From an uncultured Pseudomonas sp. (lineage in GTDB: Bacteria > Pseudomonadota > Gammaproteobacteria > Pseudomonadales > Pseudomonadaceae), in contig NZ_CAMPHV010000002.1 of NCBI RefSeq assembly GCF_946886105.1, forward strand, positions 145,328 to 209,327: a DNA stretch of 64,000 nucleotides. The letters are read 5' to 3'. The number at the start of each line of letters is the position of its first letter. Within the stretch, counting starts at the first letter, position 1. Shown here piece by piece: positions 1 through 64,000 of the stretch. The position numbers and the translations under genes are program-made. The notes under the pieces are model-generated. The model was not told where the DNA came from, made no database searches, and saw nothing but the letters and a program-made list of their open reading frames with translations.

Positions 1-85
1 GTTTTGCAAGCGCTGCGGCAGCACCCTGCGCGAGGTCAAGTTGGGTCAGCGCGCCAGTGTGTTCTGCCCGCGCTGTCAGCGCTGA
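1..85 (+). CDS. mutM: Formamidopyrimidine-DNA glycosylase, C-terminal end only (partial)
   Basis: The last 27 codons, read from base 2 to the TGA at 83-85, contain a C-x2-C-x16-C-x2-C zinc finger (CKRCG ... FCPRCQR). This is the DNA-binding C-terminus of Fpg/MutM, the bifunctional glycosylase/AP lyase that removes 8-oxoguanine. The catalytic N-terminus lies outside the window. The call rests on the finger, its position as the protein's last residues, and the downstream order (acyltransferase, ferredoxin, coaD), which is as I remember it for Pseudomonas mutM. Nei would be an alternative from the finger alone. Confidence 0.85.
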   Translation, partial: FCKRCGSTLREVKLGQRASVFCPRCQR

Positions 86-152
86 ACGCGCCCGGAACTA
101 CAATTACCGAACTGGATTCGAGTAAGCCCAATAAGAAATACCGAGGTTCGCG

Positions 153-731
153 ATGTCCGGTAATTATTTGCCCCGCAATCTGCTGGCCGAGTCGCTCGGC
201 CATGCCGCGCTGAAACTCATGGGTTGGCGCATCGAAGGGACATTGCCCAAGCTCGACCGGTATATCGCCATTGGCGCGCACCATACCTCGAACTGGGATT
301 TCGTGATTTTTATCGCCTTCAAGTTCGTCCTGCGCCTGAATGCCCGCTGGTTTGGCAAACACACGATCTTTCGCCCGCCCTTCGGCGTGTTGATGCGCGC
401 CTGGGGCGGTATCCCGATCCGCCGCGATCGCCAGGTCAATACCGTGGAGCAGGCGATCCAGGCGTTTGCCGAGCATCGGCAGTTCGTGCTGGTGCTGTCG
501 CCCGAGGGCACGCGGAAGAAAGTCGAGCGCTGGAAAATGGGCTTCTATCACATCGCGATGGGCGCCAATGTGCCCTTGGTCCTGGCCGCGCTGGACTATC
601 AGAACAAACGGGTGTTCATCGGCCCGACATTCTGGCCGACGGGTGACGAGGCGGCCGACCTCAAGACGATATTCGAGTTCTACCGGCCCTTTGTCCCGAA
701 AAAACCTGAATATGCCTTTTATGGCGATTGA
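153..731 (+). CDS. PlsC-like 1-acylglycerol-3-phosphate acyltransferase family protein
   Basis: A 192-residue protein with the acyltransferase block I motif HHTSNWD (HX4D, near residue 43) and a block III-like SPEGTRKK near residue 111. These are the catalytic and phosphate-binding signatures of the PlsC superfamily, which transfers acyl groups to lysophosphatidate or related acceptors at the inner membrane. It is shorter than housekeeping PlsC (about 240-260 residues) and has no clear N-terminal transmembrane helix, so it is probably an accessory acyltransferase; the acceptor cannot be read from sequence. It sits 67 bp after mutM and is probably transcribed separately from the gene at 808, which has its own promoter-like sequence. 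Confidence 0.85.
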   Translation: MSGNYLPRNLLAESLGHAALKLMGWRIEGTLPKLDRYIAIGAHHTSNWDFVIFIAFKFVLRLNARWFGKHTIFRPPFGVLMRAWGGIPIRRDRQVNTVEQAIQAFAEHRQFVLVLSPEGTRKKVERWKMGFYHIAMGANVPLVLAALDYQNKRVFIGPTFWPTGDEAADLKTIFEFYRPFVPKKPEYAFYGD

Positions 732-742
732 CGGCCGTCACG

Positions 743-770
743 CTGACAATTGTCGGAGCACTGTTATAGT
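743..770 (+). promoter_or_regulatory. Sigma-70-like promoter for the gene at 808
   Basis: CTGACA at 743-748 and TATAGT at 765-770 are separated by 16 bp. They lie just after the acyltransferase stop and about 40 bp before the next start codon. Assigned by eye against TTGACA/TATAAT. Confidence 0.45.
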
Positions 771-807
771 TACCCGTACTGCCTCCTAATAGCTGAAGGA
801 TCGCCCC

Positions 808-1146
808 ATGAAAGTGTTTCGTTCAACCGCTGTTGTCCTGGCTCTGACCACTGGCCTGCTGGCTTTGCCGGCACACGCAGAGGTGGTTCAGCAAAACGCG
901 AGCGGCGACCCCATGTATACCGCCGATGCGCCCAAGGCGTTCTCCATGGTCGGCGACCTGCTGATCGCCCGGCCGTTGCTGATCGGCGCCACCGTGCTCG
1001 GCGCGGGGCTGTTCGTGGTCAGCCTGCCGTTCACCGCCGCGGGCGGCAATATCGGTGAAGCCGGCCATGCGCTGGTGGTCGAGCCGGGCAAGTCGGCCTT
1101 CGTCCGTTGCCTGGGCTGCACCACCAGCGGTTATCGCCGGGATTGA
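808..1146 (+). CDS. Small secreted or membrane protein of unknown function
   Basis: A 112-residue protein. Residues 1-24 form a good Sec signal peptide (MKVFRS then a hydrophobic run ending LPAHA|E). A second hydrophobic segment lies near residues 50-75 ([19 protein letters not shown]). The C-terminus contains a closely spaced cysteine pair (RCLGC). An AAGGAT ribosome site stands 7 bases before the ATG. I do not recognise a family with known function; Pseudomonas genomes carry similar small proteins, sometimes labelled multidrug-transporter-like without evidence. A hairpin terminator follows at 1165-1199, so it is probably monocistronic. Confidence 0.75.
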
Positions 1147-1164
1147 TACAGATCTGAGCCCGCC

Positions 1165-1199
1165 GCGCGCAATCCTTTCTCGCGGTTGCGCGCATTTTT
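1165..1199 (+). terminator. Rho-independent terminator after the gene at 808
   Basis: The 8-bp stem GCGCGCAA / TTGCGCGC (1165-1172 with 1186-1193) is followed by ATTTTTC. It lies 19 bp after the stop codon. Confidence 0.7.
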
Positions 1200-1248
1200 C
1201 CTGATGGGGTGTCCGGCGTCCCGTGCCGGCGCCTACACGGCTGGGCGC

Positions 1249-1289
1249 TAGTAGGTTGTTGAAAACGTAGATAGTTTTCCAGCGGCCTG

Positions 1290-1292
<3 letters not shown>
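1249..1292. repeat. Short palindromic repeat, loop-deleted form of the GCAGGCCGTTGAAAAAC family
   Basis: TAGTAGGTTGTTGAAAAC (1249-1266) faces GTTTTCCAGCGGCCTGCTA (1274-1292). These are imperfect inverted copies of the ends of the longer elements at 1650-1797 and 44713-44857. The last three bases are the stop codon of the ferredoxin gene (TAG on the minus strand), so the repeat begins exactly where the gene ends and could serve as its terminator. Confidence 0.7.
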
Positions 1293-1577
<285 letters not shown>

Positions 1578-1649
1578 TTAAACGCGCAAAGACAATGCGG
1601 CAAATTGTGCCGCATTGACGGCGTGCATGCACGTGGCTTGCGTCGGGAG

Positions 1650-1797
1650 CTAGCAGGCTGTTGAAAAACTACCTACGTTGCCGATACGGCGTTAAAAACA
1701 GGCTCGGAATGCTCATTTACAACCCGTAAACTCCGCTTCCTCGCCTGTTTTTGCCTTGTCTCGGCTGCCTCGCCTACGTTTTTCAACGGCCTGCTAG
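1650..1797. repeat. 148-bp MITE-like palindromic element, copy 1
   Basis: Both ends read CTAGCAGGC(T/C)GTTGAAAAAC as inverted copies (1650-1669 and 1778-1797). Inside, a second inverted pair (AAAACAGGC ... GCCTGTTTTT) encloses a core with GAGGAAGCGGAG and ATGAGCATTCCGAG on the minus strand. The same core and similar ends recur in inverted orientation at 44713-44857. No open reading frame. It lies between the coaD stop (1801) and fdx. Confidence 0.8.
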
Positions 1798-1800
1798 GGG

Positions 1801-2355
<555 letters not shown>

Positions 2356-2739
2356 TCAGGCTTTGCCACGTGCCATCAGGTACAGCAGCGCCGCGAGCGC
2401 CAGACAGGCCAGGGCGACCCAGTCGGCAATCACCACACGGCGCAAGGCGTCGTTGTAGCCGGGGCCGCTCCAGGCCAGCAGCAGAAAGCCGAGTACGCTG
2501 ACCAGCCCGCCGAACAGCGCGAGGGGTTGCAGCGTCGGGCGCCAGGCGGCGTAGAGCATAAAGGCGCCAAGCAGGCCGAACAGCAGGGCGCGGCTGCGCA
2601 TCAGCAGCAACAGGTTGGGCTCCTCGAAGGACAAGCCATAAAGTGCCGCCAGGCGCTCGGCGCCGAGCACGCCGCTGAGCGGCAGCAGATGGATGATGCC
2701 GGCGACTACCAGCAGGGCGGAGATGATTTTGGGCAGCAT
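2356..2739 (-). CDS. Small polytopic membrane protein of unknown function
   Basis: About 127 residues with four hydrophobic segments: residues 2-20, roughly 45-70, 75-95 and 105-123, connected by short loops. The start was placed at 2739 (MLPKIIS...) because GGAGGATTCCG lies directly upstream, whereas the longer frame from 2769 would overlap the end of laoA. The stop codon of laoA at 2759 is 20 bp upstream, so it is probably co-transcribed with lao. No family with a defined role is recognised; a DoxX-like or DUF fold is possible. Confidence 0.7.
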   Translation of the reverse strand: MLPKIISALLVVAGIIHLLPLSGVLGAERLAALYGLSFEEPNLLLLMRSRALLFGLLGAFMLYAAWRPTLQPLALFGGLVSVLGFLLLAWSGPGYNDALRRVVIADWVALACLALAALLYLMARGKA

Positions 2740-2758
2740 GCGGAATCCTCCAGAGGTT

Positions 2759-4351
2759 TCAGGTGGCAAGCCGCTCGGCCAGGCGGGTCGCCAGCTTCGC
2801 GGTCAGGCCGTAGATCGACAGCTGCGGGTTGGCGCCGATGCTGGTGGGGAACAGCGAGCCGTCGTGGATCGACAGGTTGCTCAGCTGATGATGCCGGCCG
2901 AGGCTGTCGGTCACCGCCTGGCGCGGATCCTCGCCCATGGCGCAGCCGCCCATCACGTGGGCGCTGCCCAGGCGGGTGCGGTAGATTTCCAGGCTGAGGT
3001 CGTCGATCAGGCGTTTGGCCTCGGCCGGGGTTTTCGCATAGCCGGCGTCGGCGTGCAGCGGCAACACCGCCTTGGCCCCGGCGGCGAACTGGATTTCGGC
3101 CATGCTGTGGAAGGCCCGGCGCACACCGTCCCAGGTGTAATCGGTCATTCGATAGTCGAGCACCGGGCTGCCGTCGCCGCGCAGTTCGACCTTGCCTTCG
3201 GCGCTGTCCGGGTGGAAGCCGTCGCGCAGCAGGGCGAGCATCACGTTGGTGTGCGGCAACTGCTCCATGCGCAGGGCGTTGTCGAGGCCGAAGCGGCCGA
3301 GCAGCGTGGCGGCCAGCGCCGGGTGCAGCGGCGGGACTTCCAGCTTGTAGGACATGCGCCCGGCGGTGCCGTCGTCCCACTGGAAGTGGTCGGAGTAGAT
3401 CGACTGGGGCGCGCCGTAGAAGGGGTTGATCACCTCTTCGAACTGCGCGGCGGAGAAGTTCACCAGGTGCAGGTAAGTGCGCTTGCCGGTGCGCTGATGC
3501 GGATCGGGGGCGTTCGAGCGCAGCAGCAGGCCGGGGGTGTTGATGCCGCCGCCGGACAGCACGTAGTGCTTGGCCTTGACCAGAATCTTGCGGCCGTTGG
3601 GCGCCACGCTGCGTTCGTCCATACCCAGGCACTCGATGCCGCTGACCCGCTCGCCGTCGAACAGCAGGCGTTCGGCGCGCGCCAGGTACAGCAGCTCGCC
3701 GCCTTTTTCCAGGGTCGCCGGAATGGTCGTGACCAGCATCGACTGCTTGGCGTTGGTCGGGCAACCCATGCCGCAATAGCCGAGGTTCCAGCAGCCGCGC
3801 ACGTTGCGCGGGATCACCTTGGAGCTGTAGCCGAGCTTGTCGCAGCCGCTGCGGATAACCTGATTGTTGGCATTGGGCGGCACGGCCCAGGGCGCCACGC
3901 CCAAACGCTGCTCCATTCGCTCGAACCAGGGCGCCATTTCAGCCGGGTCATGGCCCTGCACGCCGTGCTCGCGGGCCCAGTGTTCGAGGGTCGGCGCCGG
4001 GGTGCGGAAGCTCGAGGTCCAGTTGATCAGCGTGGTGCCGCCCACCGCACGGCCTTGCATGATGGTGATGGCGCCGTCCTTGCTCATGCGCCCGATGCCT
4101 TCCTGATAGAGGTTGGCGTAGGCCTCGTGTTCGAGCATCTTGAAGTCGCTGCTGGTCTTCAGCGGGCCTTCCTCGATCAGCAGCACCTTGAAGCCGGCGG
4201 CGCTGAGGATTTCCGCCGTGGTGCCGCCGCCCGCGCCGCTGCCGACGATGGCGACGTCGGCTTCCAGGGTCAGGTCGCGCTCGAGCCGCGAGCCGTTATG
4301 GGTTTTCCAGCCGTGGGCCAGGCCGTCGGCGAACAAGTCAGGTACGGGCAT
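2759..4351 (-). CDS. laoA: GMC-family long-chain alcohol dehydrogenase LaoA
   Basis: A 530-residue glucose-methanol-choline family flavoprotein. The FAD-binding GSGAGGG is at residues 37-43, and the C-terminal HVMGGCAMGEDP region holds the conserved catalytic-histidine block of GMC enzymes. In P. aeruginosa the orthologous locus laoABCR (PA0364-PA0367) oxidises long-chain alcohols derived from alkanes and SDS; order and partners match here (Tat-signal protein, aldehyde dehydrogenase, TetR repressor). The start is placed at MPVPDLF (4351); upstream in-frame methionines would run into laoB. The enzyme has no signal peptide of its own. Likely substrates are C12-C16 primary alcohols, by orthology. 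Confidence 0.85.
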   Translation of the reverse strand: MPVPDLFADGLAHGWKTHNGSRLERDLTLEADVAIVGSGAGGGTTAEILSAAGFKVLLIEEGPLKTSSDFKMLEHEAYANLYQEGIGRMSKDGAITIMQGRAVGGTTLINWTSSFRTPAPTLEHWAREHGVQGHDPAEMAPWFERMEQRLGVAPWAVPPNANNQVIRSGCDKLGYSSKVIPRNVRGCWNLGYCGMGCPTNAKQSMLVTTIPATLEKGGELLYLARAERLLFDGERVSGIECLGMDERSVAPNGRKILVKAKHYVLSGGGINTPGLLLRSNAPDPHQRTGKRTYLHLVNFSAAQFEEVINPFYGAPQSIYSDHFQWDDGTAGRMSYKLEVPPLHPALAATLLGRFGLDNALRMEQLPHTNVMLALLRDGFHPDSAEGKVELRGDGSPVLDYRMTDYTWDGVRRAFHSMAEIQFAAGAKAVLPLHADAGYAKTPAEAKRLIDDLSLEIYRTRLGSAHVMGGCAMGEDPRQAVTDSLGRHHQLSNLSIHDGSLFPTSIGANPQLSIYGLTAKLATRLAERLAT

Positions 4352-4416
4352 TTCGGATTCTCTTATCGTTCTGGGCCGATTTTGGGGCTGTACGTAGCGC
4401 TTCGCTTGAGCGGTGC

Positions 4417-4962
4417 CTAGACCGCTATCGGCCCCGGATAGCCGCAATGCGCCCATGACTCCGCGCGGCCGTACCAGCTCATCAGCACCAGTTGCAGCAA
4501 GGAGGCGTGGCCCATCTTCAGCAGGCCGATGGAGCTGTTCTGCCAGCGCGCGAGAAAGGCCCGCACATCGGCCGCCGAGGCGTTCTCCCAGCTGCCCCAC
4601 ACGCCGGTCAAAGGTCCGCGGGTCACGGGCATGGCCAGCACGTCGAACAGTTGCTGGGTGAGCTTGAGCATCTCGGGCGAGAGGTGGGCGAGGCTGTAGT
4701 CGAGGTTTTCCAGGGTGCCGGCGACGGCCTGGGGCATTGACGACGGGCTGACCGCGCCTTCGAGCATTACCGGTATCGCGGCATTCAGGAAGGGCAGATC
4801 GGATTCGCGAATCACCGTGAAACCCGCCTGCGGCGTGCCCGCCGAGCAGCCGCTGAGGCTGGCGGTCAGGCTCGCGGTGGCGAGAAAGGCCGAGCCCAGC
4901 AGGCCGACCTTCAGCAGGTTGCGGCGCGACAGGCCAGGTGTTGCAACGGGGATGTCGTTCAT
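4417..4962 (-). CDS. laoB: Tat-signal accessory protein LaoB
   Basis: A 181-residue protein opening with a twin-arginine signal: SRRNLLKVG at residues 12-20, followed by a hydrophobic stretch and a cysteine at LSGCSAG, which resembles a lipobox. It resembles the small (gamma) subunits that accompany GMC dehydrogenases such as gluconate 2-dehydrogenase and carry the flavoprotein partner through the Tat pathway or tether it. Positioned between laoC and laoA with 65-bp and 26-bp gaps, it is best read as LaoB. That it exports or anchors LaoA is inference; the Tat motif itself is clear. Confidence 0.75.
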   Translation of the reverse strand: MNDIPVATPGLSRRNLLKVGLLGSAFLATASLTASLSGCSAGTPQAGFTVIRESDLPFLNAAIPVMLEGAVSPSSMPQAVAGTLENLDYSLAHLSPEMLKLTQQLFDVLAMPVTRGPLTGVWGSWENASAADVRAFLARWQNSSIGLLKMGHASLLQLVLMSWYGRAESWAHCGYPGPIAV

Positions 4963-4988
4963 TTTTCTTGTTATTCCGATGGCGGCGG

Positions 4989-6419
4989 TTAGCGAACGAA
5001 CAATTTATAGACCAGCTTTTGCAACGCCGTGCCGTAGGGCGGGTAGATCAGTTTCGCGGCGTTGAAGCGTTGTTTGATCAGCACGCCCTTGGCTTTGCTG
5101 AACGTCAGGAAACCTTCGTGGCCGTGGTAATGGCCCATGCCGGACGGGCCGATGCCGCCGAACGGCATATCGTCCTGGGCCACGTGCAGTAGGGTGTCGT
5201 TCAGGCACACGCCGCCGGAGTGGGTTTCATGCAGCACCCGTTGCTGCTCGCGTTTGTCGTAGCCGAAGTAATAGAGCGCCAGCGGCCGGGCGCGGTTATT
5301 GATATAGGCGAAGGCGTCGTCCAGCGTGGCGTAGGGGATGATCGGCAGCAGCGGGCCGAAGATTTCCTCCTGCATGATTTTCATCTCATCGCTGACGTCG
5401 AGCAGCAGGCTGAACGGCATGCGCCGGCCTTGGCTCTGCCCGTACAGCGGAAGAACGCTCGCGCCTTTGCTTTCGGCGTCCTTCAGGTAGCCGTTGAGGC
5501 GCATCTGCTGGCGTTCGTTGATGATGGCCGTGTAGTCCGGGTTGTTCTCCAGCTGCGGATAGAAACGCAGCACGGCAGCGCGATAGGCCTCGACGAAGCC
5601 CTCGACACGCTCCTTGGGCACCAGCACATAGTCCGGCGCCACGCAGGTCTGTCCTGCGTTCAGGGTCTTGCCGAAGGCGATGCGCTCGGCAGCGTCCGCC
5701 AGGGGCACGTCAGCGGAGATGATGGCTGGCGATTTGCCGCCGAGTTCCAGGGTCACCGGGGTGAGGTTTTCCGCGGCGGCGCGCATCACGTGCTTGCCGA
5801 TGCTGGTGGCGCCGGTGAACAGCAGGTGATCGAACGGCAGCTTGGAGAACGCCACACCGACGTCCGCTTCGCCGAGCACCACGCTCACCAGGTCTTCGGG
5901 GAAGACCTTGGCCAGCAGGTCCTTGACCAGCTGCGAGGTGGCCGGGGTCGATTCGCTCATCTTGATCATCACCCGGTTGCCCGCCGCCAGCGCGCCGACC
6001 AGCGGGCCGATGGCGAGGAACAGCGGGTAGTTCCACGGCACTATCACCCCGACCACGCCGAGCGGCTGGTAGATCACCTTGGCCGCGGCCGGCATGAACT
6101 GCATGCCGACGCTACGGCGCGAGGGCTTCATCCATTTCCTGATGCGTTTGCTCGCGTAGTGGATGCCGTGCAGGCTCGGCATCAGCTCGGCGATCAGGGT
6201 TTCGTCGGCGCTGCGGTTGCTGAAATCCTGGGAGATCGCCTGGATCAGCGCCTCGCGCTCGTTGCGCAGCAGCCCGGCTAGCGCCTCGAGCCACATGATG
6301 CGTTGTTCGGCGGAGGGCATCCGGTTGGCCTCGAATGCCTCGCGTTGCTGCGCGAAGCTGGCCTGCAACTGGTCGATCTGCTGCTGGCTTTGGTGGAGGT
6401 GGGCAATGTCGGCAACCAT
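4989..6419 (-). CDS. laoC: Aldehyde dehydrogenase LaoC (coniferyl aldehyde dehydrogenase type)
   Basis: A 476-residue NAD(P)-dependent aldehyde dehydrogenase. VPWNYP at 128-132 is the conserved cofactor-site motif, LELGGKSP holds catalytic Glu225, and GQTC holds nucleophile Cys259. Sequence type is the CalB/fatty-aldehyde dehydrogenase group. In the lao system it converts the fatty aldehyde made by LaoA to the fatty acid that enters beta-oxidation. It is the first gene of the minus-strand lao operon, and its promoter must lie in 6420-6614, which it shares divergently with laoR and which contains a perfect palindrome at 6502-6519. Confidence 0.9.
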   Translation of the reverse strand: MVADIAHLHQSQQQIDQLQASFAQQREAFEANRMPSAEQRIMWLEALAGLLRNEREALIQAISQDFSNRSADETLIAELMPSLHGIHYASKRIRKWMKPSRRSVGMQFMPAAAKVIYQPLGVVGVIVPWNYPLFLAIGPLVGALAAGNRVMIKMSESTPATSQLVKDLLAKVFPEDLVSVVLGEADVGVAFSKLPFDHLLFTGATSIGKHVMRAAAENLTPVTLELGGKSPAIISADVPLADAAERIAFGKTLNAGQTCVAPDYVLVPKERVEGFVEAYRAAVLRFYPQLENNPDYTAIINERQQMRLNGYLKDAESKGASVLPLYGQSQGRRMPFSLLLDVSDEMKIMQEEIFGPLLPIIPYATLDDAFAYINNRARPLALYYFGYDKREQQRVLHETHSGGVCLNDTLLHVAQDDMPFGGIGPSGMGHYHGHEGFLTFSKAKGVLIKQRFNAAKLIYPPYGTALQKLVYKLFVR

Positions 6420-6501
6420 GTTGATTCCTCGGCGTGCTGTGACGGAAGGTCGGCTCGCCGGGTTCGGCGAGTAGGCGCTTGCGAAAAGGTCTGCTGGATT
6501 T

Positions 6502-6519
6502 TTAGAGTAATTACTCTAA
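6502..6519. promoter_or_regulatory. Perfect 18-bp palindrome, probable LaoR operator
   Basis: TTAGAGTAATTACTCTAA is fully self-complementary and lies in the 195-bp divergent region between laoC (minus) and the TetR gene laoR (plus). TetR regulators commonly bind such 15-20 bp palindromes between themselves and their target. Assignment to LaoR is by position. Confidence 0.7.
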
Positions 6520-6614
6520 TCTGTCAAATCACAAGAGGACCAACGGTCTGTCGGCTAGCACTTCAGGCGCCGGACCCTGTACCTTTGCTGGGTTTAGAGT
6601 CGAGATCGAGCGTT

Positions 6615-7274
6615 ATGGCCATTCCATCGAAAACTCGCGAACGTATCGTCCGGACCAGCCTGGAGCTGTTCAACGCCCAGGGCGAGCGCGCGGTCAGTAC
6701 CAATCACATCGCCGCGCACTTGGGGATTTCCCCGGGCAATCTGTACTACCACTTCCGCAACAAGCAGGCGATCATCGCCGAGCTGTTCTGCCAATACGAA
6801 GCCCAGGTCGATGCGTTCTTGCGCCGGCCTGAAGCCCGGGCGCTGACCATCGACGACAAGACGTTCTACCTGGAGGCCGTGCTCGCGGCGATGTGGCATT
6901 ACCGCTTCCTGCACCGCGACCTGGAACACCTGCTCGACAGCGACCCGGCGTTGGCCGAGCGTTACCGGCTATTCGCCAAACGCTGCCTGGTGGGTGCCCA
7001 GGATATTTACCAAGGCTTCGTCGAGGCCGGCATCCTGCTGATGGACCCCGCGCAGATCGAGGCCTTGACCCTTAACAGCTGGATCATCATGACCTCCTGG
7101 GTGCGCTTTCTCTGCACCGCGCGTAGCGATTCGGGCGACCTCCGCGAGGAGATGCTGCGCCGCGGCATCTATCAGGTGCTGGCGCTGGAAGGCGGTTATA
7201 TCGCGCCAGAGGCGCGGGATGCGGTCGAGGCGCTGTACCGCAAGCTGCATGTGCCGCTGGAGCAGGTGCTCTGA
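6615..7274 (+). CDS. laoR: TetR-family repressor LaoR
   Basis: A 219-residue TetR regulator. The N-terminal helix-turn-helix (about residues 7-55) includes HIAAHLGISPGNLYYHFRNK, the canonical recognition segment. The remainder is the ligand-binding dimer domain. The start at 6615 (MAIPSKTRERI) was chosen because it begins right before the HTH domain; longer frames extend into the promoter. Transcribed divergently from laoC. By orthology it represses lao until an acyl-CoA or alcohol-derived ligand is present. A repeat element begins 44 bp after its stop. Confidence 0.9.
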   Translation: MAIPSKTRERIVRTSLELFNAQGERAVSTNHIAAHLGISPGNLYYHFRNKQAIIAELFCQYEAQVDAFLRRPEARALTIDDKTFYLEAVLAAMWHYRFLHRDLEHLLDSDPALAERYRLFAKRCLVGAQDIYQGFVEAGILLMDPAQIEALTLNSWIIMTSWVRFLCTARSDSGDLREEMLRRGIYQVLALEGGYIAPEARDAVEALYRKLHVPLEQVL

Positions 7275-7318
7275 ATAGAGCCTGGGTTCGTCGGGGTGGG
7301 ATGCGCTTTTGTAGCCAT

Positions 7319-7488
7319 GTAGGGCGGGTTGGCGGCGCCTGATAGCAAGTCCGGCAGGGCGCGCGCCGCGTAACCCGCCGAGCGGAATCAGGGTTGTCCC
7401 CTTTGGCGGGTTACGGCGCAACAGGCTTTGCGCGCGGAAACCGTTTCGCTCGCTGGGGCTGGCGTCCTGCGCGGCTAACCCAGCCTAC
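7319..7488. repeat. Nested palindromic repeat between laoR and the YheT-type hydrolase
   Basis: The outer inverted pair is GTAGGGCGGGTTGGCGGC (7319-7336) and GCGGCTAACCCAGCCTAC (7471-7488). The inner pair is GCGCCGCGTAACCCGCC (about 7363-7379) and GGCGGGTTACGGCGC (7405-7419). The right end covers the stop codon of the hydrolase gene (7485-7487). It could form a long cruciform or RNA hairpin and serve as a bidirectional terminator. Confidence 0.65.
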
Positions 7489-8480
7489 AGTGGCTTCGCG
7501 GCCTGCTCGGTAAGCCACTGGGGAATGCGCCGCTCCAGGTAGTAGACGGGGCGGCGCGGTGAACCGGCGACGAAACCGACATGGCCGCCATGGGCGTGCA
7601 ATTCCAGTTCGGTGCTGGCCGACAGTTCGCTGGCATCCGGTACGCTATGGCTGAACACGAAGGGGTCGTCGGCGGCCTGGATGATCAGGGTCGGGGTCTC
7701 GATCCGGCCGAGGAAATAGCGGCTGGAGGCGCGTTTGTAATAGTCCTGGGCATCGGCGTAGCCGTGCAGCGGCGCGGTGATGCGGCCGTCGAACTCCCAG
7801 AAGGTGCGCATGCCATCCAGCGGCCCGAGTTTCTCCAGGATCGACAGGCGATCGGCCTGGCCCTGGTGGCTGAACAAACGTTGCTTGTCCTTCACGTAGG
7901 CGATCATCTCGCGCATGAAGTGCGCCTGGTAAATCCGCGAGAAACCCAGGCCGATACGGTCGGCGCACTGGTCCAGGCGGAACGGCACCGACACCGCCAC
8001 CGCGCCTTGCAGTTGGCTGTCCGCGCCGCTTTCGCCGAGGTATTTGAGCAGCACATTACCGCCCAGGGAGTAGCCCACGGCATACAGTGGAGCCATCGGT
8101 CGTTGCGCGCGCAGGTGACGCACGGTCTCGGCCAGGTCCTCGCTGGCGCCGGAGTGGTAGCCGCGCGGCAGCAGGTTGGGTTCGCCCGAGCAGCCGCGCC
8201 AGTTCAGCGCCGCGCTGGCCCAGCCTTGGGCGGCCAAGGCCTGTTGCAAACCCAGTGCGTAGAGCGAGTTGGACGAGCCGGTCAGGCCGTGCAGCACCAG
8301 CACCAGGGGCGCTGTCGCCTCGTGCGGACCGTGCCAGTCGAGGTCGAGAAAATCGCCGTCCTCCAGCCATACACGCTCGCGCTGGCGTTGCAGCACCGGC
8401 GGTTTGCGGCACATCGGGTTCCACAGCGTTTGCAGGTGGGCGCCGGGTAGCCACCAGGCGGGTTTGAAGGTTGGCTTCAT
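7485..8480 (-). CDS. YheT-family alpha/beta hydrolase
   Basis: A 331-residue alpha/beta hydrolase. The oxyanion region LVLHGLTGSSNS is near residue 62 and the nucleophile elbow GYSLGGNVLLKY near residue 140. DDPFV and HGGHVGF near the C-terminus supply the expected acid and histidine. The N-terminal segment LPGAHLQTLWNP is characteristic of the YheT/ABHD1-3 esterase group, whose bacterial substrates are poorly defined. It is separated from rsmD by an inverted repeat at 8525-8598. Confidence 0.88.
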   Translation of the reverse strand: MKPTFKPAWWLPGAHLQTLWNPMCRKPPVLQRQRERVWLEDGDFLDLDWHGPHEATAPLVLVLHGLTGSSNSLYALGLQQALAAQGWASAALNWRGCSGEPNLLPRGYHSGASEDLAETVRHLRAQRPMAPLYAVGYSLGGNVLLKYLGESGADSQLQGAVAVSVPFRLDQCADRIGLGFSRIYQAHFMREMIAYVKDKQRLFSHQGQADRLSILEKLGPLDGMRTFWEFDGRITAPLHGYADAQDYYKRASSRYFLGRIETPTLIIQAADDPFVFSHSVPDASELSASTELELHAHGGHVGFVAGSPRRPVYYLERRIPQWLTEQAAKPL

Positions 8481-8524
8481 GCTGGTTGCCTGTCGATCCT
8501 ATGGTGCTGCAAGACCCGCAATTC

Positions 8525-8598
8525 CGTAGCCCTGATAAGCGACAGCGCAATCAGGGTTACCGAGATCCCGGATTGCGCCAAGGCTTATCCGAGCTACG
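8525..8598. repeat. REP-like inverted repeat at the 3' end of rsmD
   Basis: Two arms of about 32 bases (8525-8556 and 8568-8598) match as inverted copies at about 26 of 32 positions. The outer ends are CGTAGCCCTGATAAGC and GCTTATCCGAGCTACG. It begins one base after the rsmD stop codon and resembles the 'tagcccggat ... atccgggcta' palindromes at 34590-34654 and 48763-48827. Confidence 0.7.
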
Positions 8599-8599
8599 C

Positions 8600-9202
8600 T
8601 CAGCCACCCGGCGCGCTGCGTTGCCACAACGCGTAATACACCTGGCCGGCTTTCTGCTCGCGGTGCAGGCGCCAGTTGCCTGGCATGCCGAGGCTGGAGG
8701 GTGGGTTTTCGCTTTCGGTATACACCCAGGCGTCGGCGGCGAGCCAGCCCTTTTCTTCCAGCAGGTTACAGGCGGGTAGCAGCAGGTTCTGGCTGAACGG
8801 CGGGTCGAGAAACACCAGGTCGAAGGGGCTGACGGGCTGGCTGCTCAGGTAGGCGATGGCATCGCTCTGGATCAGCTGGCCGTTGTCGCAGCGCAGGGTC
8901 GCCAGGTGACCGCGCAGGCTGGCGACGGCGGCGGGGTTGAGGTCCAGCGCCAGGGCGCTGCCGGCCCCGCGCGACAGGGCTTCGAGGAACAGCGCGCCGC
9001 TGCCGGCGAAGGCGTCGAGCACCTTGGCGCCTTCGACGTAGGGCGCCAGCCAGTTGAACAGCGTTTCGCGCACGCGGTTCGGCGTCGGGCGCAAGCCGGC
9101 GGCCATGGGGAAGTCGAACTGACGCGAACGCCATTGCCCGCCGATGATCCGCAGCCGGCCGTCGCCGCCGTGGGAGGGTGCCGCTTTGCTGGGTTTGCGC
9201 AT
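8600..9202 (-). CDS. rsmD: 16S rRNA (guanine-966-N2)-methyltransferase
   Basis: A 200-residue Rossmann-fold SAM methyltransferase. The SAM-binding motif LDAFAGSGALFLEALSRGA is at about residues 62-80 and the catalytic LDPPF at about 131-135, the RsmD/YhhF signature for exocyclic guanine N2 methylation in 30S subunits. RPTPNRVRETLFNWL near residue 38 is also family-typical. The start codon overlaps the stop of the upstream M16 peptidase gene (9202), so the two are translationally coupled. Confidence 0.95.
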   Translation of the reverse strand: MRKPSKAAPSHGGDGRLRIIGGQWRSRQFDFPMAAGLRPTPNRVRETLFNWLAPYVEGAKVLDAFAGSGALFLEALSRGAGSALALDLNPAAVASLRGHLATLRCDNGQLIQSDAIAYLSSQPVSPFDLVFLDPPFSQNLLLPACNLLEEKGWLAADAWVYTESENPPSSLGMPGNWRLHREQKAGQVYYALWQRSAPGG

Positions 9203-10689
9203 CAGTGCTCCGGTACGCCCGAGGGGAGTTCGACGGGTGCGTCGCTGGGTGGCGGTAGCTCTTTCTGTTCGACCGTCGGGCCGGCGCTGACGATCACCAG
9301 CCCGTCGACATCGAGGTGCTCGGCCATCGCCGCTTTCACCTGCTCGGTGCTGAGTGCCTGCACCTCGCGCATAAAGTCTTCCAGGTAGCTCAACGGCAGA
9401 TCGTAGAAGCCGATGGAGCCGAGTTGACCGACGATATCGGCGTTGCTCGCGGTGGACAGCGGGAAGCTGCCGGCCAGTTCGCGCTTGGCGTCCTCCAGCT
9501 CCTGCTCGGTCGGGCCCTCGGCCAGGTAATCGCGCATCAGGTCCTTGATCAATTGCAGGGTGCCGGCGCTGAGCTCGGCGCGGGTTTGCAGGTTGATCAT
9601 GAACGGCCCGCGCGCCTGCATGGCGCTGAAGCCGGAGTAGACGCCATAGGTCAGGCCGCGTTTTTCGCGGACCTCGGTCATCAGACGGGTGCCGAAACCG
9701 CCGCCGCCGAAGACCTGGTTGCCCAGGTAAAGCGCGGCATAGTCCGGGTCGCTGCGCTCGATACCCAGCTGGGCGATCATCAGGTGGGTCTGGTTGGACG
9801 GAAACTCGATATGGCTTAGACCGGCTTCCGGGGGTTGCGGCTCACCGATCTTCGGCAGCGCCGGGCCGCGCGGCAGGGCGGCGGATACTTGCGCGGCGAG
9901 GGCTTGGGCTTCGTCGCGGGACAGGTCGCCGACCAGGGCGATCACCGCGTTGCCGGCTGCATAGGCCTTGGCATGGAATGCCTGCAGCTGTTCGCGGCTG
10001 ATCCCCGGGATAGATTCGGCGCTGCCGTCACTCGGGTGGCCATAGGGGTGGCCGCCGTAGAGGCGTTCGAACAGCTCGAGGCTGGCCAATTTGCCCGGGT
10101 TTTGCTTCTGATACTCGAAACCGGCCAGCAGCTGATTCTTGATCCTCGCCAGGGAGTCTTCGGGAAAGGTCGGTTGGCCGAGCACCTGGTTGAACAGCGC
10201 CAACGCGGGCTCGCGTTGTTCCGCCGCGCTGAGGCTGCGCAGGCTGGCGACCGCCATGTCGCGGTAGGCGCCGTTGCCGAACTCCGCCCCCAGGCTTTCG
10301 AAGCCGGCGGCGATGGCGCCGACATCCTTGCCTGGCACGCCTTCGTTGAGCATGGCGTTGGTCAGCATCGCCAGGCCGGGTACGCCGTCGTCCTGGCTGC
10401 TGCCGGCGGCGAAGGTCAGGCGCAGGTCGAACATCGGCAGCTCGCGCGCTTCGACGAACAGCACTTCGGCGCCTTCGGCGGTGCGCCAGGTCTGGATATC
10501 CAGATCGCGGCGGCTCGGCGCCTGGTTGCCGAGTTCGGCGAGCGAGGCGATGGGGACGGGCGCAGTGGGGGTACTGGTCACTGTTGCGGGTTCGACGCTG
10601 GCGTCGTCGAGCGTCAGTGCGAGCATCGCGACCAGCGCCGCGATCACCAGGCCGAGCAGGCCATAACGCATAGCGTTGCCCTTATTCAT
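9202..10689 (-). CDS. M16 peptidase-family protein without the zinc-binding HxxEH motif
   Basis: About 495 residues with an N-terminal signal anchor (MRYGLLGLVIAALVAMLAL). Both M16 halves are recognisable, but the position of HxxEH is occupied by GLAMLTNAMLNEG, so it cannot bind zinc in the usual way. The C-terminal half has FGTRLMTEVREKRGLTYGVYSGF, matching the R/Y substrate-binding pair of the non-catalytic partner in two-subunit M16B peptidases. The start at 10689 was chosen because GAGGAGAAGG lies 5 bases upstream and it overlaps the stop of the catalytic partner at 10682; the frame from 10713 lacks this. Probably a periplasmic heterodimer. Confidence 0.88.
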   Translation of the reverse strand: MNKGNAMRYGLLGLVIAALVAMLALTLDDASVEPATVTSTPTAPVPIASLAELGNQAPSRRDLDIQTWRTAEGAEVLFVEARELPMFDLRLTFAAGSSQDDGVPGLAMLTNAMLNEGVPGKDVGAIAAGFESLGAEFGNGAYRDMAVASLRSLSAAEQREPALALFNQVLGQPTFPEDSLARIKNQLLAGFEYQKQNPGKLASLELFERLYGGHPYGHPSDGSAESIPGISREQLQAFHAKAYAAGNAVIALVGDLSRDEAQALAAQVSAALPRGPALPKIGEPQPPEAGLSHIEFPSNQTHLMIAQLGIERSDPDYAALYLGNQVFGGGGFGTRLMTEVREKRGLTYGVYSGFSAMQARGPFMINLQTRAELSAGTLQLIKDLMRDYLAEGPTEQELEDAKRELAGSFPLSTASNADIVGQLGSIGFYDLPLSYLEDFMREVQALSTEQVKAAMAEHLDVDGLVIVSAGPTVEQKELPPPSDAPVELPSGVPEH

Positions 10690-12037
10690 CGTCCTTCTCC
10701 TCGGGCAAAACATGGGCGACGCTCAAGCGGTCGCGGGTGAAAAATTGCTTGGCTGCGCTCTGGATATCTTCAGGGGTGACGGCTTCCAGATCGGCCAGTT
10801 CCTGGTCCATCAATTTCCACGACAGGCCGACGGTTTCCAGCTGGCCGATCGCTGTGGCCTGGCTGGTGATCGAGTCGCGCTCGTAGACCAGTTCGGCGAT
10901 GACCTGGGCGCGCACCCGGGCCAGTTCTTCGGCGGAGGGCGGGTTTTGCTGCAGGTCCTGCAACTGGCGCCACAGGCCGGCTTCGACCTGCTCCAGGGTT
11001 TTGCCGGTTTGCACGTTGGGCGTGGCGGACAACACGAACAGGCTGTCGCCGCGCTGGTAGGCGTTGTACCAGGCCGACGCGCTGGCAACCAGTTCCTCGC
11101 CGCGCTCCAGGCGGGTCGGCAGGCGCGCGCTATAACCGCCGTCGAGCAGGGCGGCGATCAGACGCAGCGCATGCACCTGGCGCGGCGACTCGGCAGTGGC
11201 CACGCCGGGCACGTTGAAGCCCATCATCAGGCTCGGCAGCTGGGTTTGCAGGTGCAGGGTGATGCGCCGCTCGCCGGGGGTATCCAGTTCCAGGGGGATT
11301 TTCGCCGGCGGTATGGCGCGGCTGGGGATATCGCCGAAGAAGCGCTCGGCCAACACCTTCACTTCGCTGGCGCCGACATCGCCGACCACCACCAGGGTGG
11401 CGTTGTTCGGTGCGTACCAAGCCTCGTACCAGGCACGCAGGTCCTCGACGGTCATGCGCTCGATGTCCGCCATCCAGCCGATGGTCGGCGTGTGGTAACC
11501 GCTGGCGGGGTAGGCCATGGCTTTGAAGCGTTCGAAGGCCTTGCTCGACGGATTATCGTCGGTGCGCAGGCGACGCTCTTCCTTGATCACTTCGATCTCG
11601 CGGACGAACTCCTCGGCCGGCAACTTGAGGCTGGCCAGGCGGTCGGCCTCAAGTTCCAGGGCGACGGCCAGGCGATCGCGCGCCAGCACCTGGTAATAGG
11701 CGGTGTAATCGTCGCTGGTGAAGGCGTTCTCCTCGGCGCCGAGTTCGCGCAGGATGCGCGAGGCTTCGCCGGGGCCGAGCTTGCGGCTGCCCTTGAACAT
11801 CATGTGTTCGAGGGCGTGGGATAGACCGGTCTGGCCCGGCGTTTCATAACTGGAACCGACCTTGTACCAAAGCTGAGAGACCACCACCGGGGCGCGGTGA
11901 TCCTCGCGGACGATAACCTTGAGGCCGTTATCGAGCATGAACTCATGGGTCGGCTGGGGCTCGGCAGCGGTCGCCAGCAGCGGCAGGCCGACGATGGCGA
12001 GCCACAGGGTTGCGGCGCGTAGAACGATCATTTGCAT
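10682..12037 (-). CDS. M16 zinc metallopeptidase (catalytic partner)
   Basis: A 451-residue protein with a Sec signal peptide (MQMIVLRAATLWLAIVGLPLLATAAE). The inverted zincin motif is present as HALEHMMFKG near residue 72, with the downstream glutamate in the EENAFTSDDYTAYYQ region, so this half should hydrolyse peptides. Genes encoding a catalytic and an inactive M16 half side by side are a recurring bacterial arrangement. It overlaps the downstream partner by 8 bases. Substrate unknown. Annotations as PqqF-like occur for such proteins, but no pqq genes are nearby. Confidence 0.92.
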   Translation of the reverse strand: MQMIVLRAATLWLAIVGLPLLATAAEPQPTHEFMLDNGLKVIVREDHRAPVVVSQLWYKVGSSYETPGQTGLSHALEHMMFKGSRKLGPGEASRILRELGAEENAFTSDDYTAYYQVLARDRLAVALELEADRLASLKLPAEEFVREIEVIKEERRLRTDDNPSSKAFERFKAMAYPASGYHTPTIGWMADIERMTVEDLRAWYEAWYAPNNATLVVVGDVGASEVKVLAERFFGDIPSRAIPPAKIPLELDTPGERRITLHLQTQLPSLMMGFNVPGVATAESPRQVHALRLIAALLDGGYSARLPTRLERGEELVASASAWYNAYQRGDSLFVLSATPNVQTGKTLEQVEAGLWRQLQDLQQNPPSAEELARVRAQVIAELVYERDSITSQATAIGQLETVGLSWKLMDQELADLEAVTPEDIQSAAKQFFTRDRLSVAHVLPEEKDDE

Positions 12038-12205
12038 GGGAATGGAGTCACCGTGATGGGCTGCGTGCGTCGCCGGCTATGCCGCTGACAAGTTGCAGGA
12101 GAGCTACGGGCATCGAATTGTCGGCGAATTCTAGCGTCATGCGGCTATTAACAGAACCTTCGGACATGCGATGCCTGGCCTCATTCCTTGGTTCGGGGGA
12201 CGCAA

Positions 12206-13153
12206 TTATTGCGAGATCTGTCGTTGCGTACTCGCTTCCAGGCCAAAGCCGCATCTGTCGCAGAAAGCCGCCAAGTAATCGATAAACACCTGCACCTTGC
12301 GCGTGGCCCGGCGATGGCTGGGATAAACGGCCAGGATCAGCGGGCCAAAGGCATCGGGGTCGAAGTCGTACTCGGCCATTACCTGGCGCAACTGGCCGCT
12401 ATCCAGGTAGGGTTTGACGCTCCATAACGGACAGGCGTGCAGGCCCACTCCCATCAGGCAGTTGGCCAGCAGCAGGTCGTAATTATCGCTTTGCAAACGC
12501 GCCCGCGGCACGGGGGTGCGCAGGTGCACGCCGTCGAGCGATATCCACCTGTGGTGCGGGTCCAGCGCCGGGTGCTGATAAACCAGCCACTGATGGCGGT
12601 CGAAGGTTTGCGGCGTGATCGGCACCGGGTTGGCCGCCAGGTAGGCCGGGCTGGCGCACAGCACGATCTGGTTGCGCCCCAGGGGTTTGGCGATCAACCC
12701 CGGCAGGTCGCTGCGCCCCTCGCGCAAGGCCAGGTCATAACCGCCTTCGGCCAGGTCGACGAAAGCGTCGCACAGATCCACCCGCAGGTTGATCTGCGGA
12801 TGTTCGGCGAGAAAGCCCGCGCAGGCCTCATCGAGGAACGCCCGGCCAAACGCCAGCGGGGCGGTCAGCCTGAAGTTGCCGTGCAGGCCGTGTTTGAGTT
12901 GGCCGATCTCCTCCCCGGCGTCATGCAGGCGCTGCAGCACCTGGCGGGCCGTGTCCAAATACAGCCGGCCGGCCTCGGTCAGCGCGGTGCGCCGGGTGCT
13001 GCGCTCGAACAGTTGGGCGCCCAGTTCCGCTTCCAGGTGGCTGACCGCTTTGGTCAGGGCCGAGGGCGTCTTGCCCAATTGTTCGGCCGCCCGGCTGAAG
13101 CTGCCGTGCTCGGCGGTGGCGACAAACATGCTCAGGGCGCTGAGTTTGTCCAT
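12206..13153 (-). CDS. LysR-family transcriptional regulator
   Basis: About 315 residues. The N-terminal winged HTH reads FSRAAEQLGKTPSALTKAVSHLEAELGAQLFER (about residues 20-50), and the rest is the periplasmic-binding-like effector domain. It belongs to the CrgA/AaeR-like subgroup that often controls divergent genes. The start is taken at 13153 (MDKLSALS), 7 residues into the longer frame, because that is where LysR alignments begin and TAGGAAA precedes it. Divergent from the amidohydrolase operon with 108 bp between them, including a GCAAAA-N3-TTTTGC palindrome. It is the likely regulator of 13262-18207. Confidence 0.9.
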   Translation of the reverse strand: MDKLSALSMFVATAEHGSFSRAAEQLGKTPSALTKAVSHLEAELGAQLFERSTRRTALTEAGRLYLDTARQVLQRLHDAGEEIGQLKHGLHGNFRLTAPLAFGRAFLDEACAGFLAEHPQINLRVDLCDAFVDLAEGGYDLALREGRSDLPGLIAKPLGRNQIVLCASPAYLAANPVPITPQTFDRHQWLVYQHPALDPHHRWISLDGVHLRTPVPRARLQSDNYDLLLANCLMGVGLHACPLWSVKPYLDSGQLRQVMAEYDFDPDAFGPLILAVYPSHRRATRKVQVFIDYLAAFCDRCGFGLEASTQRQISQ

Positions 13154-13170
13154 GGTGTTTTTCCTATATG

Positions 13171-13185
13171 GCAAAAATGTTTTGC
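13171..13185. promoter_or_regulatory. Palindrome GCAAAA-N3-TTTTGC, candidate LysR operator
   Basis: The six-base arms are perfect inverted copies, centred 25 bp upstream of the LysR start and 84 bp upstream of the amidohydrolase start. The size and position fit a LysR-type binding site (T-N11-A class). No binding evidence can be seen. Confidence 0.45.
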
Positions 13186-13261
13186 TCGGTAGTGGCGTTC
13201 TACCCTTGCCTGCCCGTCGCTAGTCTCGTGGCCAGACCAATAAAAACTAGAGGCTGCTGCG

Positions 13262-15004
13262 ATGCAACGATTAATTCCAGGCGTGTTGGCTGGGTTGTTG
13301 GCTTTTTCCTCGATGGAAGTCATGGCCGCCGCGGATCTGCTGTTGTTCAACGGCAAGGTGTTCACCGCCGAACCCGGCCAGCCACTGGCCCAAGCGTTGG
13401 CGGTGGCCGATGGCAAGATCCTCCAGGTCGGCAGTGACGCCGAGGTGAAGGCCCTCGCCGATGCCGATACTCAGTTGATCGATTTGGCCGGCAAGGTGCT
13501 GATGCCGGGCATGATCGATACTCACAGCCACCCGATCATGGGCGCCATGGCCAGCCTGCGGGCCAACCTGTACGACGAGGTGCTGGCGCTGGACGCACTG
13601 GAACAGTGGATCCTCGAACAGGACCGGGCCGGCACCGCGCGCATGGGCGAGCTGATCGTGATTTCCGGCGTCAGCTCGGCTTACTGGGAGCAGAGCGCCG
13701 GGCTGGGCAAGATCTTCAACCAGGGCCGCTGGCGCGAGCAGCCGCTGGTGCTGGACGGCATCGACGGCCACACCGGCTGGGCCAACCAGGCCATGCTCAG
13801 GCGCCTGAACATCGATGCCGAACTGGTGCGCGGCCTATCGGACAAGGAACGCGGTTTTATCGGTCACGATAGCGCCTTCAACCCCACCGGTTATCTGGCG
13901 GAAAACGGCTGGGACCGGGTGCGCAGCCAGTATCCCGCACCCAGCGAGGCCGACATGCTCGCAGCCGCCCGCGCGGCGGTGAAGATCAACAACCAGGTTG
14001 GCGTAACCGCCTGGATGGACGCAGCGGCCAATGCCGGCGACGGCGAAAGCCTGTTCGAGCTGCGCCCCAGCGAACAGGACCTGGGCGTACTGCCGCTGTA
14101 CCGCGCACTGGCCGAGCGGGGTGAGCTCAGCGCTCACGTCGCCGCGCTGCTGGTGACCCACCCGCAAAGCCAGCCGGCCGATCTGCAGGTGCTGGACAAG
14201 GTCATGCGGCAGTTTCAGGGCGTCCCCAACCTGAGCTTCCCCGGGATCAAGGTATTCGCCGATGGGGTGATGGAATTCCCCGGGCAGACCGCCGCGGTGC
14301 TCGACCCGTTCAAGAACAGCCTCAAGCGCGGCGAGCTGCTGATCGATCCGGCCGGCTTCGGCAAGCTGGTGGCCGCGGCCGAGCAGCGCGACTGGATCAT
14401 CCATGTGCACGCCGTGGGCGACCGCGCGGTGCGGGAGGCGCTGAACGGCTTCGAGCAGGCGCGCCAGCTCGAGCCGGCGCCGGTGCCGCACAGCATCAGC
14501 CATCTGCAGATGGTCAATCCCAAGGAGTTTCCGCGCTTCCGGCAGTTGGGCGTGATCGCCTCCATGCAACTGCTCTGGGCCACCGCCGAGAGCTACACCG
14601 AAGAGCTGGTCAAGCCCTACGTGAGTGCGGCCGCCTACCGCTATCAATACCCGGCGCGTTCGCTGCACAAGGCCGGTGCGACCATCGCCGGGGCCAGCGA
14701 CTGGCCGGTGTCCAGCCCCAATCCGTGGCACGCCATCGCTCAGGCCAGCACCCGCAAAGGCCCGCTCGGCGTGCTCAACGGTGCCGAAAGCATCGACCGC
14801 GAAACCATGTTCCAGGCCTACACCCTCAATGCGGCCAAGGCCCTGCGCCTGGATCGGCGCATCGGCTCCCTGGCGCCGGGCAAGCAGGCCGACCTGATCG
14901 TGCTGGATCGCGATGTATTCAAGGTCAGCGATGAAGAGCTGTTCGAGACCCAGGTGCTGCGCACCTATTTCGCCGGAAAGTTGGTACACGCCGAGAAGTC
15001 CTGA
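13262..15004 (+). CDS. Secreted YtcJ-type amidohydrolase
   Basis: A 580-residue metal-dependent hydrolase of the amidohydrolase_3 (YtcJ / N-substituted formamide deformylase-like) group. A signal peptide (residues 1-22, cleavage near VMA|AAD) implies periplasmic action. The metal motif MIDTHSHP has His88 and His90; further ligands are likely in IHVHAVGD and ISHLQM, and the C-terminal ASDWPVSSPNPW is typical. It probably cleaves an amide bond of an imported compound. First gene of a four-gene run with the TorF-like porin, polyamine-binding protein and MFS transporter; gaps of 55, 23 and 47 bp suggest one operon. Exact substrate unknown. Confidence 0.88.
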   Translation: MQRLIPGVLAGLLAFSSMEVMAAADLLLFNGKVFTAEPGQPLAQALAVADGKILQVGSDAEVKALADADTQLIDLAGKVLMPGMIDTHSHPIMGAMASLRANLYDEVLALDALEQWILEQDRAGTARMGELIVISGVSSAYWEQSAGLGKIFNQGRWREQPLVLDGIDGHTGWANQAMLRRLNIDAELVRGLSDKERGFIGHDSAFNPTGYLAENGWDRVRSQYPAPSEADMLAAARAAVKINNQVGVTAWMDAAANAGDGESLFELRPSEQDLGVLPLYRALAERGELSAHVAALLVTHPQSQPADLQVLDKVMRQFQGVPNLSFPGIKVFADGVMEFPGQTAAVLDPFKNSLKRGELLIDPAGFGKLVAAAEQRDWIIHVHAVGDRAVREALNGFEQARQLEPAPVPHSISHLQMVNPKEFPRFRQLGVIASMQLLWATAESYTEELVKPYVSAAAYRYQYPARSLHKAGATIAGASDWPVSSPNPWHAIAQASTRKGPLGVLNGAESIDRETMFQAYTLNAAKALRLDRRIGSLAPGKQADLIVLDRDVFKVSDEELFETQVLRTYFAGKLVHAEKS

Positions 15005-15059
15005 TCCTCGGTGGCCCTCCATTGCCCTGCTCAATCCCTATAAAAACAAGGAATACCTC

Positions 15060-16921
<1,862 letters not shown>

Positions 16922-16968
16922 TCCTCTGTCGGAGGCTTTATCAATGACACCATCTGCTTGAGGTACCT

Positions 16969-18207
16969 ATGTCCGCTCGTAAGGCCGTATCGCCGCCGCG
17001 TCCGGCGTTAACAATTGGTCTCTGTTTTATCGTTGCGCTGATCGAGGGCTTCGATCTACAGGCCGCCGGCATAGCCGCGCCCCACATCGCCGCGGAATTT
17101 GGCCTGACAGCCGTGCAGCTCGGCTGGTTCTTCAGCGTCGGCTTGATCGGCCTGTTGCCGGGAGCCTTGTGCGGCGGCTGGCTGGCGGACCGCCTGGGGC
17201 GCAAGGAAGTGCTGATTGCGGCGGTATTGCTGTTCGGAATCTTCTCGCTGCTGACCGCGCAGGCCGGCAGCTATTCCACCCTGCTATTGGCGCGCCTGGC
17301 CACCGGCCTTGGCCTGGGCGCCGCCTTGCCGATTCTGATCGCCTTGTCGTCCGAGGTGGCCGATGCCGGCCTGAAAAGTACCGCTGTCAGCCTGACTTAC
17401 TGTGGCGTGCCGCTGGGAGGCGCTTGTGCTGCCCTGGCGGGGGTGTTGGGCATCGGCGGCGACTGGCGGTTGATTTTCTATCTGGGAGGGATACTGCCGA
17501 TCTTGATTGCCGGGCTCTTGGTCATGTTCTTGTCGGTAACGCCTGCCGTGCGCGGCGATGGTTCCGGCGGCCGTGGTTCGCCGGTCGCCGGGTTGTTCGC
17601 GCAAGGGCTGACGCCCCCGACATTGCTGGTCTGGGCGAGCAGCTTCTTCACCTTGGCGGTGCTTTACATGCTGCTGAACTGGTTGCCGTCATTGCTGGTC
17701 ACCCTGGGTTACGACCCTGTTCAGGCGAGCTATGTGCAAATCCTGTTCAATCTCGGCGGTGCGGCCGGGTCGGTTCTGACGGGACGCTTGATGGACCGTG
17801 CCAGCCCCATTCTGGTGGTGCTCTGCACTTATCTGGGAATGCTGGTTGCCCTTGCCGCCATAGGCCTGGTGCAGCGCTATGACCTACTTTTGCTTGCGGG
17901 CGCCGCCGCCGGGTTCTGCGCCATTGGTGGCCAATTGGTGCTGTATGCCCTGGCCCCGATGCTTTACCCGGCGGCCATTCGCGCCACGGGGGTTGGTGCG
18001 ACTGTGGCGGTAGGGCGTCTGGGCTCGATGGCGGGGCCGCTGGTGGCGGGGCAGATCCTGGCACTGGGATTGGGTAGCGGTGCTGTGCTGTTTGCCGCGG
18101 CCCCAGGCCTGCTGTTCTCCGCGGGAGCCGCCCTGGCGCTGATGCGTAGTCAGCGGCGCGGCATTGGCGCCGCGGCGGAAGAGGTCGGTGAAATCGTCAA
18201 TGGCTAG
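16969..18207 (+). CDS. MFS transporter, aromatic acid:H+ symporter (AAHS) type
   Basis: A 412-residue protein with 12 predicted transmembrane segments. The MFS loop 2-3 motif GGWLADRLGRKEVL is near residue 65, and the first helix ends IEGFDLQAAGIAAPHIAAEFG, the (E/D)GFD-type signature of the AAHS (MhpT/PcaK/BenK) family importing aromatic acids. The order of motifs is intact and the length normal. Last gene of the LysR-linked cassette. If the cassette handles one compound, the transporter would take up the acid moiety released by the amidohydrolase; this is inference. Confidence 0.88.
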   Translation: MSARKAVSPPRPALTIGLCFIVALIEGFDLQAAGIAAPHIAAEFGLTAVQLGWFFSVGLIGLLPGALCGGWLADRLGRKEVLIAAVLLFGIFSLLTAQAGSYSTLLLARLATGLGLGAALPILIALSSEVADAGLKSTAVSLTYCGVPLGGACAALAGVLGIGGDWRLIFYLGGILPILIAGLLVMFLSVTPAVRGDGSGGRGSPVAGLFAQGLTPPTLLVWASSFFTLAVLYMLLNWLPSLLVTLGYDPVQASYVQILFNLGGAAGSVLTGRLMDRASPILVVLCTYLGMLVALAAIGLVQRYDLLLLAGAAAGFCAIGGQLVLYALAPMLYPAAIRATGVGATVAVGRLGSMAGPLVAGQILALGLGSGAVLFAAAPGLLFSAGAALALMRSQRRGIGAAAEEVGEIVNG

Positions 18208-18603
18208 GCGGGCGAGATGATGCTGCGTTATCCGCCGCATATGGTGGACAGCTTAGGGGCTGTACGGGGCGAGCATCTTGGCGCTGCCCGTGTTCTCGGC
18301 CGCAGCGACAGATAGGCCTGCTCCGCAGCGGCCGATAGTGGTAAAGTCGCGCGCAATTCTCGTGTGTTGCCAGCCGGTATGACTGGTGTGGTGAAGGCTT
18401 GAAGCCGGTGCGGTCAGAGCCGTACGCACGATTCTTGGGGCTCCGCCCAGAAATGAACTGGGATCACCCCTCACTTGCCGACGACCACGACTGGTGTCCG
18501 GCTTGGGTTTTGCTCTGCGACTCCTTCAGTTTTATATTCTGCTGCGCAGACCGACACCCAGGCCGCCCACCAGCGCGTCGCCCCTTTGAGATAGCCGTCC
18601 TCC
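18208..18603 (+). other. 396-bp region without a recognisable gene, upstream of ftsY
   Basis: No frame here has both a plausible start and protein-like composition; the frame from 18399 runs into ftsY out of frame. GC content dips near 18520-18545 (CAGTTTTATATTCTG). It probably holds the ftsY promoter and a long 5' leader. It may also mark the right edge of the inserted LysR-MFS cassette. No repeat, tRNA or terminator was found. Confidence 0.5.
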
Positions 18604-19980
18604 ATGCTTGGTTCCAACGACGACAAGAAGACCCCCGCCGCGGATCCCGCGTCCGCCGCCGAGAAACCAACCGAGAAGAAAGACCTGTTCGGTTGGTTGC
18701 GTAAAAAGCCGCAAGCGGGCAGCGCCGAGCCTGCGCCAACCGCACCGGCCACGCCCGTCGAGACGCCCGCCGTCGAGCCCAGCGCGCCTGCAACGGCGGC
18801 GCCCGAGGCCGCCGCGCCGCAAGCGCCCGCTGCCGTTACCCCCGAGCCGACGATTGCAGCGCCCGCACCCATTGAGCCTGCCGCCGAAGCCGCGCCGGCA
18901 CCGCGGCCTTCGCGTTTTCGCATCAACGCCGGCAGCGAAGTGCTGCATGCGCATGTCGATCTGCCCGTGCAGCCCGAGCCGGTTGCGCCGGTGCCCGCAG
19001 AGCCGGTGCAGGCGTCGGTCGAGATCCCGGCCCAGCGCAACGATGAGTCTTTCGCGAGCTTTTTCGACCGCCTCAAGCAGGGTCTGTCGAAAACCAGCGC
19101 GAGCATCGGCGAAGGCATGGCCAGCTTGTTCCTCGGCAAGAAGGCCATCGACGACGATCTGCTCGAAGAGATCGAAACCCGGCTACTGACCGCCGACGTC
19201 GGCGTCGAGGCCACCAGTGCGATCATCCAGAGCCTGACGCAGAAGGTCGCGCGCAAGCAGCTGACCGACAGCGACGCCCTCTATAAAGCCCTGCAGGACG
19301 AACTGGCCGCGCTGCTCAAGCCGGTCGAACAGCCGCTGCGCATCGACTCGAGCAAGGAGCCCTATGTGATCCTGGTGGTCGGGGTCAACGGCGCCGGCAA
19401 GACCACCACCATCGGCAAGCTGGCCTCGCGCCTGCAGGCCGAGGGCAAGAAGGTCATGCTGGCCGCCGGCGACACCTTCCGCGCCGCGGCGGTGGAGCAG
19501 TTGCAGGTGTGGGGCGAGCGCAACCGCATCCCGGTGATCGCCCAGCACACCGGCGCCGACTCCGCGTCGGTGATTTTCGATGCGGTGCAAGCCGCCAAGG
19601 CGCGGGGCATCGACGTGCTGATCGCCGACACCGCCGGGCGTCTGCACACCAAAGACAACCTGATGGAAGAACTGAAGAAGGTGCGCCGGGTGATCGGCAA
19701 GCTGGACGACAGCGCACCCCACGAAGTGCTGCTGGTGCTGGATGCCGGCACCGGTCAGAACGCGATCAACCAGGCCAAGCAGTTCAACCAGACGGTGAAC
19801 TTGACCGGCCTGGCCTTGACCAAGCTGGATGGCACCGCCAAGGGCGGGGTGATCTTCGCCCTGGCCAAGCAGTTCGCCCTGCCGATCCGCTATATCGGGG
19901 TTGGCGAAGGTATCGACGATCTGCGAACCTTCGAGGCCGAAGCCTTTGTCCAGGCGCTCTTCCAGTCCCGGGAGTCGTAA
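18604..19980 (+). CDS. ftsY: Signal recognition particle receptor FtsY
   Basis: A 458-residue SRP receptor GTPase docking ribosome-nascent chains at the inner membrane. Residues 1-145 are the low-complexity A domain, rich in Ala, Pro and Glu, with the membrane-targeting start [11 protein letters not shown] and an FGWLRKKP segment near 29-36. The N domain follows (about 150-250) and the G domain contains [10 protein letters not shown] at 260-269, DTAGRLH and [10 protein letters not shown]. Length is close to other Pseudomonas FtsY. The stop codon overlaps the ATG of ftsE (TAATG), starting the ftsYEX operon. Confidence 0.97.
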
Positions 19981-20648
19981 TGATCAAGTTCGAGCAGGTC
20001 GGTAAGCGCTACCCCAACGGGCACGTCGGGCTGCACGAATTGAGTTTCCGCGTGCGTCGCGGCGAGTTCCTGTTCGTCACCGGCCATTCCGGTGCGGGCA
20101 AAAGCACGCTGCTGCGCCTGCTGCTGGCGATGGAACGGCCGACCAGCGGCAAGCTGCTGCTGGCCGGGCAGGACCTGGGGCAGATCACCAATGCGCAGAT
20201 CCCCTTCCTGCGTCGGCAGATCGGCGTGGTGTTCCAGAACCACCAGCTGCTTTTCGACCGCAGCGTGTATGACAACGTCGCCCTGCCATTGCAGATCCTC
20301 GGCCTGTCCAAGGCTGAAATCGGCAAGCGCGTTGGCGCCGCCCTGGAACGGGTATCGCTGGCCGATAAAGCCGAGCAATTCCCCAGCGAACTGTCCACCG
20401 GCCAGCAGCAGCGCGTCGGCATCGCCCGCGCGGTGGTGCATCGCCCGGCGCTCCTGCTCGCCGACGAACCGACCGGCAACCTCGACCCGCGTCTGGCGGC
20501 GGAGATCATGGGGGTGTTCGAGGACATCAATCGCCTCGGCACCAGCGTGCTGATCGCCAGCCACGACCTGGCGCTGATCGCGCGCATGCGCCACCGCATG
20601 CTGACCTTGCAACGCGGCCGCCTGATCGGCGACGGGGAGGCCGTCTGA
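19980..20648 (+). CDS. ftsE: Cell division ABC transporter ATP-binding protein FtsE
   Basis: A 222-residue ABC ATPase that with FtsX controls peptidoglycan hydrolases at the septum. Walker A is GHSGAGKST at 35-43 and Walker B LLLADEPTGNLD. The signature loop reads LSTGQQQR rather than the common LSGGQQQR. The Q-loop FQNHQLL and H-loop ASHDL are present. It starts within the ftsY stop codon and its own stop overlaps the ftsX start (TGATG), so the three genes are translationally coupled. Confidence 0.97.
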   Translation: MIKFEQVGKRYPNGHVGLHELSFRVRRGEFLFVTGHSGAGKSTLLRLLLAMERPTSGKLLLAGQDLGQITNAQIPFLRRQIGVVFQNHQLLFDRSVYDNVALPLQILGLSKAEIGKRVGAALERVSLADKAEQFPSELSTGQQQRVGIARAVVHRPALLLADEPTGNLDPRLAAEIMGVFEDINRLGTSVLIASHDLALIARMRHRMLTLQRGRLIGDGEAV

Positions 20649-21664
20649 TGAGCGCCACTCGCATGCCGCCGCCGCAGCCCGCGCAACGGGTCGGCGCCAC
20701 CCCGAAAAAATCCGCGCCGCAGGGCTCGGGCGACGAACAGGATTTTCGCAGCCAGCTGCATGCCTGGCTGGAAAGCCACAGGGCCAGCTTGGTCGACAGC
20801 TTGCGCCGGCTCGGTAAACAGCCGATCGGCAGCTTCTTCACCTGCCTGGTGATGGCTGTGGCCCTGAGCCTGCCGATGGGCTTGGCGCTGCTGCTGGATA
20901 ACGTCGAGCGACTGGGCGGTACCTGGCAGCGCGCCGCGCAGATCTCGTTGTTCCTGCAGATCGACGCCAGCGAGGCCGAAGGCCAGGCGCTGCGCGAACG
21001 GATCGCCGAAATGGACGATGTCGCCGAGGCCGAATGGATCAGCCGCGAACAGGCGCTGGACGAGTTTCAACAGCAATCCGGCCTGGGTGAAGCGCTCAAG
21101 GAGCTGCCGGATAACCCGCTGCCGGGCGTCGTGCTGGTGACCCCGCACGAAATCGACAAGGCCACCCTGGAAGCCTTGCGCCTGCGTCTGGCGGAACTGC
21201 CCAAGGTGCAACAGGCGCAGCTCGATCTGCTCTGGGTCGAGCGCCTGACCGCGATTCTCAAGCTCGGCGAACGCTTCGTTTTTGGTCTGACCTTGCTTTT
21301 GGTCATGGCGCTGTTGCTGGTGATCGGCAACACCATTCGCCTGCATATCGAAAACCGCCGCACCGAGATCGAAGTGATCAAGCTGGTGGGCGGCACCGAC
21401 AGCTATGTGCGCCGGCCCTTCCTTTATATGGGCGCGCTCTATGGCTTGGGTGCCGGGGTGCTGGCCTGGCTGGTGCTGGCCTACGGGCTGAACTGGCTGA
21501 ACGATGCGGTGGTGGGGTTGGCCGGCCTCTACGGCAGCGACTTCGCCCTGGCCGGCGTGCCGGTCGACGACGGCCTGTCCCTGGTGCTCGGCGCCGTGCT
21601 GCTCGGCTATATCGGTGCCTGGCTGGCGGTGGCGCGGCACCTGAGCGAATTGTCGCCGAGGTAG
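20648..21664 (+). CDS. ftsX: Cell division protein FtsX
   Basis: A 338-residue FtsX with a cytosolic N-terminal tail (residues 1-70), a first transmembrane helix (GSFFTCLVMAVALSLPMGLALLL), a periplasmic domain (about 95-215) that in other species contacts EnvC-like activators, and three C-terminal helices of the FtsX/MacB fold. Partner of FtsE in the divisome. A hairpin at 21698-21720 follows, then the rpoH promoter region. Confidence 0.96.
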   Translation: MSATRMPPPQPAQRVGATPKKSAPQGSGDEQDFRSQLHAWLESHRASLVDSLRRLGKQPIGSFFTCLVMAVALSLPMGLALLLDNVERLGGTWQRAAQISLFLQIDASEAEGQALRERIAEMDDVAEAEWISREQALDEFQQQSGLGEALKELPDNPLPGVVLVTPHEIDKATLEALRLRLAELPKVQQAQLDLLWVERLTAILKLGERFVFGLTLLLVMALLLVIGNTIRLHIENRRTEIEVIKLVGGTDSYVRRPFLYMGALYGLGAGVLAWLVLAYGLNWLNDAVVGLAGLYGSDFALAGVPVDDGLSLVLGAVLLGYIGAWLAVARHLSELSPR

Positions 21665-21697
21665 CGCGAAGCCGCGCAGCGACGACACCCCTGATGT

Positions 21698-21720
21698 CCT
21701 TCTCCCCCTCCGGGAGAAGG
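21698..21720 (+). terminator. Hairpin after ftsX
   Basis: CCTTCTCCC (21698-21706) pairs perfectly with GGGAGAAGG (21712-21720) around a 5-base loop. There is no U-run, so it is either a weak or Rho-assisted terminator or an RNA-stabilising repeat; this hairpin type is common between Pseudomonas genes. Confidence 0.45.
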
Positions 21721-21786
21721 TGACGCATAGCGCCGAATCGGGGTGGATCGCTTGTATCAGTTGGTAACTTATTGTTTTGATTGATA

Positions 21787-21829
21787 TTGACTATATGTAA
21801 GGGAACTTGTATAGACGTTCCTAGTCGTA
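21787..21829 (+). promoter_or_regulatory. Overlapping sigma-70 and AlgU/RpoE-like promoters of rpoH
   Basis: TTGACT (21787-21792), 17 bp, TATAGA (21810-21815) make a strong sigma-70 promoter. Interleaved with it, GAACTT (21803-21808), 16 bp, TCGTA (21825-21829) match the AlgU/sigma-E pattern GAACTT-N16-TCTGA except at two -10 bases. In P. aeruginosa rpoH has both vegetative and AlgU-dependent promoters, so the layout is expected. Confidence 0.65.
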
Positions 21830-21878
21830 TTGCTCAGTGCTAAACTGCTGCACGTTTTTTGTGAGTCGGAGGATTCAT

Positions 21879-22733
21879 ATGTCCACTTCTTTGCAACCTG
21901 TTCATGCCCTAGTCCCAGGCGCCAACCTGGAGGCCTACGTGCATGCGGTCAACAGCATCCCGCTGCTGACCCCCGAGCAGGAGCGCGAACTGGCCGAAAG
22001 TCTCTACTACAACCAAAACCTCGAGGCCGCTCGGCAGATGGTGCTCGCGCACCTGCGTTTCGTCGTGCATATCGCGCGCAGTTATTCCGGTTATGGCCTG
22101 GCCCAGGCTGACCTGATCCAGGAAGGCAACGTTGGCCTGATGAAAGCGGTCAAGCGTTTCAACCCGGAAATGGGTGTGCGTCTGGTGTCGTTCGCCGTGC
22201 ATTGGATCCGTGCGGAAATTCACGAGTTCATCCTGCGCAACTGGCGCATCGTCAAGGTCGCCACCACCAAGGCGCAGCGCAAGCTGTTCTTCAATCTGCG
22301 CAGCCAGAAGAAGCGTCTGGCCTGGTTGAACAACGAGGAGGTGCACGCCGTGGCGGAAAGCCTGGGCGTGGAGCCGCGCGAAGTGCGCGAAATGGAAAGC
22401 CGCTTGACCGGTCACGATATGGCCTTCGATCCGGCCGCCGATGCCGACGACGAAAGCGCCTTCCAGTCCCCCGCGCAGTACCTTGAAGACAATCGTTACG
22501 ATCCGGCCCGGCAATTGGAAGATTCGGACTGGAGCGACAGCTCCACCGCCAATCTGCATGAAGCGTTGGAAGGGCTGGACGAGCGTAGCCGCGACATTCT
22601 TTACCAGCGCTGGCTGGCCGAGGAGAAAGCCACGCTGCATGAGCTGGCTGCCAAATACGACGTTTCCGCCGAGCGCATCCGGCAGTTGGAAAAGAACGCC
22701 ATGAACAAGCTCAAAGGCTCGATCGCCGCCTGA
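21879..22733 (+). CDS. rpoH: RNA polymerase sigma-32 factor RpoH
   Basis: A 284-residue heat-shock sigma factor. The sigma-70 core region 2 is present ([33 protein letters not shown] spans 2.1-2.2), followed by the RpoH box-like segment [12 protein letters not shown] (QRKLFFNLR) that marks sigma-32 and is involved in regulated degradation and core binding. A C-terminal region 4 HTH ends the protein ([20 protein letters not shown]). The start at 21879 was chosen over 21837 because GGAGGATTC precedes it. Followed by a perfect terminator. Confidence 0.98.
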
Positions 22734-22750
22734 GGGTAAAGACCTGAAGA

Positions 22751-22776
22751 AGCCGCACCCGGGTGCGGCTTTTTTC
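22751..22776 (+). terminator. Rho-independent terminator of rpoH
   Basis: A perfect 10-bp inverted repeat, AGCCGCACCC (22751-22760) with GGGTGCGGCT (22761-22770), followed by TTTTTC. It ends 17 bp before the next start codon. Confidence 0.92.
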
Positions 22777-22792
22777 TGCCTGGGAAAATTTT

Positions 22793-23407
22793 ATGAAAAT
22801 GCCGCCGCTGCGTCTCCAGCATTGGCTGATCTTCGCCGCTGTCGCGCTGCTGTTCTTCGCCTGGGGCGTTTGGTTGATGCGCGCCATGGGGCCGGCCGAG
22901 CCCTGGCCCTGGTTCGGCGAATTGCGCACCGAAGTGCTGACGCCGCTGGCGGACGACCGCCTGAGCCTGGGGCAGCTGAGTGCGCGAGTCGAGGGCGAGC
23001 TGTGGTTGCAGCCAAATCCTGACGGGCTGCGCCTGTTGTTTCGCGGCGCCTGGCCGGTCGCCGATGGCGAGCCCTGGCCGCTGGAGGCCGAGTTGGCCCT
23101 CGGCCAAGCCGAACGCCAGAGCCTCGCGACTGTGTTCGGCGCAGCCGGGCAGAACGCCGAACAGCCGCTCGGCGAGCAGATGTTGGCGCAGTTGGGGCGA
23201 CACAAAGTGATCAGCCTGAGCCTGCGTCCCGAGCAGGACGCCGCGCCTGCCGAGCGCCTGGCCAGTAGCATCGGCCAGCCGCGTTTGCGCCTGGAATTGG
23301 CGGAGGGCCAGGCCTGGGTTTATCCCGAACTGGGGCTGACCGCGCATCTGCAAGACGAGCAGTTGCGCTTGCTGCATGCGGTGCCGCGCGAGGCGCTTAA
23401 CCGCTAA
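22793..23407 (+). CDS. Conserved hypothetical inner-membrane protein
   Basis: A 204-residue protein with one N-terminal transmembrane helix (about residues 10-30, LIFAAVALLFFAWGVWLM) and a largely acidic, soluble remainder rich in Leu, Ala and Glu, presumably periplasmic. It is in the place where P. aeruginosa has a hypothetical gene between rpoH and mtgA. No motif is recognised. The start at 22793 (MKMPPLR) lies 22 bp after the rpoH terminator. Its end is followed immediately by a palindromic repeat shared with the convergent mtgA. Confidence 0.75.
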   Translation: MKMPPLRLQHWLIFAAVALLFFAWGVWLMRAMGPAEPWPWFGELRTEVLTPLADDRLSLGQLSARVEGELWLQPNPDGLRLLFRGAWPVADGEPWPLEAELALGQAERQSLATVFGAAGQNAEQPLGEQMLAQLGRHKVISLSLRPEQDAAPAERLASSIGQPRLRLELAEGQAWVYPELGLTAHLQDEQLRLLHAVPREALNR

Positions 23408-23411
23408 TCGT

Positions 23412-23459
23412 TAGTAGGCCGTTGAAAAAAACGTAGGTAGTTTTTCAACGGCTTGTTAG
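23412..23459. repeat. Short palindromic repeat between convergent genes
   Basis: TAGTAGGCCGTTGAAAAA (from 23412) faces TTTTTCAACGGCTTGTTAG (to 23459), with only about 11 bases between the arms. It matches the ends of the 148-bp element at 1650-1797 but lacks the core. It sits between two convergent genes and, with T-runs in both arms, is a good bidirectional terminator. Confidence 0.75.
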
Positions 23460-23462
23460 GCG

Positions 23463-24191
23463 TTATAGCCAGGCCGGCCACCAATCCGGGCGGTTTGGTT
23501 GCAGGCGGTCGAGGTAGTGGCTGCCGCCCAATTGCCACATCTGCTGGCGGATTTCGGCGGCGCGGCGGTTGACGTAGGCACTCGGCCGGCCGGCGCTTCT
23601 GGCCCGCGGGTTGGGCAGCACGGCGGCCAGCAGGCTGGCCTGCTGACGCGACAGATAGGGTGCGCCAATCCCGAAATGCTTCTGCGCGGCGGCCTCGGCA
23701 CCGAACACTCCGTCGCCCCATTCCACGCTGTTGAGGTAAACCTCGAGAATCCGCTGCTTGGGCCAGAGCAGTTCGATCAATGCGGTGAACCAGGTTTCCA
23801 GCCCTTTGCGCAACCAGCTGCGGTCGGACCAGAGGAACAGATTCTTCGCCAGCTGCTGGCTGATGGTGCTGGCGCCGCGTAGCGAGCCGCCCCGCCGATT
23901 GTGCTCCAGCGCCGCGCGGATGGCCTCGCCGTCGAAGCCCCAGTGCTTATCGAAGCGCTGATCTTCGGCGGCGATGACCGCGATCTTCAGGTTGTCCGGC
24001 AATTCTTTCCAAGGTCGCCAGCTGCGGCGCAGGTCGATAGGCTGTTCGTCGAGCCAGGACTCGATCTTGCGTTCGACCATCATCGCGGTCAGCGGGGGCG
24101 GTGCCCAGCGCAACAGCAGCACCAATAATGCCGAGCCGGCCATCGACCAGAGCAGGATCTTCAACAGGCGGTGGAACAGGGAACGGAGCAT
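23463..24191 (-). CDS. mtgA: Monofunctional peptidoglycan glycosyltransferase
   Basis: A 242-residue GT51 enzyme polymerising lipid II into glycan strands. A single N-terminal transmembrane helix (LLKILLWSMAGSALLVLLLRW) is followed by the donor-site motif AAEDQRFDKHWGFD, with the catalytic Glu, and GASTISQQLAKNLFL. Length matches MtgA rather than a bifunctional class A PBP, as no transpeptidase domain follows. The start is set at 24191 because longer frames overlap the divergent gene at 24259. Confidence 0.95.
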   Translation of the reverse strand: MLRSLFHRLLKILLWSMAGSALLVLLLRWAPPPLTAMMVERKIESWLDEQPIDLRRSWRPWKELPDNLKIAVIAAEDQRFDKHWGFDGEAIRAALEHNRRGGSLRGASTISQQLAKNLFLWSDRSWLRKGLETWFTALIELLWPKQRILEVYLNSVEWGDGVFGAEAAAQKHFGIGAPYLSRQQASLLAAVLPNPRARSAGRPSAYVNRRAAEIRQQMWQLGGSHYLDRLQPNRPDWWPAWL

Positions 24192-24258
24192 GCGGGCTTG
24201 GCCGGTACGGGTTTGCGCGCCATTATAGCCGGCACTTGATGGCTCTCTGGAGTGAAGC

Positions 24259-24630
24259 ATGGCGCGTCTTTGGTTGTTGCTGTCCGCTTTTGCCGGTTTT
24301 ACCGGGGTCGCCCTGGGAGCGTTCGCCGCCCATGGCCTGAAAAGCAAGTTATCGGCGGATTATCTCGCGGTATTTCAGACCGGCACCCACTACCAATTGA
24401 TCCATGCCCTGGCCTTGTTCGGCGTCGGCCTGTTGGCGCTGCACGCGCCCGGGCGCCTGGTGAATCTGGCCGGCGGCCTGTTCGCCCTGGGTATCCTGCT
24501 GTTCTCCGGGAGTCTGTATCTGCTGACTCTCAGCGGCGTGTCCAAGTTGGGCATCGTGACCCCCTTCGGTGGTCTGGCCTTTCTCGGCGGCTGGTTGTGC
24601 TTGGGGTTGGCCGCCTGGCGTCTGGCCTGA
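24259..24630 (+). CDS. DUF423 family membrane protein
   Basis: A 123-residue protein with four transmembrane helices and the DUF423 (YgdD/YwdK) hallmarks GVALGAFAAHGLK near residue 16 and QTGTHYQLIHALALF near residue 41. The family is widespread and has no established function. It is divergent from mtgA and followed by thiS after 110 bp. Confidence 0.88.
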   Translation: MARLWLLLSAFAGFTGVALGAFAAHGLKSKLSADYLAVFQTGTHYQLIHALALFGVGLLALHAPGRLVNLAGGLFALGILLFSGSLYLLTLSGVSKLGIVTPFGGLAFLGGWLCLGLAAWRLA

Positions 24631-24740
24631 TCGGCTGACCCGGAAGTCAAGTTACAGGACGAACGGCGTCCTTTGGTCTTGGTCATCGTCGGTGATCGGG
24701 CTAGAATGCCCGCCCTTTCCCACGTTGTGGCCGCGCCGTC

Positions 24741-24941
24741 ATGCAGATTCAATTAAACGGTGAAGCATTCGAGCTGCCCGACGGCCAGACCGTCGCCGAC
24801 CTGATCGTCCGTCTGGAGCTGACGGGCCGTCGCCTGGCTGTCGAGCTCAACCTCGATATAGTGCCGCGCAGCCAACATGCCAGCACCGCCCTTCGCGAGG
24901 GTGACCGGGTCGAAGTGGTACACGCCATCGGTGGCGGTTGA
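24741..24941 (+). CDS. thiS: Sulfur carrier protein ThiS
   Basis: A 66-residue ubiquitin-like protein ending in VVHAIGGG. The terminal Gly-Gly is adenylated and thiocarboxylated to deliver sulfur to the thiazole of thiamin. It ends 48 bp before thiG, its acceptor enzyme. No TPP riboswitch is visible in the 110 bp upstream. Confidence 0.96.
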
Positions 24942-24988
24942 AGCCCGTTGCCCGCACCGCCCGCAGCCCATGTCATGAGGATATTCCG

Positions 24989-25783
24989 ATGAGCCAAGTC
25001 CGCAGCGATAAACCTTTCACCCTGGCCGGCCGTACTTATAAGTCGCGCCTGCTGGTGGGCACCGGCAAGTACAAGGACCTCGAGGAAACCCGTGCGGCTA
25101 TCGAAGCCTCGGGCGCCGAGATCGTCACTGTGGCGGTGCGCCGCACCAACATCGGCCAGAACCCGGATGAGCCAAACCTGCTCGACGTGATTTCGCCCGA
25201 GCGCTACACCATTCTGCCCAACACCGCCGGTTGCTACGACGCGGTCGAGGCGGTGCGCACCTGCCGCCTGGCCCGCGAGCTGCTCGACGGCCACAAACTG
25301 GTCAAGCTGGAAGTGCTGGCCGACCAGAAGACCCTGTTCCCCAATGTGATCGAAACCCTCAAGGCCGCCGAAGTGCTGGTCAAGGACGGTTTCGACGTGA
25401 TGGTGTACACCAGCGACGACCCGATCATTGCCCGCGAACTGGCGGCAATGGGCTGCATCGCGGTAATGCCGCTGGCCGGCTTGATCGGCACGGGCCTCGG
25501 CATCTGCAACCCCTACAACCTGCGCATCATTCTCGAAGAAGCGACGGTGCCGGTATTGGTCGATGCCGGTGTCGGCACCGCCTCCGATGCGACCATCGCC
25601 ATGGAGCTGGGCTGCGAAGCGGTGCTGATGAACAGCGCCATCGCCCACGCGCAGAACCCGGTATTGATGGCCGAGGCGATGAAATATGCGATCGAGGCCG
25701 GCCGTTTGGCTTATCTCGCCGGACGCATGCCGAAAAAACTCTATGCCAGCGCCTCGTCGCCGCTGGATGGCCTGATCAAGTAA
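24989..25783 (+). CDS. thiG: Thiazole synthase ThiG
   Basis: A 264-residue TIM-barrel enzyme that condenses 1-deoxyxylulose 5-phosphate, dehydroglycine and ThiS-thiocarboxylate into the thiazole phosphate of thiamin. [10 protein letters not shown] is near residue 16, and the Schiff-base lysine is in [29 protein letters not shown] forms the phosphate site. The start at 24989 (MSQVRSDK) follows ATGAGGATATT. It is followed by trmB after 10 bp. Confidence 0.97.
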
Positions 25784-25793
25784 CGAGCAAAAC

Positions 25794-26513
25794 ATGAGCG
25801 ATTCGCAACAGACCCCGGCAGCGGCCGAGAAAACCCCCAAGCATCGCGAAATCAAGAGCTTCGTAATGCGCGCCGGGCGTATGACCGAAGGCCAGCAGCG
25901 CGGCCTCGATCATGGCTGGGCGAAGTTCGGTCTGGAGCTGGAAGCCGGTGCCCCGAATTTCGATGCGGTATTCGGCCGTAGCGCGCCGCGCACCTTCGAG
26001 ATCGGTTTCGGCATGGGCCATTCCCTGCTGGAAATGGCCGCCGCTGCGCCGGATCAGGACTTTATCGGCGTTGAGGTGCACCGGCCGGGCGTCGGCGCGC
26101 TGCTCAACGGCTTGATGACGCAGAACCTGAACAACGTGCGGGTATATAGCTGCGATGCGCTGGAAGTGCTGCGCCAGTGCGTGGCCGATGCCAGTCTTGA
26201 CCGTCTGTTGCTGTTTTTCCCCGACCCATGGCACAAGTCGCGTCACCATAAGCGGCGTATCGTCCAGCCCGCCTTCGCCGAACTGGTGCGGCAGAAGCTG
26301 AAGGTCGGCGGCGTGCTGCACATGGCCACCGACTGGGAAGCCTATGCCGAGCATATGCTCGAGGTTATGAACGTCGCGCCTGGCTACAGCAACCTAGCTG
26401 CCGACGGCCGTTGCGTGGCGCGCCCGGCGGAGCGGCCGACGACCAAGTTCGAACGGCGTGGCGAGCGCCTCGGTCATGGTGTCTGGGATTTGAAATTTCA
26501 GCGCATCGATTGA
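25794..26513 (+). CDS. trmB: tRNA (guanine-46-N7)-methyltransferase
   Basis: A 239-residue SAM methyltransferase with [17 protein letters not shown] (motif I), [13 protein letters not shown], and the TrmB-specific [16 protein letters not shown] (near residue 142). C-terminal [17 protein letters not shown] is also characteristic. It modifies G46 in the tRNA variable loop. Only 10 bp after thiG, so co-transcribed. Confidence 0.97.
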
Positions 26514-26691
26514 CCGTTCCAGGCACCTATCCAGTTTCAACGCTACAGTAAAAATACGGCAGCAAGGACGATTGCCCAAGACCGGGATAACCCGGCGCCA
26601 GGACGGCTCCTCACCGCGGTACTCATAGGGCGCGACCACCGGTCCCGTCACATAATTAGCGGCGTAGTCTGTGCGCCGTGAGGAGACGACT

Positions 26692-28032
26692 GTGTTGAAA
26701 ATATTCCCATGTCTACTATTAGCCGGCCTGGCAATGCAGGTGCAGGCCAAAGTCGATAGCACCCAGGCGGGCCGTCTCGGCCAGGATCTGACGCCGCTGG
26801 GCGGCGAGCGCGCGGGTAACGTCGCCGGCACGATCCCGAGCTGGGAAGGCGGCCTGGCGCAGCCGCCGGCCAATTACCAGCCAGGCATGCACCACCCCGA
26901 TCCCTATGCCGGTGATAAGCCGCTGTACCGGGTCGATAGCCAGAATCTGGCGCAATACCAGGGGCAATTGCCTGCTGGCTTGAAAGCCCTGCTGGAGAAG
27001 AACCCTGGCTACTTCATGCAGGTGTACCAGACCCGCCGTAGCGCCGCCGCCCCGCAGCGCATCTATGACGCCACCCGTTTCAATGCGCAAAACGCCGAGC
27101 TGATTTCCAACGGCAACGGTGTCGACGGGGTTGCCGCCGGTATTCCCTTCCCGCTGCCGCAGAACGGTCAGGAAGTCATCTGGAACCACATCATGCGCTA
27201 CCGCGGCGACCAGATCAGCTTCGTCAGCAACCTGGCGGCAGTGCTCTCCAGCGGCGCTTTCAATCTGCTCAAGCAGGAGCGCGACGCCTATTTCCTCTAC
27301 GGCCGCGAAGGGGTGAGCCCGAAGGATCTGGACAACACCCTGTTCTATTACCGCAACAAGGTGGTCGCGCCGGCCAAGCTCGCGGGCTCGGCGCTGGTGG
27401 TGCAGGAAACCATCGACCAGGTGCTGGCGATCCGCAAGGCCTGGCGCTTCAACCGTGGCGAGCGCCGGGTGCGCCGCCTGCCGTCGCTGGCGTACGACGC
27501 CTTGCAGCCGGATACCAGCGGTATGGCCATCGCCGACCAGGTCGACACCTACAACGGCGCGCCGGATCGCTACGAGTGGACGCTGATCGGCAAGCAGGAA
27601 ATGCTGGTGCCCTACAACAGCTACGCGGTGCACCAGAAGGGCATCCCTTACGACACCATCCTGCAGGAGAAAACCCTCAACCCGCAGCTGCTGCGTTACG
27701 AGCTGCACCGGGTCTGGGTGGTCGAGGCCGACCTGCGTAAAGGTCACAGCCATATCTATGGTAAGCGCCGCTTCTACCTCGACGAGGACAGCTGGCAGAT
27801 CCTCGCGGTCGACCTCTACAACAAGGATCGCGAGCTGAGCGGGCTGCAGGAAAGCCACCCGATCAGTTATTACGAAGTGCCGATGTTCGGCAGCACCCTG
27901 GAGACCATCTACGACTTCAAGGGCAGCCGCTACTTCGTCGACGGTCTGGATAACAACGAGCCGATGTACGACTTCAACGCCAAACTCAGTCCGCGCGATT
28001 TCACCCCGCAAGCCCTGCGTATCAATAACTGA
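26692..28032 (+). CDS. DUF1329 family exported protein
   Basis: About 446 residues with a signal peptide (VLKIFPCLLLAGLAMQVQA, cleavage before KVDST) and the DUF1329 sequence GRLGQDLTPLGGERAGNVAGTIPSWEGG, near-invariant in the family. Start chosen at the GTG at 26692 because GAGGAG lies 8 bases upstream; the alternative GTG at 26671 lacks this. DUF1329 proteins are LolB/VioE-fold-like exported proteins often paired with a DUF1302 protein in sterol, ester or hydrocarbon-degradation loci. Here no DUF1302 partner is present. Followed by a strong terminator. Confidence 0.85.
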   Translation: MLKIFPCLLLAGLAMQVQAKVDSTQAGRLGQDLTPLGGERAGNVAGTIPSWEGGLAQPPANYQPGMHHPDPYAGDKPLYRVDSQNLAQYQGQLPAGLKALLEKNPGYFMQVYQTRRSAAAPQRIYDATRFNAQNAELISNGNGVDGVAAGIPFPLPQNGQEVIWNHIMRYRGDQISFVSNLAAVLSSGAFNLLKQERDAYFLYGREGVSPKDLDNTLFYYRNKVVAPAKLAGSALVVQETIDQVLAIRKAWRFNRGERRVRRLPSLAYDALQPDTSGMAIADQVDTYNGAPDRYEWTLIGKQEMLVPYNSYAVHQKGIPYDTILQEKTLNPQLLRYELHRVWVVEADLRKGHSHIYGKRRFYLDEDSWQILAVDLYNKDRELSGLQESHPISYYEVPMFGSTLETIYDFKGSRYFVDGLDNNEPMYDFNAKLSPRDFTPQALRINN

Positions 28033-28051
28033 GTCGTCGCCACGCATCATG

Positions 28052-28079
28052 AAAGCCGCCCCATTCGGGCGGCTTTTTT
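28052..28079 (+). terminator. Rho-independent terminator after the DUF1329 gene
   Basis: AAAGCCGCCC, ATTC loop, GGGCGGCTTTTTT, beginning 20 bp after the stop codon. It separates the gene from the hut promoter region. Confidence 0.92.
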
Positions 28080-28115
28080 GTTTCCGCATGCTCGATGGCA
28101 TTGAATTTCATAATA

Positions 28116-28125
28116 TGTATATACA
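28116..28125. promoter_or_regulatory. Distal HutC-type operator
   Basis: TGTATATACA, a perfect 10-bp palindrome with flanking TA/AT, matches the core of the HutC site described in Pseudomonas (TTGTATATACAA). It lies 135 bp before hutI and 109 bp centre to centre from the second copy. Confidence 0.7.
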
Positions 28126-28198
28126 ATTGATTGACATTAAACATCCGAGATTGCGGGCTTTATGAATATCCGGCTCTAAGACTGAATGAAATGAGCGC

Positions 28199-28234
28199 TT
28201 GACGATTCCTGGTTCGCTTTATAATGTATATACA
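28199..28234 (+). promoter_or_regulatory. hutI promoter overlapped by the proximal HutC operator
   Basis: TTGACG (28199-28204) and TATAAT (28220-28225) form a sigma-70-like promoter with a short 15-bp spacer. The operator TGTATATACA (28225-28234) begins on the last base of the -10 box, so bound HutC would block polymerase. Urocanate release of HutC is the known mechanism. Confidence 0.65.
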
Positions 28235-28259
28235 AATGCATCTGTAAAGGTCCGTTTCG

Positions 28260-29498
28260 ATGCCGCTGGTCCCTGAAAAAAGCCTGCTATGGCGCGCCGT
28301 CACGCTGTTCGACGGTCTGCAAACGTTGCCGCAACCCATGGCGGTGATGGTCGCGGATGGGCGCGTCAGCCTGATGGTGCCGATGGACGACTTCGACGAG
28401 GCGTTGGCCATCGGTGCCGTCGAGGCGGGCAGCGGCGGGGTGATGACCCCGGGCTTGATCGACTGCCACACTCACTTGGTCTACGCCGGTGAGCGCGCCG
28501 GGGAATTCGAGCAGCGTCTGGAAGGTGTCGCTTACGCCGAGATCGCCAAGGCCGGCGGCGGTATCCTCAGCAGCGTGCGCGCCACTCGCGCGGCCAGCGA
28601 GGAACAATTGCTGGCGCAGAGTCTGCCGCGCTTGCAGGCGCTGTTGGCCGACGGCGTGACCAGCGTGGAAATCAAATCCGGTTATGGCCTGAGCGTTGCG
28701 GACGAACTGAAAATGCTGCGGGTCGCCCGCCGCCTCGGCGAGCTGCTGCCGGTGCGGGTCATTACTACGCTGCTGGCGGCCCATGCCTTGCCGGCGGAGT
28801 TCGCCGACGACAGCGACGGCTATATCGAGCTGGTATGTAACGAGATCATCCCGGCTGCCGCGGCCGAAGGCCTGGCCGACGCGGTGGACGTGTTCTGCGA
28901 ACACATCGGCTTCAGCCCGGCGCAATGCGAGCGGGTGTTCCAGGCCGCCCAGGCCCATGGCCTGCCGATCAAGGCTCACGCCGAGCAACTCTCCAACCAG
29001 GGTGCAAGTGCCCTCGCGGCGCGCTACCGCGGCTTGTCGGCCGACCATATCGAGTTTCTCGACGAGGCTGGCGTGCAAGCCATGGCGGCGGTCGGTACGG
29101 TCGCCACCCTGTTGCCCGGGGCCTTTCATACCCTGCGCGAAACGCAGTTGCCGCCAATCGCATTGCTGCGCCAATACGGCGTGCCCATGGCCGTGGCCAG
29201 CGACGCCAACCCCGGCACCGCACCTATTTGTTTCCCGACCCTGAACCTGAACCTGGCTTGCACGCTGTTCCGCCTGACCCCGCGCGAGGCCCTGGCCGGG
29301 ATGACCGCCCATGCCGCGCAGGCCCTGGGCGCGCCCGCGTTGGGTCGCATTGCCGTCGGTGCCCCGGCCGATCTGTGCCTGTGGGATGTCAGTCAGCCGG
29401 CCGAACTGGCCTATGCGATTCAGCCTGGGCGCCTGCGCCAGCGCGTCTTCCAGGGCGTCATCAGCTACGACAAAGAGGCCGTTCGCCATGCGCACTGA
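28260..29498 (+). CDS. hutI: Imidazolonepropionase
   Basis: A 412-residue amidohydrolase-superfamily enzyme, third step of histidine degradation (4-imidazolone-5-propanoate to N-formimino-L-glutamate). Metal-binding [12 protein letters not shown] is near residue 68, KAHAEQLSN near 239, and [11 protein letters not shown] near 318. First gene of hutIGUHC and directly downstream of a HutC-controlled promoter. Its stop codon lies inside the first codons of hutG (8-base overlap). Confidence 0.96.
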
Positions 29499-30441
29499 TC
29501 GTCATTCGATGGACCTCTGGCAGGGCCGTATCGACCCCGAAGCCGACAGCGCTCGCTGGCACCAGCGCATTCAGCCACTCGCCGACGACAGCACGCCTGG
29601 GGTGGCGCTGCTCGGCTTCGCCAGCGACGAAGGAGTGCGCCGCAATCATGGGCGCGTCGGCGCCGTGGGCGGCCCGTTGGCGATACGCAAGGCGCTGGCC
29701 AACCTGGCCTGGCACCGCAGCGGGCCGGCCTACGATGGCGGTGACGTGCTTTGCGCCGATGGCGATCTGGAAGGCGCTCAGGCGCGTCTGGGACGCAACG
29801 TCTGCGCGCTGCTGGATGCCGGGCACCTGCCGATCGTCCTCGGCGGCGGCCATGAGGTGGCGTTCGGCAGCTGGCAGGGTATCGCCGAGCACCTGGCTGG
29901 CGGCGTACCCCGGATGGCCGCCCCGCGCATTGGCATTATCAATTTCGATGCGCATTTCGACCTGCGCGACCCGACTCATATCCATTCCTCCGGCACGCCT
30001 TTCGCGCAGATCGCCGAGCAATGCGCCGCGCGCGGCTGGCCCTTCGCCTATGCCTGCCTGGGCGTCAGCCGCGCGAGCAATACCCGCGCCTTGTTCCAGC
30101 GTGCCCGCGAACTGGGCGTGCTGGTGCGCGAGGACCGGGACATAAGCGAAAGCCGCCTGCCCGAGTTGATGGCCGAGTTGCAGGCGTTTATCGCCGGCTG
30201 CGATGCGATCTACCTGACCATCGATATCGACGTGCTGCCCGCCTGCGAAGCGCCGGGTGTCAGCGCGCCGGCCGCCCGCGGCGTGCCCCTGGCGCTGCTC
30301 GAACCCCTGCTCGAAAGCGTACGCGACAGCGGCAAGCTGCGCCTCGCCGACCTCGCTGAACTCAACCCCGAGCACGACATCGACAGCCGCACCGCGCGGG
30401 TCGCCGCCCGTTTGATCCATTTGCTCACCCTGAATCACTGA
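29488..30441 (+). CDS. hutG: Formimidoylglutamase (arginase family)
   Basis: A 317-residue ureohydrolase. Manganese motifs are GGGHEVAFG near residue 121, [11 protein letters not shown] near 151 and LTIDIDVLP near 242. It hydrolyses N-formimino-L-glutamate to glutamate and formamide, the four-step route of histidine breakdown. Start at 29488 overlaps hutI and has AGAGG nine bases upstream; MDLWQGR at 29509 is a possible later start. This is the arginase-type HutG, not the N-formylglutamate deformylase also called HutG in many Pseudomonas. Confidence 0.92.
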
Positions 30442-30479
30442 GCCCGAACCTTATCCCGAACAAGACGGAGGAGCCCGTT

Positions 30480-32162
30480 ATGAGCCGTTTCCGCGACACC
30501 GAAATCCGCGCCGCCCGCGGTACCACGCTGACCGCCAAGAGCTGGCTGACCGAAGCGCCGCTGCGCATGCTGATGAACAACCTCGACCCGGAAGTGGCCG
30601 AGAACCCCAAGGAGCTGGTGGTCTACGGCGGCATCGGCCGCGCCGCGCGCAACTGGGAATGCTTCGACAAGATCGTCGAGGTGCTGACCCGCCTGGAAGA
30701 CAACCAGACCCTGCTGATCCAGTCCGGCAAGCCGGTGGGCGTGTTCGAGACCCACAAGGACGCGCCGCGCGTGCTGCTGGCCAACTCCAACCTGGTGCCG
30801 CACTGGGCCACCTGGGAGCACTTCAACGAACTGGATGCCAAGGGCCTGGCCATGTACGGCCAGATGACTGCAGGCTCCTGGATCTATATCGGCAGCCAGG
30901 GCATCGTCCAGGGCACCTATGAAACCTTCGTCGAGGCCGGTCGCCAGCACTATGGCGGCAGCCTCAAGGGCCGCTGGGTATTGACCGCGGGCCTCGGCGG
31001 CATGGGCGGCGCGCAGCCGCTGGCGGCGACCCTGGCCGGCGCCTGCTCGCTGAATATCGAGTGTCAGCAGAGCCGTATCGATTTCCGCCTGAAGACCCGT
31101 TATGTCGACGAGCAGGCCACGAATCTGGACGACGCCCTGGCGCGCATCGACAAGTACACCGGTGAAGGCAAGGCCATCTCCATCGCCCTCTGCGGCAACG
31201 CCGCCGAGATACTCCCGGAGCTGGTCCGTCGCGGCGTGCGCCCGGATATGGTCACCGACCAGACCAGCGCCCACGATCCGCGCCATGGCTACCTGCCGGC
31301 CGGTTGGAGCTGGGACGAGTACGTCGCCCGCGGCAAGACCGAGGAGGCCGTGGTGGTCAAGGCCGCCAAGCAATCCATGGCCGTGCATGTGCGCGCCATG
31401 CTGGCCTTCCAGCAGATGGGCGTGCCGACTTTCGACTACGGCAACAACATCCGCCAGATGGCGCTGGAAGAGGGCGTCGACAATGCCTTCGACTTCCCCG
31501 GCTTCGTCCCGGCCTATATCCGCCCGCTGTTCTGCCAGGGTATTGGCCCGTTCCGCTGGGTGGCGCTGTCCGGCGACCCCGAGGACATCTACAAGACCGA
31601 CGCCAAGGTCAAGGAGCTGATCCCCGACGACGTCCACCTGCACAACTGGTTGGACATGGCCCGCGAGCGCATCAGCTTCCAGGGCCTGCCGGCGCGCATC
31701 TGCTGGGTCGGCCTGAAGGACCGTGCGCGTCTGGCCCAGGCGTTCAACGACATGGTCGCCAGCGGCGAGCTGAAGGCGCCGATCGTGATCGGCCGCGACC
31801 ACCTGGACTCGGGCTCGGTGGCCAGCCCCAACCGCGAGACCGAATCGATGCAGGATGGCTCCGATGCAGTGTCCGACTGGCCGCTGCTCAACGCCCTGCT
31901 GAATACCGCGGGCGGCGCCACCTGGGTCTCGTTGCACCACGGCGGCGGCGTCGGCATGGGCTATTCGCAGCATTCCGGGGTGGTCATAGTGGCCGACGGC
32001 ACGCCGGAAGCCCGCGCCCGTCTCGGCCGTGTGCTGCGCAACGACCCCGGTACCGGGGTGATGCGTCACGCCGATGCCGGTTATGAAATTGCCACCGAGT
32101 GCGCCCGCGAGCAGGGCCTCGATTTGCCGATGATCGCTGCGACCCAAGGAGTCCAAGCATGA
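30480..32162 (+). CDS. hutU: Urocanate hydratase
   Basis: A 560-residue urocanase, second step of the pathway (urocanate to imidazolonepropionate), using NAD+ as electrophile. The nucleotide-binding [16 protein letters not shown] is near residue 173, and the conserved [16 protein letters not shown] active-site block is near residue 400. Full length. It follows hutG by 38 bp with GACGGAGGAG upstream and overlaps hutH by four bases (ATGA). Confidence 0.98.
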
Positions 32163-33694
32163 GCCCGTTCACCCTGACCCCCGGCCAACTGAGCCTGAGC
32201 CAACTGCGCGCCGCCTACCAGAGCCCGCTGCAGCTGCGCCTGGACCACAGCGCCCACGCCGCTATCGAGGCCAGCGTCGCCTGCGTCGACGCAATCGTCG
32301 CCGAGGGCCGCACCGCCTACGGCATCAACACCGGCTTCGGCCTGCTGGCCTCGACCCGCATCGCCAGCGAGGACCTGGAAAAACTGCAGCGCTCGCTGGT
32401 TCTGTCGCACGCCGCCGGCATCGGCGAGCCGCTGGACGACGCCATGGTGCGGCTGATCATGCTGCTCAAGGTCAACAGCCTGGCGCGCGGCTTCTCCGGC
32501 ATCCGCCTGAAGGTGATCGAGGCGCTGATCGCCTTGATCAACGCCGAGGTCTATCCGCACATTCCCTTGAAAGGCTCAGTGGGTGCCTCCGGCGACCTGG
32601 CGCCGCTGGCGCATATGTCGCTGCTGCTGCTCGGTGAAAGCCAGGCGCGTCATAAAGGCCAATGGCTGCCGGCCAGCGAGGCGCTGGCGATCGCCGGCCT
32701 GGAACCGATGACCCTGGCCGCCAAAGAGGGTCTGGCGCTGCTCAACGGTACCCAGGTGTCGACCGCCTACGCGCTGCGCGGCTTGTTCGAGGCCGAGGAC
32801 CTGTTCGCCGCCGCCACGGTCTGCGGCGGCCTGACCGTCGAAGCCGCACTGGGCTCGCGGGCGCCGTTCGATGCGCGCATCCATGCCGCCCGTGGCCAGC
32901 GCGGGCAGATCGATGCCGCGAGCATCTATCGCCATCTGCTCGGCGACAGCAGCGAAGTCGGCCGTTCCCATGAAGCCTGCGACAAGGTGCAGGATCCCTA
33001 CTCGCTGCGTTGCCAGCCGCAGGTCATGGGCGCCTGCCTGACCCAGCTGCGCCAGGCCGCCGAGGTGCTGGCGGTGGAAGCCAACGCGGTGTCCGACAAC
33101 CCGCTGGTGTTCGCCGCCGAGGGCGATGTGATTTCCGGCGGCAACTTCCACGCCGAGCCGGTGGCCATGGCCGCCGACAATATCGCCCTGGCCATCGCCG
33201 AAATCGGCGCGCTGAGCGAACGACGCACTTCGCTGATGATGGACAAGCACATGTCGCAGTTGCCGCCGTTTCTGGTGGCCAACGGCGGGGTCAACTCCGG
33301 TTTCATGATCGCCCAGGTCACCGCCGCCGCATTGGCCAGCGAGAACAAGGCCCTGGCCCACCCGCACAGCGTCGACAGCCTGCCGACTTCGGCGAACCAG
33401 GAAGACCACGTGTCCATGGCCCCGGCCGCCGGCAAACGCCTGTGGGAAATGGCCGCCAACACCCGTGGCGTGCTGGCCATCGAATGGCTCGGCGCCTGCC
33501 AGGGCCTGGATTTCCGCGAGGGGCTGAAAAGCTCGCCGCTGCTCGAACAGGCGCGCCAGGCGCTGCGGGCCAAGGTGCCGTACTACGTCGAGGACCGCTT
33601 CTTCGCCCCGGATATCGCTGCGGCCAATGAGCTGCTGGCCGGCCGAGTGCTGAACCCGTTACTCCCAAGCGGAATGCTGCCGTCGCTGGGCTAG
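32159..33694 (+). CDS. hutH: Histidine ammonia-lyase
   Basis: A 511-residue lyase catalysing histidine to urocanate and ammonia. The MIO-forming Ala-Ser-Gly is at residues 143-145 in [25 protein letters not shown] near 53 and DNPLVF near 318 are further active-site blocks. The start at 32159 overlaps the hutU stop. It is followed by a palindromic repeat and hutC, so hutC may be partly insulated from the operon. Confidence 0.98.
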
Positions 33695-33712
33695 GCCGTG
33701 TTGTAGGGTGGA

Positions 33713-33780
33713 CAACGCGAAGCTTGTCCACCGGCTCAGGGTGTTGCAACGGTGGGCAAGCAAAGCGTTGCCCACCCTAC
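33713..33780. repeat. Twin-hairpin repeat between hutH and hutC
   Basis: GTAGGGTGGACAA ... TTGTCCACC (33713-33732) and GGTGGGCAAGC ... GTTGCCCACCCTAC (33751-33780) are each self-complementary, and the outer ends are inverted copies (GTAGGGTGG / CCACCCTAC). A related half is at 34676-34735, after hutC. Common Pseudomonas intergenic palindrome type. Confidence 0.65.
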
Positions 33781-33837
33781 GTTGGGGCTGATTGACGCGC
33801 TATCATCCGCGCATCGGGCGTAACCCAAGGAGCCGCT

Positions 33838-34548
33838 GTGACCAGTACTACCCCGCGCTACAAGGCGATCGAAGAGTTCCTTCTGGAGCGCATCCGCAGC
33901 GGCGTCTTTCCGGTCAATCATCAGATCCCCGCCGAGGAGCAACTGGCGAGGGATTTCGGCGTCAGCCGGATGACCGCGAACAAGGCGATCCGCGATCTGG
34001 TGCAGAAGGGTTACCTGATCCGCCAGGCCGGGCTCGGCACCTTCGTCACCGACCGCAAGGCCGAATCCTCGCTGCATGAAGTGCTGAACATCGCCGCCGA
34101 AGTCCGTGGGCGCGGCAACGATTACAGCAACCTGATTCTGCGTTGCGAGGCGATCGAGGCGGACGACGAAGTCGCCCTGCGCCTCGGCGTACGCGTCGGT
34201 ACGCCGACCTTTCACAGCATCTTGGTGCACCGCGAGAACGGCCTGCCGATCCAGCTCGAGGATCGCTACGTTAACCCGCGCTGGGTGCCGAACTACCTGG
34301 AAACCGACTTCGCCCGACACACGCCGAACGAAGTGCTGGTCGCCGCCTGCCCGATTTCCGATGTCGAGCACGTGGTCGAGGCCGTGCTGGTCGACCGGCA
34401 AACCGCCGAGTGGCTGGCCATGGACCCCGCCACCCCCTGCCTGAGCATGATCCGCCGCACCTGGTCGGACGATCACCTGGTCAGCTATGCGCGGCTGATC
34501 CATCCCGGCGATCGCTACAAACTGCGCTCGGCGCTACAGCGCAGATAA
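33838..34548 (+). CDS. hutC: Histidine utilisation repressor HutC
   Basis: A 236-residue GntR-family regulator of the HutC subfamily. The winged HTH at about 15-75 has IPAEEQLARDFGVSRMTANKAIRDLVQKG; the UTRA ligand domain follows (about 90-230), binding urocanate. Starts with GTG, with AAGGAGCCGCT upstream. Placed at the end of the cluster rather than the start. Binding sites TGTATATACA occur upstream of hutI; none was seen directly in front of hutC. Confidence 0.94.
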   Translation: MTSTTPRYKAIEEFLLERIRSGVFPVNHQIPAEEQLARDFGVSRMTANKAIRDLVQKGYLIRQAGLGTFVTDRKAESSLHEVLNIAAEVRGRGNDYSNLILRCEAIEADDEVALRLGVRVGTPTFHSILVHRENGLPIQLEDRYVNPRWVPNYLETDFARHTPNEVLVAACPISDVEHVVEAVLVDRQTAEWLAMDPATPCLSMIRRTWSDDHLVSYARLIHPGDRYKLRSALQRR

Positions 34549-34589
34549 CAGCGCTCGCCTTGGGGGCGGGCAGGTTCGCAGCAAGCCGT

Positions 34590-34735
34590 AGCCAGAATGC
34601 AAGCCAGGAATGATTTATCTGCTCCGGATTTCCCCGGATTTCATCCGGGCTACAGGGCGGCGCGTCTTTAGCCAGGTAGGGTGGATGACGCTTTTTTCAT
34701 CCACCATCGTGGTTGGTGGATGAGCGACCCTCGCT
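34590..34735. repeat. Two palindromic repeats between hutC and the DUF3392 gene
   Basis: The first unit (34590-34654) has the form TAGCCAGAATGCAAG ... TTTCATCCGGGCTACA. The second (34676-34735) is GTAGGGTGGATGACG ... CATCCACC followed by GGTGGATGAGCGACCC and ends on the stop codon of the DUF3392 gene. Both resemble repeats elsewhere in the window (8525-8598, 48763-48827, 33713-33780). They fill the space between two convergent genes. Confidence 0.6.
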
Positions 34736-35057
34736 AGTTGCGATCCGCCAACACGCCGATCAGGAAGAACACCAGCAACAGCACCGGCGCCAGGGTGTAG
34801 TTGTTGAAGTGGCCGAGGCCCTGGGCCAGCCAGGGGGTGAGGAAGACCATCGCCAGGCCGTAGCCGACCGCGCAGACCAGCACGAAAATCAGGGTGCGGA
34901 AGAAGAAGTTCAGCCCGCTGATCGAGCGTTGCACCCAGGCATTGATGCCGGGGCCGAAGAGTACGAACAACGTGGCCATGATCGCCAGGGAGATGTCGTA
35001 CAGGTGACTGCGGCTCCAGCGTGACAGGGTGGCGATCAGGTCGAGTAGCAAATCCAT
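34734..35057 (-). CDS. DUF3392 family membrane protein
   Basis: A 107-residue protein with three hydrophobic segments (about 20-37, 48-72, 85-104) and a conserved central SGLNFFFRTLIFVLVCAVGYG. This is the DUF3392 family of gammaproteobacterial inner-membrane proteins, function unknown. Last gene of the minus-strand operon metX-metW-DUF4426-rdgB-hemW. Its stop codon lies in a palindromic repeat. Confidence 0.82.
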   Translation of the reverse strand: MDLLLDLIATLSRWSRSHLYDISLAIMATLFVLFGPGINAWVQRSISGLNFFFRTLIFVLVCAVGYGLAMVFLTPWLAQGLGHFNNYTLAPVLLLVFFLIGVLADRN

Positions 35058-35091
35058 CCGATTTCCTTAGTCTTCGATGCGCAAGGCGGTT

Positions 35092-36303
35092 TCAGGGCAG
35101 AAAGTGTTGCAGCAGGTCGTTGAGAAACAACTGGCCTTCGCGGGTCGCGCTCAGGCGCGCCGGGTCGCTGTGCATCAGCCCACGCGCTTGCGCTTCTTCG
35201 CGCGCCGCGGCGAGCAGGGTTTGGGGCAGGCCGGTGCGTTGGCTGAATAGTTCGCTGGCGACGCCGTCGGTGAGGCGCAATACGTTCATCAGGAACTCGA
35301 ACGGCAGCTCGTCCGCGCTCAGCACGCGTTCACCGGCGCTGAAACGCTTGCCGCTGTCCAGATAGTCCTTGGGCAGGCGGGTTTTCCAGGCGCGCTGGAT
35401 CTTGCCATCTGGGGCGCTCAGTTTGGCGTGGGCGCCGGCGCCGATGCCAAGAAAATCGCCGAAGCTCCAGTAGTTGAGGTTGTGCCGCGCCGCCTTGCCG
35501 GCCTGGGCATAGGCCGAGACCTCGTACTGCGCGTAGCCGTGCTCGGCGAGCAACGCCTGACCGGCTTCCTGGATATCCCAGAGGATATCGTCCTCGGGCA
35601 TCACTGGCGGTTGATTCCAGAACACCGTGTTCGGCTCGACGGTCAGCTGGTACCAGGACAGGTGCGTCGGCTGCTGGGCGATGGCGGTGCGCAGGTCGCT
35701 CAGGGCGTCCTCAATCGACTGGTCCGGCAGGCCGTGCATCAGGTCCAGGTTGAAATTGTCGAAGCCGGCGGCGCGGGCCATATCCGCGGCGCGCACCGCC
35801 TCGTCGCCATCGTGAATGCGCCCCAGGGCCTTGAGCTTTTGCGACTGGAAGCTCTGCACGCCGATCGACAGGCGATTGATGCCGAGTGCGCGGTAGTCAC
35901 GGAACTTGGCTTGCTCGAAGGTGCCGGGGTTGGCTTCCAGGGTGATTTCGATGTCAGCGGCGAACGGGATGCGCCGTTCGACGCCTTGCAGCAGGCGCCC
36001 GATGGCATTGGCGGAAAACAGGCTGGGCGTGCCGCCGCCGAAGAAGATCGAGGTCAGCGGCCGCTGGTACACCCGCGGCAAATCCTCATCGAGGTCGGCG
36101 AGCAGGGCGTCGACGTATTCTTCTTCCGGCAGCGTTGGCCCGGCGGCGTGGGAGTTGAAGTCGCAATAGGGGCACTTCTTCACGCACCAGGGGATATGCA
36201 CGTAGAGCGCCAGAGGCGGCAGCTCGAAGCCAGAAGCGGCAAGCTGCAAGTTGCTTCCGCTGTTGCTTGAAGCTTGCGGCTTGGCGCTTGAGGCTTTGCT
36301 CAT
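35092..36303 (-). CDS. hemW: Radical SAM heme chaperone HemW
   Basis: A 403-residue radical-SAM protein of the HemW/HemN-like group. The cluster motif is [17 protein letters not shown] (residues about 36-52). It lacks the additional coproporphyrinogen-oxidase features of HemN, and HemW proteins deliver heme to respiratory enzymes. The start codon overlaps the rdgB stop (ATGA). The first 25-28 residues ([15 protein letters not shown]...) are low complexity and are encoded by an intergenic-type repeat, so they are likely an added extension. No other ATG lies before the domain. Confidence 0.93.
36226..36298. repeat. GCTTGAAGCTTGC-type repeat inside the 5' end of hemW
   Basis: The stretch is built of AAGCTTGC/GCTTGAAGC units (for example TTGCTTGAAGCTTGCGGCTT on the plus strand). 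The same repeat type lies in non-coding positions at 52862-52908 and 53944-54000. Here it is translated. Confidence 0.6.
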
Positions 36304-36893
36304 AGCCCCAGCCGCTGCTTGAGCAGGGCCATGGCCCGGGCGCGGTGGCTGAGCTGATTTTTATCGGCGGAGGCCATTTCGGCGCTGGAACATCCGCGTT
36401 CGGCCACCCAGAACAGTGGGTCGTAGCCGAAGCCGTTTTCGCCCTGCGCCGCATGCAGGATACGCCCGTGCCAGAGCCCTTCGCAGACGATCGGCAGCGG
36501 GTCTTCGGCATGTCGCACCAAGGCCAGGCAGCAAACGAACTGGGCGCCGCGCTCGGCATCCGGCACGCCTTGCAACGCTTCGAGCAGTTTGGCGTTGTTC
36601 GCCGCATCGCCCTGGCCGTCGGCATAACGCGCCGAATAGATGCCCGGTGCGCCGCCGAGTGCGTCCACCGCCAGGCCGGAGTCGTCGGCCAGCGCCGGCA
36701 AACCGGACACCTGGGCGGCATGACGGGCCTTGAGGATGGCGTTTTCGATAAACGACAGGCCGGTTTCTTCCGGCTCCACGCTGCTGAACTCGCCGATCGC
36801 GCGCACCTGCACGGTGTCGCCGAGCATGGCCTGGAGTTCCTTGAGTTTGCCGGCGTTATGACTGGCCAGCACCAGTTGTTTGAAAGTCATCAT
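36300..36893 (-). CDS. rdgB: dITP/XTP pyrophosphatase RdgB
   Basis: A 197-residue Ham1/RdgB protein removing non-canonical purine nucleotides (dITP, XTP). The N-terminal [14 protein letters not shown] (residues 7-20) contains the nucleotide-binding SxNxx[24 protein letters not shown] (about 69-91) the catalytic aspartates, and [11 protein letters not shown] (151-161) the C-terminal signature. Start and stop overlap both neighbours by ATGA. Confidence 0.97.
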
Positions 36894-37309
36894 TCGTCTG
36901 GGAAAAATTCCTGGTCGAAGTTGAAGCTGTGCGCCACGCCATCGGGGCCGGTGAGGTTGATGGTGAAACGCAGCATCTCGCGTTGGCTGAAGGGAAATTG
37001 CGCCAGGTAGTAAATCGCGCTGCCTTCGTTGATCTGCTTGAACGTCAAGGGATGGCTGCGTCCGACCAGGTCCTTCACTTCGCCGCCAACCTGGGCGGTC
37101 GTCGCCTGACCGGCCTTGAGCACCGAGATGTTCACCACGCCCAGGGTCTTGCTGCGCACCAGGCCGCTGGCGGCGGCGATATCGGGCTGCAGGAAGCCGG
37201 AATTGAAGGCGATGTAATGCACGTCCAGCTCGCCGAAGCTCTGTTTGCGCTCGGCGAAGGCGGGCAGGCTCAGGCACAGGGTGAGTAGGACGAGGGCGAT
37301 GCGGCTCAT
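36890..37309 (-). CDS. DUF4426 exported protein
   Basis: A 139-residue protein with a clear signal peptide ([20 protein letters not shown]). The mature part matches the DUF4426 family ([23 protein letters not shown]), which is found next to metW/rdgB in Pseudomonas and relatives. Function unknown; it is likely periplasmic. The start at 37309 is supported by GGAGAACTCC upstream. Its stop overlaps the rdgB start. Confidence 0.82.
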
Positions 37310-37343
37310 TGGAGTTCTCCTCAAGATGACCTCGGGTGGCGCC

Positions 37344-37964
37344 TCAGTTGGCCGCGGGTACGTCCGTAGCGCTGGGGCTGCTGATCCTGTAGATACCGAT
37401 TTCACCTAACAGATTAGGCCAAATCCGGCTGGCCCATCCGTGGCGATGATCGCGATCCACGGCCAGGCGGTCCATGACCTTGGCGCCTTGCGCGAGGCAC
37501 AGCCGTTCGAAGTCCTCGAAGGTGCAGAAGTGGATGTTCGGCGTGTTGTACCAGGTGTACGGCAGGAAGTCCGACACCGGCATGCGGCCCTTGGTGGTCA
37601 GATACCAGCGGCAGCGCCAGTGGCCGAAATTGGGGAAGGTGATGATGCAGGTCTTGCCCACGCGGAGCATTTCCGCCAGCACTTTATCGGGGTAGTGCAG
37701 GGCCTGCAGCGATTGGGTCATCACCACCACGTCGAAACTGTTGCTGGCGAAGTTTCCCAGGCCTTTGTCGAGGTTCTGCTCGATCACGTTGACGCCCTTG
37801 CTGACGCACTGGGCGATATTGTCCGGATCGATTTCCAGGCCATAGCCGCTGACCCCTTTGTGCTCGCCGAGCCAGCCGAGCAGCTCGCCATTCCCGCAGC
37901 CAAGGTCGAGCACCCGGCTGCCGGCGGGAATCCATTCCTGAATGATGTCTAGATCCGCTCGCAT
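37344..37964 (-). CDS. metW: Methionine biosynthesis protein MetW
   Basis: A 206-residue class I SAM-methyltransferase-fold protein with VLDLGCGNGELLGWL (motif I, residues 18-32). MetW is encoded next to metX in many proteobacteria and is required for, or stimulates, homoserine acylation; as I recall, later work on MetX enzymes indicates a direct partner role. Starts 3 bp after the metX stop, so tightly coupled. Confidence 0.93.
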   Translation of the reverse strand: MRADLDIIQEWIPAGSRVLDLGCGNGELLGWLGEHKGVSGYGLEIDPDNIAQCVSKGVNVIEQNLDKGLGNFASNSFDVVVMTQSLQALHYPDKVLAEMLRVGKTCIITFPNFGHWRCRWYLTTKGRMPVSDFLPYTWYNTPNIHFCTFEDFERLCLAQGAKVMDRLAVDRDHRHGWASRIWPNLLGEIGIYRISSPSATDVPAAN

Positions 37965-37967
37965 GGC

Positions 37968-39107
37968 TTACACCTGAATCCGTTTCATATAACTGTCGAA
38001 GGCCTGCAGATAGCGCGGGATGGGCATCAGAAAGGCGTCGTGGCCTTGCGGCGCGTCGATTTCCAGGTAGCAGACGTTCTTGCGTGCGGCGGTCAGCGCA
38101 TCGACGATTTCACGCGAGCGCGCGGGCGAAAAGCGCCAGTCGGTGGTGAAGGACATCACGCAGAAATCCGCGCTGACATGGGCCAGGGTCTTGGCCAGGT
38201 CGCCGTCGTGGCTGGCTGCCGGGTCGAAGTAGTCGAGGGCCTTGGTCATCAGCAGGTAGGTGTTGGCGTCGAAACGCCCGGAAAACTCCTCGCCCTGATA
38301 GCGCAAGTAGCTCTCGACCTGGAACTCGACGCTGTGGAAGTCGTAGTTGAGCTTCTCGCTCTTCAGCCCCCGGCCGAATTTCTCGCCCATGGCGTCGTCG
38401 GACAGGTAGGTGATATGGCCGACCATGCGCGCCAGCATCAAGCCGCGCTTGGGAATCACCCCGTGCTCCTGGAAGTGCCCGCCATGGAATTGCGGATCGG
38501 TGAGAATCGCCTGGCGCGCCACTTCGTTGAAGGCGATGTTCTGCGCCGAGAGCTTGGGCGCTGAGGCGATGGCCAGGCAGTGGCGGATACGTTCGGGATA
38601 GCTGATCGCCCATTGCATGGCCTGCATACCGCCGAGGCTGCCGCCGATCACCGCGGCCCATTGCGCGATACCCAGGTTGTCGGCCAGACGCGCCTGGCTG
38701 TTGACCCAGTCTTCCACGGTCATCACCGGGAAGTCCGCGCCGAACGGCTTGCCGGTGTCCGGGTTGACGCTGCTGGGGCCGGTCGAGCCGTTGCAGCCGC
38801 CGAGGTTGTTCAGGCTGACGACGAAAAACTTATTGGTGTCGATGGGCTTGCCGGGGCCGATGCAGCTGTCCCACCAGCCAGGTTTGCGATCTTCCGCGCT
38901 GTGATAGCCGGCGGCATGGTGATGGCCGGACAAGGCATGGCAGATCAGCACCGCATTGCTGCGCGCCGCGTTCAACTCGCCATAGGTTTCGAAAATCAGT
39001 TGATAGCCGGCCAGGCTACGCCCGCACGCCAGCGCCAGGGGTTCGGCGAAATGCGCCACCTGGGGCATTACCAGGCCAACAGAGTCTGAAGGAAAGGCAG
39101 TCGGCAT
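37968..39107 (-). CDS. metX: Homoserine O-succinyltransferase MetX
   Basis: A 379-residue alpha/beta hydrolase-fold acyltransferase. The nucleophile elbow is [13 protein letters not shown] near residue 147 and the catalytic histidine is in [10 protein letters not shown] near the C-terminus. In Pseudomonas this MetX type uses succinyl-CoA to activate homoserine for methionine synthesis. The start at 39107 (MPTAFPSDS) was selected; the longer frame from 39185 has no ribosome site. Upstream lies the divergent structured-RNA locus. Confidence 0.95.
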
Positions 39108-39320
39108 TGACCCTGCTCTTATAAAGAAAAAAATGGGCAATCTTGCTAGAGGCAGCAGTCTAAAGAGCGTCACCTCACGCGGCAAGCATGTGGAGGTGGA
39201 CTTGCCAGGCTGGCGAGGGTCAATTTCGAGAGCAGATATTGGTTACGCCGCTGACTCTTGAAGCGCTTGCCCGTGGTATGTACAGGAGTTAAAGTCCGCC
39301 CGTCGCGGTCAATCCCGTGA
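39108..39320. other. Divergent intergenic region upstream of metX and the structured RNA locus
   Basis: About 210 bp without coding potential between the metX start (minus strand) and the first target hairpin of the plus-strand RNA locus. It must contain the promoters of both. On the plus strand TTGCCC, 16 bp and TTAAAG (about 39267-39294) is a weak candidate for the RNA promoter. No SAM riboswitch-like fold was recognised before metX. Confidence 0.4.
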
Positions 39321-39321
39321 C

Positions 39322-39337
39322 CGGGAGTCGAAACCCG
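39322..39337 (+). promoter_or_regulatory. Upstream antisense-target hairpin (seqA-like)
   Basis: CGGG (39322-39325), loop AGTCGAAA (39326-39333), CCCG (39334-39337). Seven loop bases (GTCGAAA) are complementary to TTTCGAC at 39470-39476 of the predicted RNA, and the pairing extends to CGGG on the 5' side with one mismatch. The position, upstream of the RNA, corresponds to seqA of phage P4 immunity. Confidence 0.6.
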
Positions 39338-39359
39338 TGTGTTGTCTGAGGCGCGAGAG

Positions 39360-39419
39360 CGCCATAGCCGCTAAGCAGTGGGCATTTCGTATGCCTGCTA
39401 TTTACGCGCTCCTATGGCG
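39360..39419 (+). ncRNA. Structured segment immediately 5' of the C4-like RNA
   Basis: CGCCATAG (39360-39367) is a perfect inverted match to CTATGGCG (39412-39419). Inside, AGCAGTGGGCAT and ATGCCTGCT can pair imperfectly. The whole segment ends one base before the C4-like core, so it could shape processing of the RNA's 5' end. Confidence 0.45.
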
Positions 39420-39420
39420 G

Positions 39421-39487
39421 ACCGTGCGGGGCAGGCCTTTGGCCTGGCCGGTTCCCTCGGACGCCGGTATTTCGACCCCCGTACGGT
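39421..39487 (+). ncRNA. C4/CI-like antisense RNA (phage immunity type)
   Basis: The 67 nt fold as a closed multi-branch structure. An outer 11-bp helix (39421-39431 with 39477-39487, one G-U pair) encloses hairpin CAGGCC-TTT-GGCCTG (39432-39446) and hairpin CCGG ... CCGG (39448-39467), leaving TATTTCGAC single-stranded. This is the layout of the P1/P7 C4 and P4 CI RNAs, where the exposed segment pairs with targets flanking the RNA and stops expression of the genes downstream. Two matching targets are present here at 39322-39337 and 39496-39515. I recognise the family from structure and sequence feel; a covariance search (Rfam C4) would settle it. Confidence 0.7.
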
Positions 39488-39495
39488 TCGCCCAC

Positions 39496-39515
39496 CCACC
39501 GAGTCGAAACGGTGG
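39496..39515 (+). promoter_or_regulatory. Downstream antisense-target hairpin (seqC-like)
   Basis: CCACCG (39496-39501), loop AGTCGAAA (39502-39509), CGGTGG (39510-39515): a perfect 6-bp stem showing the same 8-base loop as the upstream hairpin. Complementary to TTTCGAC of the RNA at 39470-39476. It lies between the RNA and the downstream reading frames. Confidence 0.6.
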
Positions 39516-39553
39516 TCGGCGATTCCTTAATCCGTTCGAGGAGCATAAGGAAA

Positions 39554-39637
39554 ATGTGCTATCCCCCTTTTACCCAAGGGCTCCGCCTTGGGCAGCACCC
39601 CGTGACGCTGGCTCCCAGCTTGGAGGTGTGCTCATGA
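39554..39637 (+). CDS. 27-residue leader ORF coupled to the gene at 39634
   Basis: ATG at 39554 is preceded by GAGGAGCATAAGGAAA, a strong ribosome site, and encodes MCYPPFTQGLRLGQHPVTLA plus seven residues. Its TGA (39635-39637) overlaps the ATG of the next gene (ATGA), suggesting translational coupling. The frame spans a 7-bp hairpin, CCCAAGG / CCTTGGG (39573-39592). It may be a leader peptide or a small Kil/Icd-type product; translation is inferred only from the signals. Confidence 0.45.
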   Translation: MCYPPFTQGLRLGQHPVTLAPSLEVCS

Positions 39638-39903
39638 CCACAGTCCCCGCAGCTGTTATTCCCTTCCCCAAACGCTTGGATATCGAGGTATTGTCTGTGC
39701 CTGGGGCCTGTCCTCTTCAGGCTGCCGCGGAGCAACGAATGCTGATACTGCAAAACCTGTTCAAGGTCTTGCAGCATTCGGACAGTTCCACCTTCAGCCA
39801 TACGCAACTGCGCGAGGCCTGTCAAAAGGCTCGGGAGATGCTCAGTGAAGTCGTACTGCTGTATCGCGGTTCGTTGGCGCAAGCGGAAAGCGGACGTGGC
39901 TAA
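39634..39903 (+). CDS. Small protein of unknown function downstream of the C4-like RNA
   Basis: An 89-residue protein, MTTVPAAVIPFPKRLDIEVL at the N-terminus, then a helical-looking half (AEQRMLILQNLFKVLQ and REACQKAREMLSEVVLLYR). No signal peptide or transmembrane helix, and no motif I recognise. It has GGAGG seven bases before the ATG and overlaps the leader ORF. Its 3' end is followed by a terminator at 39988-40021, so leader RNA, antisense RNA and this gene form one transcription unit. In phages P1 and P4 the genes in this position are small toxic or regulatory proteins (Icd, Kil, Eta); similarity to those is not visible. Confidence 0.65.
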   Translation: MTTVPAAVIPFPKRLDIEVLSVPGACPLQAAAEQRMLILQNLFKVLQHSDSSTFSHTQLREACQKAREMLSEVVLLYRGSLAQAESGRG

Positions 39904-39987
39904 ATAGCCTCGACATCCGCTAGTTGCCGGCCCATGACGGTCATCGTGACGCATTCATCAAGTGGCCGGTTACTACTTAATTAGAAC

Positions 39988-40021
39988 ACTCCGAAAAAGC
40001 GGACTTTTTCAGAGTCTTCTT
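39988..40021 (+). terminator. Terminator between convergent genes
   Basis: ACTCCGAAAAAG (39988-39999) pairs with CTTTTTCAGAGT (40004-40015), one mismatch, followed by CTTCTT. It ends the transcript of the 89-residue gene; with A-run and T-run arms it may act on both strands for the convergent dynamin-like gene. Confidence 0.65.
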
Positions 40022-40044
40022 AGCTGCCTGTTTGGCTGCCCGGC

Positions 40045-42027
40045 TTATTCGCCGCCGCTTTGGCTCCAGGCGCCGGTCGGCAGGTTGACCACCTTGCCTT
40101 GACGCTGGATAGGCGCGGGGCGGCGCATGGCGCGGAGCATTTCGTTGGCTTGGGCCAGTTGCTGTTCCAGCTCGGCGCAGTAGCGCGCCAGTTGCTGGCT
40201 GCGTTGGCGGGTTTGCTGGGTTTCCTGGGCCAGGGCCTTGAGTCGCAACATATGGGTCTCAAGCAACTGCTTGTGTTCGAGGCTGTGCTGCATCAGCGGC
40301 AGCAAGGTGCTGTTGGCCCATTGCTCGGCCTCCACGCGCAGGCGTTGATGCAGGCCGATCACTTCCTGCACCAGGGTGGCGAAGAAGCGCCGGGTCACCG
40401 CGCGTTGTTCGGTGAACAGGGTTTTCACATGCAGGCGGAACTGGTCGGCTTTGTTGCGTAGTTGGAGCAGTTCGCGCATGTAACGGTCGGCATTGAACTG
40501 CGGCGCATCGATGCCCTGTAGCGGATTTTCCTCGTTATGCCGGCGATACACGGCCGCAACCATCTTGTTGGCCATCTCGGCTTCCTGGCCGAGGTGGTGC
40601 AAATCGTCTTCCAGCGAGTTGAAGAAGTGCAGGATGGCCTGGTTGATACCGACCGTGGTCCAGCTTTCGCTGAGGTTCTTGCGCACCTTGTCCAGATGCT
40701 TTTGCAGGCACTCGGGCCGGGTGCGCGCGCGCAGCGGTTCGGCCTGCCGGGCCAGCAGGCGTTGGTTGCTCTTCAGGCCGAGCAGGCGCTTGTGGTGCTG
40801 GCTGTGGTCTTCCTTGGTCTTGGCGGTCAGTTCGAACAGCAACTGGCCCTTGTCGTGCTGGTGGTTGCTAAGCAGCGCTTGCTGCTCGTTGACCTTCTGC
40901 AGGCGCAGGCTGAGCACGTGTTGGCTGTTCTGCAGCAGGCTCAGCACCTGGTTGACCACGCTGTCTTCGATCAGTCGTTCCTTCTGGGTGACGATGCGCT
41001 CGCAGAGCAGGTCTTCCAGGTTGTTCATCTGGCTGCGGATCAACAAATCCGTGTCTTTGCGCACCTTGGCCAGCAGGGCCTGCTTGGCCGACAGCGGCAG
41101 CACGTCTTCGGGCTTGATGCCGAGCTGCTTGGCGGTGGTGCGTTGAATGCGTTGGATGGCGTTCTGCACGAAGGCTTCGCCGGCCAGATCGTCCCAGAGC
41201 ACGTCGATCTTGTTCAGCACGGCGAACAGACTGGTCTGGCTGTCTTCCGCGAGGTGGCGGATGTGCTGCTGCCAGATCTCCATGTCGCTGGCGGTGATCC
41301 CTGCGTCGGCGGACAGCATGAAGATGATCGCCTGGGCGTTGGGCAGCATCGACAGGGTCAGTTCGGGCTCGCTGCCCAAGGCATTCAGGCCGGGCGTGTC
41401 GAGGATGCGCAGGCCTTGGCGCAGCAGCGGGTGGTCGAAGTTGACCATGGCGTGGCGCCAGGCCGGTACCAGGACCTGGCCGGGTTTGCCGGCGCTTTCC
41501 AGCATGTCGGGGTGGAAGCCCAGCTGAATCGCCTGCTCCACCGGCATCGACTTGCTTTTCGCCACCTGGGTAAAGGCTTGGACCATATTGTCCGGGTCGC
41601 TGAGGTCCAGGGGGATGTTCACCCAGTGCCGGGGAATGCGTTTGAACTGCGCGACGCTGGCTTCGGCGACGCGGGTTTCGATCGGCAGCAAGCGGATATA
41701 GGAGCGTTCCGAACGCGGGTCGAAGAACAGCTCGGTGGGGCACATGGTGGTGCGCCCGGCTTGCGACGGCAGCATGCGCTGGCCGTATTCGGAGAAGAAC
41801 AGGCTGTTGATCAGTTCGGTCTTGCCGCGGGAGAACTCGCCGACGAACGCCAGGGTGATGTGGTCGGTGCGCAACAGTTTGAGCGCGCGTTCGAGCTTGG
41901 CCTCCACCGCTTCCGAGTTGAGGCGGTTGTTCACCAGCCAGCTGCGGTAACGGGTGATCTGGCGCATCAGTTCGCGCTTCCAGGCGACGTAGATATCAAC
42001 CTGTTGACTCAGACGTTGCATGCTCAT
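40045..42027 (-). CDS. Dynamin-like GTPase family protein
   Basis: A 660-residue large GTPase. G1 is GEFSRGKT at residues 63-70, G2-like threonines in GRTTMCPTE at 91-99, G3 DTPG at 210-213 and G4 NKID at 272-275. Long helical, coiled-coil-prone stretches follow (about 300-640), as in the stalk of bacterial dynamin-like proteins that remodel membranes. There is no obvious transmembrane paddle and no second dynamin gene next to it, unlike paired Dlp systems. The start at 42027 (MSMQRLSQ) has AAGGAAG upstream. Functions suggested for such proteins include membrane repair and phage defence; which applies is unknown. Confidence 0.82.
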   Translation of the reverse strand: MSMQRLSQQVDIYVAWKRELMRQITRYRSWLVNNRLNSEAVEAKLERALKLLRTDHITLAFVGEFSRGKTELINSLFFSEYGQRMLPSQAGRTTMCPTELFFDPRSERSYIRLLPIETRVAEASVAQFKRIPRHWVNIPLDLSDPDNMVQAFTQVAKSKSMPVEQAIQLGFHPDMLESAGKPGQVLVPAWRHAMVNFDHPLLRQGLRILDTPGLNALGSEPELTLSMLPNAQAIIFMLSADAGITASDMEIWQQHIRHLAEDSQTSLFAVLNKIDVLWDDLAGEAFVQNAIQRIQRTTAKQLGIKPEDVLPLSAKQALLAKVRKDTDLLIRSQMNNLEDLLCERIVTQKERLIEDSVVNQVLSLLQNSQHVLSLRLQKVNEQQALLSNHQHDKGQLLFELTAKTKEDHSQHHKRLLGLKSNQRLLARQAEPLRARTRPECLQKHLDKVRKNLSESWTTVGINQAILHFFNSLEDDLHHLGQEAEMANKMVAAVYRRHNEENPLQGIDAPQFNADRYMRELLQLRNKADQFRLHVKTLFTEQRAVTRRFFATLVQEVIGLHQRLRVEAEQWANSTLLPLMQHSLEHKQLLETHMLRLKALAQETQQTRQRSQQLARYCAELEQQLAQANEMLRAMRRPAPIQRQGKVVNLPTGAWSQSGGE

Positions 42028-42226
42028 CCTGGTCTTCCTTTTTGGCGGCGCTTCCGTGCGCAAAACCTTATGCGGGTTTTCGCGGATTCGGCAGTAATTC
42101 GACAGAGTGCGCGGCGCTGGTCATACACCGTCAAAGCCAGTAACCGTGCGTTCTGCAACCCCCGCATTATGGAGCTATTGACAATGCCGTCAATTGGCCT
42201 GCATCACAGTCCCGCCTTAAGGTCGG

Positions 42227-42523
42227 TCAAGGCGACCGAGCGGTCAGCGCGAGTTCCTCCGGTAAACGTTGCGGCTGTTGGATACGTACGCGCTTGAGTC
42301 GGCTCTGCAGGCCGCTTTCCAGGCTGACCTGGCTTTTAGCGACGGCGAAGGCGCGGGCGAGAAAGGCCAACAACTGGGCATTGGCCTTGCCATCCACCGG
42401 TGGTGCGGTCAGACGGATTTTCAGGCGCTCGCCATGCAGGCCAGCGAAGGCGTCGCTGCTGGCCTTGGGTTGCAGGTGGCACTCGAGAATCAGGTCCTGG
42501 CCGTCCCAGCGGTAGAAGCTCAT
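42227..42523 (-). CDS. yggU: DUF167 family protein YggU
   Basis: A 98-residue DUF167 protein with the conserved blocks LQPKASSDAFAGLHGERLKIRL and PPVDGKANAQLLAFLA. The family is a small conserved cytosolic fold without known function, nearly always next to yggT and proC in gammaproteobacteria. Here it is the last gene of yggS-proC-yggT-yggU, one base after yggT. Confidence 0.93.
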   Translation of the reverse strand: MSFYRWDGQDLILECHLQPKASSDAFAGLHGERLKIRLTAPPVDGKANAQLLAFLARAFAVAKSQVSLESGLQSRLKRVRIQQPQRLPEELALTARSP

Positions 42524-42524
42524 C

Positions 42525-43118
42525 TCACATGAACGGGCTGAGGATCGCCGGCATGCCGGTGGACACGGCCAGCTTGCCGAGCACGAAACGATCGATCAGA
42601 TTGATCGCGATAAACGCGAAGATCGGCGAGATATCCAGCCCACCGAGGTTCGGCAGCAGGCGGCGGAAGGGCGCCAGCAATGGCTCGCAGAGCTGGTTGA
42701 CCAATTGCGCGGCCGGGTTGTAGCTATGCGGCGCGACCCAGGAGAGGATCACGCTGATGATCAAGGCGAAGAAGAACACCTTGAGGAACAGCGAGGTGAC
42801 GCTAATGATCGACCAGACCAGCAGTTGTAGCAGGTAGTCGCCGACACCGAAGCCCATCAGGGTCAGGGTGACGATCATCAGCAGTAACTGGATCAGGATC
42901 GCCAGCAGCAGCGAGGACATATCCAGCCCGAGCAGGCTCGGGATGAACCGGCGCATCGGCCGCAGCAACGGCTGGGTGGCGCGCACGATGAACTGGCTGA
43001 GCGGGTTGTAGAAGTCGGCGCGCACCAGTTGCAGGATGAAGCGCAGCAGCACGATCAGCAGGTACAGGCTACCGAGCGTCTGGATGATATAGACGAGGGC
43101 TTCGATAAAACCGGACAT
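42525..43118 (-). CDS. yggT: YggT family membrane protein
   Basis: A 197-residue protein with two tandem YGGT units, each a pair of transmembrane helices around a conserved FYNPLSQFIVRATQPLLRP (first, near residue 37) or SYNPAAQLVNQLCEPLLAPF (second, near residue 133). YGGT proteins are inner-membrane proteins implicated in osmotic or cation homeostasis and in division-site or photosystem organisation in other organisms. Part of the yggS-proC operon, 9 bp after proC. Confidence 0.93.
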   Translation of the reverse strand: MSGFIEALVYIIQTLGSLYLLIVLLRFILQLVRADFYNPLSQFIVRATQPLLRPMRRFIPSLLGLDMSSLLLAILIQLLLMIVTLTLMGFGVGDYLLQLLVWSIISVTSLFLKVFFFALIISVILSWVAPHSYNPAAQLVNQLCEPLLAPFRRLLPNLGGLDISPIFAFIAINLIDRFVLGKLAVSTGMPAILSPFM

Positions 43119-43127
43119 GAAGGCTCC

Positions 43128-43961
43128 TTATTGACCCAGTTGTTCGGCGAGTTCGGCCGAGCGGTTAGCCGCGGCCCGTACGGCTTTCTCGACTAGGGCT
43201 TCGAAACCCCCGGCCTGGAAACTGTTGATCGCGGCTTCGGTGGTGCCGGCCGGCGAGGTGACGCGGCGGCGCAATTCGCTGGCGTCGACATCGCTGTTAG
43301 CTGCCATGCGTGCGGCGCCGAGAGCGGTATGTGCGCTCAATTGCGCGGCGGTTTCGCGCGGCAGGCCGAGCTTCTCGCCGGCGGCGGTCATGGCCTCGAT
43401 CAGCAGGAAGAAATAGGCCGGACCGCTGCCGGAAACAGCGGTGACCGCATCGATCAGCGATTCTTGCTCCAGCCATAGGGCCAGGCCTACGGCGCCGAGC
43501 AGCTGTTCCGCCTGTTGGCGTTGCGCGGGCGAGACCCGGGCGTTGGCATACAGGCCGCTAACACCCTGGCGCAGCAAGGCCGGGGTGTTCGGCATGCAGC
43601 GCACGATCGCCGGCGCACTGTTGTGTGGCGTACCGAGCCAGCGTTCGAGGCTGGCGCAGCCGATTCCGGCGGCAATCGAGACGATCAGCTGGCCGTCGTC
43701 GATGTGCGCGGCCAAGTCCAGGCACACATCCTTCATCACCTGTGGCTTGACCGACAGCACTATCACGTCGGCGCCCTTGACCGCCTCGGCGTTGCTGGCG
43801 AAGGTGTCGATGGCGTAGTCGGCGCTGATCTTCGCGCGCTGCTCGGCGCCGCGATCGCTGGCGCGGATGGCGCTGGCGGCAACGCCCTGGGCGCGCAACC
43901 CGCCGATCAGGCTGGCGGCCATATTGCCGGCGCCGATAAAGGCAATGCGAGGGGTGGTCAT
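43128..43961 (-). CDS. proC: Pyrroline-5-carboxylate reductase
   Basis: A 277-residue enzyme for the last step of proline synthesis. The N-terminal Rossmann motif is IAFIGAGNMAASLIGGL (residues 6-22), and the C-terminal P5CR signature includes TAVSGSGPAYFFLLIEA (about 172-188) and VTSPAGTTEAAI (about 236-247). Lies between yggS and yggT in the conserved gammaproteobacterial order. Confidence 0.97.
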   Translation of the reverse strand: MTTPRIAFIGAGNMAASLIGGLRAQGVAASAIRASDRGAEQRAKISADYAIDTFASNAEAVKGADVIVLSVKPQVMKDVCLDLAAHIDDGQLIVSIAAGIGCASLERWLGTPHNSAPAIVRCMPNTPALLRQGVSGLYANARVSPAQRQQAEQLLGAVGLALWLEQESLIDAVTAVSGSGPAYFFLLIEAMTAAGEKLGLPRETAAQLSAHTALGAARMAANSDVDASELRRRVTSPAGTTEAAINSFQAGGFEALVEKAVRAAANRSAELAEQLGQ

Positions 43962-43994
43962 AACGGGCTTCCTTTATTACTGATTCCGGGGCTG

Positions 43995-44687
43995 CTATCG
44001 GGCGTTGGCGGCGTAGTCGCGGGCGCCGAACAGGGCGGTGCCGATACGTACCCAGGTCGCGCCTTCGGCGATGGCGGCTTCCAGGTCGTGGCTCATGCCC
44101 ATCGATAGCGTGTCGAGGTCGAGGTTCAAGCTGGCTTGCAGCTCCTTCAAGTGGGCAAACGCGGCTCGTTGTTCGGCCGGGTCTTCGGTCGGCTCGGGAA
44201 TTGTCATCAATCCGCGCAGCTTCAGGTTCGGCAGTTGTGTTACCGCGTATGCCAGTGCCGGCAGATCCTCGGGGGCGCAGCCGGATTTACTGGCTTCGCC
44301 GCTGACGTTCACCTGCAGGCAGATGTTCAGTGCCGGCAAGTGTGCGGGACGCTGCGCGGACAGGCGTTCGGCGACCTTCAAGCGATCCACCGAGTGCACC
44401 CAGGCGAAATGCTCGGCGATGGGCCGGGTCTTGTTCGATTGAATGGGGCCGATGAAATGCCAAATCAATGGCAGGTCGCTCAATTCGAGCTGTTTTTCCA
44501 GGGCTTCCTGCAGGTAGTTTTCGCCGAAGTCGCGCAAGCCCGCGGCATGGGCCTGGCGAATTGCCTCGGCGGGTTTGGTTTTGCTCACCGCGAGCAGGCC
44601 GACGCTCGCACAATCTCGCCCCGAGGCTTGCGCCGCCTCACGGATACGCGCACCGACCTTTGCAATATTCTCTGCTATCGTGGACAT
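43995..44687 (-). CDS. yggS: Pyridoxal phosphate homeostasis protein (YggS/PLPBP)
   Basis: A 230-residue TIM-barrel PLP-binding protein. The lysine in VGLLAVSKTKPAEAI binds PLP; LRDFGENYLQEALEK, WHFIGPIQSNK and LSMGMSHDLEAAIAEGATWVRIG are the family blocks. It balances free PLP and is linked to pilT in many genomes, here divergently across a MITE-like repeat (44713-44857). Confidence 0.95.
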   Translation of the reverse strand: MSTIAENIAKVGARIREAAQASGRDCASVGLLAVSKTKPAEAIRQAHAAGLRDFGENYLQEALEKQLELSDLPLIWHFIGPIQSNKTRPIAEHFAWVHSVDRLKVAERLSAQRPAHLPALNICLQVNVSGEASKSGCAPEDLPALAYAVTQLPNLKLRGLMTIPEPTEDPAEQRAAFAHLKELQASLNLDLDTLSMGMSHDLEAAIAEGATWVRIGTALFGARDYAANAR

Positions 44688-44712
44688 TACTTGTGCCAGC
44701 CGTCTTAGGGTT

Positions 44713-44857
44713 TAGCAGGCCGTTGAAAAACGTAACGAGCGATGGTTAGGCAAGGCGAAATCAGTTGAGGAAGCGGAGTGTACAAGCTGTACATGAGCAT
44801 CCGAGGCTGATTTCAACGCCGCATAACCGAGCGCAGTAGTTTTTCGACGACCTGCGA
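44713..44857. repeat. 145-bp MITE-like palindromic element, copy 2
   Basis: The ends TAGCAGGCCGTTGAAAAAC (44713-44731) and GTTTTTCGACGACCTGCGA (to 44857) are inverted copies. The core GAGGAAGCGGAGTGTAC ... TGTACATGAGCATCCGAG is that of the element at 1650-1797 in the opposite orientation. The inner arms differ from copy 1 but remain complementary (GAAATCAG / CTGATTTC against AAAACAGGC / GCCTGTTTT). It occupies the divergent yggS-pilT gap. Confidence 0.8.
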
Positions 44858-44886
44858 GCGGCATTCTAACGTCATTAGGAAGTCCC

Positions 44887-45921
44887 ATGGATATCACTGA
44901 GCTGCTTGCCTTCAGCGCCAAGCAAGGCGCGTCGGACCTGCATCTCTCTGCTGGTCTGCCGCCGATGATTCGGGTCGACGGCGACGTGCGCCGGATCAAC
45001 TTGCCGGCCATGGACCACAAGCAGGTGCATGCCCTGATTTACGACATCATGAACGACAAGCAGCGCAAGGATTTCGAAGAATTCCTCGAGACTGACTTCT
45101 CCTTCGAAGTCCCGGGCGTGGCGCGTTTCCGGGTCAACGCATTCAATCAGAACCGCGGTGCCGGTGCGGTATTCCGTACCATTCCGTCCAAGGTACTGAC
45201 CATGGAAGACCTCGGTATGGGTGAGGTGTTCCGCAAGATCACCGACGTACCGCGCGGTCTGGTGCTGGTCACGGGGCCCACGGGTTCGGGTAAGTCGACC
45301 ACCCTGGCGGCGATGCTCGACTACCTCAACAGCACCAAGTACCACCACATCCTGACCATCGAAGACCCGATCGAATTCGTTCACGAGTCGAAGAAGTGCC
45401 TGGTCAACCAGCGCGAAGTGCACCGCGACACCCACGGCTTCGCCGAGGCCTTGCGCTCGGCACTGCGTGAAGACCCGGACATCATCCTGGTGGGCGAGAT
45501 GCGCGACCTGGAAACCATCCGCCTGGCGCTGACCGCCGCGGAAACCGGGCACCTGGTATTCGGCACTCTGCACACCACCTCGGCGGCGAAAACCATCGAC
45601 CGGGTGGTGGACGTGTTCCCCGCCGAAGAAAAATCCATGGTCCGCTCGATGCTCTCCGAATCCCTGCAGTCGGTGATCTCGCAGACCCTGCTGAAAAAGA
45701 CCGGGGGCGGCCGGGTGGCGGCCCACGAGATCATGATCGGTACCCCGGCGATTCGTAACCTGATCCGCGAGGACAAGGTGGCGCAGATGTACTCGGCGAT
45801 CCAGACCGGCGGTGCGCTGGGCATGCAGACCCTCGACTCCTGCCTGAAAGGCCTGGTCGCCAAAGGCATCGTCAGCCGCGAGAATGCGCGGGAAAAATCC
45901 AAGAACCCGGAAAACTTCTAA
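44887..45921 (+). CDS. pilT: Type IV pilus retraction ATPase PilT
   Basis: A 344-residue hexameric secretion-superfamily ATPase that depolymerises pili to power twitching. Walker A is GPTGSGKSTT (about residues 131-140). The Asp box ILTIEDPIEFVH, Walker B ILVGEMRDLETI and the His box GHLVFGTLHTTSAAKTIDR are all intact, and the PilT-specific AIRNLIREDK (AIRNLIRE motif) near residue 288 is present. It precedes pilU by 110 bp. Confidence 0.98.
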   Translation: MDITELLAFSAKQGASDLHLSAGLPPMIRVDGDVRRINLPAMDHKQVHALIYDIMNDKQRKDFEEFLETDFSFEVPGVARFRVNAFNQNRGAGAVFRTIPSKVLTMEDLGMGEVFRKITDVPRGLVLVTGPTGSGKSTTLAAMLDYLNSTKYHHILTIEDPIEFVHESKKCLVNQREVHRDTHGFAEALRSALREDPDIILVGEMRDLETIRLALTAAETGHLVFGTLHTTSAAKTIDRVVDVFPAEEKSMVRSMLSESLQSVISQTLLKKTGGGRVAAHEIMIGTPAIRNLIREDKVAQMYSAIQTGGALGMQTLDSCLKGLVAKGIVSRENAREKSKNPENF

Positions 45922-46031
45922 TCCGTTGCCGGCCGGCCGCGAGGCTGGTTGGCAACGCAAGTTGTTGGCGAGACACGCGCCCAGCAACTGGTCGTTGGCC
46001 AAGCGCGTGATGCTGATGGGCGAGACAACGC

Positions 46032-47177
46032 ATGGAATTCGAAAAACTGCTGCGCCTGATGGTCGAGAAGGGCGGCTCCGACCTGTTCATTACCGCCGGC
46101 GTACCGCCGTCGATGAAGGTCAACGGCAAGATCATGCCGGTCACCAAGAATCCGATGTCGCCTGAACAGACGCGGGAGACGGTGCACTCGGTGATGAACG
46201 AGCAGCAGCGCCGCGATTTCGCGGAAAACCACGAGTGCAACTTCGCCATCAGCGCCCGCGGCGTCGGCCGTTTCCGCGTCAGCGCGTTCTACCAGCGCAA
46301 CCTGGCGGGCATGGTGTTGCGGCGCATCGAAACCAATATCCCGACGCTCGACGACCTCAAACTACCGGAGATTCTCAAAAAACTGGCACTGACCAAGCGG
46401 GGGCTGGTGTTGTTCGTCGGTGCCACCGGTACCGGTAAATCCACCTCGTTGGCGGCGATGATCGGCTACCGCAACAAGAACAGCAGCGGCCATATCATTT
46501 CCATCGAAGACCCGATCGAATACATCCACCAGCACCAGAGCTGTATCGTCACTCAGCGCGAAGTGGGCATCGACACCGAGTCTTTCGAAGTCGCCCTGAA
46601 AAACACCCTGCGCCAGGCGCCGGACGTGATTCTGATCGGCGAGGTGCGTACCCGCGAGACCATGGACCACGCGGTGGCCTTCGCCGAAACCGGCCACCTG
46701 TGTCTCGCCACCTTGCACGCCAACAACGCCAACCAGGCGCTGGACCGGATCATCAACTTCTTCCCGGCCGACCGGCAGAATCAGGTGTGGATGGACCTGT
46801 CGCTCAACCTCAAGGCCATAGTCGCGCAGCAGTTGGTGCCGACGCCGGACGGCAAGGGGCGTCGCGCGGTGATCGAGGTGCTGATCAACACGCCGCTGGC
46901 CGCCGATCTGATCCGCAAGGGCGAGGTGCACGAGCTCAAGGCTTTGATGAAGCGCTCCACCGAACAGGGCATGCAGACCTTCGACCAGGCGCTGTACAAC
47001 CTCTACAGCCAGGGCGAGATCACCTACGAGGATGCATTGCTTTACGCCGACTCGGCGAACGATTTGCGTCTGATGATCAAGCTCGGCTCGGAAACCGACG
47101 GCGAGCATCTGACCAGCATGTCCCAGGGCCTGTCGCTGGAAGTCAGCGAGGAAGATCCGGGCAGACGTTTCCGTTGA
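46032..47177 (+). CDS. pilU: Type IV pilus retraction ATPase PilU
   Basis: A 381-residue PilT paralogue working together with PilT in retraction. Walker A GATGTGKST, Walker B VILIGEVRTRETM and HLCLATLHANNANQAL are present, and the extended C-terminal tail (after DLRLMIKLGSETDG) distinguishes it from PilT. Downstream is a strong terminator at 47195-47216. Confidence 0.97.
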   Translation: MEFEKLLRLMVEKGGSDLFITAGVPPSMKVNGKIMPVTKNPMSPEQTRETVHSVMNEQQRRDFAENHECNFAISARGVGRFRVSAFYQRNLAGMVLRRIETNIPTLDDLKLPEILKKLALTKRGLVLFVGATGTGKSTSLAAMIGYRNKNSSGHIISIEDPIEYIHQHQSCIVTQREVGIDTESFEVALKNTLRQAPDVILIGEVRTRETMDHAVAFAETGHLCLATLHANNANQALDRIINFFPADRQNQVWMDLSLNLKAIVAQQLVPTPDGKGRRAVIEVLINTPLAADLIRKGEVHELKALMKRSTEQGMQTFDQALYNLYSQGEITYEDALLYADSANDLRLMIKLGSETDGEHLTSMSQGLSLEVSEEDPGRRFR

Positions 47178-47194
47178 AGTGCACGCTTTACCCG

Positions 47195-47216
47195 GCCCGC
47201 GATAGCGGGCTTTTTT
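47195..47216 (+). terminator. Terminator of pilU
   Basis: GCCCGC, GATA loop, GCGGGC, followed by TTTTTTA, 17 bp after the pilU stop. Confidence 0.9.
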
Positions 47217-47291
47217 ATCGAACGGCAAATCATTCAACAGGCCCGATTTGCCGCAGCCATACCCAGCCGCCGCACTTAACAGGAGCAAAAC

Positions 47292-47693
47292 ATGCAGGCA
47301 AGACAGGACACGCATAGCAAAGTCATCGGTTACCTCTTGTGGATCTTCGGCTTTCTCGGGGCGCACCGCTTCTACTACGGCAAGCCGGTGACCGGCACCA
47401 TCTGGTTCTTCACGTTGGGGCTGTTGTTCATCGGCTGGATCATCGACCTGTTCCTGATTCCGGCGATGGATCGCGAGGCCGACCTGCGCTTTACCGCGGG
47501 CGACACCGACTACAACGTCGCCTGGATATTGCTGACCTTTCTCGGTGTGTTCGGCGTGCACCGCATGTACCAGGGCAAGTGGATCACCGGCATCCTCTAC
47601 CTGCTCACCGGCGGCTTTTTCCTGATCGGCGTGCTCTATGACTTCTGGACCTTGAACGACCAGATATCGGTGCGCAACGCCCGCGCCTCCTAA
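47292..47693 (+). CDS. Protein with two TM2 domains
   Basis: A 133-residue membrane protein made of two TM2 units. The first has GYLLWIFGFLGAHRFYYGK (about 13-31) and the second WILLTFLGVFGVHRMYQGKW (about 77-96), each followed by a second helix and a W-x-x-D/DFW motif (GWIIDLF, LYDFWTL). TM2 proteins are small inner-membrane proteins without a defined bacterial role. AACAGGAGCAAAAC before the ATG gives a good ribosome site. The duplication within one protein is readable directly from the repeated motif. Confidence 0.85.
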   Translation: MQARQDTHSKVIGYLLWIFGFLGAHRFYYGKPVTGTIWFFTLGLLFIGWIIDLFLIPAMDREADLRFTAGDTDYNVAWILLTFLGVFGVHRMYQGKWITGILYLLTGGFFLIGVLYDFWTLNDQISVRNARAS

Positions 47694-47849
47694 ACGCGGC
47701 GTCAGCGCTTCGGCCGGGGAGTGCATGCTAGGGTGCTGGAAGGTCGCCGTGCGACTAGGCTTGTCATGGGCTCCTGACTTTCGGCACGCACCCGCCCCCG
47801 GTCGGGTGTGTTGAGGGGGCCTTCCAGGGCCAGGCTGTTCGAGGGTTGT

Positions 47850-48647
47850 ATGCGTCTACCCATGACTGTCCGCGTATCGCTGTGCTGTTTGTCGTTGTGC
47901 TTCGGGCTGGCTGTCGCCCAGGCCAGAGAGTTGGTGGTCGGCGGTATCCCTGAGACCCCGGTGCGCTATGTGGATCCGGCCGATGGCGTGATCAAGGGGC
48001 TCGACGTCGATGTGCTCGAGCATATCCTCGGTCGCCTCGAGGTGCCCTACCGGATTCGTCTGGAGTCGTCTTCTGCCCGGCTGGAGAGCAACTGGCGCCA
48101 AGGCAAGCTGTACGACATGGTGTTCACCTATTCCTTCAAGGAAGAACGCACTCCCTATTTGCTGTATGCGCGGGAGGCGCATATCTACAACAACTGGCAT
48201 TTTTTCGTGCTCAGGGAGAATCTGTCGCGTTTTCGCTACGACAGCCTCGACGACCTGAAAGGCTTGCGGGTCGGTGCGACCCAGGGGTTTTCCTATACCA
48301 AGGAGTTCTGGGCTGCGGTCGAGGCGGACCTCTGGCACACCGACTTGGTCACTCAGAACGAGCTGCAGATGCGCAAGCTACTGCATGGGCGCATCGATAT
48401 CGTGCCGTTGCCCGCCATGGTCACGCTGTACAGCGCGCGCCAGGAGGGCTATGCCGAGCGCATTACCTATCTGCCCAGACCGTTGAAGAGCGACGCCTAT
48501 TACAACACCTTCGTCAAAGCCTCCGATTATCCGGGCTTACCGGAATTGGCGCGGCGCTATGACGAGCAGTTGCGGTTGATGAAAGAGGACGGCAGCTTGC
48601 TCGCCATCTACAGGAAGTACGGGCTGGATGAGCACTACCCGTTCTGA
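47850..48647 (+). CDS. Extracellular solute-binding protein family 3 (orphan)
   Basis: A 265-residue protein with a signal peptide (RVSLCCLSLCFGLAVAQA|RE) and the SBP_bac_3 pattern VVGGIPETPVRYVDPADGVIKGLDVDVLEHIL, then DDLKGLRVGATQGFSYT. Such proteins bind polar amino acids or act as sensor domains; no permease, ATPase or sensor kinase is adjacent. The start at 47850 (MRLPMTVR) was preferred because GAGGG lies five bases upstream and the signal peptide begins there. Flanked by non-coding repeats on the 3' side. Confidence 0.82.
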   Translation: MRLPMTVRVSLCCLSLCFGLAVAQARELVVGGIPETPVRYVDPADGVIKGLDVDVLEHILGRLEVPYRIRLESSSARLESNWRQGKLYDMVFTYSFKEERTPYLLYAREAHIYNNWHFFVLRENLSRFRYDSLDDLKGLRVGATQGFSYTKEFWAAVEADLWHTDLVTQNELQMRKLLHGRIDIVPLPAMVTLYSARQEGYAERITYLPRPLKSDAYYNTFVKASDYPGLPELARRYDEQLRLMKEDGSLLAIYRKYGLDEHYPF

Positions 48648-49007
48648 GCTCTATGCCGTTTTAGATTTTGTAGCACTTGGGAAGAGTAATCTGCGCCCCG
48701 CAGGAGGCCCGACCTCGGGTCGCAATGCCGTTCACTTATGCCAAGTGAGCAGCATTTTTCTGTAGCCCGGATGAAATCCGGGGAGCTGGCGCATGCATCA
48801 CCGCTCTCGGATTGCATCCGGGCTACGCGTTGGGTGCCTGGCGTACGGTAAATGCCCCGAGATGCCGCTCAAGTGAACGGCATTACGATCTCAGGGCGAG
48901 CTGTTCGCTGTATCTGCGAATCCATTGGCAGGCCCGCCGTGCGGGCTGCATTCGTCGCGAGGTCACCCCGACTCCTTGGCGCATTTCGCGCCCGTCGCCG
49001 TCGTCCC
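48648..49007. other. 360-bp intergenic region between convergent genes, mostly repeats
   Basis: No gene. It holds the nested palindrome at 48720-48888; from 48889 to 49007 nothing else is recognised beyond a GCCCGCCGTGCGGGC hairpin at about 48930-48946, which may terminate transcription of the pyr operon. Confidence 0.6.
48720..48888. repeat. Nested palindromic repeat, 169 bp
   Basis: The outer inverted pair TCGCAATGCCGTTCACTT (48720-48737) / AAGTGAACGGCATTACGA (48871-48888) agrees at 17 of 18 positions. The inner REP-like pair is TAGCCCGGATGAAATCCG ... CGGATTGCATCCGGGCTA (about 48763-48825). The outer arms do not resemble the other repeats in the window. MITE-like in size and form; no open frame. 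Confidence 0.7.
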
Positions 49008-50279
49008 TCAAGCCTGATAGCTGACGTGCCCGTCGACCAGGGTGTAGCGCACCGCGCCCGGCAGGCAATGGCCGATAAAGGGGCAGTTGGCGCCCCTGGA
49101 ATGCCAGCTTTCGCCAGCCAGGGTCGAGGCTTGTGGGTCGAACAGTACCAAGTCCGCCGGCGCGCCCAGCGCCAGGCGTCCGGCGGGTAGGTGCAAGGCG
49201 TCGGCCGGGCCGCAGGACAGGCGCGCGAGCAGGGTCGGCAAGTCGAGCAAACCGTCCTGCACCAGGCTCATGGCCAGGGGTAGGAGCAATTGCACGCTGC
49301 TGATGCCCGGTTCGGTGGCGCCGAACGGCGCCAGTTTGGCATCGCGTTCGTGGGGTTGGTGGTGGCTGGCAATGGCCGAAATTACCCCGCTTTTCACCGC
49401 CTCGCGCAGACCGTCGCGATCGGCGCGGGTGCGCAGCGGCGGTTGCACGTGGTACAGGCTGGAGAAATCGATCAGCGCCTCGTCGGTGAGGAACAGTTGA
49501 TACAGGGCGACATCGGCGGTCACCGGCAATCCCCTGGCCTGGGCGTCGGCGATCAGTTGGGCGCCGCGGGCGCTGGTCAACTGGCTGAAGTGGGCGCGCA
49601 CGCCGCTTTGTTCGACCAGCAGCAGATCGCGGGCCAGGGCCACGGTTTCCGCGCTTTCCGGAATGCCCGACAGGCCGAGGAAGCTGGCGGTCGGGCCTTC
49701 GTGGGCCAGGCCGCCTTCGGCAAGGTCGAAATCCTGGGAATGGAAAATCACCGTCAAGTCGAAGGTGGCGGCGTATTCCAGTGCGCGGCGCAGCGTGCGG
49801 TTGTTGCGGAAAGTGTCGAGGCCATTGCCGAACGCCACGCAGCCAGCGTCGCGCAGCGCGACGAGTTCGGCGAGTTGTTCGCCCTCCAGCCCCTTGCTCA
49901 GGGCGCCGATCGGAAACACCTTGGTATGCCCGGCTTCGCGGGCGCGGTCGAGAATCAGCTCGGCCACCGCCGAGGTATCCAGCACCGGCTTGGTATAGGG
50001 CGGGCAGCACAGCGCGGTGACGCCACCGGCGGCCGCGGCCAGGGTTTCGCTGGCGATGCTGCCTTTGCGGCTGTAGCCGGGTTCGCGCAGGGCTACGGAA
50101 AGGTCGACCAGTCCGGGTGCGGCGATCAGGCCGTGGGCTTCGAGGGTTTTCTCGGCGACGAAATCGGCCGGTGCCTGACCGATGGCGACGAGCTTGCCGC
50201 CTTCGATGGCGAGGTCGGCGATTCGATCGAGGTTGCTGCTCGGGTCCATTACCCGGGCGCCGAGGATAAGGGTGCGCAT
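49008..50279 (-). CDS. pyrC': Dihydroorotase-like protein PyrC' (inactive), ATCase partner
   Basis: A 423-residue dihydroorotase homologue. Active enzymes have DxHxHxRxPG at the metal site; here residues 59-68 read DLSVALREPG, so both metal-binding histidines (positions 61 and 63) are replaced by Ser and Ala. Pseudomonas is known to carry such a non-catalytic copy (pyrC' / pyrX) needed to assemble the aspartate transcarbamoylase dodecamer. Start overlaps the pyrB stop by ATGA, supporting stoichiometric synthesis. Confidence 0.95.
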   Translation of the reverse strand: MRTLILGARVMDPSSNLDRIADLAIEGGKLVAIGQAPADFVAEKTLEAHGLIAAPGLVDLSVALREPGYSRKGSIASETLAAAAGGVTALCCPPYTKPVLDTSAVAELILDRAREAGHTKVFPIGALSKGLEGEQLAELVALRDAGCVAFGNGLDTFRNNRTLRRALEYAATFDLTVIFHSQDFDLAEGGLAHEGPTASFLGLSGIPESAETVALARDLLLVEQSGVRAHFSQLTSARGAQLIADAQARGLPVTADVALYQLFLTDEALIDFSSLYHVQPPLRTRADRDGLREAVKSGVISAIASHHQPHERDAKLAPFGATEPGISSVQLLLPLAMSLVQDGLLDLPTLLARLSCGPADALHLPAGRLALGAPADLVLFDPQASTLAGESWHSRGANCPFIGHCLPGAVRYTLVDGHVSYQA

Positions 50280-51292
50280 CAGTTCTGCTCCTCGGCGTTG
50301 TCTTGGTTGAGTTGGCGCTGGGCGTTCTGCCCGCTCATGGTCATCGACAGTACGGCCATGCGGATGGCGATGCCGTAGGTGACCTGATTGAGGATCACCG
50401 ACTGCGGGCCGTCGGCCACCGCCGATTCGATTTCCACGCCGCGGTTGATCGGCCCCGGGTGCATGACCAGAGCGTCGGGCTTGGCCAGCGCCAGGCGCTG
50501 CTCGGTCAAGCCGAACAGGCGATAGAACTCGCCTTCGCTGGGCAGCAGGCCGCCCTGCATGCGCTCGCGTTGCAGGCGCAGCATGATCACCACGTCGACG
50601 TCCTTGAGGCCGGTCGCCAGGTCGTTATAGACGGTCACCCCGTACTGCTCGATGCCCACCGGCAGCAGTGTTTTGGGGGCGATCACGCGGATGTCCGGGC
50701 AGCCCAGGGCCTTGAGCGCCAACATGTTCGAGCGGGCCACCCGCGAATGCAGGATATCGCCGACGATGGCTACCGATAGATTCTCAAAGCCGCCTTTATG
50801 CCGTCTGATCGTCAGCATGTCGAGCATGCCCTGGGTCGGGTGGGCGTGGCGGCCGTCGCCGCCATTGATGATCGCCAGGTTCGGACACACGTGTTCGGCG
50901 ATGAAGTGCGCCGCTCCCGAGTCGGCATGGCGCACGACAAAGATATCGGCGGCCATGGCTTCCAGGTTGCGCAGGGTGTCGAACAGGGTTTCGCCCTTGC
51001 TGGTCGAGGAGGTCGACACGTTGAGGCTGATGACGTCGGCGGACAGACGCTGGGCGGCCAGTTCGAAGGTCGTGCGGGTACGGGTCGAGTTCTCGAAGAA
51101 CACGTTGCACACGGTCTTGCCGCGTAACAGCGGCACCTTCTTCACCGCGCGAGCGCCGACTTCGAGGAAGGAGTCGGCGGTGTCGAGAATTTCCGTCAGC
51201 AGCTCGCGGGGCAGGCCGTCGAGGGTGAGGAAGTGGCGCAGTTGGCCTTGGTCGTTGAGTTGCAGAGGGCGTTTGCCATCCATCATGTTCAT
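50279..51292 (-). CDS. pyrB: Aspartate carbamoyltransferase catalytic chain
   Basis: A 337-residue ATCase chain, first committed step of pyrimidine synthesis. The carbamoyl-phosphate loop is [17 protein letters not shown] (about residues 65-81). [26 protein letters not shown] and [12 protein letters not shown] complete the active site. The N-terminal extension [16 protein letters not shown] is typical of Pseudomonas PyrB, which binds nucleotide effectors and assembles with PyrC'. It follows pyrR by 2 bp. Confidence 0.97.
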
Positions 51293-51294
51293 TC

Positions 51295-51801
51295 TCAGTT
51301 GGCCAGCGTCTGGAGTTCGAGGGTCAGCGGCGTGGGGCCGGACAATTTTACCCGCTGATCGCTGGCCAGCGACAAGGTCGCACCAACCACATCCGGGCGA
51401 ATCGGCAGCTCGCGGGCGTTGAGGTCGAGCAGGCTGACCAGGGTCACGCTCGCCGGGCGACCGTAGTCGAACAGCTCGTTGAGGGCGGCGCGAACGGTAC
51501 GCCCGCTCATCAGTACGTCGTCGATCAGTACCAGGTGCTGGCCTTCGATCTCGAACGGCAGCTCCGAAGGCTGGACTTGCGGATGCAGGCCGTTCTGGGT
51601 GAAGTCGTCGCGGTAGAAGGAGACGTCCAGAATGCCCAGCGGACTCGAGTTGCCCAGCGCTTCCAGCAAGGCCTGGGCGACCCAGACGCCGCCGGTGCGG
51701 ATGCCGATAAAACGCGGTTCGCCGATTTGCCGTTGGTTGAGGTGGCCGATCAGCGCCGCGGCCATTTGCGGCAGTAGTTCGGCGGGGTTGGGTAGGGTCA
51801 T
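51295..51801 (-). CDS. pyrR: Pyrimidine operon regulator / uracil phosphoribosyltransferase family PyrR
   Basis: A 168-residue phosphoribosyltransferase-fold protein. The PRPP motif is [19 protein letters not shown] (about residues 90-108), and the N-terminal [10 protein letters not shown] is family-typical. In Pseudomonas PyrR regulates pyrimidine genes, with UPRTase activity varying. The start at 51801 (MTLPNPAEL) was chosen because AAGGAGCTTCCG is directly upstream. First gene of pyrR-pyrB-pyrC'. Confidence 0.93.
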
Positions 51802-51841
51802 CGGAAGCTCCTTAGTGAGCAGGCGTGCGCTCACGCATCGG

Positions 51842-52282
51842 TCAAGTCGGACAGTGCTCGCCGAGCCAGCCTTCCAGCAGCAGTGCGGCGGCCAGGGCGT
51901 CGACTGGGCGTTCGCGATAGCCACTGTTCTGGCCCTGTTGCAGTCGCTGGCCTTTGGCTTCGTAAGTGGTCAGGCGTTCGTCGTGGGTGTGCACCGGCAG
52001 GTTGAAGCGGCCGTTCAGGCGGCGGGCGAATTTCGCCGCCCGCTCGCTCATTTCGCTCGGCGTGCCGTCCATGTTCAATGGCAGGCCGACGACTAGGGCA
52101 TCGGGTTGCCATTCGCGGATCAGCCCATCGACCTTTTGCCAGTCGGGTACACCGTTCTGCGCTTTGAGGATGCACAGTTCGCGGGCCTGGCCGGTGATCG
52201 CCTGGCCGACGGCGACGCCGATCTGCTTGCTGCCGTAGTCGAAGCCCAGAAGTAGTCGGAGTGGTTTGTCGGTTTGCGCCAT
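51842..52282 (-). CDS. ruvX: Holliday junction resolvase-like RuvX (YqgF)
   Basis: A 146-residue RNase H-fold protein. [17 protein letters not shown] (residues 10-26) holds the first catalytic Asp, [15 protein letters not shown] the second and [13 protein letters not shown] the third. YqgF proteins take part in 16S rRNA 5'-end maturation. It follows algH on the same strand with its start overlapping the algH stop. Confidence 0.95.
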
Positions 52283-52851
52283 CAGGCGTGTCCGGCTTGT
52301 GAGGTGAGCAGGCTGAGATTGACGCCGAGGTGCGCGGCGGCGGCCTCCAGGCGTTGCTCGAATGGCAGCTCGAAGAGAATGCGCTGATCCGCCGGGCAGG
52401 TCAGCCAGGCGTTATCGGCCAATTCGGCTTCCAGCTGACCCGCCTCCCAGCCGGCATAGCCGAGGGTGATCAGGTATTTCTCCGGTCCGGTACCGTCGGC
52501 GATGGCGAAGAGCACATCCTGCGAAGTCGATAGACCCAGTTCGCCCAGATCCAGGGTGGCGAGAAATTGCGGGCCGGCGGGGTGGAGGACGAAGCCGCGG
52601 TCGGTTTGCACCGGTCCGCCGGAAAATATCTGCAGTTTCTGGCAGGCGGCCGGTGGCGGCTCGTCGGGGCGCAACTGTTCGAGTACGTCGGCCAGGTTGA
52701 GGCCGTTGGGACGGTTGATCACCAGGCCCATGGCGCCTTGCGCGTTGTGTTCGATCAGGTAGGTGACGGTCTGCGCGAAATGCGGATCGGCCATGTGTGG
52801 CATGGCGATCAGGAAGTGGTGCGAGAGGTAGCTGGCGCTGGCGTCTTTCAT
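52282..52851 (-). CDS. algH: YqgE/AlgH family protein
   Basis: A 189-residue DUF179 protein with YLSHHFLIAMPHMADPHFAQTVTYL at residues 8-32 and GALGLVINRP-like QGAMGLVINRPNGL, and GGPVQTDRGFVLH. In P. aeruginosa algH was described as affecting alginate and virulence-gene expression; the biochemical activity is not established. The start at 52851 (MKDASASY) matches the family N-terminus; the longer frame from 52929 would read through the repeat at 52862-52908. Confidence 0.93.
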   Translation of the reverse strand: MKDASASYLSHHFLIAMPHMADPHFAQTVTYLIEHNAQGAMGLVINRPNGLNLADVLEQLRPDEPPPAACQKLQIFSGGPVQTDRGFVLHPAGPQFLATLDLGELGLSTSQDVLFAIADGTGPEKYLITLGYAGWEAGQLEAELADNAWLTCPADQRILFELPFEQRLEAAAAHLGVNLSLLTSQAGHA

Positions 52852-52861
52852 GGCGGTAGTT

Positions 52862-52908
52862 TCAGGCTTCGAGCCCACAGCTTCAAGCTTCAAGCAGCAA
52901 GCTGACAA
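52862..52908. repeat. AGCTTCAAGCTTCAAGC-type repeat upstream of algH
   Basis: Plus strand GGCTTCGAGCCCACAGCTTC followed by AAGCTTCAAGCAGCAAGC. The same kind of repeat is at 53944-54000 and inside hemW (36226-36298). It lies between the algH start and a bidirectional terminator. Confidence 0.6.
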
Positions 52909-52910
52909 GA

Positions 52911-52933
52911 AAAAATGGCCGGGAGCCATTTTT
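52911..52933. terminator. Perfect bidirectional terminator between tonB3 and algH
   Basis: AAAAATGGC (52911-52919), 5-base loop, GCCATTTTT (52925-52933): a 9-bp perfect stem with an A-run and a T-run. It ends transcription from tonB3 (minus strand), 72 bp after its stop codon. Confidence 0.9.
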
Positions 52934-53004
52934 AACGTCGCGCAGCGACGGCCCGAAGGGTGGCCGCCAGGGATGGCAGGCCATAAAAAACCTGGCGTGC
53001 GGCA

Positions 53005-53904
53005 TCAGTTGCTGGAAAGGCGGTCGCCGCGCTCGAAACGCCAGGTGCGGATGATCTCCAGGCGGTCGATATCGGCCAGGTCGCCGGTGAAAGGCGCGAA
53101 CGGCGCGGCGAGGCGGACTATGCGCATGGCGGCCTGATCGAGCAGGCGCTGGCCCGACGACTCGAGAACCTGCACCTCGTAGAGGGTGCCGTCGCGGTTG
53201 ATCGACACCAGCAGGCGCAGGCTGCCGTAAATCTGTTGGCGGCGCGCTTCGTCCGGGTAATTGAGGTTGCCGATGCGCTCGATCTTCTTGCGCCATTCGT
53301 CTTTATACCAGGCGCCCTTGTCGCGCATGGTCGAGGCGGCGTTGAGGCGATGGATCTTCGGGCGCTTGGCATACTGCTGGATGTCCTGGGCCAGCTCGGC
53401 TTCCAGGCTGGCGATTTCCGAAGACAGTTGCGCGCTGTCGAACACCGGCGCGGGGGGCGTTTGCGGGGTGGGCTTGGTCTCTTCGCGTTTGACCGGGGTT
53501 TTCTGTTGTTGCGGGGCGCGGGTGGCGACCGCGGCTTTCGGCGCTTCCTGGCGGACCGCCGGTTGTTGCGGGGTCGTCGGCGGGGTGACGCGTTTGACTT
53601 GGGTGTCCTGGAAGGGCGCCTGTTCGGTGGTGGTGGGGGCGGCCTTGTGTTCGAGGGTGCCGCTGCCTTGTTGATTGTCCTGGGCGAGGAAGTCGGCCTC
53701 TTTGGGCTTCTCCTCGCTCTTGAACGTCGACAGGGTGATTTCCAGGGTTTTGCTGATCTGGTTCGGCTCGGCCAGGCTGAAGCCGATGCCGAGGATCACG
53801 GCGGCGTGCAGGGCGGCGGCGAGGAACAGGGTAAAGCCGAGCCGGTCCGCCGGGCGTATCTCGGTGGACGGGGTAGTGGCTGGCGGTGTTGTGGCTGCGT
53901 TCAT
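53005..53904 (-). CDS. tonB3: TonB family protein TonB3
   Basis: A 299-residue TonB protein. An N-terminal transmembrane anchor (LGFTLFLAAALHAAVILGIGFSLA, about 23-46) keeps the SxxxH-like anchor histidine (AALHAAV). A Pro/Gln/Thr-rich spacer (about 90-165) and a C-terminal TonB domain (KIERIGNLNYPDEARRQQIYGSLRLLVSINRDG) follow. P. aeruginosa tonB3 is needed for twitching motility and pilus assembly, which fits its place before pilG. The start at 53904 (MNAATTPP) was chosen over the longer frame from 53964, which reads into a repeat. Confidence 0.9.
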   Translation of the reverse strand: MNAATTPPATTPSTEIRPADRLGFTLFLAAALHAAVILGIGFSLAEPNQISKTLEITLSTFKSEEKPKEADFLAQDNQQGSGTLEHKAAPTTTEQAPFQDTQVKRVTPPTTPQQPAVRQEAPKAAVATRAPQQQKTPVKREETKPTPQTPPAPVFDSAQLSSEIASLEAELAQDIQQYAKRPKIHRLNAASTMRDKGAWYKDEWRKKIERIGNLNYPDEARRQQIYGSLRLLVSINRDGTLYEVQVLESSGQRLLDQAAMRIVRLAAPFAPFTGDLADIDRLEIIRTWRFERGDRLSSN

Positions 53905-53943
53905 CGCGTTTCGGGTCGGCTCAGGTTGCCGCGCAGTCTGACG

Positions 53944-54000
53944 GCTTGGAGTGGCAGGCTGCAAGCGGCGAGCTTCAAGCTGCCACTTGCGTCAAGCTTT
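53944..54000. repeat. GCTTCAAGC-type repeat between gshB and tonB3
   Basis: TGGCAGGCTGCAAGCGGCG followed by AGCTTCAAGCTGCCA; the outer TGGCAG / CTGCCA are inverted copies. Same family as 52862-52908 and 36226-36298. Confidence 0.6.
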
Positions 54001-54006
54001 CTGTCT

Positions 54007-54966
54007 TTATGGCTTCATGTTCTGCAGCTTGCCGGCGATGCAGTCCATCAGGCGTTCGCCGATTCGCGTGTCGTAGGCGGCATCGATCTCGCGGATGCAG
54101 GTCGGGCTGGTGACGTTGATTTCGGTCATGTGTTCTCCGATGACATCGAGGCCGACGAACAACAGCCCGCGCTCGCGCAGTGCCGGGCCCACCGCTGCGG
54201 CGATTTCGCGGTCGCGATCGGTCAGCGGGCGTGCTTCGCCGCGGCCGCCGGCGGCCAGGTTGCCACGGGTTTCCCCGGCGGCGGGTATGCGGGCCAGGCA
54301 ATAGGGCACGGGCTCGCCGTCGATCATCAGAATACGTTTGTCGCCGTCGACGATGGCGGGTAGATAAGCTTGCGCCATAATCTGTTGAGTGCCGTGGGCG
54401 GTGAGGGTCTCGAGGATCACCGAGAGGTTGTGATCGCCCTCGCGGTGACGAAATATCGAAGAACCACCCATGCCATCAAGGGGTTTGAGAATGATGTCAC
54501 GCTGTTCTTTGGCAAACTCGCGCAGAATGTCTGGCCTGCGGCTGACCAGGGTCGTCGGGGTGTATTGGGGGAACTGGGTAGCGAAGAGTTTTTCATTGCA
54601 GTCGCGTAGGCTTTGCGGGCGATTGACCACCAGCACGCCTTCTTGCTCGGCTTGTTCCAGCAGGTAGGTCGAGTAAATGAATTCATTATCAAAGGGTGGA
54701 TCCTTGCGCATCAGGATCACATCCAGTTCGCTCAGCGCCACATCCTGTTCGTCGCCAAGTTCGTACCAGTGCAGCGGGTCATTGAAAACCTGGAGCGGAT
54801 TGAGGCGGGCACGGGCTTGGCCCTTGGCCTGGTAAAGATCTTTCTGCTCCATATAAAAGAGCGACCAGCCCCGCGCTTGAGCCGCGAGCAGCATGGCGAG
54901 CGAGCTGTCTTTTTTGAAAGAGATCCGGGCGATGGGATCCATGACGATGCCGAGGCGGACGCTCAT
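54007..54966 (-). CDS. gshB: Glutathione synthetase
   Basis: A 319-residue ATP-grasp ligase joining gamma-glutamylcysteine and glycine. RLGIVMDPIARISFKKDSSLAMLLAA at the N-terminus, QRDIILKPLDGMGGSSIFR (ATP-binding, near residue 155) and NVTSPTCIREID near the C-terminus are diagnostic. Divergent from pilG, with 238 bp between them. Confidence 0.97.
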   Translation of the reverse strand: MSVRLGIVMDPIARISFKKDSSLAMLLAAQARGWSLFYMEQKDLYQAKGQARARLNPLQVFNDPLHWYELGDEQDVALSELDVILMRKDPPFDNEFIYSTYLLEQAEQEGVLVVNRPQSLRDCNEKLFATQFPQYTPTTLVSRRPDILREFAKEQRDIILKPLDGMGGSSIFRHREGDHNLSVILETLTAHGTQQIMAQAYLPAIVDGDKRILMIDGEPVPYCLARIPAAGETRGNLAAGGRGEARPLTDRDREIAAAVGPALRERGLLFVGLDVIGEHMTEINVTSPTCIREIDAAYDTRIGERLMDCIAGKLQNMKP

Positions 54967-55204
54967 TGGCGCTTCTCCGTAAGGGTGGCGGCTAAAGGGT
55001 TGATTCTAACCCCTGTCGTCGGGGCGGTGCTGGCGAAATGGACGGTCAAGGAAAAACCCCGTGTTCCGGGGCTTATAGATTGCATCTGGAGAGTATGCTA
55101 AAAAGGCCGAACGGTCGGGTTGCAGCCCGTCGATGGCAGGGCCTCAGGCGCACTGATACAGACGCAGAAAAATAACGACTCACCGAGGCGATGGTAGGGC
55201 AAAC

Positions 55205-55612
55205 ATGGAACAACATTCCGAGGGTTTGAGGGTAATGGTGATCGACGATTCGAAAACGATTCGGCGCACCGCAGAAACCCTGCTGAAGAAGGTGGGTTGC
55301 GAGGTAATAACCGCAGTGGATGGCTTCGATGCTTTGGCAAAGATCGCCGATACCCACCCCAATATCATTTTTGTCGACATCATGATGCCGAGGCTGGATG
55401 GTTATCAGACCTGTGCCCTGATCAAGAACAACAGTGCTTTCAAATCCACTCCGGTGATCATGCTGTCCTCCAAGGACGGCTTGTTCGATAAAGCCAAAGG
55501 CCGCATCGTGGGCTCCGACCAGTACCTGACCAAGCCCTTCAGCAAGGAAGAGCTGCTCGGTGCTATAAAAGCGCATGTGCCTAACTTCACCCCGGTGGAC
55601 CAAGCATCCTGA
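55205..55612 (+). CDS. pilG: Twitching motility response regulator PilG
   Basis: A 135-residue single-domain receiver. The acidic pair is in VMVIDDSKTIRRTAE, the phosphoacceptor Asp in IIFVDIMMPRLDGYQ (about residue 60) and Lys in YLTKPFSKEELL. No output domain. PilG acts downstream of ChpA to promote pilus extension. First gene of pilGHIJK-chpA. Confidence 0.97.
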   Translation: MEQHSEGLRVMVIDDSKTIRRTAETLLKKVGCEVITAVDGFDALAKIADTHPNIIFVDIMMPRLDGYQTCALIKNNSAFKSTPVIMLSSKDGLFDKAKGRIVGSDQYLTKPFSKEELLGAIKAHVPNFTPVDQAS

Positions 55613-55684
55613 CGTCTTGCTGGATAGCCCAAGGCACCGCTTTCGTGGCGCTTCTGAAGCTCTCTCTATGTATTGGAAAACACC

Positions 55685-56050
55685 ATGGCTCGAATTCTGA
55701 TTGTTGATGATTCCCCAACCGAAATGTACAAACTGACCGCCATGCTGGAAAAGCACGGGCATCAAGTACTCAAAGCGGAAAACGGTGCCGACGGCGTCGC
55801 CCTGGCGCGCCAGGAAAAACCCGACGCGGTATTGATGGATATCGTCATGCCGGGCCTCAACGGCTTCCAGGCGACCCGTCAGCTGACCAAGGATGCGGAA
55901 ACCAGCCATATCCCGGTGATCATCGTCACCACCAAAGACCAAGAAACCGACAAGGTTTGGGGTAAGCGCCAAGGCGCGAAAGATTACCTGACCAAGCCGG
56001 TTGACGAAGCCACGCTGCTGAAAACCCTGAATGCCGTATTGGCCGGCTAA
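55685..56050 (+). CDS. pilH: Twitching motility response regulator PilH
   Basis: A 121-residue single-domain receiver with ILIVDDSPTEMYKL (acidic pair), VLMDIVMPGLNGFQ (phosphoacceptor Asp near 52) and YLTKPVDEATLL. Counterpart of PilG, with a different role in pilus extension and retraction. The start at 55685 (MARILIV) fits the family length of 121. Separated from pilG by 72 bp. Confidence 0.97.
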   Translation: MARILIVDDSPTEMYKLTAMLEKHGHQVLKAENGADGVALARQEKPDAVLMDIVMPGLNGFQATRQLTKDAETSHIPVIIVTTKDQETDKVWGKRQGAKDYLTKPVDEATLLKTLNAVLAG

Positions 56051-56096
56051 CGCGGTGGCAGTGCGCAACTAACTATAATAAAAGGCCGCGGTTGGC

Positions 56097-56633
56097 ATGT
56101 CGGAAGCCCAAACACCCTTTCAAACGCTCCTTGAAATCGACCAGCGTTGTCGGTCGCTTGCGGCTGGCCTGCCTTCGCAGAAGGCGGTGGTGCAAACCTG
56201 GAGTGGTATTGGTTTTCGCATGGGGGATCGGTTTTTCGTTGCGCCGATGGGTGAGGTCGGCGAAGTCCTGCACGAACCCCGGCACACGCTGCTGCCCGGC
56301 GTAAAAAACTGGGTGAAGGGAGTGGCGAACGTGCGCGGTCGTCTGCTGCCGGTGATGGATTTGTGTGGTTTCTTCGGCAACGAATTGTCGCCGCTGCGCA
56401 AGAAACGCCGTGTTCTGGTGGTCGACCACCAGGAGGTATTCGCCGGCCTGACGGTCGACGAAGTGTTCGGTATGCAGCATTTCCCGGTGGATACCTTCTC
56501 CGAGCAACTGCCGCCACTCGAAGCCTCGATTCAGCCTTTTATCCATGGCGTATTTCAGCGTGAGCAACCCTGGTTGGTGTTCAGCCCGCATGCGTTGGCC
56601 AAACACCAGGGGTTTCTCGATGTGGCGGTTTAA
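56097..56633 (+). CDS. pilI: CheW-like adaptor PilI
   Basis: A 178-residue CheW-domain protein linking the receptor PilJ with the kinase ChpA. Typical segments are SGIGFRMGDRFFVAPMGEVGEVL, GVANVRGRLLPVMDLCGFFG and VFGMQHFPVDTFSE. Length equals that known for PilI. It lies between pilH and pilJ with short gaps. Confidence 0.96.
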   Translation: MSEAQTPFQTLLEIDQRCRSLAAGLPSQKAVVQTWSGIGFRMGDRFFVAPMGEVGEVLHEPRHTLLPGVKNWVKGVANVRGRLLPVMDLCGFFGNELSPLRKKRRVLVVDHQEVFAGLTVDEVFGMQHFPVDTFSEQLPPLEASIQPFIHGVFQREQPWLVFSPHALAKHQGFLDVAV

Positions 56634-56717
56634 TAAATTTTCGGTTGGGTCGGCGCTGCCGGCCTTTTGTCGTTACATGGAAACCGTAGTGCGATCGGTC
56701 CAGGCGGGGGCCAGATA

Positions 56718-58766
56718 ATGAAAAAACTAAATGCAAGCAATCTATTGGCAGGTACGCGCAGTAGCTCGTTGATCGCGGGGCTGTTTATCGCCCTGATCGT
56801 ATCCATCGTGCTGTTGTTCGCCAACTTCGCCTACCTCAACACCCAATCGAACTACGACACCGAGTACATCAGTCACTCCGGTGAGCTGCGTGTTCTGTCC
56901 CAGCGGATCGCCAAGAACGCCACCGAAGCGGCGGCCGGTAAGGCCGAGGCCTTCGGTTTGTTGCGCGATGCGCGCAACGACTTCCAGACCCGCTGGGGTT
57001 ACCTGACCGAAGGTCATGAGGAAAGCGGCGTACCGCCTGCGCCGGAAGCCGTGCAAACGCAGATGGCCGCGGTACAGCAGGACTGGGACAGCCTGCGGGG
57101 GAATACCGACGCCATTCTGGCCAGCGAACAGACCATCCTGTCGCTGCATCAGGTAGCCGAGACCCTGGCGGAAACCATTCCGCAGTTACAGGTCGAGTAC
57201 GAAGAAGTGGTCGACATTCTGCTGGAGAGCGGTGCGCCCGCGGCCCAGGTCTCGGTAGCGCAGCGTCAGTCGCTGCTGGCCGAACGTATTCTCGGCTCGG
57301 TCAACAAAGTACTGGCCGGTGACGACGACTCGGTGCAAGCGGCGGATATGTTCGGCCGCGACGCCAGCCTGTTCGGCCGCGTACTCAGCGCGATGCTGGA
57401 AGGCAACGCCGCGATGGAGATTTCCCAGGTAACGGATGCCGAAGCCCTCGAACGTCTGGCGGAAATTTCCGAGCTGTTCGAATTCGTTTCCGGTTCGGTG
57501 GACGAAATCCTCGAAACCTCGCCCGAACTGTTCCAGGTGCGGGAATCGGCGAACGGGATTTTCACCGTATCGCAAACCCTGCTGGATAAAGCCTCCGAGT
57601 TGGCCGCTGGTTTCGAAGACCTGGCCGACGGCCGGGCGATCAACACCCTGGCCGGTTATGTGCTGGGCGTTCTGGCGTTGGGGTCGATCATCCTGATCGG
57701 TATCGTGATGGTGCGTGAGACCAACCGTCGCTTGGCCGAAACCGCCGAGAAGAACGAGCGTAACCAGGCGGCGATTCTGCGACTGCTCGACGAAATCGCC
57801 GACCTCGCAGACGGTGACTTGACCGTGGCCGCGACCGTAACCGAAGACTTCACCGGCGCCATCGCCGACTCCATCAATTACTCCATCGACCAACTGCGCG
57901 ACCTGGTAGCCACGATCAACCTGACCGCCGTTCAGGTAGCCGGTGCGGCTCAGGAAACCCAGGCCACGGCGATGCATCTGGCCGAAGCTTCCGAGCACCA
58001 GGCCCAGGAAATCGCCGGTGCATCCGCGGCGATCAACGAAATGGCCGTGTCGATCGACCAGGTATCGGCGAACGCCTCGGAGTCCTCCGCGGTAGCGGAA
58101 CGTTCCGTAGCCATTGCCAACAAGGGTAACGAAGTCGTACACAACACCATCACCGGCATGGATAACATCCGTGAGCAGATCCAGGACACCTCGAAGCGGA
58201 TCAAACGCCTCGGTGAGTCGTCCCAGGAGATCGGTGACATCGTTAGCCTGATTAACGACATTGCCGACCAGACCAACATCCTCGCACTGAACGCCGCGAT
58301 CCAGGCCTCCATGGCCGGTGACGCGGGCCGCGGCTTCGCGGTGGTAGCGGACGAAGTACAGCGCCTCGCCGAACGTTCCTCGGCGGCGACCAAGCAGATC
58401 GAAGCGCTGGTTAAAACGATTCAGACCGACACCAACGAAGCGGTTATCTCGATGGAACAGACCACTTCCGAAGTGGTACGCGGTGCCCGCCTGGCACAGG
58501 ACGCCGGGGTGGCGCTGGAAGAGATCGAGAAGGTATCCAAGACCCTCGCGGCCTTGATTCAGAACATCTCCAACGCGGCACGCCAGCAGGCTTCTTCGGC
58601 GGGCCATATCTCCAACACCATGAACGTGATTCAGGAAATCACCTCGCAGACGTCGTCCGGTACCACGGCTACCGCCAAGAGCATTGGTAATCTGGCCAAG
58701 ATGGCCAGCGAGATGCGTAAGTCGGTTTCCGACTTTACCTTGCCGGATGCCGGGGATAACGCCTGA
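56718..58766 (+). CDS. pilJ: Methyl-accepting chemotaxis-type receptor PilJ
   Basis: A 682-residue transducer. The first transmembrane helix is at about 15-37 ([20 protein letters not shown]), a large periplasmic domain with two PilJ-type modules spans about 38-310, and the second helix ([24 protein letters not shown]) follows. HAMP comes next, then the signalling hairpin tip ([40 protein letters not shown]). It controls ChpA in response to surface contact or pilin. The start at 56718 gives the canonical length. Confidence 0.97.
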
Positions 58767-58810
58767 GAGGCAACGCGCTGACCTGGATGGGTCGCCGTCG
58801 TATATAACCC

Positions 58811-59692
58811 ATGGCCACGAGCGAGAGGGACGACATGCAGCCAGGCGTCTGGGCTCTGCAACCAGTGGCGGACATGTCCGCCGCGGAGTTCCGCAAATGG
58901 CAGACGTTGCTTGAAGAGCGCACCGGTGTAGTGGTCAACGAGCAGCGTCGGGCGTTTCTGCAAACCAACCTGACCGCGCGGATGCGCGAATTGGGCGTAA
59001 CGGATTACAGCAGCTATTACCAGCAGGTAACCGCTGGGCCGCGTGGTGCCGTGGAGTGGTCCACGCTGTTGGATCGATTGACCGTTCAGGAAACCCGTTT
59101 TTTTCGTCATCGCCCCTCATTCGAGGTGCTCGAGCATTACCTGCGCGAACGCTTGGCGCAGGGTTTGCAACGACCGTGGGAGATGTGGAGCGTCGGGTGT
59201 TCCAGTGGTGAAGAGCCCTATTCATTGGCGATCACCGCGGCAGAGGTACTGCGCGAAACCGAACAGCCCGCACATTTTGGCGTAACGGGTACGGATATCA
59301 GCCTGAATGCCCTGAGCAAGGCGCGGGATGGCCAGTACTCGGCGCGCAGGTTGGACCAGATGGATGAGGACCTGAGTCGGCGTTATTTCCTGACTCAACC
59401 GGATGGACGCTTGAAAATCATGCCGAGCCTGGCGGCGCGTGTTTGCTGCGCCAGGCTCAACGTCCTGGAGTTGGCCAAAGCGCCGATGTCCGGGATGGAT
59501 GTTATTTTTTGTCAGAACTTGCTGATTTATTTTCGTCGCTGGCGGCGCCGCGAGATCCTCAATCGTCTGGCCGAGCGCCTGGCACCGGGTGGTCTGCTGG
59601 TGGTGGGAGTGGGCGAGGTGGTCGGTTGGCAGCATCCGGAGTTGATTCCGGTGGCCGATGAGCGAGTGCTGGCGTTTACCCGCAAGGGATAG
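58811..59692 (+). CDS. pilK: CheR-like methyltransferase PilK
   Basis: A 293-residue chemoreceptor glutamate methyltransferase, presumably for PilJ. CheR motifs include LTVQETRFFRHRPSFE, VGCSSGEEPYSLAI (SAM binding) and VIFCQNLLIYFRRW. A second possible start, MQPGVWAL at 58835, has a better-placed GAGAGGGA ribosome site; 58811 was kept because it gives a length close to the 291 residues I recall for P. aeruginosa PilK. Located between pilJ and chpA. Confidence 0.94.
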   Translation: MATSERDDMQPGVWALQPVADMSAAEFRKWQTLLEERTGVVVNEQRRAFLQTNLTARMRELGVTDYSSYYQQVTAGPRGAVEWSTLLDRLTVQETRFFRHRPSFEVLEHYLRERLAQGLQRPWEMWSVGCSSGEEPYSLAITAAEVLRETEQPAHFGVTGTDISLNALSKARDGQYSARRLDQMDEDLSRRYFLTQPDGRLKIMPSLAARVCCARLNVLELAKAPMSGMDVIFCQNLLIYFRRWRRREILNRLAERLAPGGLLVVGVGEVVGWQHPELIPVADERVLAFTRKG

Positions 59693-59711
59693 GTTTATGA
59701 GTGGAGTGGCT

Positions 59712-62700
59712 ATGGGTGATCGGCACGACTATGTCGCCCTGGAGTGGGTCAAAGGCGAAATCGCGGAAACCCTGAAGCAGGCGCGTCAGGCCCTGGAGGC
59801 GTTCGTCGAGAACCCCCAGGACTCGACACGCATGCGTTTCTGCCTGACCTACGTGCACCAGGTGCAAGGCACCCTGCAGATGGTCGAGTTCTTCGGCGCG
59901 GCATTGCTCGCCGAGGAAATGGAGCACCTGGTTCAGGCGCTGATCGACGGCCGCGTGACCAACCAGGGCGAAGCCCTGGAAGTGCTGATGCAGGCCATCC
60001 TGCAACTGCCGGTTTATCTCGATCGGATCCAGACCGCGCGACGCGATCTGCCCATGGTGGTGTTGCCGCTGCTTAACGACTTGCGCGCGGCCCGTGGCGA
60101 AAAACTTCTCTCGGAAACCAGCCTGTTCGCCCCGGATATGTCGGCGCGGGTGCCGGCCCTGTCCAGCGAGTCGCTTGCCGCGCTGCGTACCAACGAATTG
60201 CCGCAATTGCTGCGCAAGCTGCGGCAAATGCTGCAAGTGGCGCTGGTCGGTGTGATCCGCAGCCAGGACCTGCCGACCAACCTGGGTTACATGGCCCGGG
60301 TATTCGCGCGCCTGGAAACGCTGTGCAAGGACGCTCCGCTCGCGGCCTTGTGGCAAATCGCCTCGGGCATGGTCGAAGGCCTGGCCAACGGCAGCGTGAG
60401 CAACGGCGCCAGTGTGCGGACCTTGCTGCGCCAAGTCGACAAGGAGCTCAAGCGCCTGGTCGAGCAGGGCGCCGACGGCATCAACCAGCCCGCCCCCGAC
60501 GAACTGAACAAGAACCTGCTGTTCTATGTGGCCAAGGCCTCCGCCCAGTCGCCACGCCTGCAGTCACTGAAAGAACAGTACCGACTCGATGAGGCTCTGC
60601 CCGATAGCGAGGTGATCGACGAGGAGCGCGCGCGTCTGGCTGGACCCGACCGTGACGCCATGCGTTCGGTGGTCGGCGCCTTGTGCGAAGAACTGGTACG
60701 GGTCAAGGACAGCCTCGATCTGTTCGTGCGCAGCGACCGTAAACAGCTCAGCGATCTGGAAGCGCTGATGGCGCCCCTGAAGCAGATCGCCGATACCCTC
60801 GCGGTACTCGGTTTCGGCCAGCCGCGTAAAGTCATCGCCGATCAGTTGGAGGTCGTCCAGGGCTTGTCCCAGGGCAAACAGGAACCTAGCGACGCGGTGC
60901 TGATGGATGTCGCCGGTGCGCTGCTGTACGTCGAAGCGACCCTGGCCGGCATGGTCGGCCCCGCCGAAGACTCGGCGCGCGAAGAGAGCCATCTGCCGAC
61001 CACCGACGTGGCGCAGATCCACCAGTTGGTGATCAAGGAAGCGCGCAACGGCCTGGAACAGTCGAAAGACGCGATCATCGAATTCATCGCCTCGCAGTGG
61101 AACCACGAGCACCTCGCGCGCGTGCCGGAGCTGCTGACCCAAGTGCGCGGCGGGCTGGCGATGATTCCGCTGACCCGCGCCGCCGATCTGCTCAATGCCT
61201 GCAACCGCTACATTCAAGAACAATTGTTGGCGCGCAAGGCCGTCCCCAACTGGCAGAACCTCGACACCCTGGCCGATGCCATCACCAGCGTCGAGTACTA
61301 CCTCGAGCGCTTGGCCGAAGACCATGCGACCCAGGGCGACCTGATCCTCGACGTGGCCGAAGAAAGCCTGGAAAGCCTGGGTTATCCGCTTAAGGAAAAG
61401 CCGTCGATTCTCGACCGTATCGAACCTCCGGCAGAGTCGTTCGCGCCCCACTCCGATCCGCTGGACGAAATCGAAGTGCTCGCCGACGAGCCCGTCGAAA
61501 GCCTTGTCGCCGATTTGCCGTTCGAGCCGGCGGCACCGCTGACCGATCTGCAAGAGCCGTCGCCGAGCGACGAATTCAGCAGCGAATTCGGCGAATTGAG
61601 CGATGAGACAACCCCCGCCGAGCAGGCGCAGCCTGTCGCGGATGCCGGCTGGAGCGATCAGCCGCTGGAAGGCGAGCTCGAACTCATCGATTTCAGTGCC
61701 GAGCCGATCGACACCGACTGGTCATTGGCGCCCGAAAGCGAAGCGGATCAAGCGTCGTCGCAGCCGCTCCTCGATGACGGCACCTCGTTTGAAACCCTCA
61801 GCCTGGATGAACTCGATGGCCCCATGACCTGGGACGAAGCCGAGATCGCTGAGTTGGAGCTGCCGGACGTCGAATTGCCGAGCGCCCCAGCGGTCCCCGA
61901 GCAGCCAGCGGAAGCCGCCGACAAGCCGCTGTCTATGGCCGATGTCATGGCCGTGCCCGTACAGGCGATCAATCCGCCGGCCCATGACGTGCCGCCGAGC
62001 CTGTTGCCGCCACCCGCGGACGAAGAACCGATCGATGACGAATTGCTGGAAGTCTTTATCGAGGAAGTCGGCGAGGTGCTGGAAACCATCGCCGAATACA
62101 TGCCGCGCTGGTTCGCCAACACCGACGATAGGGACGCCCTGGTAGAACTGCGCCGCGCCTTCCATACCCTCAAGGGCAGCGGGCGCATGGTGCGCGCGCT
62201 GATTATCGGCGAGCTGGGCTGGTCGATCGAGAACCTGCTCAATCGCGTGCTCGATCGCAGCATCGAACCCTCCGCCGAAGTGCAACAGGTGGTGGCCGAT
62301 GTAGTGGCGTTGATGCCGTCCCTGGTCGACGAATTTGCCGCCAAAGCGCAGCGCCAACGCGACGATGTCGATCTTCTGGCAGCCACCGCCTACGCGCTGG
62401 CCAAGGGGCAAGCTCGCCCAAAAACTGAAGCCTCGGTCGCCCAGGTAGCCGCGTCAGAGGGCATCGCCGAGGCTACCAAGCAAGAGGCCGTGCAAGAGCT
62501 CGATGGCGAGCCCCTCAGTGGAGAGCCCCTCGATCCGCAGTTGCTGGAAATTTTCCGCAACGAGGCCGAAACCCATCTCGATACCCTGGTGGGATTCCTC
62601 GCCGACTGCGCGCAAGAACTGCCCCAGGCCATCACCGATGACCTGCAACGCGCCCTGCATACGCTCAAGGGCAGCGCCTACATGGCCGGCATCGCGCCAG

Positions 62701-64000
62701 TGGCGGAAATCGCCGCGCCGTTGGAGAAACTGGTCAAAGAGTTCAAGGCCAACCTGATCCCTATGGATTTGGCCGAGGCCGAGTTGTTGAGCGCGGCGGA
62801 AAAAATGATCCGCCAAGGTCTGTCTCAGCTGGAAAGCGAGCCACTCGCGCCGCTGGAGGGCTCCGCCGAATTTCTCGAGCAGGTGCAAAAGCTCCATCAC
62901 GACCGGTTGGATGCCGCCAAGGTCGGCCGCGAAAGCGAACAGGGCGAAACCCGCGATCCGCAACTGATCGGTATCTTCCTCGCCGAGGGCATGGATATCC
63001 TGCTCGATGCCGAGGATTTGCTGAAACGCTGGCGCGAGCACCCTTCCGAGCGGCAAGAACTGAGCGCGCTGCTGGAGGAGCTGACGACCCTGAGCCGCGG
63101 CGCCGAGATGGCCGAGTTACCGCAGATCGATGAGCTCTGCGAAGGTTTGCTGGACCTCTACGGCGCGGTCGAAGAAGGCAGTCTGGCGGTTAGCGAGCGC
63201 TTCTTCAGCGAGGCCGAACAGGCCCACGAAGCCTTGATCAGCATGATGGATCAGGTCGCTGCCGGCCTGCAGGTCAGTGCCCGCCCCGAGCGCGTCGCCG
63301 CCTTGCGCAACCTGCTCGACGAAGCCCTGGACCCGGGTAAATTGGCCTTGCTGTCGAGCGACGGCCAGGGCGGTATCGACATCGTCGAGCTGGACGCCGC
63401 CACTGCTGCGCTGCAGGAAACGCAATGGCCGGGCGAAGATAACGGGGTGGATGACAGCGAAGAGATCGAGTTGGCGGCGCTCGCCGAACCGGTGTTCGAA
63501 GAGCCACAAGCCCCGGTCCATGACGCACTCGACGCCGAAATGGTGGAGATTTTCCTCGAAGAGGCCGTGGATATCCTCGAAAGCGCGGGCCAGGCGTTGG
63601 AGCGCTGGCTAGCTGAGCCGGACAACAAAGCGGCACTGTCTTCCCTGCAGCGCGATCTGCACACCCTCAAAGGGGGCGCGCGGATGGCCGAAATACGCCC
63701 TATTGGCGATCTCGCCCACGAGCTCGAGTCGCTCTACGAGGGGTTGGTGGACCGGCGTTATGGTTACTCCCCACTGCTGGCCGGCTTGTTGCAACAAAGC
63801 CACGATCGCTTGGCGGTGCTGCTCGACCAGCTGCAACAGCGTGCTCCCCTGGGCCAGCCGCTGGAGTTGATCGAGGCGATCCGCAGCTTCCGCCAAGGCG
63901 GCGAGCCGAGCTTGCCGGTTGTCAACGAGCCGGACGATGCTGTCCCCGAAGCCGAAGCCGAAGCCGAAGCCGAAGCCGAAGCCGAAGCCGAAGCCGAAGC
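59712..64000 (+). CDS. chpA: Chemotaxis-like sensor kinase ChpA, N-terminal 1429 residues (runs off the window)
   Basis: One open frame from MGDRHDYVALEWV to the window end with no stop, covering about 1429 residues; P. aeruginosa ChpA is about 2470. It is a multi-domain CheA-like kinase. An N-terminal Hpt-like histidine is in VHQVQGTLQM (His49). A long FimL-like helical region follows, then an acidic linker (about 575-760) and Hpt domains with FHTLKGSG (His818), LHTLKGSA (His983) and LHTLKGGA (His1317). Between them TTLSRGAEMAEL (Thr1125) aligns with an Hpt site but has Thr for His. The frame ends in (Glu-Ala) repeats. The kinase, CheW and receiver domains lie beyond the window. Start by family; MSGVAMGD at 59697 is the alternative. 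Confidence 0.96.
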   Translation, partial: MGDRHDYVALEWVKGEIAETLKQARQALEAFVENPQDSTRMRFCLTYVHQVQGTLQMVEFFGAALLAEEMEHLVQALIDGRVTNQGEALEVLMQAILQLPVYLDRIQTARRDLPMVVLPLLNDLRAARGEKLLSETSLFAPDMSARVPALSSESLAALRTNELPQLLRKLRQMLQVALVGVIRSQDLPTNLGYMARVFARLETLCKDAPLAALWQIASGMVEGLANGSVSNGASVRTLLRQVDKELKRLVEQGADGINQPAPDELNKNLLFYVAKASAQSPRLQSLKEQYRLDEALPDSEVIDEERARLAGPDRDAMRSVVGALCEELVRVKDSLDLFVRSDRKQLSDLEALMAPLKQIADTLAVLGFGQPRKVIADQLEVVQGLSQGKQEPSDAVLMDVAGALLYVEATLAGMVGPAEDSAREESHLPTTDVAQIHQLVIKEARNGLEQSKDAIIEFIASQWNHEHLARVPELLTQVRGGLAMIPLTRAADLLNACNRYIQEQLLARKAVPNWQNLDTLADAITSVEYYLERLAEDHATQGDLILDVAEESLESLGYPLKEKPSILDRIEPPAESFAPHSDPLDEIEVLADEPVESLVADLPFEPAAPLTDLQEPSPSDEFSSEFGELSDETTPAEQAQPVADAGWSDQPLEGELELIDFSAEPIDTDWSLAPESEADQASSQPLLDDGTSFETLSLDELDGPMTWDEAEIAELELPDVELPSAPAVPEQPAEAADKPLSMADVMAVPVQAINPPAHDVPPSLLPPPADEEPIDDELLEVFIEEVGEVLETIAEYMPRWFANTDDRDALVELRRAFHTLKGSGRMVRALIIGELGWSIENLLNRVLDRSIEPSAEVQQVVADVVALMPSLVDEFAAKAQRQRDDVDLLAATAYALAKGQARPKTEASVAQVAASEGIAEATKQEAVQELDGEPLSGEPLDPQLLEIFRNEAETHLDTLVGFLADCAQELPQAITDDLQRALHTLKGSAYMAGIAPVAEIAAPLEKLVKEFKANLIPMDLAEAELLSAAEKMIRQGLSQLESEPLAPLEGSAEFLEQVQKLHHDRLDAAKVGRESEQGETRDPQLIGIFLAEGMDILLDAEDLLKRWREHPSERQELSALLEELTTLSRGAEMAELPQIDELCEGLLDLYGAVEEGSLAVSERFFSEAEQAHEALISMMDQVAAGLQVSARPERVAALRNLLDEALDPGKLALLSSDGQGGIDIVELDAATAALQETQWPGEDNGVDDSEEIELAALAEPVFEEPQAPVHDALDAEMVEIFLEEAVDILESAGQALERWLAEPDNKAALSSLQRDLHTLKGGARMAEIRPIGDLAHELESLYEGLVDRRYGYSPLLAGLLQQSHDRLAVLLDQLQQRAPLGQPLELIEAIRSFRQGGEPSLPVVNEPDDAVPEAEAEAEAEAEAEAEAE
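63948..64000 (+). repeat. GAAGCC hexanucleotide tandem repeat in chpA
   Basis: At least 8.8 perfect copies of GAAGCC, in frame, encoding Glu-Ala repeats, run to the last base of the window. The total length is unknown. It lies in an inter-domain linker of ChpA. Confidence 0.9.

What the first reader, a model, noticed from the sequence alone, without database searches (positions are those of the whole stretch)
39300..39903. P4-CI / P1-C4-like antisense RNA locus on the chromosome with no prophage around it
A 67-nt segment (39421-39487) folds into an 11-bp closing helix with two inner hairpins and exposes TATTTCGAC. Two hairpins placed before and after it (39322-39337, 39496-39515) both show the loop AGTCGAAA, which contains the exact complement of the exposed segment. 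This reproduces the seqA - RNA(seqB) - seqC arrangement of phage P4 immunity and the C4 RNA of P1/P7, where antisense pairing ends transcription of the downstream small genes. Here it sits between metX and a dynamin-like GTPase gene, without integrase, replication or capsid genes, and drives a coupled leader ORF and an 89-residue unknown protein. It may be a domesticated phage-immunity or superinfection-exclusion switch retained in the Pseudomonas core genome.
Basis: partly seen in the sequence, partly recalled or inferred. Interest (0 to 1): 0.85.

Follow-up and report, generated by a model that had tools for sequence, protein, structure and literature searches.

The report
Chromosomal C4 antisense-RNA gene switch
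A phage-type antisense RNA switch sits between two ordinary chromosomal genes of a Pseudomonas-like bacterium, where it most likely keeps a small protein gene silent, and it belongs to a large family of such switches scattered through Pseudomonas genomes in front of little-studied small proteins.

Summary
39410-39499 is a true C4 RNA (Rfam RF01695, 64.8 bits, cut-off 45) with a very stable fold (z -5.4). Besides a' and its two targets, a second loop, b', pairs with the Shine-Dalgarno region of the coupled leader ORF, as described for phage P1. No phage-type module was seen in the 20 neighbouring ORFs scanned. The interpretation needs changing. At this site the locus is an insertion: the metX-dynamin gap is too short, or filled otherwise, in all 76 measurable relatives. 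Yet C4 occurs in 367 of 398 genomes of the genus, up to 39 per genome. In 8 genomes, 74 of 126 lie within 1 kb upstream of DUF6124/DUF3077 genes and 4 of qslA. Loops co-vary with their own targets. The window's cassette is the leader-IPFP-qslA type with qslA reduced to a 5' stub. Best reading: an accessory antisense attenuator of a small, probably regulatory protein. Multicopy C4-like RNAs are known in Acinetobacter (PMC5320573); I found no paper joining C4 to DUF6124/DUF3077 or QslA (listings partly seen).

The parts
39267..39295 (+). promoter-like element TTGCCC-N17-TAAAGT just upstream of the first target hairpin
   Evidence: motif (written after seeing the upstream sequences) found in 34 of 81 upstream windows, 0 of 79 downstream windows, shuffles mean 1.7, maximum 6; position; activity not shown
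39289..39341 (+). c4-a1b1 element (P4 seqA-like) holding target a1 (39327-39333)
   Evidence: Rfam RF03163 43.7 bits, E 8.9e-9, below gathering 46.7
39343..39351 (+). target b1, pairs with loop b'
   Evidence: duplex score 20.0
39410..39499 (+). C4 antisense RNA (P4 seqB/CI-like)
   Evidence: Rfam RF01695 64.8 bits; fold z -5.40
39454..39462 (+). antisense loop b'
   Evidence: pairs with b1 and b2; most variable part of C4 across 81 loci
39470..39476 (+). antisense segment a'
   Evidence: 7-nt exact complement of a1 and a2
39496..39515 (+). hairpin showing target a2 (39503-39509), P4 seqC-like
39533..39541 (+). target b2, running into the Shine-Dalgarno (39539-39551) of the leader ORF
   Evidence: duplex score 22.5, best of the 81 target regions tested for this loop
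39554..39637 (+). leader ORF, 27 aa, MCYPPFTQGLRLG..., overlaps next start (ATGA)
   Evidence: similar leaders in L084, L086, L091, L093
39634..39903 (+). 89-aa 'IPFP' protein (P0001), predicted helical hairpin
   Evidence: 267 homologues found with a family alignment, none of the 120 listed with a Pfam domain; AlphaFold pLDDT 76.8, pTM 0.53
39892..39970 (+). 5' stub of a qslA gene (broken: start codon lost, in-frame stop, body missing)
   Evidence: 75% DNA identity over 79 nt to L093, E 6e-14 in a 171-nt segment; tblastn over the whole window 18 aa, 72%, E 8e-5
37968..39101 (-). metX (homoserine O-succinyltransferase), flanking gene
   Evidence: NCBIfam NF047916 698 bits; start codon placed by comparison with orthologues
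40045..42063 (-). dynamin-like GTPase, flanking gene
   Evidence: weak NCBIfam GTPase and LeoA-type dynamin-like matches below cut-off; conserved neighbour of metX

Best explanation
The locus is a C4-type antisense attenuator cassette inserted between metX and the dynamin-like gene. A transcript starts near 39295 (inferred). It carries a1/b1, the C4 RNA, a2/b2, a 27-aa leader ORF and the overlapping IPFP gene. C4 RNA, released from the transcript (inferred from P1, where RNase P does it), pairs through a' and b' with a2 and b2 and so covers the leader's ribosome-binding site. The leader, and through the ATGA overlap the IPFP protein, are then not translated, and the uncovered RNA probably terminates early (inferred from P1/P4). 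Pairing with a1/b1 upstream may tune this. Sequence evidence shows the architecture and the co-variation; the regulation itself is inferred. It is one member of a large Pseudomonas family of C4 cassettes, most of them best matched to their own target, that precede DUF6124/DUF3077 genes or IPFP-qslA operons. Here qslA has been lost except for a 5' stub.
For: C4 covariance hit and fold. Loops fit their own targets: across 81 distinct loop pairs, b' against the downstream region scores 21.8 cognate versus 13.5 non-cognate, AUC 0.953, best or tied in 58 of 81, largest of 2000 permutation means 14.7; a' downstream 17.4 versus 12.8, AUC 0.922; a' upstream AUC 0.925; b' upstream AUC 0.894. In the 77 of 81 loci with a b2 score of 16 or more, b2 starts 27-44 nt after C4, and 64 of the 77 overlap a Shine-Dalgarno-like motif. 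A start codon with such a motif follows C4 in 71 of 81 loci (searched 30-75 nt, found 42-62 nt), against 9 of 81 in a 45-nt control window. 74 of 126 C4 hits in 8 genomes precede DUF6124/DUF3077 within 1 kb, 74 of 88 such loci have C4 upstream, chance 0.2 pairs. 28 of 32 qslA loci examined have C4 upstream. 29 of 31 IPFP hits are followed by qslA. Ten of 19 predicted C4 pairs show a double-sided change in 34 chosen sequences.
Against: No expression data. C4 release and termination rest on analogy. The a1b1 hit is under its gathering score. In G016, b' is uniquely best for its own target in 23 of 35 and tied in 3, and 77 of 1190 cross pairings are at least as good; a' is uniquely best in only 3, with 12 tied. 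48 of 126 C4 hits have neither DUF nor qslA downstream. All 4 divergent qslA loci examined lack C4 (L247-L250), and many hits of that low-scoring class were not examined. The cassette here is partly decayed. The loop test used mostly high-scoring C4 hits.
Confidence: 0.82

Rival explanations
1. One reading: a domesticated phage immunity or superinfection-exclusion switch, retained to block incoming phages that carry the same target sequences.
For: Same RNA family as P1/P7 c4; some Pseudomonas C4 loci lie beside primase- or AlpA-like genes as read by eye (L083, L085, L090).
Against: Not conserved at this site. With one query protein each, tblastn found 0 phage records for IPFP and DUF3077 and 1 of 50,697 for DUF6124, in a prophage record beside prtR; no relative of the IPFP alignment in viral contigs; no convincing phage DNA match to the locus. 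Downstream genes belong to recurring families.
Confidence: 0.15
2. C4 here acts mainly in trans on other mRNAs, as one proposal for the Acinetobacter Group 1 RNAs has it.
For: C4 acts as a processed RNA in P1 (PMC5320573, passages); in G016, 77 of 1190 non-cognate b' pairings score at least as well as the cognate one.
Against: Own downstream target is the best or tied fit for 58 of 81 b' loops, and the spacing to the start codon is narrow. No second C4 lies in the window; the rest of this genome is not held.
Confidence: 0.12
3. A decaying, non-functional relic of an IPFP-qslA cassette.
For: qslA is reduced to a stub; the insertion is absent from measurable relatives.
Against: C4, both loops, all four targets, leader, coupling and the 89-aa ORF are intact, and close homologues are 94% and 79% identical over the alignment.
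Confidence: 0.2

Closest known systems
C4 antisense RNA of phages P1 and P7 (Rfam RF01695)
   Same: Fold; loops a' and b'; b' reaches the ribosome-binding site of the target (for P1/P7: passages of PMC5320573); a short first ORF coupled to the next gene (icd-ant, recalled).
   Different: No antirepressor gene; the target is a chromosomal small-protein gene, and b' is the most variable part here.
P4 CI RNA with seqA and seqC
   Same: Target - RNA - target order on one transcript (P4: passage of PMC4825925).
   Different: No replication genes next to it; termination not shown here.
Acinetobacter baumannii Group 1 C4-like sRNAs (PMC5320573; abstract and passages seen)
   Same: Many C4-like copies in one chromosome.
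   Different: In the passages seen, targets are proposed only, and the variable region named in the alignment is a' (the discussion names a' and b'); here adjacent cis targets co-vary with both loops.
Gifsy-1 IsrK-orf45-anrP (PMC4825925; passages seen)
   Same: Leader ORF overlapping the next start by AUGA; weak isrK-like hits upstream of C4.
   Different: IsrK in trans activates translation, inside a prophage.
QslA operons (Pfam PF18226; structure 4NG2)
   Same: C4 - leader - IPFP - qslA order in relatives.
   Different: The window keeps only a 5' stub of qslA; the C4-linked QslA of L084 is about 38% identical to 4NG2, so LasR binding is not implied.

Membership tests
C4 antisense RNA (RF01695) | Covariance score over the gathering cut-off | tested here: met
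   64.8 vs 45 bits
C4 antisense RNA (RF01695) | Closing helix with two inner hairpins, a' exposed | tested here: met
   MFE fold, z -5.40
C4 antisense RNA (RF01695) | a' and b' complementary to flanking targets, b2 at a ribosome-binding site | tested here: met
C4 antisense RNA (RF01695) | a1/b1 target element upstream (RF03163) | tested here: inconclusive
   43.7 bits, below gathering 46.7, E 8.9e-9
C4 antisense RNA (RF01695) | Processed small RNA and repression of the downstream gene | not testable with these tools
   needs RNA and reporter data
P1/P7/P4 phage immunity system | Resides in a phage, satellite or plasmid genome with antirepressor, kil or replication genes | tested here: not met
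   20 neighbouring ORFs (26.7-51.3 kb) scanned against PHROGs at E 1e-5: 4 match, one named tRNA methyltransferase (MetW in Pfam), three of unknown function (one a T2SSE-type ATPase in Pfam); no integrase, capsid or replication family. The 188-aa frame spanning the locus had one weak PHROG match, E 0.017. The rest of the window was not scanned
C4-IPFP-qslA cassettes of Pseudomonas | C4, similar leader ORF, IPFP gene | tested here: met
C4-IPFP-qslA cassettes of Pseudomonas | Intact qslA downstream | tested here: not met
   only a 5' stub, 39892-39970

The most novel reading that the evidence does not exclude
Pseudomonas genomes run a distributed set of up to about 39 C4 antisense attenuators with largely distinct b' loops, each gating one small helical regulator, with QslA-type anti-activators as the best-understood member. 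Phage-immunity logic (an incoming cassette is silenced if its code matches a resident, expressed if not) has become a general, horizontally shuffled gene-regulation format.
Probability: 0.35. Interest if true: 0.87.

Novelty: new variant of a known kind. Interest (0 to 1): 0.7.

Why it matters
It gives chromosomal C4 RNAs concrete candidate targets. It ties a phage immunity RNA to the QslA family of quorum-sensing anti-activators and to DUF6124/DUF3077, families named only as unknown. It supplies dozens of natural antisense pairs in one genome for testing specificity.

Full report
Observation. Rfam places a C4 antisense RNA at 39410-39499 on the plus strand (64.8 bits, gathering 45, E 2.6e-11); a scan of the whole window gives this as the only hit over a gathering score. 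The RNA folds at -54.6 kcal/mol, z -5.40, with 0 of 200 shuffles as stable. The a' segment (39470-39476) is exactly complementary to GTCGAAA at 39327-39333 and 39503-39509. A second loop, b' (39454-39462), pairs with 39343-39351 and 39533-39541; the latter runs into the Shine-Dalgarno of the 27-aa leader ORF 39554-39637, which overlaps the 89-aa ORF 39634-39903 by ATGA. The upstream c4-a1b1 element scores just below its cut-off (43.7 versus 46.7).

Site. The neighbours are metX and a dynamin-like GTPase gene, both on the minus strand. Of 23 larger non-overlapping ORFs between 26.7 and 51.3 kb, 20 were scanned against PHROGs at E 1e-5: 4 matched, none an integrase, capsid or replication family; several are MetW, Ham1, YggT, P5C reductase and T2SSE-type proteins in Pfam. 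The rest of the window was not scanned for phage genes. 80 loci with a relative of the dynamin-like protein were fetched, titled Pseudomonas, Stutzerimonas or Pseudomonadaceae/gammaproteobacterial MAGs, best identity 84%. In 76 the gap to metX could be measured; 71 are 89-256 nt and five 385-975 nt; here it is about 0.94 kb. The 89-aa protein gave no tblastn match at E 1e-3 in any of the 80. The five long gaps hold other insertions and those loci no C4. So the cassette is accessory at this place.

Genus-wide family. C4 was found in 367 of 398 genomes of the genus of G001, the genome of P. anguilliseptica locus L001. At most 10 candidates per genome were scored, and many listed genomes reach that cap (not counted). 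Across the order it was 20 of 145 genomes, 18 of the 20 with one to three copies. The 14 control genomes gave none. In eight genomes scored with up to 150 candidates there were 126 hits, 124 over the cut-off, 1 to 39 per genome. In G016, whose contig of 6,493,931 bases has the same length as that of Pseudomonas sp. B21-028 (identity inferred), 36 are spread along the chromosome.

Targets. 74 of the 126 lie within 1 kb upstream, on the same strand, of a DUF6124 or DUF3077 domain (median 198 nt), 4 of qslA, 48 of neither; conversely 74 of 88 DUF loci have such a C4; 0.2 pairs are expected by chance. The 20 best of the 30 qslA loci all have C4 upstream, and all 20 a c4-a1b1 hit at E up to 0.01, 10 of them over its cut-off. 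Of 12 further qslA loci that I picked have C4 and the 4 divergent ones, L247-L250, do not; many hits of that low-scoring class were not examined. QslA was found in 88 of 398 genus and 70 of 348 family genomes. In 16 genomes, half of them picked because they carry qslA, 29 of 31 IPFP hits are followed by qslA and 29 of 33 qslA hits follow an IPFP (with the two G016 hits added).

Pairing test. 101 loci entered: the window, L083-L142 (mostly top C4 hits) and L177-L216 (35 of 36 hits of G016 and 5 of 10 of G009). Two could not be parsed, and repeats of the same loop pair were dropped, leaving 81. Cognate duplex scores exceed non-cognate ones for all four loop-target combinations (AUC 0.894-0.953), and each cognate mean exceeds every mean of 2000 permutations. 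For the window the own target ranks first of 81 for both downstream pairings and about fifth for both upstream ones. Within G016, 33 of 35 b' loops and 20 of 35 a' loops are distinct; b' fits its own target uniquely best in 23 and tied in 3, while 77 of 1190 cross pairings are at least as good as the cognate one. b' is the most variable part of the RNA (mean 1.37 bits against 0.15-0.90 elsewhere). A start codon lies 42-62 nt after C4 in 71 of 81 loci, against 9 of 81 in a control window. A promoter-like motif is present upstream in 34 of 81, the window included; the motif was written after seeing the sequences.

The window's cassette. Its leader and 89-aa protein match the leader-IPFP-qslA type. 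39892-39970, running on from the end of the IPFP gene, aligns at 75% to the start of qslA in L093 (E 6e-14 within a 171-nt segment) and then the match ends; the start codon is lost and the frame has a stop. The IPFP protein is predicted as a helical hairpin of moderate confidence without a significant fold match. Its function is inferred only: a small regulatory protein that works with QslA.

Mechanism. Shown by sequence: fold, both loops, four targets, position of b2 at the Shine-Dalgarno, overlap of leader and IPFP, co-variation across loci. Inferred from P1/P7 and P4: release of C4 by RNase P, block of leader translation, early termination. 79 of 81 loci have a GG-type motif near the 5' end of the closing helix by a loose pattern; this is compatible with the RNase P site described for P1/P7 and Acinetobacter in PMC5320573 but is also part of the conserved stem.

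Literature. C4 and c4-a1b1 are listed for Proteobacteria and phages by Weinberg et al. (PMC2864571, passages). Weiss et al. described multicopy, apparently processed C4-like sRNAs in A. baumannii and proposed phage or bacterial targets (PMC5320573, abstract and passages). IsrK shows the same AUGA overlap and is called a structural homologue of P4 SeqA (PMC4825925, passages). Searches for C4 with Pseudomonas, for DUF3077/DUF6124 and for QslA showed no title or abstract that joins them. The listings were cut (20 of 31 papers, 20 of 97, 12 of 1,046) and only open-licence papers are held, so this is no proof of absence. QslA is named a LasR-specific antiactivator by Pfam and an anti-activator acting on MvfR in PMC6068238 (abstract and passages); the passages found there name no antisense RNA for it.

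Noticed in passing
L081:559-646 (plasmid R64) and L082:2985-3073: A C4 RNA (72.4 and 68.3 bits) with a weak a1b1-like match (32.9 and 25.5 bits) lies upstream of an annotated traA in L082 and of a similar unannotated ORF in R64, ahead of a NusG-like regulator, in IncI-type plasmids. Described only.
   Followed up: partly
L026, L029, L056, metX-dynamin gap: The same gap holds a different insertion of about 0.85 kb that reads by eye like a small gene plus a P-loop kinase-like gene on the minus strand; not tested.
   Followed up: no
L062 and L002, metX-dynamin gap: A MITE-like element with GGGTCTGTTCCC ends appears inserted in the gap, read by eye.
   Followed up: no
L100, L102, L107, L111, L117 and others: Many C4 loci start with a 52-54 aa ORF (MHALNPSKIRAAAHRAMALAALHANSSL... 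and similar), in L101, L102 and L138 with a DUF3077-like ORF further on.
   Followed up: partly
literature, PMC2718517: Repeat family R178 of P. fluorescens (101 bp, internal 11-bp inverted repeat, 18/28/9 copies in three strains) and R200 (320 bp) could be C4 cassettes; the consensus is in a supplement that could not be read (passages).
   Followed up: partly
L217 (EU982300): The only phage record with a match to the DUF6124 query has it at the record's end beside prtR.
   Followed up: partly
L165:1992-2063 and L152:1-70: Rfam P10 sRNA lies near qslA in two loci.
   Followed up: no
window 39989-40014: An inverted repeat CTCCGAAAAAG...CTTTTTCAGAG after the cassette looks like a terminator shared with the convergent dynamin gene (read, not scored).
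   Followed up: no
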